A DNA stretch of 21,347 nucleotides from a virus. Below the pieces are notes generated by a model. The model searched no databases and had not been told where the DNA came from. It saw only the letters and a program-made list of their open reading frames with translations. The first letter of the stretch is position 1; the number at the start of each line of letters is the position of its first letter. Of this stretch, positions 1 through 21,347 are shown one piece after another. The stretch is from the IMG/VR virus record IMGVR_UViG_3300028384_000090, positions 1 to 21,347 of that record; one strand, 5' to 3'. Both the position numbers and the translations under genes were made by a program.

Positions 1-462
1 CCCAGACGTTGTATTCGCACTCACCGTAGACGTTATCGACCCGTCTGTGTTGGATACACCAGAGCCGTTGGCTTTCCAGTTCCATGCAACGTAGGTTTGT
101 CCTGACTTATTATTGACAAAGAATCCATCACTATCAGTGCCTTCTTCTAAGACAAATCCATCGGAAGCAAAAGATGAAATGTATCCCAAAGAATAATCCG
201 TGTTTTCTGCTCCTGTTGAGTTTGATGCCAAAGATTTATTTGCACCACGAACCGCATCTTGTAATTGATGACCACCCGCAGAACTTCTAATTTTCAGCCA
301 AGTAAAATCGGGTTGGAACCCCACGCCTGTTAGCGTCCTGCCATCAGTAGAATTGCCTGAGTATGCTAATGTGCTGAAGTAATCCGCAGGTTCCTTACCC
401 TGTGCAGGATCAATCGCAGGATCGGGTAGGTTGGCTGTGCTTAATGGTTTGAAATCGCTCAT
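1..462 (-). CDS. Phage fibre/appendage protein, partial (C-terminus beyond window)
   Basis: The first 154 residues of a fibre-type protein are visible; the frame is still open at the window edge. The start is ATG at 462, with GGAG six bases upstream. After a short linker (FKPLSTANLPDPAID) it enters a module with FQPDFTWLKIR, LQDAVRG, SSFASDGF and TYVAWNWKA, which is the same module repeated in the neighbouring 1092-residue fibre. It lies in the same reading frame as that fibre, separated only by a TAG and one codon, and its N-terminus looks like the usual internal linker that follows an SPRY domain in such proteins. It is therefore probably the second half of an ancestral single fibre. A virion receptor-binding role is inferred. 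Confidence 0.8.
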   Translation of the reverse strand, partial: MSDFKPLSTANLPDPAIDPAQGKEPADYFSTLAYSGNSTDGRTLTGVGFQPDFTWLKIRSSAGGHQLQDAVRGANKSLASNSTGAENTDYSLGYISSFASDGFVLEEGTDSDGFFVNNKSGQTYVAWNWKANGSGVSNTDGSITSTVSANTTSG

Positions 463-465
463 GTC

Positions 466-3400
466 CTACTCCGGTGGGCCGTACACAAATGGTTGTTGGC
501 CGAAATTGATCGTTGCTGTCGAGCTATACAGTGACATACCAACAAACACGGTTTCAGATGTGCCAATGTTTAAGCCACCTGTACCGCTTGATCCGCTGTT
601 TGGATCGCCTGAGTTTTGATATACGCCATTCTTTGAGAAGTAGACGTACCCGTTGTCCATGTCCACAGCAATACCAATCACATCACCGATTGCAAAAGCA
701 TCACCATATGTTGCTGTACTTGCATTGTTACGTCTCTTGCCGTCCCACCCATAGCCGAAACTACCAGAGCTATAGCCGTAATACTGATTATCAATACTAG
801 CTAGCTCTGACTCAGGTGATGCACCCACAATCAGGTAAGTGCCAGAGTTCCATGTAACTTCTGCATAAAACTTACCAGAGCTAATGCCAATCGTAGAGAT
901 TGCAGATTCCCAATCGGCAGTTGATCTGTTGCCTTTTAAGTTGCCTTCAGACAGCGTGACTGATGATGAACTACTCAAAGGATTCAACGTAGCAAAGTTA
1001 TCAGTCGGGCTATCTGCCACAGTATCATTGTGGTCTAGGTTGACTGGTTGCCAATCATTGTCATTACCAGACTGATCTAGCCAGAAGGCCGCTTCTCGTG
1101 TGTCTGCAAAGGCGGCGTAGATATATGTGCCACCAGAGGCGTTTTGACTTGCACCACTACCTTTTGGTTGAAAGCCGTTTGATAAAAAATCCAAGGGTAT
1201 ATTATTTGGCCCATCTTCAGCGGCACTACTGTTTGCCATAAGATTATAACCTTGTGGATTGGTAGTAGTTCTGGTGCTATCAAAAATGTACCAATTATGC
1301 GTTGAGTCAGTACGCTTAATCATCAAAAACGCAGGTTTAAACCCAGTCGTTACAGTCGGCCCTGTCGCAGAACCGTTTCCAGTATAAGACCCAAACGCAC
1401 TTCTGCCCGTAGTGGCTGTCCAACAGTAGGCGATGTAGTCTTGTCCACTGTTATTAGTATCTGCACCATTGCCTAAAGTAACAACAGATGCAGAAGGACT
1501 CGTGCTGTTAAAATAATTGGTTTTAGTAACTTCAGAGTCAGTTGTATTTAAGTATAAGAATTTTGTGTTAGCTAAAGAGGTATGCCAGACAACCCAATTT
1601 CTCGCTTCGGTACGGCTTTTTATTACGATCCAATCGGGTGCGCTTGATAGCCCGTGTCCAACAGTTGCACCACTAGTGCTATTACCCGTATAACTAACAA
1701 CGCTAAACCCAGTGGTATCATCAGCCTTCACACGGCTGTCAATAGAACCATCAGTGTTGTAGTCAGTGATGTAGTCTGAGTAGCTACCTGCGAATGCGGC
1801 GTAGATGTAAGTTCCACCGTTGGCGTTGATACCTGCATCTGCTGACCTCAGCTTGAATGACGTATTATGAAACTCAAACATTGTGTTCAAATCTTCTGTA
1901 TTATTCTTATTTGCAAATAATCTTTTATTCAATGGATTGAATGAGTCTCTACTTGCGTCAAACATCCACCAATCACCAGTGCTGTCAGTACGCTTTACCA
2001 TCACAAAGCCCGGACGAAAACCAACAGTAATTTCATTAGACCCATCACCAGCACCATTCCCAGTGTATGAGCCAAACTTCTGCTTGCCCGTTACATTCCG
2101 CCATGCATACGCTATGTAATTATCGCCTGACTCATTTGCAGTCTTATTGTCTACGCTTCCATCGACTGCTTTGAAAGTAGTAGTCGTCACATCACCAATC
2201 CCACCATGTGATCCGCCGCCAGTTACATCGCCTTCAGCACCAGTCGTAAAATATATATTGTGCGTATCTGAACTTAGACCTCGATGCCAAATACTCCAGT
2301 TATTGTTGACTGAGTTTGAATCTCTGTCTTTCACTATCAGCCAATCCGGCTCGCCACTTAGCCCGTGTCCAATCGTGTGATTTGAGCCGCCCGATCCAGT
2401 GTACGAAATGATTGAGAAGTCGCCATTAGACTTCACAGTCGAGGTAATATCCCCGTCTGTGTTGCTTACAGCATCACCGTCACCTGCATCCCATGCCCAA
2501 CCAACGTAAGTAAACCCAGTGTAGTTCGATGAACCGTCTGTGCTTCCTAAGATAAAGCCGTCGTCAGTAAAAGACGTAACTTCTGAACCAGTAGACTCTG
2601 CGTTACTGTTATTGGTAAACAGACGTTTTGTTGGCCCTCTGACAGAATCTTGCAAGACATGGTTATCAGTTTGCCCTGTACGAATCTTGAGCCAGAGTAG
2701 ATCGGGACGGAATGGCAAGCCACTGATTCTATGGCCTACTGTTGAGTTGCCAGTGTATGTGACCGACGAATGACCAGTGACAGCGTTGTTAGCTCCTGCG
2801 TCCCATTGCCATGCAACGTAGGTTTCACCTGAGTTATTATTAGCCGCATTATTACCGACAGTAAATCCGTCCGAATCAAAAGATTGTAATGTCGTTGAGC
2901 TAGTGCCTTCTGCGCCTGTGGATGCACTTCTTAGGTAATTTGTCGCACCTCTTACCGTATCAAAAATTACTGAATCTCGTGCAGTATTACGATCTTTTAT
3001 CCACACCAAATCGGGTGAGAATCCGGTTCCGGTGACAGACTGTGTTCCGCCGTTTCCACGATGGAGTGTGGTGTTGAACGCTTCCACCTCTGTATCATCT
3101 TCAAAGGTCAGCAGGAAACCATTCGTGCCGTATGTGCCTGTGTAGTCCTTGGCAACCCATACGCCATTCTTAGTTTCACCAAAGTCGTCTGCGTCTTTTG
3201 CTTGGCCGTCAATGAAGTGGACATCGGCTAGGTAGCCGTCGAAATAAGCAGAGCTTTCGTCACGCCCTAATTGGTGAGCATATGTTCCGCCAAAAGTTGT
3301 CAATTGATTCTGAGTAGTTGATGACCTCTGGTCTGTTGAGAAAGATGTAATCTCCTCGCCATTAATGTACATCGCAAGCCGATCAGCGGCAGTCGCTTGA

Positions 3401-3744
3401 GTCATGTCACAAGCCATTACAATGTGATACCAAGCAGATGGATCACGCAGAACAGCATTGGATATAATTGCCTGAGCAGATACATTATTGTTGCTGACCT
3501 GAAGCTGAAGCGAGTGATCACTACGTAGTCTTATTTCGTCGTAAGTTCCTGCGCTAAATAAAACACCTTCACTTATGTTTCCACGCTTAACCCAACCACT
3601 CCATGTCCAAGTCTTACGATTACCTGCACTGTCAGGAGTCCAACTCAGGTACGCACCATCATCATCGTTAAACCGTAGACTCTGCTCTAGCGGGAAGCTG
3701 TAGAAGTCACCGCCACCTGAGAAGAATTGACTATTATCAAACAT
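466..3744 (-). CDS. Large fibre protein: LamG-like domain, six repeat modules, SPRY domain
   Basis: This 1092-residue protein is probably a virion fibre or host-recognition appendage. Residues about 20-195 resemble a LamG/concanavalin-A-like lectin sandwich (WTWSGWVKRG, AWYHIVMACD, LADVHFIDG). Residues about 226-885 hold six related modules of roughly 95-105 residues with the pattern YTGN, F-P-D-WLK-R, SF-DGF and YIAW-W. Residues about 955-1085 form an SPRY-like domain (SGKFYAEVTW, GYGWDGKR, YVYFSKNGVY, TINFGQQPF). The ATG at 3744 overlaps the upstream fibre stop by one base (TAATG), so translation is probably coupled. It ends with TAG, and three bases later the in-frame ATG of the next fibre gene begins. 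Lectin-like folds suggest glycan binding; the ligand cannot be read from sequence. Confidence 0.85.
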   Translation of the reverse strand: MFDNSQFFSGGGDFYSFPLEQSLRFNDDDGAYLSWTPDSAGNRKTWTWSGWVKRGNISEGVLFSAGTYDEIRLRSDHSLQLQVSNNNVSAQAIISNAVLRDPSAWYHIVMACDMTQATAADRLAMYINGEEITSFSTDQRSSTTQNQLTTFGGTYAHQLGRDESSAYFDGYLADVHFIDGQAKDADDFGETKNGVWVAKDYTGTYGTNGFLLTFEDDTEVEAFNTTLHRGNGGTQSVTGTGFSPDLVWIKDRNTARDSVIFDTVRGATNYLRSASTGAEGTSSTTLQSFDSDGFTVGNNAANNNSGETYVAWQWDAGANNAVTGHSSVTYTGNSTVGHRISGLPFRPDLLWLKIRTGQTDNHVLQDSVRGPTKRLFTNNSNAESTGSEVTSFTDDGFILGSTDGSSNYTGFTYVGWAWDAGDGDAVSNTDGDITSTVKSNGDFSIISYTGSGGSNHTIGHGLSGEPDWLIVKDRDSNSVNNNWSIWHRGLSSDTHNIYFTTGAEGDVTGGGSHGGIGDVTTTTFKAVDGSVDNKTANESGDNYIAYAWRNVTGKQKFGSYTGNGAGDGSNEITVGFRPGFVMVKRTDSTGDWWMFDASRDSFNPLNKRLFANKNNTEDLNTMFEFHNTSFKLRSADAGINANGGTYIYAAFAGSYSDYITDYNTDGSIDSRVKADDTTGFSVVSYTGNSTSGATVGHGLSSAPDWIVIKSRTEARNWVVWHTSLANTKFLYLNTTDSEVTKTNYFNSTSPSASVVTLGNGADTNNSGQDYIAYCWTATTGRSAFGSYTGNGSATGPTVTTGFKPAFLMIKRTDSTHNWYIFDSTRTTTNPQGYNLMANSSAAEDGPNNIPLDFLSNGFQPKGSGASQNASGGTYIYAAFADTREAAFWLDQSGNDNDWQPVNLDHNDTVADSPTDNFATLNPLSSSSSVTLSEGNLKGNRSTADWESAISTIGISSGKFYAEVTWNSGTYLIVGASPESELASIDNQYYGYSSGSFGYGWDGKRRNNASTATYGDAFAIGDVIGIAVDMDNGYVYFSKNGVYQNSGDPNSGSSGTGGLNIGTSETVFVGMSLYSSTATINFGQQPFVYGPPE
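1090..3069 (-). repeat. Six diverged protein-level repeat modules inside the large fibre gene
   Basis: Residues 226-320, 329-425, 447-550, 560-653, 684-776 and 787-880 of the 1092-residue fibre align by eye. Modules 3 and 5 share a GHGLS-PDW-IVK-R type (ending YIAY-W). Modules 4 and 6 share a VGF-P-F-MVKRTDST type (ending TYIYAAFA). The last four therefore alternate as two A-B pairs, consistent with duplication of a two-module unit. Modules 1 and 2 form a third type with DTVRG/DSVRG and YVAWQW/YVGWAW. DNA identity is low, so the duplication is old. Confidence 0.75.
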
Positions 3745-5144
3745 TATGAAAACGCCAGTTGTGGTGTGCCTAAAAGAATCCGACCCGATGCCGCCACAAT
3801 GTATGGCACAACATCAGTCGCACTTGCGTCAGTCGACAAGGTTAGTCCTGCACCACCCGCTGTTTCGTAGTCAGTACCTAGGCTCACTGTGCGTCCGCCA
3901 GTAGAGTCCTGAATGAACACAATGAAGCCAGACTGTCCGACTGCCTCAGTAGTGGGGTTTGCCAGTGTCACCGCCCCTGTGAGCGTGAGTACAAAGTTCT
4001 GGTTGGTGTCAAAGTTGAGTGTGACCGATCCAGTGTTTGTGGTGTCTGTATCAGTCGATCCACGCTGTGCCGCAGTAAATGTGTTGTTAGTGTCCTTGGC
4101 TACAATGTCAGCGTCGAACGCTTGTACGTCTGTCCCAATGACTAGACCTAAATTTGTTCTAGCCGTACCTGCGTTATTTAGGTCTGACAGGTTGTTAGTT
4201 ACTTGTAAAAAGTCTCCTGCTGTTACTGCAGTGACTTGCCACGCACTACCGTTGTACACTTTAAAGTCGTTGTTTGTACTGTCAAAGTAAATAGCTCCGG
4301 TAATCAAAGCGTCGCCATCGTTGTCTACAGCAGGATCAGAAGATTTAGCTCCTAAGTAACGATCATCAAAGCTATCAAAACTAGCCGCCGCATTAGTCTC
4401 ACTGGTAGCGGCATTAGTGGCTGATGTAGCCGCCGCTGTTGCACTGTTCGCTGATGCTGTTGCGCTAGTGCTCGCTGATGTTGCTGATGTAGCCGCATTC
4501 GTTTCTGATGTGGAGGCATTACTCGCTGATGTAGCGGCATTTGTTTCTGATGTAGAGGCGTTAGACTCACTGGTAGCCGCATTAGCCGCTGATGTAGCCG
4601 CTGAGGTAGCAGAGCCCAGGATAGCGTCTACATAGCCCTTACGTGTCAGTGTGTCGTCAGTGGCCGGTGTTGCTGTAGAAGTAATTTTGTTAGCACCTAA
4701 AACAATATCTCCGGTCATAGTACCGCCAGAGAGTCCTAGTTTAGTTGCTAGAGAATTTGTAATGGTTGTTGAGAAGTTTGCATCGTCACCAATGGCCGCC
4801 GCAAGTTCATTCAACGTATCAAGAGCACCGGGAGCAGCATCAACAAGATTGGACACTTGTGTGTCTACATAGCCCTTAGAGGCCGCATCAGTGTCGTTAG
4901 AAGGGGTAGCTACTGTCAGTGTACCAGAGACGCTCCAGTTGCCTGAGACAGTGCCTGAAGAAGCTGTGATAGCTCCTGTAGTAACAGAGGAAGGATTAAT
5001 ACCTAGTTCTACAATAGTCCCACTGTTGTTGGTAAACAGTCGTTTGTCTGCTGTGTTGACAGCAAGTTCACCAGTAGTGATGTCAGAAGTAGTGGGAACA
5101 GCGGATGCTGTAGTAGACTTTTTAATGAGGATTTGAGTAGGCAT
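3744..5144 (-). CDS. Tail fibre-like protein with Ala/Ser/Thr helical repeat stalk
   Basis: A 466-residue protein whose N-terminus (ILIKKSTTASAVPT, then TGELAVNTADKRLFT) is the start commonly seen in phage tail fibre and receptor-binding proteins. The middle, about residues 176-255, is a low-complexity stalk of repeated ATSESNASTSETNA-like units, likely a trimeric coiled coil. The C-terminal part (SVTLNFDTNQNFVLTLTGAVTLANP through GFIVFIQDSTGGR) is beta-rich and resembles marine phage fibre tips. The ATG at 5144 has AGGA seven bases upstream. It is the first gene after the hairpin that follows the capsid gene, and its stop overlaps the start of the LamG/SPRY fibre. Whether it is the tail-proximal shaft is inferred. 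Confidence 0.82.
   Translation of the reverse strand: MPTQILIKKSTTASAVPTTSDITTGELAVNTADKRLFTNNSGTIVELGINPSSVTTGAITASSGTVSGNWSVSGTLTVATPSNDTDAASKGYVDTQVSNLVDAAPGALDTLNELAAAIGDDANFSTTITNSLATKLGLSGGTMTGDIVLGANKITSTATPATDDTLTRKGYVDAILGSATSAATSAANAATSESNASTSETNAATSASNASTSETNAATSATSASTSATASANSATAAATSATNAATSETNAAASFDSFDDRYLGAKSSDPAVDNDGDALITGAIYFDSTNNDFKVYNGSAWQVTAVTAGDFLQVTNNLSDLNNAGTARTNLGLVIGTDVQAFDADIVAKDTNNTFTAAQRGSTDTDTTNTGSVTLNFDTNQNFVLTLTGAVTLANPTTEAVGQSGFIVFIQDSTGGRTVSLGTDYETAGGAGLTLSTDASATDVVPYIVAASGRILLGTPQLAFS
4382..4618 (-). repeat. Short tandem repeats encoding the Ala/Ser/Thr fibre stalk
   Basis: The DNA is built from degenerate copies of a unit encoding NASTSETNAATSA. The clearest pair (TTTCTGATGTGGAGGC and TTTCTGATGTAGAGGC on the plus strand, near 4501 and 4543) is 42 bp apart, equal to 14 codons. 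Such arrays can change length by slippage or recombination, which would alter fibre length. Confidence 0.75.
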
Positions 5145-5184
5145 TTTCCATTCCTGTATTGGTGGGGAACAATGTAACGACGAA

Positions 5185-5200
5185 GGCCCCCGAAGGGGCC
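5185..5200 (-). terminator. Hairpin with UUCG tetraloop just after the capsid gene
   Basis: On the transcribed (minus) strand the sequence reads GGCCCC-TTCG-GGGGCC: a perfect 6-bp GC stem closed by the very stable C(UUCG)G tetraloop. It begins 15 bases after the capsid stop codon and ends 40 bases before the next fibre start. Only two U residues follow, so it may be a weak terminator, an attenuator or an mRNA 3'-end stabiliser. Its position parallels the T7 terminator after gene 10, which lowers expression of tail genes relative to capsid. Confidence 0.7.
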
Positions 5201-5215
5201 AACATCAAACTGGTA

Positions 5216-6199
5216 TTAGCCCGGAAGTGCTAACAAGAATCCAGTTTCAGGACGTAATACTTGTACACCGTACAGAGTATCAGCAGTCATCAAGTCAGCA
5301 AGGTATTCTTGCTTGTACTGAGTTTGAGTACGAACATTCATCTGCTCTGCCAACACCATTGTGTCACGGTGTGCTAAGATAGCACCACGAGTGTCTTGTG
5401 TTGAAGTAGTTGCAGTGTTCTGAACCGCAGTCTCAATGACAGGTACGTTAGAAGAAACGTATACGTCTACACCGTACAGTGAACCGATCTGACCGTTGTT
5501 GACGCCACCAGTGGTAACGAAGTCAGAAGAGTTGTAACGGTCAATGCCCAAGATGTCACGACGAGCCGAAGGAGGAATGACGATGAAACGTCCGTCCATT
5601 GGCGTGTCTGCATCATCCATCAACTTAATGAGTTCACGGAAAGCAAGGTCAGTAAACACGTCAGTGTCTTCCATAGTATCGTCAGCGTAAGCCGCAATAC
5701 CATTAGCCGCATCTACGTAGTAAGCGTTTGAGTGCTCCCAGTGCTCTGGATCAGTCTCGTCAGTTTCTGTACCGTCACCGAAACGCAAGCCAAGGTTGTA
5801 CAGGTCGTTGTCTAACTGAAGGGCCAATGCATAACCTGCATCGTCAGTGTAGAAGCGACGCATTGAATCGAGAGCCTGAACACCTACGATATCTTCAATC
5901 ATACGTGAGTATTCAAAGTGCTTGTCGATAGCAATCTGTACTTCTGACTCTGTGTCAGCTTGGATAGTTACCGCAGTGTTAGCCGCTTTAGCAGTGGCTG
6001 AACCACGAGTAGGCTTAGGGATATGAAGAGTGTCACCCTTCTTACCAACCATTGACATCTTGTTGACGAGGTTCGCCAATACAAGGTTCTTTTTGTACGC
6101 CGCTACGATTTCGTCAGACCACAACTCTGGAATAAACGTTGCCGCATTGGTGCTGTTTACGATGGAGGAGGCTCCTCCGGGATATGCTACTTTAGCCAT
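5216..6199 (-). CDS. Major capsid protein (HK97-fold type)
   Basis: A 327-residue protein directly downstream of the scaffold gene, where the coat gene sits in most tailed phages. Recognisable features are an N-terminal segment with FIPELWSDEIVAAYKKNLVLANLVN, a GDTLHIPKP strand followed by the ITIQADTESEVQIAID-type E-loop/P-domain region, the DNDLYNLGLRF helix and a C-terminal DTRGAILAHRDTMVLAEQ to YGVQVLRPETG stretch. These match the small HK97-fold coat proteins of podovirus-like and marine phages. The ATG at 6199 has AAGGA six bases upstream. No protease gene or obvious cleaved delta domain is visible; a separate scaffold does that job. It should be the most abundant virion protein. Confidence 0.88.
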   Translation of the reverse strand: MAKVAYPGGASSIVNSTNAATFIPELWSDEIVAAYKKNLVLANLVNKMSMVGKKGDTLHIPKPTRGSATAKAANTAVTIQADTESEVQIAIDKHFEYSRMIEDIVGVQALDSMRRFYTDDAGYALALQLDNDLYNLGLRFGDGTETDETDPEHWEHSNAYYVDAANGIAAYADDTMEDTDVFTDLAFRELIKLMDDADTPMDGRFIVIPPSARRDILGIDRYNSSDFVTTGGVNNGQIGSLYGVDVYVSSNVPVIETAVQNTATTSTQDTRGAILAHRDTMVLAEQMNVRTQTQYKQEYLADLMTADTLYGVQVLRPETGFLLALPG

Positions 6200-6214
6200 G
6201 ATAGTTCCTTAATG

Positions 6215-7003
6215 TTACCTAACCCGACCATCTGCATAAGCGTTTCTAATTTCTTCAGCTAATTGCATATAGCGGTCTGGGTCTGTTTGCATGAGTTTAA
6301 TGATGTCAGCACGACGATAAACTTTGCGACTAGGTGCTTCAGCAGAACCCTTAGTATCCCCTGTAGATGCCTTCTTAATCGTCTCTTTACGAGCACTTGT
6401 TTCGGTCTTGGCAGTTTCTTTAACAAAGTCTTGCCGTTCTTTCCACAAGCTTAGTAGCTCATCAGCAGAATCAAAGTCATAAGACTGGTCTGCTTGACGT
6501 AGAAGACTAACACGCACTTTAGACTTACCTACCCAATCTAAGAACTTATTGTCTTGGACAATCGTTGCAAAGTCTGGATGGGCCGACTGAAGTCTTGCTA
6601 ATGCTTCCTGTTGTCGCATCTGCTGAGTAACTGTCTCAGCCTCTTTGATCTTAGGATGATTAGCAATTGCGTAATCTACAGCTTTCTGAGGGTCTGTGTA
6701 GAAGTCTACTTCATCTACCTCTGTGCTGTCGTGGGCTTGTTTTTGTGTAGAGAGTTGTGTTGAGATGAAATCATCAACGACTTTACGTAGCTCCCCGACC
6801 TCTGACGATTGACGACCTAGGAGCTTCTCAGCCTCTTGGTGCATACGTACAATGTCTTTAATGTCTTTCCCCTGATACTTCTCAGGGAGGCCATCTTCAG
6901 ACTGCTCAGGTTCTTCTACAGTTTCTTCTTCTACCTCTTCAGGTAATTCAGAAACTTCTTCATCGAGAATTTCTTCTTCCCGCTCATCTATAAATTTTGC
7001 CAT
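6215..7003 (-). CDS. Capsid assembly scaffolding protein
   Basis: A 262-residue protein between the portal region and the capsid gene, the usual scaffold position. The first 40 residues are extremely acidic and Glu-rich (EEEILDEEVSELPEEVEEE), followed by a helical, charged middle with likely coiled coil (residues about 50-190) and a basic C-terminus (RKVYRRADIIKLMQTDPDRY, ending AYADGRVR). An acidic, helical body with a basic C-terminal coat-binding end is the arrangement of T7 gp9-type and P22-type scaffolds. The ATG at 7003 has GGAG six bases upstream, and the gene ends 15 bases before the capsid start. The scaffold would direct procapsid assembly and leave before DNA packaging. Confidence 0.85.
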   Translation of the reverse strand: MAKFIDEREEEILDEEVSELPEEVEEETVEEPEQSEDGLPEKYQGKDIKDIVRMHQEAEKLLGRQSSEVGELRKVVDDFISTQLSTQKQAHDSTEVDEVDFYTDPQKAVDYAIANHPKIKEAETVTQQMRQQEALARLQSAHPDFATIVQDNKFLDWVGKSKVRVSLLRQADQSYDFDSADELLSLWKERQDFVKETAKTETSARKETIKKASTGDTKGSAEAPSRKVYRRADIIKLMQTDPDRYMQLAEEIRNAYADGRVR

Positions 7004-7036
7004 TCATTACTCCGTGCCGTAGCATTATGGAAGTGA

Positions 7037-7246
7037 TTATTTTCTAGCGGCTCTCTCGTGATCCCTAGCCCACTTATCATCAGCATCGGGCCATCCGACA
7101 CCTTTGAAATGTGAAGATACACTTGAGATTATCCGCTGTGCGGTGTCGCCACACTCAGGACAGGTTGCGTATAGATCATTAGAATCTACCCACTGTTCTT
7201 CTGTGTGTTGACAATTCGTACATTTAAAGTCAAACCGCTTAATCAT
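7037..7246 (-). CDS. Small zinc-ribbon protein (FmdB-like)
   Basis: A 69-residue protein with two CxxC pairs (C9/C12 in FKCTNC and C29/C32 in TCPECG) about 16 residues apart, a zinc-ribbon spacing like that of FmdB-family regulators. The C-terminal half ends with VGWPDADDKWARDHERAARK, a tail often seen in phage copies encoded next to head genes. Two ATGs are adjacent; the second (7246) is preferred because AGGAG lies six bases upstream instead of three. It overlaps the end of the preceding small gene. Its function is unknown; a nucleic-acid-binding or head-assembly role is only suggested by context. Confidence 0.75.
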   Translation of the reverse strand: MIKRFDFKCTNCQHTEEQWVDSNDLYATCPECGDTAQRIISSVSSHFKGVGWPDADDKWARDHERAARK

Positions 7247-7478
7247 CATTCACTCCTGTGAGTTCATCATGAGTTCGACGGATGCTGTCTTCAAAGTACA
7301 GAATTTGTTTTAAAACTTTAAGTTGACCTTGGATAGTCGCAAGATCAACTCCATCTTTAATATCTTCAATACGAAAGTTGTCTGAGATATCCTCTAAGTC
7401 TTCTACAAACTGTTTCCAACCTTCTGTAGAGAACATCTCAAAGTAATTATCGTATTGTCTTTGTAGTTCTTGATCCAA
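7239..7478 (-). CDS. Small conserved head-module protein of unknown function
   Basis: A 79-residue acidic, mostly helical protein (QRQYDNYFEMFSTEGWKQF, then IQGQLKVLKQILYFEDSIR). Similar short proteins with an ENYF-LF-T-GWKQF beginning are known to me next to portal and scaffold genes of marine podovirus-like phages, but no function is known. The start is a TTG at 7478, supported by an upstream AAGGG and by the family-like N-terminus; the first ATG would remove the conserved beginning. It is the first gene after the consensus promoter at 7522-7550, so it leads the small gene, zinc ribbon, scaffold and capsid unit. Confidence 0.7.
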   Translation of the reverse strand: MDQELQRQYDNYFEMFSTEGWKQFVEDLEDISDNFRIEDIKDGVDLATIQGQLKVLKQILYFEDSIRRTHDELTGVNDD

Positions 7479-7521
7479 AAGAATTATCCCTTCTAGGTTC
7501 TTTGGTTATTGTATACTTGTT

Positions 7522-7550
7522 ATTATAACATAATAATCTAAGAATGTCAA
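7522..7550 (-). promoter_or_regulatory. Consensus sigma-70 promoter for the scaffold-capsid unit
   Basis: On the minus strand TTGACA (7550-7545) and TATAAT (7527-7522) are separated by exactly 17 bases, a perfect match to the bacterial vegetative consensus. It lies in the 90-bp gap between the portal gene and the small head gene, so transcription would start near 7515 and raise expression of the downstream scaffold and capsid genes above that of portal and terminase. Confidence 0.88.
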
Positions 7551-7568
7551 GCGTTTTCTGTTGACTTT

Positions 7569-9659
7569 TTACTGATTGTTTGCTTGACGACTCTGGAGGG
7601 CTTGGAGAGCTCTTGCTTGAGCGTCTGAAGCTCCTTCTCCAGTCCCTTGACCCGCTTGTCGATCATTTCCTCGACGTGGTTCCATTCCCGTGATGTTAGC
7701 ATTTGTCACTCCTTCTGGTTGTGATGCTTGTTGGTTAAGTGCTTGCTCTTTGAGATAGAGCTCTGCAATCTTAGCTCGTTTCTCAAATTCTTTGTCGTCG
7801 GCATCGCCTGCCTTTAGGTTAGTAGCGATAGCCTTAATACGATCTGTCTCAGCATCGTACTGCTCGATTGGAATCTCTGCTGTAATCTTCTGAGCACGGG
7901 CATTGCTTTCTGCCGCCTGAGCGTTGAAGGCAGATACCTGAGCTTGTAGCTGAGCCGACTGAAGCTGTGCTTGTTGCTGTGCCGCTTGTTGCTTCTGTGG
8001 GTCAGGCTGTGAAGACTTACGTAAAGACTGAATGAGTTCTTCACGATTAGAGATATTCATGTGGTCAATGATTGCCTCAAGAAGCTGAGGGTACATTGGT
8101 GACTGTTTGTCCATAGTCTGTAGGAGTTGTACAAGTTGTGTGACTTCATACTCTCGTGCAATAATACCAAGAGATGATGTTGGTACAAACTTATAGTCTG
8201 ATACTGGATACAACTCAGGAGCAAACTGCATATAACGCCACGCAGACTTCTCAATCATCGGAACCAAGAAAGCCTCTTGAAAGTTAATCAATGTCCGCTT
8301 GTGACGCTTGATAATTGCCCCTAAGCCCATTGAAATACCTGCGGCAGTGCTTTCGCTGTTAATCGACCCCGGAATCCCTGCGGCATCAATAGCCCCTGTA
8401 GCCTGCTGTACCATCGTCATCAGGTCTTTAGCCTGTGCGAATGATACTTGGTCTAATTGACCAAACTTAAATGGCTGTAAAATTTCAGCAGGGTTACCGT
8501 TGGTTAAGATAGCCTTACCGGGACGTACTTCAAACTTAGAGCCCCGTGGCAGGCGTGAAGCGTCTACGGCAAGCATAGGGTGCACTGTGAGTGCTAGAGC
8601 GTCAATACGAGCACGTAGTTCAGTATCAAGGGCTTTCTGAGAGTTATAACCCTTCTCACAGATACCACGGCCCCAGAAGCGACCGGGGACAACATCCCAA
8701 GGGAACGCTACGACAGGACGATCACCCATCATGTAGGGATTCTCTTCAATCTTGAGAAGAGTACCGCCGTTGGCAATCACCGCCATGACTTCGACATACT
8801 CTGTACTGTTAGACGCTTCAGAGTCTTCGACAAGATCAGACACGTCTACATCGTCATCATACTCTTCTTTGATTGCTTCTTCATATAGGTCTTTAGGAAT
8901 CAGACCGTAGTATTTAGTCAGTCGAATCTTATCGTCATGGTAGATCGTGAGCTCTTGGTCTGGCTCAAGATCAAGATCATCAAAAGTTGTGTCGATCTGT
9001 ACATCACGGTAGACACCCTTGCTAATCATCATGTCGACTTGGTGCTTAGGTACAAACTCGTCAATGGCGACACCTAGGGCATCTTCAATGTTTGTAGCAA
9101 CAGGATCAATCAAAAAGTTCTGTGGGAGAATAGGCTTGACCTTAACGACAAACCGCTCACGCTTTTCCACACCGACAGCCTGCATAGCACCATCCATGAC
9201 AGGACGAATTGCAGGAGCGGCCTCAATTTGTTCATCAAGGACTAGCTCAGCGACACCTGTACCGAACACAGCGGCATTGAGGATAGCCTCAGCAACCTGC
9301 TTACGGACTTTAGTCTTGCTGAAGTCTTCTGCAAGTTGTTTCTTAAGAATAGAGATGTCACCCTTCTGTTGGTCTTGTACGTCATCCTTGATGTCAAAGA
9401 ATGACCCACGGCCAAAGGTTGCTTCTTCAACCTCAGCGACAGAAGACTCTACAGCCTGCTGAAGGGCAGGGGAGATTAAACGAGAACGCTCTGAGTGACG
9501 TAGTGTGTCTTCAGGAGCCCAGATACCACGCCATAACCGATAATACTCGTCGAACTTCTCACGGTAGTTTGAGTCGTAATGGTCACGCCATTGCTCACAC
9601 TTTGCCATGATCCACCCTTCGGCGTTGTTCTGCTCGTTTACGTAATCGTCATATTCCAT
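7569..9659 (-). CDS. Portal protein (head-tail connector)
   Basis: A 696-residue protein that should form the dodecameric ring through which DNA is packaged and ejected. The N-terminus (MEYDDYVNEQNNAEGWIMAKCEQWRDHYDSN is split by a WRGIWAPEDTL motif) and the core segments SRLISPALQQAVESSVAEVEE, GTGVAELVL, ENPYMMGDRPVVAFPWDVVPG and FWGRGICEKGYNSQKALD match portal proteins of P22-like and marine phages. The C-terminal 150 residues are Gln/Ala-rich (QKQQAAQQQAQLQSAQ) and probably form a long helical barrel. The ATG at 9659 has AGGA seven bases upstream. The gene follows the large terminase by 22 bases, as expected for a packaging unit. Length is normal for a large portal. Confidence 0.88.
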   Translation of the reverse strand: MEYDDYVNEQNNAEGWIMAKCEQWRDHYDSNYREKFDEYYRLWRGIWAPEDTLRHSERSRLISPALQQAVESSVAEVEEATFGRGSFFDIKDDVQDQQKGDISILKKQLAEDFSKTKVRKQVAEAILNAAVFGTGVAELVLDEQIEAAPAIRPVMDGAMQAVGVEKRERFVVKVKPILPQNFLIDPVATNIEDALGVAIDEFVPKHQVDMMISKGVYRDVQIDTTFDDLDLEPDQELTIYHDDKIRLTKYYGLIPKDLYEEAIKEEYDDDVDVSDLVEDSEASNSTEYVEVMAVIANGGTLLKIEENPYMMGDRPVVAFPWDVVPGRFWGRGICEKGYNSQKALDTELRARIDALALTVHPMLAVDASRLPRGSKFEVRPGKAILTNGNPAEILQPFKFGQLDQVSFAQAKDLMTMVQQATGAIDAAGIPGSINSESTAAGISMGLGAIIKRHKRTLINFQEAFLVPMIEKSAWRYMQFAPELYPVSDYKFVPTSSLGIIAREYEVTQLVQLLQTMDKQSPMYPQLLEAIIDHMNISNREELIQSLRKSSQPDPQKQQAAQQQAQLQSAQLQAQVSAFNAQAAESNARAQKITAEIPIEQYDAETDRIKAIATNLKAGDADDKEFEKRAKIAELYLKEQALNQQASQPEGVTNANITGMEPRRGNDRQAGQGTGEGASDAQARALQALQSRQANNQ

Positions 9660-9681
9660 ATCAGTATCCTATCGCTACCTA

Positions 9682-10941
9682 TCAGTACCCTGCAACTGGG
9701 TCTAAAATGTCTAACTCTTCTTGTTCAAACTCTGCGTAGTAACTGACATTAGCAATCTGGTCAATGTACGCTAAAGCATCCACAAGGTCATCATGGACTA
9801 AGGCATTTGGAAATTGAAACAGTTCGTCCATAAATTCATTGTTCCATTCACCTGTATTCAGAGTAATCTGGCCGTGCTCAAAACGTCCTTGGAGAGACCA
9901 GACAACCCGGTCAGTCTTTTTCTTGTTGCCGTGAGTCAATTCCTCCACCCTGAAGAACCGTTGACCTGACTTCATCAAGTCGGTAAGGTAAGGCAGTACC
10001 GCATTCTTTAGGGCTCCTTTTTCTATACCAACTGCGACTGGTTGATAGAAGTCTACAGCGTCGAATATCTTCTTGGCCGTCTTCTTGATATCCCATCGAC
10101 CATGAACGATATCTGCTACCCACCATCCGTGCTCACTTACTTTAACAATCGCAATAGCTGTTTGGTCAAGCTTTTTAGCTTTTGACTTCGTAGCACTTTC
10201 CACATCAGCAAAACCCGCAAGGTCGACTGCAATATAGTAATCACCAACATCAGGCTCTTCAGGATCAAACTGTAGCCAGTCTTCTTTAAAGACTTCACTG
10301 CCTGATGCCTCAAACGATGCCAGAAACTCCTGTCTGAAGGCATAGCTCGACATGGACTTTTTAGCTGTATCAATTTCGTCTGGGTCGAGTAGAGGGTTGT
10401 CGTAAGACGTAAAATGCCACGCCTTATAGCTATCGTCGTCTTCAAGTTCAGCATACCTATACAGTTCGTAGAAGTGATTACGACCCATAGGCGTACCGAT
10501 GAACATAGCATCGCCCTTCTGGTCAGCTAGAGCAGGGCGTAGAATCTGTTCCCAGACACTAGGCTTCATATCCGCATATTCGTCCATGACTAGGAACTTT
10601 AGGGATACACCACGCATTGTCTCTGGTCTATCAGCACCCTTGAGGGATATTGTACAACCGTTAATGAGAGTGATTTGCAAGTTGTTAATGTGGGAGCTCT
10701 TGATGACGGGATTACCAAGCTCAAGAAGAGTTGTCCACATAATGTCCCTAGCCTGCCCTTGAGTGGGGGCGACATAGAAGACATGGCCTCGCTCAGTCTG
10801 TAAGGCGTTAATAATGAGTAGCCAAGCCGCTAGTCTGGACTTACCAGTACGACGACCTGCGGCAACAATCTTAAATCGAGTCTTGTCACCAAAGACATCT
10901 TGTTGCCAAGGAAGAAGCTCGACGTTGAGTTCAGTCGACAT
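9682..10941 (-). CDS. Terminase large subunit (packaging ATPase and nuclease)
   Basis: A 419-residue motor protein that pumps DNA into the procapsid and cuts the concatemer. The N-terminal ATPase has a Walker A motif GRRTGKS (residues 29-35), Walker B FLVMDE (116-121) and the coupling motif IGTP (148-151). The C-terminal RNase H-like nuclease shows the expected acidic residues in IAVDLAG (D240), VGIEKG (E307) and HDDLVDAL (D384-D388). Both halves look intact. The ATG at 10941 overlaps the lysozyme stop by one base (TAATG), implying coupled translation. The portal gene follows directly. Confidence 0.93.
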   Translation of the reverse strand: MSTELNVELLPWQQDVFGDKTRFKIVAAGRRTGKSRLAAWLLIINALQTERGHVFYVAPTQGQARDIMWTTLLELGNPVIKSSHINNLQITLINGCTISLKGADRPETMRGVSLKFLVMDEYADMKPSVWEQILRPALADQKGDAMFIGTPMGRNHFYELYRYAELEDDDSYKAWHFTSYDNPLLDPDEIDTAKKSMSSYAFRQEFLASFEASGSEVFKEDWLQFDPEEPDVGDYYIAVDLAGFADVESATKSKAKKLDQTAIAIVKVSEHGWWVADIVHGRWDIKKTAKKIFDAVDFYQPVAVGIEKGALKNAVLPYLTDLMKSGQRFFRVEELTHGNKKKTDRVVWSLQGRFEHGQITLNTGEWNNEFMDELFQFPNALVHDDLVDALAYIDQIANVSYYAEFEQEELDILDPVAGY

Positions 10942-11402
10942 TAAGCCTTAGCATCCTTCATGATGTCGACAAGCTCTTTACTACGGCGTCCTACCTGAGT
11001 GTACCACTTAGAGTCAATCATCTCATTGGCGGCCATTAGGTAGTTACCTTCGTTGACGTACTTGAGCATATTTTTAAACTGACCTAGACGATTACGGCCA
11101 AGGTTGAAGGCCATGTTGACTAAGACACGTTGTGCATCGACAGCTTGCCCTGCAAAGTTTAAGACAAGAGCACAGGCATCTGAGTAGGCAACGTCACAAT
11201 CTTTATGGAAGACATCTAGGATGCGCTCATCGGTCACTGGTGTGCCGACAGGCCATGAGTATTCCATATCATCTTCGGTGACCATATGACCAATACCAAA
11301 GGTCGGGTATCCTTCAGAACATAAGTAGATTTCAGCAACGTATCCTTCGTGACGAACGAGGTCTTCTTTGACAATCTCTATCAGTTCATCTTTATTTATC
11401 AT
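10941..11402 (-). CDS. Endolysin, T4-type lysozyme (GH24) with E-C-T triad
   Basis: A 153-residue muramidase that would cleave the MurNAc-GlcNAc bond of host peptidoglycan at lysis. The family signature E-8aa-D/C-5aa-T is present as HEG (E19), YLCSEG (C28) and YPTFGIGH (T34); Cys replaces the Asp20 of T4 lysozyme. The C-terminal lobe has VLVNMAFNLG and WYTQVGRRSKEL, typical of the family. No signal peptide or membrane segment is seen, so a holin would be needed; none is certain here. The start is ATG 11402, with GAGGT eight bases upstream; the TTG six bases earlier is too close to that site. It sits unusually between the two terminase genes and overlaps both. Confidence 0.9.
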   Translation of the reverse strand: MINKDELIEIVKEDLVRHEGYVAEIYLCSEGYPTFGIGHMVTEDDMEYSWPVGTPVTDERILDVFHKDCDVAYSDACALVLNFAGQAVDAQRVLVNMAFNLGRNRLGQFKNMLKYVNEGNYLMAANEMIDSKWYTQVGRRSKELVDIMKDAKA

Positions 11403-11781
11403 CTTCAATCACCTCAGCGTCGATAATATCATCTTCAGTTACTTTAGCATCCCCAATCCCGCTTATGGTAATTGAGACTGAAGGACGACCACCATCTGCC
11501 TTTTCTTTTTCAAAATATGAGACTGGTAACATTCTGTCCATTAAGAGCTTCCAAGCCGCCGCTTGGTTTTTATGGTCGTCATTAAGTGCCGCATCAAGAA
11601 TACTATCAAGAACCTTTCTTGATTTAGGAGACGCTAACATCCTTGCTTTGTATTCATTGATGATCGAGGCGTCGCCTTTAGGGCGACCAACTTTACCCCT
11701 AGACCCTGCTTTTTTGGCCTGAACTAGGTTCTTTTTTGGTCGACCTGTAGTTTTACTTTTTGGTTGTTCTTGATCCGACAT
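11392..11781 (-). CDS. Probable terminase small subunit with twin AT-hook-like N-terminus
   Basis: A 129-residue protein at the head of the packaging unit, called small terminase from position, size and the helical segment ASPKSRKVLDSILDAALN-DDHKNQAAAWKLLMDRMLP, a pattern seen in marine phage small terminases. The N-terminus is basic and holds two GRPK sequences (TTGRPKKN and VGRPKGDA) that look like AT-hook minor-groove-binding motifs. The C-terminus is acidic (VTEDDIIDAEVIEDDK). The ATG at 11781 has AGGAG seven bases upstream. The gene overlaps the lysozyme and is transcribed from the two promoters at 11907-12006. Small subunits recognise the packaging site; AT-hooks could help, but this is inferred. 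Confidence 0.68.
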   Translation of the reverse strand: MSDQEQPKSKTTGRPKKNLVQAKKAGSRGKVGRPKGDASIINEYKARMLASPKSRKVLDSILDAALNDDHKNQAAAWKLLMDRMLPVSYFEKEKADGGRPSVSITISGIGDAKVTEDDIIDAEVIEDDK

Positions 11782-11906
11782 AAGTATTCTCCTAAGTGGT
11801 ACTTAAGTGTCACACGAGTGTACTGAATGGTATAAACAACAAGACTACAAAGAAGACTACTTAACGAAAACCTTCAAGCTGTCTCGTTATTACTTAAGAT
11901 AGGTAT

Positions 11907-11935
11907 ATTATAGCATAGAAATTACTAAATGTCAA
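11907..11935 (-). promoter_or_regulatory. Consensus sigma-70 promoter for the packaging/head arm
   Basis: Minus strand TTGACA (11935-11930), a 17-base spacer and TATAAT (11912-11907): a perfect consensus promoter. The predicted start near 11900 gives the small terminase mRNA a leader of about 120 bases. ATCTTAAG follows six bases after the -10. AGGGG lies directly upstream of the -35, as in the second promoter. Confidence 0.88.
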
Positions 11936-11977
11936 CCCCTATAGGATAAATAACTTAAGATTCCCTCTTATAGTTCA

Positions 11978-12006
11978 ATTGTACCCGCCCTTGTACCTTT
12001 TGTCAA
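11978..12006 (-). promoter_or_regulatory. Second sigma-70 promoter for the packaging/head arm
   Basis: Minus strand TTGACA (12006-12001), a 17-base spacer and TACAAT (11983-11978), one mismatch from consensus. It lies 71 bases upstream of the first promoter, shares its AGGGG-TTGACA context and has an A/T-rich stretch further upstream. Tandem promoters imply strong expression of the left arm by host RNA polymerase. Confidence 0.78.
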
Positions 12007-12037
12007 CCCCCTAAGGGGTACTTTTTATCACTTTTTT
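12006..12037 (+). terminator. Possible intrinsic terminator (plus strand), weak
   Basis: ACCCC-CTAA-GGGGT forms a 5-bp stem with a 4-base loop, followed by two T-runs (CTTTTT and CTTTTTT). On the plus strand this resembles an intrinsic terminator, but there is no plus-strand gene to its left. It also overlaps the -35 of the minus-strand promoter, so it may instead be an operator-like palindrome or insulation against antisense transcription. Confidence 0.3.
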
Positions 12038-12120
12038 ATTATAATTATCAAACAAATGACTACTTGCGAATGCTAATGCGAATGATTTGCATTTACATTA
12101 ATATTTAGAGGGGTTTTGTG

Positions 12121-12180
12121 TTCTCAAATAGCCCTTTTATTGTGCCTGAGTTCTCAAATAGCCCTTTTATTGTGCCTGAG
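12121..12180. repeat. Perfect 30-bp tandem duplication
   Basis: The unit starting TTCTCAAATAGCCC and ending TGTGCCTGAG occurs twice without a mismatch or gap (12121-12150 and 12151-12180). Its last 11 bases plus the next T (TGTGCCTGAGT) recur at 12423. Perfect identity suggests a recent duplication or selection, for example as a protein-binding site. Confidence 0.95.
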
Positions 12181-12198
12181 TGGGTACACATATATATT
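12170..12198 (+). promoter_or_regulatory. Candidate sigma-70 promoter for the right arm, weak
   Basis: TTGTGC (12170-12175), a 17-base spacer and TATATT (12193-12198) on the plus strand. The -10 has five of six consensus bases but the -35 only three, so this is far weaker than the left-arm promoters. It is the best sigma-70 candidate I can see facing the early genes. Confidence 0.3.
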
Positions 12199-12247
12199 TA
12201 TTAGCAACACCGCCCCTCCCCGGGGGTCACTTGGGGGTACCCTGGAG

Positions 12248-12256
12248 TTATCCACA
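12248..12256 (+). promoter_or_regulatory. DnaA box (TTATCCACA)
   Basis: Exact match to the strongest E. coli-type DnaA box, in the first copy of the 34-bp repeat. A near-match, TTACACACA, follows at 12270-12278. Confidence 0.75.
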
Positions 12257-12292
12257 GGAAACACACAGGTTACACACAGGCAGTGCATAAGC

Positions 12293-12301
12293 TGTGCATA
12301 A
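12293..12301 (-). promoter_or_regulatory. DnaA box, opposite strand (TTATGCACA)
   Basis: TTATGCACA on the minus strand matches the degenerate consensus TTWTNCACA. A one-mismatch relative (TTATGCACT) lies 11 bp to its left at 12282-12290. The box sits between the two plus-strand boxes. Confidence 0.6.
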
Positions 12302-12303
12302 AG

Positions 12304-12312
12304 TTATCCACA
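12304..12312 (+). promoter_or_regulatory. DnaA box (TTATCCACA)
   Basis: Second exact TTATCCACA, 56 bp from the first, in the second copy of the 34-bp repeat. A near-match, TTACACACA, follows at 12326-12334. Confidence 0.75.
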
Positions 12313-12337
12313 GGCAGTCCACAGGTTACACACAGGC

Positions 12338-12418
12338 GCACCAAAGTGGTGCATTGGTGTGCACCGAAGTGGTGCATGATGTCGACTAGACGTCAACAGG
12401 TGGTCAAAAGTGGTGCAT
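12338..12418. repeat. Hairpin-forming iterons with AAGTGGTGCAT core
   Basis: AAGTGGTGCAT occurs exactly at 12344-12354, 12367-12377 and 12408-12418. In the first two copies the right half pairs with an upstream GCACC arm: GCACC-aaagt-GGTGC (12338-12352) and TGCACC-gaagt-GGTGCA (12360-12376). The third lacks the left arm. Such repeated inverted elements next to DnaA boxes resemble replication-initiator binding sites. Confidence 0.8.
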
Positions 12419-12486
12419 GTGTGTGCCTGAGTAGATCCCTCAAGCACCACCCAAGCACACACAGGTAGACCAAAGTCGTACTGATT

Positions 12487-12535
12487 GTGTTACCATTAGT
12501 AACTACAGTGTTACCGATGTGGTCACAGTGTTACC
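12487..12535 (+). repeat. Three GTGTTACC direct repeats
   Basis: GTGTTACC occurs at 12487-12494, 12508-12515 and 12528-12535, spaced 21 and 20 bp, about two helical turns, so all face one side of the DNA. The last two share a longer ACAGTGTTACCGA. AGTAACTA elements sit between and after them. Confidence 0.8.
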
Positions 12536-12601
12536 GACAGTAACTAGACTAAGGTCTAATGGTAAATCGTAAGTGGTTGATTGGCTTGGGGTTTCTAAAG
12601 T

Positions 12602-12616
12602 TGGCACAGTGTCTGC
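12602..12616 (+). promoter_or_regulatory. Sigma-54-like -24/-12 element, speculative
   Basis: TGGCAC and TGCA occur with the GG and GC dinucleotides separated by ten bases, as in sigma-54 promoters; two positions of the extended consensus differ. A start near 12628 would fall about 25 bases before the first early gene. Chance occurrence is plausible. Confidence 0.25.
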
Positions 12617-12652
12617 ATATATCACTACATACACAACAGAGGAGTATTACAT

Positions 12653-12850
12653 ATGAAAACATTCAACAAAGGTGATCGTGTACGGTGGCTCGTCGAGTCG
12701 TTCCCTGATGGCTTTAAGCTCTACCATGAGGGCGAGATTGAGGCTTTCTGGGGGACCGAAGGCAGTCAGCGTCTGTGGTGGGTGCAGTCTGACCGGAGGA
12801 ACAGCCCTCAGAGTATGTCTGAGGATCAGCTCGAGTTGATCGCCCACTGA
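12653..12850 (+). CDS. Early protein of unknown function (65 aa)
   Basis: First gene of the right arm. The product is rich in aromatic and charged residues (KGDRVRWLVESFPDGFKLYHEGEIEAFWG, here broken by a probable turn at PDG; then LWWVQSDRR). The GDRVRW start followed by short beta segments suggests a small barrel of SH3/KOW type, but this is only a shape impression. The ATG has AGGAG eight bases upstream. Its stop codon TGA (12848-12850) is the UGA of the CUGAUGA core of the first hammerhead ribozyme, so translation and ribozyme folding overlap physically. Confidence 0.65.
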   Translation: MKTFNKGDRVRWLVESFPDGFKLYHEGEIEAFWGTEGSQRLWWVQSDRRNSPQSMSEDQLELIAH

Positions 12851-12901
12851 TGAGCCTAGGTTGCGCTAGGCGAAACACAGGCATACAGTCTGTGTCTGGG
12901 T
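12842..12901 (+). ncRNA. Hammerhead ribozyme 1 (type I)
   Basis: All conserved hammerhead elements are present in order. Stem I 5' arm GCCCA (12842-12846); core CTGATGA (12847-12853); stem II GCCTAG/CTAGGC (12854-12859 with 12866-12871) and a six-base loop; core GAAA (12872-12875); stem III ACACAG/CTGTGT (12875-12880 with 12890-12895), including the required A15.1-U16.1 pair; GUC cleavage triplet ending at C12896; stem I 3' arm TGGGT (12897-12901). Open ends in stem I make it type I. An extra TTG/CAA pairing beyond a small internal loop may extend stem I. Cleavage after 12896 leaves a 29-base leader before the next gene's ATG. Confidence 0.9.
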
Positions 12902-12925
12902 TGCAAACACACAGGAGTAACACAT

Positions 12926-13201
12926 ATGAACACACGTAAGCAGACAGCGATCATCAATGCACTCACTAAGGCAGGTTGGGGCGATGTCGTCATGACCGAC
13001 TGGGAATACGAGGGCGACATCAAGATCAATTGTGAGAAGTGGGTTGAGGCTAAAGGCATGAGCGCAGGCGACTACTACTGTGAATCGAGCAATAGCCTGT
13101 ACGACGATCAAGGCACTAGTCAGGAGATTGCCAAGATCCTCAAGAAATACAATGCATACCCTGAGTGGTATGATGCGGCTGTCATTGCGGTAGTCGCTTG
13201 A
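12926..13201 (+). CDS. Early protein of unknown function (91 aa)
   Basis: The product starts MNTRKQTAIINALTKAGWG and ends AAVIAVVA; I do not recognise a family. It looks like a small mixed alpha/beta domain with a helical N-terminus. The ATG has AGGAG eight bases upstream in an ACACACAGGAG context. It is the first gene after hammerhead ribozyme 1, and its processed mRNA would begin at 12897. Together with the 47-residue gene it lies on the 575-base RNA bounded by the two predicted cleavage sites. Confidence 0.65.
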   Translation: MNTRKQTAIINALTKAGWGDVVMTDWEYEGDIKINCEKWVEAKGMSAGDYYCESSNSLYDDQGTSQEIAKILKKYNAYPEWYDAAVIAVVA

Positions 13202-13211
13202 CAATGACAAC

Positions 13212-13231
13212 GGGCGGCTGTATTGTCGCCC
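13212..13231 (+). other. RNA stem-loop between early genes
   Basis: GGGCGGC and GTCGCCC pair over 7 bp (one G-U) around a six-base loop TGTATT, ten bases after the 91-residue gene and 22 bases before the next ATG. There is no U-run after it, so it is more likely an mRNA stabiliser or processing site than an intrinsic terminator. It lies midway in the segment between the two ribozymes. Confidence 0.5.
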
Positions 13232-13253
13232 TCAGTTGAACAGGAGAACGAAC

Positions 13254-13397
13254 ATGAGTGAACGACAGCAGGAATTGCAACAGATGATGGAGTCATTGGA
13301 CGCCATGTATCCACAGATGGATGAGCGACAGCAGTTGCAAGCACGTCGGGCGATGGCCTCATTGTTGAGGTTGCAAGCTGACTTGGCGGAGGACTGA
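13254..13397 (+). CDS. Small helical early protein (47 aa)
   Basis: A short reading frame starting MSERQQELQQMMESLDAMYP and ending LLRLQADLAED. It is rich in Gln, Met, Leu and Glu and should form one or two amphipathic helices. The ATG has AGGAG seven bases upstream, strong evidence for translation despite its size. The repeated ERQQ-LQ pattern (residues 3-9 and 24-29) suggests a helical hairpin. The stop TGA (13395-13397) is immediately followed by stem I of hammerhead ribozyme 2. Function unknown. Confidence 0.65.
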   Translation: MSERQQELQQMMESLDAMYPQMDERQQLQARRAMASLLRLQADLAED

Positions 13398-13476
13398 GCC
13401 CACTGATGAGCCTAGGTTGCACTAGGCGAAACGACCACAAAGGACTGGAAGCCCTTCAGTCAGTGGTCGTCTGGGT
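13398..13476 (+). ncRNA. Hammerhead ribozyme 2 (type I)
   Basis: Same architecture as the first copy: stem I GCCCA (13398-13402) with TGGGT (13472-13476); core CTGATGA (13403-13409); stem II GCCTAG/CTAGGC (13410-13415 with 13422-13427); core GAAA (13428-13431); stem III ACGACCAC/GTGGTCGT (13431-13438 with 13463-13470), capped by a further hairpin GACTG/CAGTC (13443-13447 with 13457-13461); GUC ending at C13471. The 5' half matches copy 1 at 34 of 35 bases with the sole change in loop II, whereas stem III is unrelated in sequence but fully paired. Cleavage after 13471 leaves 27 bases before the next ATG. Confidence 0.92.
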
Positions 13477-13498
13477 AGCACACACAGGAGAAAGCACC

Positions 13499-13801
13499 AT
13501 GAGAAAGATTGAGAAAGAAATGAACTACGCTGTAGCACAGGGCCGGAACTGGTCATCAGCTAACACTATGGTCAGGGTTGAGCCTGAGACACGCTTACGC
13601 CACGTATACCTGCACGGGCACCACATCGCCACAGTTGAGGTGCAGTCGTCTGGTTGGGGTTGGTCTGGTCACGTCAAGCCGAACCTAGAGACGCTCGCTG
13701 ACTGGCCGACGAATACCACCAAGTCACGCCTGAGAGCCCTTGGGGTTGACGTATACACACGGAATCACACCACATATGTTGACGGAGTACCAGTAGCATG
13801 A
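13499..13801 (+). CDS. Early protein of unknown function (100 aa)
   Basis: The product begins MRKIEKEMNYAVAQGRNWSS and contains VYLHGHHIATVEV, a Trp/Gly run and TLADWPTNTTKSRLRALGV. Small phage proteins with a WSSGNT-type segment, an LHG-IA strand and a WPT-TT-SRL-ALGV helix are familiar to me, but without assigned function. The ATG at 13499 is chosen over an earlier in-frame one because AGGAG lies eight bases upstream and the earlier one falls inside ribozyme 2. It would be translated from the ribozyme-processed mRNA starting at 13472. Its end overlaps the next start (ATGA). Confidence 0.72.
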   Translation: MRKIEKEMNYAVAQGRNWSSANTMVRVEPETRLRHVYLHGHHIATVEVQSSGWGWSGHVKPNLETLADWPTNTTKSRLRALGVDVYTRNHTTYVDGVPVA

Positions 13802-14052
13802 GTGACCACGATTACCAGACAATGAGCGTTGACGGGTCTCCCGTGACGCTCCACATCAGGGTGAACGATTACACAGAAGCCTTTGATCCGTTAAGGGCTC
13901 CTGTGTATGCCATAGACTTTGATGTAGTCGCATACACTGACGACACAGGAACACACGCAGGACGCCCTACGTATGCTCTAGCAGTGACGGAAGCGTTCCT
14001 GTATGATGAGATTTTACACAGTGAGATGGATGAGGCTCTATACAATGACTGA
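13798..14052 (+). CDS. Hypothetical early protein (84 aa)
   Basis: An acidic protein (MSDHDYQTMSVDGSPV, ending HSEMDEALYND) with alternating hydrophobic residues suggesting a small beta-sheet domain; no family recognised. Its ATG overlaps the preceding stop by four bases (ATGA), so it is probably translated by reinitiation. Confidence 0.6.
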   Translation: MSDHDYQTMSVDGSPVTLHIRVNDYTEAFDPLRAPVYAIDFDVVAYTDDTGTHAGRPTYALAVTEAFLYDEILHSEMDEALYND

Positions 14053-14269
14053 CCACGAGAACCAGTATGACCCACAGCTTCAGTGGGTGATTGACGAGGT
14101 GATCCATGCGGTCACGAATAAACAGTGCACGGAGTTAGTCTGGCATGAGCTATACGAACAGCTTTACCAGACGAACTCTGACGATGCATGGGAAGAATAC
14201 CAACAGCAACAGCTAATCGAGGCCAAGGGCGAGGCATTATATGAACAAAGTACCTCCAGTGGAGCGTGA
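14045..14269 (+). CDS. Hypothetical early protein (74 aa)
   Basis: A helical acidic protein with VIDEVIHAVTNKQCTELVWHELYEQLY and a Gln-rich segment EEYQQQQLIEA. The ATG at 14045 is preferred over one 42 bases upstream because GAGG lies nine bases before it and it gives only a short overlap with the preceding gene. Function unknown. Confidence 0.58.
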   Translation: MTDHENQYDPQLQWVIDEVIHAVTNKQCTELVWHELYEQLYQTNSDDAWEEYQQQQLIEAKGEALYEQSTSSGA

Positions 14270-14483
14270 CTTACTGACTGGCGGGCTGACTTTCGAGTCT
14301 GCTAGTCGATGGTGTCAATTCCTCTCTGAGGAGTTTGACTGGCACGACATCAACGATGTTGACGAGGGTAATAGGTCACTATCAGAATATTACAAACGCC
14401 GCTCACAGGAGCTCTCAAGGGCTCCTACGGGCTCTTTACATGATCGTCGGCTAGAGGAGGCCATCAAAGCATGGAAACGATGA
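14241..14483 (+). CDS. Hypothetical early protein (80 aa)
   Basis: A charged, probably helical protein (LTFESASRWCQFLSEEFDW, ending RRLEEAIKAWKR). GAGG lies six bases before the ATG. It overlaps the previous gene by 29 bases in another frame, and the next micro-gene begins inside its end. No family recognised. Confidence 0.58.
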   Translation: MNKVPPVERDLLTGGLTFESASRWCQFLSEEFDWHDINDVDEGNRSLSEYYKRRSQELSRAPTGSLHDRRLEEAIKAWKR

Positions 14484-14581
14484 ACTTATTTAACATGATG
14501 GTCATATTGACTGGGTGGACTGTCGCAATGGGGCTTGGAGCATTTTTAGCGTGGGTACTGTATGAGCGACATGATGATTGA
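14471..14581 (+). CDS. Micro-membrane protein A (36 aa)
   Basis: METMNLFNMMVILTGWTVAM is followed by GLGAFLAWVLYERHDD. Residues about 5-31 form one long hydrophobic segment ending at a charged YERHDD tail, a classic single-pass membrane protein with a cytoplasmic charged end. The start overlaps the preceding stop by 13 bases; GAGGAGG at 14455-14461 is nine bases upstream. Candidates are a holin-like or host-membrane-acting early peptide; the early position argues for the latter. No homologue recognised. Confidence 0.5.
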   Translation: METMNLFNMMVILTGWTVAMGLGAFLAWVLYERHDD

Positions 14582-14645
14582 ATTGTTGATTGGATCATTA
14601 TTTGTTGTCGGGTGTTATGAATTAACTAGAGGATTATGGAAATGA
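14562..14645 (+). CDS. Micro-membrane protein B (27 aa)
   Basis: MSDMMIELLIGSLFVVGCYE then LTRGLWK: a single hydrophobic helix (residues 5-19) with a basic end. It overlaps micro-protein A by 20 bases in another frame and overlaps the next zinc-binding gene by four bases (ATGA). The chained overlaps support translation, but no clear Shine-Dalgarno is seen, so it depends on reinitiation. Confidence 0.42.
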   Translation: MSDMMIELLIGSLFVVGCYELTRGLWK

Positions 14646-14821
14646 GATGCAGAGCTTGTGACGTAGAGTTGAACGACCTAGAGTCAACACGGAAAGACCC
14701 ACAGACAGGGGAGTTTTTAGACCTCTGTGGTGGTTGTCTTACAGTTATTCGACAGGCTGAGTTTGAGGACGACCTAAAAATTAATGATGTCGTCTCTATT
14801 GTAACCGATCAAGAAATGTGA
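14642..14821 (+). CDS. Small zinc-binding protein (59 aa)
   Basis: MRCRACDVELNDLESTRKDP followed by TGEFLDLCGGCL gives two CxxC pairs (C3/C6 and C28/C31), a treble-clef or ribbon-like zinc site. The RCRACD-L...TR-D-TGEFLDLCG-C pattern is one I associate with small proteins of marine and T7-like phages. ATG 14642 is chosen because AGAGGA lies eight bases upstream; the in-frame ATG six bases earlier is too close. Possible nucleic-acid or host-factor binding; function unknown. Confidence 0.68.
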   Translation: MRCRACDVELNDLESTRKDPQTGEFLDLCGGCLTVIRQAEFEDDLKINDVVSIVTDQEM

Positions 14822-14833
14822 TAGGCTATACTT

Positions 14834-14965
14834 ATGTATTACTTAAGCAGACCTAGGAAACATCTTAGGACTAAGATTAAGAAAACTAATATTAAACAAC
14901 GTAAGATATCTAAGGTTGAGCTTAAGGAGTACCTAAGATATCTTAAGGAGATCGAAATATGTTGA
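14834..14965 (+). CDS. Very basic small peptide (43 aa)
   Basis: The peptide runs MYYLSRPRKHLRTKIKKTNI to LRYLKEIEIC, with about 15 Lys/Arg in 43 residues, so it should bind nucleic acid if made. The upstream ribosome site is weak (AGG at eight bases). Its stop overlaps the next gene's ATG (ATGTTGA), and without it the 137 bases here would be empty. Its DNA holds three palindromes with a shared half-site, so part of its composition could reflect those sites instead of protein selection. Confidence 0.45.
   Translation: MYYLSRPRKHLRTKIKKTNIKQRKISKVELKEYLRYLKEIEIC
14862..14945. repeat. Cluster of palindromes with TAAGAT half-site
   Basis: ATCTTAG-ga-CTAAGAT (14862-14877) has perfect 7-bp arms. 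AAGATATCT (14903-14911) is a near copy of the perfect 12-bp palindrome TAAGATATCTTA (14934-14945). All are built from TAAGAT and its complement. They precede the replication genes and could bind a dimeric regulator. Confidence 0.6.
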
Positions 14966-15135
14966 ACGAAGTATCGACACAGGTTATAATTATGGAATTA
15001 CGGAACAGGGTCAGTGACACACTGTACGACCTTGAGCCGCAATACGATGCCGCTCTAACAGGCATCAATGCAGAGTTCTTAACGAACCTGTATAATATGT
15101 TAGATACATTCACACCAGAACCTGAGGAGGTCTGA
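14959..15135 (+). CDS. Hypothetical protein upstream of SSB (58 aa)
   Basis: MLNEVSTQVIIMELRNRVSD continues to a helical middle and an acidic end FTPEPEEV. AAGGAG lies exactly eight bases before the ATG, the best ribosome site in this stretch. It overlaps the basic peptide by seven bases and stops two bases before the SSB start. Probably helical; no family recognised. Confidence 0.65.
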   Translation: MLNEVSTQVIIMELRNRVSDTLYDLEPQYDAALTGINAEFLTNLYNMLDTFTPEPEEV

Positions 15136-15137
15136 TA

Positions 15138-15515
15138 ATGTCAGTAGTAAATGGAACAGTAGCGTTCGCCAATCTCACAGAGCATGAGGTTTACATGGGT
15201 CAATCAACAGGGAAATACTCTGTTGTCGTCTCACTTGATGAGCCAGAGGCCAAGCGTTTGGAGGCTGAGGGCGTCAAGATCAAGACGTACAAAGATCAGC
15301 CACAGCGTAAGTTCACCACAAAGTTTGAGGACTTCACGGTCATTGATAACGACGGTGAGCCAGTGTCAAAGGGCTCTGTACGTTGGGGCGATAAAGTACG
15401 CATCAAGTACAACCTAGGCAATCCACACCCTGTCCACGGTTGCACACCATATATGCAGGCCATTCGTGTTGTCGAGAAAGGAGAGGTAGGTCTTGAGGAC
15501 GATGGAGACTTCTGA
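15138..15515 (+). CDS. Single-stranded DNA-binding protein (T7 gp2.5-like role)
   Basis: A 125-residue protein opening the replication module. NGTVAFANLTEHEVYMGQSTGKYSV then PQRKFTTKFEDF and KVRIKYNLGNPHPVHG match marine podovirus SSBs with an OB fold. The C-terminus ends in an acidic tail, GLEDDGDF, with the terminal aromatic residue that gp2.5-type SSBs use to bind polymerase and helicase. GGAGG lies seven bases before the ATG. The acidic-tail codons overlap the start of primase-helicase. It would coat ssDNA and coordinate the fork with the genes that follow. Confidence 0.85.
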   Translation: MSVVNGTVAFANLTEHEVYMGQSTGKYSVVVSLDEPEAKRLEAEGVKIKTYKDQPQRKFTTKFEDFTVIDNDGEPVSKGSVRWGDKVRIKYNLGNPHPVHGCTPYMQAIRVVEKGEVGLEDDGDF

Positions 15516-17094
15516 GTTCCTAGGCCATCAAGGGTGTGACAAGTGCGGGAGCTCTGATGCTCTCGCCACTTACTCTGATGGTCATGGGTATTGTTTCAAT
15601 TGTCAAACCCACTTCAAGGAGGTCGACAACGTGGAAGCTACCAATGTAGTGAGCTACACTAAGCCAGTCGAACTGTACGGAACGCCTATGGCGATCACAG
15701 ACCGGAGAATCTCTCTGGACACTGCGAAACGCTACGGCGTAACGTCAGACGACTGCAAGCAATACTACCCGTACTATGACCTAGACGGTAAGCTGATCGG
15801 CTCCAAGGTTCGCACAGTCGAAACCAAAGAGTTCAGCACCCGGGGTGATATGCGACAGAACACCTTATTCGGTCAACAGCTATTCAAGACTGGTGGTCGA
15901 TACGTGACTGTCGTCGAGGGTGAGCTAGACGCTCTGGCCGCTTACGAGATGCTAGGGTCACGTTACCCTGTCGTCTCTGTGTCCAAAGGTGCAGGCGGTG
16001 CAGTCAAGGACTTCAAGCAAAACCTAGAGTGGCTTGAGGGCTTTGAGAATGTCGTGATTTGTTTCGACAATGATGCCGCAGGCAAAGAAGCCGCAGAGAA
16101 GTGCGCTCAGGTACTCAGCCCTAACAAGGCTAAGATCGTCACGCTAGGAGCCTACAAGGACGCCTCAGACTATCTCAAAGAGAACAAGGTCAGGCAATTC
16201 ACTGCTGAATGGTGGGAGGCGAAAGCCTACCGCATGACTGGAGTGATTACCCTTGAGGACGCTTGGGGTGACTTTATCAAGCGTGGGACTGAGGAGATCA
16301 TTCCGTTCCCTGAGTCATTCGGTATGCTGAACTCAATGCTCAACGGAGGCATTGCCGCAGGAGAGATCACCGTCATCGGTGCACTCACGTCTGTCGGTAA
16401 GACCACGATGGTCAACGAGATCGCCTATCACTTCTGGAAGAACACCAGTAAGACGATTGGCTGTGCGTTCCTAGAGGCGTCCAACGGCGAGGCTGTCGAG
16501 AACTTACTCACGATCCACACAGGCCACAACCTGTCGCTTGAGGATCGGACGAACATCGACTACGACCAGTTGCGGTCAGAGATCATCACAGACGGGCGGA
16601 TTCTACTGCTCGACCACAGTGGTGCTGTCGATGCCGACGAGTTGTTCTTGAAGCTCCGTGCGATGGTCAAGGGCAATGGCTGTGACGTGATTATCATTGA
16701 CCCACTGCAGGCCGCCGTGACGAGCAACAGCAACGAGACCATTGACGAGTTCATGGATCGACTGCTCAAGCTCGCCAAAGAGACTGACGTGTCAGTGATT
16801 GTCGTTAGCCATATGCGGAAGCCTAGCCTAACGAATCCTCACAACGTCAACGAGTACGACTTAAAGGGCTCTGGTTCCATTAACCAGATATCGTTCAACA
16901 CGATCCTACTCAGTCGTGACAAGATGGCAGAGGACGAGTATGCACGGAACAGCACACAGGTGCAGGTCGTCAAGTGTCGTCGCACAGGCATCACAGGATC
17001 AGCCGGGTGGTTGTATTATAACGGCCTGACTGGTCGACTTGAGCGTGGTGAGAAGCCAGAAGTCCACGAAGCAAACAACATCGAGGAGTTCTGA
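15502..17094 (+). CDS. DNA primase-helicase (T7 gp4-like)
   Basis: A 530-residue bifunctional replication enzyme. Residues 12-34 form the zinc-binding domain (CDKC and CFNC) that reads the priming site. The Toprim primase core has VVEGELDALA (137-146) and CFDNDAAG (187-194). The C-terminal RecA-like helicase has Walker A GALTSVGKTT (293-302), Walker B VIIID (396-400), VVSHMRKP (434-441) and DLKGSGSINQ (453-462). All motifs look intact. ATG 15502 matches the usual N-terminus length; a TTG at 15493 with AGGAG nine bases upstream is an alternative. It overlaps the SSB gene, and its stop overlaps the next start (TGATG). Confidence 0.93.
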   Translation: METSEFLGHQGCDKCGSSDALATYSDGHGYCFNCQTHFKEVDNVEATNVVSYTKPVELYGTPMAITDRRISLDTAKRYGVTSDDCKQYYPYYDLDGKLIGSKVRTVETKEFSTRGDMRQNTLFGQQLFKTGGRYVTVVEGELDALAAYEMLGSRYPVVSVSKGAGGAVKDFKQNLEWLEGFENVVICFDNDAAGKEAAEKCAQVLSPNKAKIVTLGAYKDASDYLKENKVRQFTAEWWEAKAYRMTGVITLEDAWGDFIKRGTEEIIPFPESFGMLNSMLNGGIAAGEITVIGALTSVGKTTMVNEIAYHFWKNTSKTIGCAFLEASNGEAVENLLTIHTGHNLSLEDRTNIDYDQLRSEIITDGRILLLDHSGAVDADELFLKLRAMVKGNGCDVIIIDPLQAAVTSNSNETIDEFMDRLLKLAKETDVSVIVVSHMRKPSLTNPHNVNEYDLKGSGSINQISFNTILLSRDKMAEDEYARNSTQVQVVKCRRTGITGSAGWLYYNGLTGRLERGEKPEVHEANNIEEF

Positions 17095-17528
17095 TGTCTG
17101 CACGTAAGCGATTCGACAAGTCTCTGTATGAGGCATACGACAAGAAAGCCCGTGAGGCCACAACATCCTACCTTAAGACTCAGGGTATGGACGTATGTGA
17201 ACACCCTGACCGCTATGCTCAGGACTTGATTGCCTTTGCACCACTAGACGAGTGTGAGTACAACGTCGAGTGTGAGGTCAAGATTGTCTGGGACGGTAAG
17301 GACTTCCCTTACGACTCTGTGCAGTTGCCACAGCGCAAGCAGAAGTTCTTTGATGGTAAGACCAAGTTCTTCATCTGGAACAAGAGCCTTGACACTGCGG
17401 TGACATTCTGGGACACTGATATAGACGACTTGATTCCTGTCGAGGTACCGAACAAGTACATCGCCAAGGGTGAATACTTTTATCAGATTCCAATGGAGCG
17501 AGTGGAAATTGTCTCAGCTAGTATTTGA
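17094..17528 (+). CDS. PD-(D/E)XK-type nuclease, probable
   Basis: A 144-residue protein between primase-helicase and polymerase, the place of endonuclease genes in T7-like replication units. D44 in AQDLIAF and E61-V-K63 in VECEVKIVW give the D...ExK arrangement of PD-(D/E)XK nucleases, with FPYDSVQLPQRKQKFF following as the expected helix. I do not place it in a named family; it could be a Holliday-junction or flap nuclease. Its ATG overlaps the primase stop, and its last 20 bases overlap the polymerase start. Confidence 0.65.
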   Translation: MSARKRFDKSLYEAYDKKAREATTSYLKTQGMDVCEHPDRYAQDLIAFAPLDECEYNVECEVKIVWDGKDFPYDSVQLPQRKQKFFDGKTKFFIWNKSLDTAVTFWDTDIDDLIPVEVPNKYIAKGEYFYQIPMERVEIVSASI

Positions 17529-19224
17529 CATTGAGACCAACGGTCTCAACCCATCTATCATCTGGTGCATTTGTGGCATCAAAGATGACAAGATGTTCAC
17601 ACTTGAGATGCCAGACAAACAGGCATGGGAGTGTCTAATGGAGGGCGTAACAGAGGTAATCGGACACAATATTATCCGTTACGATATTCCAGTGGTTGAG
17701 CGGTTGTTAGATGTGTCGATAGAATGCAAGATTACCGACACGTTAGTGATGTCACGTTTATACAATCCACAGTTGGAAGGTGGTCACTCACTTGCCGCAT
17801 GGGGTGAGAGACTTAAGTTTCCCAAAGGAGACTATCATGATTGGACTGCACTTACGCCTGATATGGTGGAGTATTGTCAGCAAGACGTTAGGGTTACTGA
17901 ATGTCTGTATCAGACACTCAAGCAAGAGCTTGCTCCGTTTGGAGATGCTAGCGTTGATCTTGAGCACTCAGTGCAGAGTGCAATTGCTCGTCAAATCACT
18001 AACGGGTGGCTCCTAGATGAGCGCAAAGCAACAGACTTAGTTGCACAATTACAGGAGAAACAAAATGATCTTGAAGAAGCCGTACATGAAAAATTTCGTC
18101 CGCTACCTACGTTCGTTAAAGAGATCGTACCTAAGTACAAGAAAGATGGTACGCTTTCTACAGTGGGACTCAAATTCCTTGGCGACAAGTGGACGCAAGT
18201 AGACGGTACGTTCAGTCGTATTGACTGGCCTGAGTTCAACCTAGGCTCACGACAGCAAATCGGGAGGTATCTTCGGCTCTTTGGTTGGAAGCCAGAGAAG
18301 TTTACTGAGACTGGTCAGGCTATTGTTGACGAGAAGACACTGGAGACTGTTACTGATATACCTGAGGCTCAGCTTATTGCGGAGTATCTCATGGTTGGTA
18401 AGAGGATCGCCCAAGTCCAATCGTGGCTTGACGCAATCGAGGACGACGGTCGAGTGCATGGACAGGTCAACGCCTGTGGTGCGGTCACTGGACGAATGAC
18501 GCACAGTAAGCCCAACATGGCTCAAGTGCCTGCTGTCGGTGCTCCCTATGGCTACGAGTGCCGTGCCTGTTGGATTGTACCTGACGGTCACAAGCTAATT
18601 GGTGTCGATGCAAGCGGGCTTGAGCTTAGAATGCTTGCCTCATTCATGAACGATAAGGAGTATACGAATGAAATCCTCAACGGAGACATTCACACAACAA
18701 ATCAGCGCAATGCAGGACTGTCTACACGCTCTCAGGCAAAGACATTTATATACGCCTTCCTCTACGGAGCCGGGGACGCAAAAATCGGTTCTATTGTGGA
18801 TGGCAGTCAGAGGACTGGAGCGAGACTTAGACAACGCTTTCTCGACAATACTCCCGCACTTGCAGAGCTTAGAGAGCGAGTCTCAGTCGCCTCCCAACGG
18901 GGCTACCTCCGTGGACTCGACGGGCGATGCTTACACATCAGAAGTGAACATAGTGCCTTAAACACACTGCTACAGTCTGCCGGGGCAGTCGTCATGAAGA
19001 AAGCATTACAGATCTTCACTGACTATGCACCCAAGTGGAATCTGACGTACAAACTCTTGGGGTCAATCCACGATGAATATCAGATCGAGGCACCTGAGGA
19101 TCAAGCTGACAAGGTTGGTTGGCTCATGGTTGAGTGCATCAAGGCGGCAGGTGTTGCCCTTGACCTCAAGTGCCCACTGGACGGTGAATATAAAGTTGGA
19201 AATAATTGGGCAGAGACCCATTAG
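17509..19224 (+). CDS. DNA polymerase, family A, T7-like
   Basis: A 571-residue replicative polymerase with proofreading. Exonuclease motifs: FDIET (D7, E9), GHNIIRYD (to D59) and YCQQD (Y122, D126). Polymerase motif A GVDASGLELR (D367), motif B RSQAKTFIYAFLYG (R407, K411, Y415) and motif C SIHDE (521-523) are intact. It is shorter than T7 gp5 (704 residues); the thumb region that holds the thioredoxin-binding loops is reduced. The start is uncertain: TTG 17509 with GGAG ten bases upstream gives the usual N-terminus, while an ATG 39 bases upstream adds residues without family support. Y415 equals T7 Tyr526. Confidence 0.93.
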   Translation: MSQLVFDIETNGLNPSIIWCICGIKDDKMFTLEMPDKQAWECLMEGVTEVIGHNIIRYDIPVVERLLDVSIECKITDTLVMSRLYNPQLEGGHSLAAWGERLKFPKGDYHDWTALTPDMVEYCQQDVRVTECLYQTLKQELAPFGDASVDLEHSVQSAIARQITNGWLLDERKATDLVAQLQEKQNDLEEAVHEKFRPLPTFVKEIVPKYKKDGTLSTVGLKFLGDKWTQVDGTFSRIDWPEFNLGSRQQIGRYLRLFGWKPEKFTETGQAIVDEKTLETVTDIPEAQLIAEYLMVGKRIAQVQSWLDAIEDDGRVHGQVNACGAVTGRMTHSKPNMAQVPAVGAPYGYECRACWIVPDGHKLIGVDASGLELRMLASFMNDKEYTNEILNGDIHTTNQRNAGLSTRSQAKTFIYAFLYGAGDAKIGSIVDGSQRTGARLRQRFLDNTPALAELRERVSVASQRGYLRGLDGRCLHIRSEHSALNTLLQSAGAVVMKKALQIFTDYAPKWNLTYKLLGSIHDEYQIEAPEDQADKVGWLMVECIKAAGVALDLKCPLDGEYKVGNNWAETH

Positions 19225-19235
19225 TGTGATATAAT
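19206..19235 (+). promoter_or_regulatory. Extended -10 sigma-70 promoter before late replication genes
   Basis: TTGGGC (19206-19211), an 18-base spacer and TATAAT (19230-19235) preceded by TG at 19227-19228, giving an extended -10. It sits at the end of the polymerase gene and would drive the 66-residue gene, the RecB/Cas4-like nuclease and endonuclease I. ATCTTAAG follows six bases after the -10. Confidence 0.6.
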
Positions 19236-19258
19236 ATTATCATCTTAAGGAGAGTAGA

Positions 19259-19459
19259 ATGGCTAAGAATATTTATACAGTAGAAGACTTTGAGGAGCGT
19301 TTGTCAGAGCTCACAATTGGCACTGAGGACGTACAACAACTAATGGACTTTGTTCGTGCGTTAGATAAGCGGTACGAGTGGCAGTCTAAGCGTTGTAACG
19401 TAGCGGCTAATCTTCTAGGCCACGATTTAATCAATGAATGTATGATGGACGAACAGTAA
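19259..19459 (+). CDS. Hypothetical protein (66 aa)
   Basis: An acidic helical protein (YTVEDFEERLSELTIGTEDV, then FVRALDKRYEWQSKR). AAGGAG lies seven bases before the ATG, and the stop overlaps the nuclease start (TAATG). It may be co-regulated with the nuclease; no family recognised. Confidence 0.68.
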   Translation: MAKNIYTVEDFEERLSELTIGTEDVQQLMDFVRALDKRYEWQSKRCNVAANLLGHDLINECMMDEQ

Positions 19460-20352
19460 TGGATAAATCAATTCAAACGCTAGTAGACGATATCTACACG
19501 CTGATGACCTCTAGGGATGTACCGGAGGGAGTCGATGTCGATGCAGAGATTGATCGCTTTGGTGAGGCCATGAAAGACCTCATGAAGAAAGAGTTCAAGC
19601 CTGCGGCAGTCAAGGATACTCGTCGCTTACGTTTGAGTGCGATTGGTAAAGATGATCGTCAACTCTGGTACTCGTACAATCAGTACGAACGGGAAGAACT
19701 CAAGCCACACACTTACATCAAGTTCATGTACGGACATATGATTGAAGAACTTATTCTGTTCTTGACTCGTCTGTCTGGTCACAAGGTCGAAGATGAGCAG
19801 AAGCGGTGCGAGGTCGAAGGTGTCAAGGGCTCTATGGATGCCCGTATTGATGGTCGACTGGTTGACGTTAAGTCTACCTCGACATTCGGCTTCAAGAAGT
19901 TCAAGGACGCTACTCTAGCCTACGATGATCCTTTCGGTTACGTTGCACAGTTGAAAGCCTATGCACACTCCGAAGGTGACACCAAGTACGGTTGGATTGC
20001 GATTGACAAGCAGAACGGCCACCTGTGCTACCTTGAGTATGATGAGGAAGACACACAGGCTCCTGTGCACTCGTCAATCAACTACGACATAGCTGAGCGT
20101 GTACGTCATGTAAAAAAGCTAGTCGAGCTACCGGAGCCGCCAGACTTCTGCAACTCGCCAGTAGCGGATGGCAAGTCTGGAAACGAAAAGTTAGCCACGG
20201 GATGCTCATACTGCGACTTCAAACACCACTGCTACCCCAACTTAAGAGGATTTGCTTATTCTACTGGTATAAGGTTTTTAACCAAGGTAGAGAATGAACC
20301 GAATGTTCCGGAAATTACCTTGGAGAAACCGAATGGCAAAGAAGAAGGGTAA
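19459..20352 (+). CDS. RecB/Cas4-like PD-(D/E)XK exonuclease with C-terminal Cys cluster
   Basis: A 297-residue nuclease. The active-site pattern is D127 in GSMDARIDG, then D136-V-K138, followed by Q164-xxx-Y168 (QLKAY), the RecB-family motif. GHMIEE (92-97) matches the preceding conserved helix. At the C-terminus C231, C249, C252 and C258 (FCNSP, GCSYCDFKHHC) resemble the iron-sulfur or zinc staple of Cas4/AddB-type nucleases, but here all four Cys are C-terminal. ATG 19459 is used because it overlaps the preceding stop. Likely role: 5' exonuclease for DNA degradation or recombination, equivalent to T7 gp6. It is not a CRISPR component here. Confidence 0.8.
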   Translation: MDKSIQTLVDDIYTLMTSRDVPEGVDVDAEIDRFGEAMKDLMKKEFKPAAVKDTRRLRLSAIGKDDRQLWYSYNQYEREELKPHTYIKFMYGHMIEELILFLTRLSGHKVEDEQKRCEVEGVKGSMDARIDGRLVDVKSTSTFGFKKFKDATLAYDDPFGYVAQLKAYAHSEGDTKYGWIAIDKQNGHLCYLEYDEEDTQAPVHSSINYDIAERVRHVKKLVELPEPPDFCNSPVADGKSGNEKLATGCSYCDFKHHCYPNLRGFAYSTGIRFLTKVENEPNVPEITLEKPNGKEEG

Positions 20353-20734
20353 ACCCCCAAAGGGATACGACAGTTGGTTTGAGTATGAGTTACACCAAGG
20401 TGTGCTCAAGGACTGCAAGTACCATACTGGGACTGTCTCATACACGCAAGAGAAACTGTATGAGCCAGACTTTGAAATAGGAGACTTCCTGATCGAGGCC
20501 AAAGGCCGCTTCAGGGACTCTGAGGAGGCTAGGAAGTATGTCGACATTCGTCGTAGCCTAGTCTTCCAAGAGCTTGTGTTTGTGTTTTACCACCCAGACA
20601 CACCAATGCCAAGAGCGAGGAGACGTAAAGATGGGACTAAATTCACGATGGCTGACTGGGCTGACAAGAATGGTTTTAGGTACTACACTGTCGAAACCAT
20701 TACTGACCTTCTTAAGGAAGCGGAAGTATGCTAA
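20333..20734 (+). CDS. Endonuclease I, Holliday-junction resolvase (T7 gp3-like)
   Basis: A 133-residue protein with the endonuclease I pattern: SWFEYE (E17/E19), EPDFEIG (D46) and LIEAKG (E55, K57), matching the acidic and lysine active-site residues of T7 gp3. It would resolve branched DNA before packaging and break down host DNA. ATG 20333 is chosen over one 39 bases earlier because GGAG lies seven bases upstream; MAKKKGKPPKGY is a sensible basic start. It overlaps the nuclease gene by 20 bases. In T7 this gene precedes primase; here it lies after the polymerase. Confidence 0.85.
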   Translation: MAKKKGKPPKGYDSWFEYELHQGVLKDCKYHTGTVSYTQEKLYEPDFEIGDFLIEAKGRFRDSEEARKYVDIRRSLVFQELVFVFYHPDTPMPRARRRKDGTKFTMADWADKNGFRYYTVETITDLLKEAEVC

Positions 20735-20889
20735 CATTTATCGACGTGTGTGACCGCTTAAAGCAACAGGATGAGATCAGTGTACTTGAGGTGCTTGAGA
20801 TCACCTCAGAGGAACTGGTAGATCGTTTTAACGATAAGATAGAATCTAAGCTAGATTACTTTATGGAGGACTTAGAAGATGAGTCGTAG
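20728..20889 (+). CDS. Hypothetical protein (53 aa)
   Basis: MLTFIDVCDRLKQQDEISVL continues with EVLEITSEELVDRF and an acidic end MEDLEDES. The sequence suggests a small helical domain with a turn (SVLEVLEITSEEL), similar in feel to a helix-turn-helix, but not enough to call. It overlaps endonuclease I by seven bases and the next gene by eleven, filling the gap precisely. Confidence 0.62.
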   Translation: MLTFIDVCDRLKQQDEISVLEVLEITSEELVDRFNDKIESKLDYFMEDLEDES

Positions 20890-21118
20890 ATTTGATAGTG
20901 TCTTTGAAGATGAAGACGACAAAGCATACATGACGTTTGAGTTTCGTAACTGTGGTAAGAGCGTCTCGTTAGACAACAAGTATCCTTACGACGTTACATG
21001 GCGTGAGATTCTTGAAGACGTTGTTATGTGCCTTGAGGGTGAGTTTGGTTATGCGTTTGACCTAGAGGCTGACCTAGGCATCTACTACAAGGGGAAAGGC
21101 GATGAGCGATCTGACTGA
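20879..21118 (+). CDS. Hypothetical protein (79 aa)
   Basis: An acidic protein (MSRRFDSVFEDEDDKAYMTF, then SLDNKYPYDVTWREILEDVV). The pattern of two beta strands followed by a WREILEDV helix is common among small phage proteins of unknown role. ATG 20879 has GGAG nearby (20864-20867) and overlaps both neighbours. Confidence 0.65.
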   Translation: MSRRFDSVFEDEDDKAYMTFEFRNCGKSVSLDNKYPYDVTWREILEDVVMCLEGEFGYAFDLEADLGIYYKGKGDERSD

Positions 21119-21332
21119 GATAGCTAGGAACTATCAGCTTGGTGGTGCTCACTACACGAACAAGGAGATACAGCCTTGGGATGCTATGGAATGTTGGATG
21201 ACAGAAGAGCAATTCAAGGGATTTATTTTAGGGAATGTTATCAAGTACATGGCACGTTTTCAGGAGAAAGGTGGTAAGTTAGACTTACAAAAAGCCAAAC
21301 ACTATCTGGACAAACTGATAGAATTGTGGTAA
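21102..21332 (+). CDS. DUF3310 family protein (related to a segment of T7 gp1.7)
   Basis: A 76-residue protein with the DUF3310 signature: GGAHY, IQPWDAMECW, FILGNVIKYMARFQEKGG and DLQKAKHYLDKL. The family is widespread in phages and is related to part of T7 gp1.7, a nucleotide kinase acting on dTMP and dGMP, so these proteins are often labelled nucleotide kinase. This short form has no P-loop and its activity is unproven. The ATG overlaps the preceding gene by 17 bases. A role in nucleotide supply fits its place after the replication genes. Confidence 0.82.
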   Translation: MSDLTEIARNYQLGGAHYTNKEIQPWDAMECWMTEEQFKGFILGNVIKYMARFQEKGGKLDLQKAKHYLDKLIELW

Positions 21333-21347
21333 AATAGTAGGTTCGCT

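What the first reader, a model, noticed from the sequence alone, without database searches (positions are those of the whole stretch)
12842..12901. Complete type I hammerhead ribozyme overlapping an early gene's stop codon
Every invariant position is present: CUGAUGA, GAAA, the A15.1-U16.1 pair, a G-C pair closing stem II and a GUC cleavage triplet, joined by three fully paired stems. The UGA inside CUGAUGA is the stop codon of the 65-residue gene. A ribosome ending translation there would cover the core and block folding, so cleavage may be switched by translation of the upstream gene. Hammerheads in phage DNA are known; one built around a stop codon in an early operon beside an origin is unusual.
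Basis: partly seen in the sequence, partly recalled or inferred. Interest (0 to 1): 0.92.

Follow-up and report, generated by a model that had tools for sequence, protein, structure and literature searches.

The report
Phage self-cutting RNAs at gene junctions
Two self-cutting RNA elements (hammerhead ribozymes) sit between small early genes of an uncultured bacterial virus and probably chop its long message into separate gene messages; they belong to a known class, but in this virus and about a hundred other viral sequences they are usually lined up exactly with, or share, the stop codon of the gene before them.

Summary
The hammerhead at 12842-12901 is real. All core bases, three paired stems, the A15.1-U16.1 pair and a GUC site are present; cleavage is predicted between 12896 and 12897. 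Rfam scores both below cut-off, but it also misses the PaP3 phage hammerhead published as active. A covariance model built here from 42 viral sequences finds both; copy 2, which was not in the training set, scores 56.6 bits (E 8e-14). A strict motif pattern hits 105 viral contigs, of which 94 fold as hammerheads; in cellular genomes it hits 67 contigs, of which 2 fold. Stems covary at 12 of 14 pairs. These ribozymes sit between a stop codon and the next ribosome-binding site. The stop abuts stem I or is the core UGA itself, the latter in about 15 unrelated upstream gene families, so it is a family trait. Best explanation: self-processing of a polycistronic early mRNA, leaving stop codon and a folded 3' end on the upstream message and a 27-29 nt leader on the downstream one. 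Perreault 2011 proposed this for clustered prophage hammerheads. Activity was not tested here.

The parts
12842..12901 (+). Hammerhead copy 1, type I: stem I 12842-12846/12897-12901, core CUGAUGA 12847-12853, stem II 12854-12859/12866-12871, GAAA 12872-12875, stem III 12876-12882/12888-12894, U16.1 12895, C17 12896, predicted cut 12896/12897
   Evidence: Sequence; fold; model R1 56.3 bits, but this copy is one of the 42 training rows
12848..12850 (+). UGA in the hammerhead core, stop codon of the 65-residue gene
   Evidence: ORF list; stop in the core conserved in L067, L106, L107
12653..12850 (+). 65-residue early gene whose last two codons and stop overlap stem I and the core of copy 1
   Evidence: 12-17 synonymous against 6-9 non-synonymous codon differences; no PHROG match
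12902..12906 (+). Tail UGCAA, complementary to loop II UUGCG (12861-12865): predicted pseudoknot of 4 Watson-Crick pairs and one G-U
   Evidence: Family-level permutation test; same pairing seen for L019, which has the same loop and tail
12913..12917 (+). AGGAG ribosome-binding site of the 91-residue gene (ATG 12926), 29-nt leader after the cut
   Evidence: Sequence
12926..13201 (+). 91-residue early gene between the two ribozymes
   Evidence: 23 synonymous against 4 non-synonymous codon differences to L109
13254..13397 (+). 47-residue early gene; its UGA 13395-13397 abuts stem I of copy 2 with no spacer
   Evidence: homolog with the same junction in L109
13398..13476 (+). Hammerhead copy 2, type I: stem I 13398-13402/13472-13476, core 13403-13409, stem II 13410-13415/13422-13427, GAAA 13428-13431, stem III 13432-13438/13463-13469, U16.1 13470, C17 13471, predicted cut 13471/13472
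   Evidence: fold -35.3 kcal/mol, z -3.7; model R1 56.6 bits, E 7.6e-14, not in training set
13439..13462 (+). Conserved stem III cap AAAG-GACU-GGAAGCCCUUC-AGUC-A
   Evidence: Same cap in six other distinct hammerheads (L021, L043, L058, L083, L086, L104) with covarying 4-bp helix and different stem II/loop II, near match in L081/L109
13486..13490 (+). AGGAG ribosome-binding site of the next gene (ATG 13499), 27-nt leader after the cut
   Evidence: Sequence
13499..13801 (+). 100-residue gene downstream of copy 2 (PHROG 554, unknown function)
   Evidence: in L067 the homolog has no hammerhead directly upstream

Best explanation
Both elements are self-cleaving type I hammerhead ribozymes placed at gene junctions of an early polycistronic phage transcript. 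Each folds as RNA polymerase passes and cuts the message 3' of C17. Because the order is type I, almost the whole ribozyme stays on the upstream mRNA as a folded 3' end with a 2',3'-cyclic phosphate, and the stop codon (abutting stem I, or being the core UGA) stays on that side too, so the upstream message is not left without a stop. The downstream mRNA starts with a 5'-OH, half of stem I and a short leader (27-29 nt) with its ribosome-binding site. Two cuts would release a 575-nt RNA (12897-13471) carrying the 91- and 47-residue genes. Shown here: sequence, structure, covariation, family, placement and stop-codon geometry. Inferred: cleavage, co-transcriptional timing, and effects on mRNA stability and expression.
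For: Intact core and stems in both copies. Independent recovery of copy 2 by a model not trained on it. Compensatory changes in 12 of 14 pairs, 97.8% of cells paired. 94 of 105 viral against 2 of 67 cellular pattern matches fold. Consistent placement between a stop codon and the next ribosome-binding site, leader mostly 20-40 nt, 78 of 79 with a purine-rich site. Up to 4 copies per viral contig, with copies near one another. Published precedent: tandem bacterial hammerheads cut in vitro, one set in E. coli, and processing of phage transcripts into gene-length mRNA was proposed (PMC3088659). PaP3, listed there as active, has the same layout, UAA directly before stem I.
Against: No activity or RNA-end data for these sequences. 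Rfam scores are below threshold. Most relatives found by DNA polymerase show no hammerhead within the fetched stretch, so the element is dispensable; many of those contigs are fragments that may not reach the early region. Transcription of the region as one unit is assumed; a sigma-70-like promoter lies between the two copies.
Confidence: 0.78

Rival explanations
1. One reading: translation termination at the core UGA hides the core, so cleavage depends on whether the upstream gene is being translated, and this controls expression of the operon.
For: The core UGA is the stop codon here, in three homologs and in about 15 unrelated upstream families; frames reading past the core are rare.
Against: Most elements have the stop upstream of stem I, including copy 2 in the same operon. 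The pattern is also what compact packing plus avoidance of ribosomes in the ribozyme would give. No measurement links translation to cleavage.
Confidence: 0.13
2. The elements are mainly recombination linkers: conserved blocks at gene borders that let phages exchange small genes; RNA cutting is secondary.
For: The 65- and 47-residue genes keep a hammerhead at their 3' end while the next gene differs between contigs.
Against: Stems II and III vary freely in sequence while keeping pairing, and loop II covaries with the tail; a DNA linker would conserve sequence, not pairing. Linker use and RNA cutting could both be true.
Confidence: 0.04
3. Paired hammerheads excise an RNA that is ligated into a circle (5'-OH and cyclic phosphate ends suit RtcB ligase).
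For: Two copies flank a 575-nt segment in the window and several contigs hold 2-4 copies.
Against: Many contigs hold one copy only. Perreault 2011 looked for circular or spliced products of tandem bacterial hammerheads and found none.
Confidence: 0.02
4. They are decayed ribozymes or plain 3' stabilising hairpins that no longer cut.
For: No activity data; Rfam scores below threshold.
Against: Core positions are intact in both copies and invariant in nearly all of 42 diverse rows. Rfam also misses the active PaP3 ribozyme.
Confidence: 0.03

Closest known systems
Clustered gene-flanking hammerheads of prophages (Perreault et al. 2011, PMC3088659)
   Same: Hammerheads between phage genes, several per region, all three stems, pseudoknot option, proposed processing into gene-length mRNA
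   Different: Here a type I subtype with open 4-6 bp stem I (mostly CCCA/UGGG), stop codon abutting stem I or lying in the core, and in some copies a conserved stem III cap; found in virus contigs of podovirus-like gene content
Pseudomonas phage PaP3 hammerhead
   Same: Type I, UAA directly before stem I, in a cluster of small phage genes, missed by Rfam, found by model R1
   Different: Different stem sequences, longer stem III; listed by Perreault 2011 as carrying a core variation; a cultured phage
Type I hammerheads of Acinetobacter phages JeffCo and vB_AbaP_Alexa (found here)
   Same: CUGAUGA or CUGACGA core, GAAA, CCCAU/AUGGG stem I, unannotated intergenic position
   Different: Stem III of about 2 bp; not directly at a stop codon in the deposited annotation
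RAGATH-1 hammerhead (Rfam RF03152)
   Same: Best Rfam match over the full element for copy 1, similar order of core and stems
   Different: 25.1 and 21.0 bits against a cut-off of 56.3; the extra 5' hairpin of that model is not clearly present
RNase III sites between early genes of T7-like phages (general knowledge, not tested here)
   Same: Cut an early polycistronic phage mRNA at intergenic hairpins into gene-sized messages
   Different: A host protein cuts there; here the RNA would cut itself and leave 5'-OH and cyclic phosphate ends

Membership tests
Hammerhead ribozyme, type I | Conserved core CUGANGA and GAAA with H17 | tested here: met
   Both copies CUGAUGA, GAAA, C17
Hammerhead ribozyme, type I | Three stems around the core, open end at stem I, G10.1-C11.1 and A15.1-U16.1 pairs | tested here: met
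   Sequence and minimum-energy fold of both copies; covariation across family
Hammerhead ribozyme, type I | Tertiary contact between stem I side and loop II | tested here: inconclusive
   Complementary tail and loop II at family level; 5 pairs in copy 1, only 3 Watson-Crick pairs (or 4 with two G-U) in copy 2
Hammerhead ribozyme, type I | Self-cleavage 3' of position 17 | not testable with these tools
   Needs RNA
Rfam RF00163 / RF00008 / RF03152 models | Score at or above curated cut-off | tested here: not met
   No RF00163 match; RF00008 23.1 and RF03152 25.1 bits for copy 1, 17.2 and 21.0 for copy 2. Published active PaP3 hammerhead also not met, so these are not filed under the Rfam families although they meet the class definition
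Gene-flanking phage processing hammerheads (Perreault 2011 kind) | Hammerheads flanking single genes or short gene blocks in phage DNA | tested here: met
   Two copies flank 12926-13397; 1-4 copies in other contigs
Gene-flanking phage processing hammerheads (Perreault 2011 kind) | Native transcript processed into gene-length RNAs | not testable with these tools
   Needs RNA from infected cells or a cloned segment

The most novel reading that the evidence does not exclude
Phages widely use hammerheads whose core contains, or directly abuts, the upstream stop codon as a termination-coupled processing switch: the terminating ribosome controls when the ribozyme folds and cuts. In some copies the conserved stem III cap (ANAG-N4-GGAAGCNCUUC-N4-A) adds a binding site for a protein or ligand that tunes cutting.
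Probability: 0.14. Interest if true: 0.82.

Novelty: new member of a known kind. Interest (0 to 1): 0.5.

Why it matters
A 2017 review calls the role of hammerheads in prokaryotes an open question and notes their persistent link to phages (PMC6155905). About a hundred viral examples with one layout (stop codon, ribozyme, short leader, ribosome-binding site, next gene) make the mRNA-processing idea directly testable. The stop-codon alignment is a quantified rule that I did not find in the papers I could search. Standard annotation misses these elements because they score below Rfam cut-offs.

Tried and rejected
Rfam as a membership test: fails here, but also for the published active PaP3 element, so discarded as a criterion. 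Chance: rejected by shuffles and by the viral against cellular contrast. Uniqueness of the stop-codon overlap: rejected. Closest cultured relatives by DNA polymerase: no hits in the fetched parts of HTVC103P, HTVC104P, HTVC115P and CRP-403. DNA similarity of 12600-13520 to cultured phages: none. Literature searches on phage hammerheads, stop codons and metagenomes gave nothing beyond Perreault 2011 and reviews; subscription papers and preprints could not be searched. My own finder with 3-bp minima missed PaP3 and JeffCo, so element counts are lower bounds.

Full report
OBSERVATION. The predicted cut is between C12896 and U12897. The minimum-energy fold is exactly the hammerhead secondary structure (-25.4 kcal/mol, z -2.9). 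In 300 dinucleotide shuffles of the window no type I hammerhead with stems of at least 4 bp appeared. The UGA at 12848-12850 is the stop codon of the 65-residue ORF 12653-12850. That ORF is a real gene: three homologs are 88-91% identical, with 12-17 synonymous against 6-9 non-synonymous codon differences.

A SECOND COPY. It has the same stem I (GCCCA/UGGGU), the same stem II (GCCUAG/CUAGGC) and a longer, capped stem III. It lies directly after the stop of a 47-residue gene (UGA 13395-13397) and 27 nt upstream of the next start codon (ATG 13499). The cut of copy 1 lies 29 nt upstream of its next start codon (ATG 12926). Both leaders carry AGGAG.

RFAM AND ITS LIMITS. Rfam scores are well below the curated thresholds, and RF00163 gives nothing. 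However, the hammerhead of phage PaP3, listed by Perreault et al. 2011 among active ribozymes with core variations (PMC3088659, Figure S6 legend), also fails Rfam (17.1 and 14.1 bits). A model built here from 42 viral sequences (R1) finds PaP3 (E 1e-9) and two Acinetobacter phages, and it finds copy 2, which was not in its training set, at 56.6 bits. Copy 1 was in the training set, so its 56.3 bits are partly by construction.

THE FAMILY. The pattern CTGATGAG-N8-38-CGAAAC-N10-40-GTCTGGG occurs in 105 viral contigs; in 94 of them it folds as a type I hammerhead. In 257 billion bases of bacterial and archaeal genomes it occurs in 67 contigs, of which 2 fold. This excludes chance and shows that this subtype is essentially viral in these collections. 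On 42 diverse sequences, 97.8% of cells are paired (shuffled 77.3%), 12 of 14 pairs have changes on both sides, and the covariation score is 0.543 against 0.139, with slid controls of 0.03-0.09. The alignment was selected for pairing, which raises the paired percentage but not the variety of pairs. Loop II is complementary to the tail 3' of stem I more than in any of 1000 re-pairings (mean helix 3.81 against 3.14 +/- 0.09; at least 4 pairs in 43 of 67 against 23 expected). Relatedness inflates such tests somewhat, but pairs such as UUGGC/GCCAA, UGGUU/AACCA, UUGAC/GUCAA and GUUGC/GCAAC show real co-variation. Perreault 2011 describes such pseudoknots for all three hammerhead types.

STOP-CODON GEOMETRY. 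Taking the longest upstream frame for 96 distinct elements, 26 end at the core UGA and 41 end at a stop codon that abuts stem I (spacer 0 or -1). With a stricter gene definition the stop positions are -8 (20), -7 (22) and +1 (25) among 90 elements, counted from the C of CUGAUGA. The 65 upstream protein families include about 15 with the core stop. The geometry is therefore a recurring rule and not peculiar to this window. Frames that read past the core are rare, and several of those cases are contig-edge or alternative-frame artefacts. A simple explanation is compact packing with ribosomes kept out of the ribozyme; in addition the type I order keeps the stop codon on the upstream cleavage product.

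MOSAIC CONTEXT. The 65-residue gene is followed by a hammerhead in the window, L067, L106 and L107, and the next gene differs between the window, L067 and L106. The 47-residue gene is followed by a hammerhead in the window and in L109, with different next genes. The 91-residue gene has no ribozyme upstream in L108 and L109, and the PHROG 554 gene has none directly upstream in L067. The element thus appears to travel as the 3' end of its upstream gene in a region of exchangeable small genes. A gene that carries its own self-cutting 3' end could sit anywhere in an operon and still yield its own message; that last step is inference.

STEM III CAP. Copy 2 carries AAAG-GACU-GGAAGCCCUUC-AGUC-A in stem III. 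Six other distinct hammerheads share ANAG-N4-GGAAGCNCUUC-N4-A with a covarying 4-bp helix, although their stem II and loop II differ. Its role is unknown; it may be a binding site or simply inherited.

THE VIRUS. The best tblastn hits of the DNA polymerase are Pelagibacter phages HTVC103P, HTVC104P and HTVC115P (46-49% identity). Structural genes match portal, terminase, scaffold and head protein families, in an order also seen in PaP3. The host is unknown. The record is a 21,347-base virus contig.

MECHANISM. Most likely the early transcript cuts itself at both sites as it is made. This gives an upstream message that ends in a folded ribozyme with its stop codon intact, a 575-nt middle RNA with the 91- and 47-residue genes, and a downstream message with a 27-nt leader. 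Shown: structure, family, placement. Inferred: cleavage, timing, effect on stability. Perreault 2011 showed cleavage of tandem bacterial hammerheads in vitro and of one set in E. coli, and proposed this role. A 2017 review still calls the role in prokaryotes open (PMC6155905).

VERDICT. A real ribozyme pair and a new member of a known kind, with an informative stop-codon rule across the family that I did not find reported in the open papers searched. Interest is moderate: the element is not categorically new, but the family makes an open question testable.

Noticed in passing
   Followed up: yes
window 12602-12617 (+), L109 about 3953-3968: TGGCACAGTGTCTGCA upstream of the first early gene resembles a sigma-54 (-24/-12) promoter; the same TTGGCACAGTGTCTGC block stands at the same place in L109. 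Matches with up to one mismatch are not above chance over the whole window.
   Followed up: partly
window 13198-13226 (+): Sigma-70-like TTGACA-17-TATTGT between the 91- and 47-residue genes; a similar block (TTGACA..TAGTGT) stands in L108 and L109. If active, it would feed the RNA cut by copy 2.
   Followed up: no
window 11907-11935 (-): Perfect sigma-70 consensus TTGACA-17-TATAAT with TG, facing the terminase and structural genes.
   Followed up: no
window 12120-12181: Exact 30-bp tandem duplication in the non-coding region between the divergent gene sets.
   Followed up: no
window 12248 and 12304: Two TTATCCACA (DnaA-box-like) sites in the non-coding region; over the whole window such matches are not above chance.
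   Followed up: partly
L197 about 20005-20060 and L198 about 3002-3058: Unannotated type I hammerheads with a very short stem III in cultured Acinetobacter phages JeffCo and vB_AbaP_Alexa.
   Followed up: partly
L351 5727 and L335: The only two of 67 pattern matches in cellular genomes that fold as hammerheads (Thalassobium sp. R2A62 and a Desulfotomaculum MAG), possibly prophage-borne.
   Followed up: no
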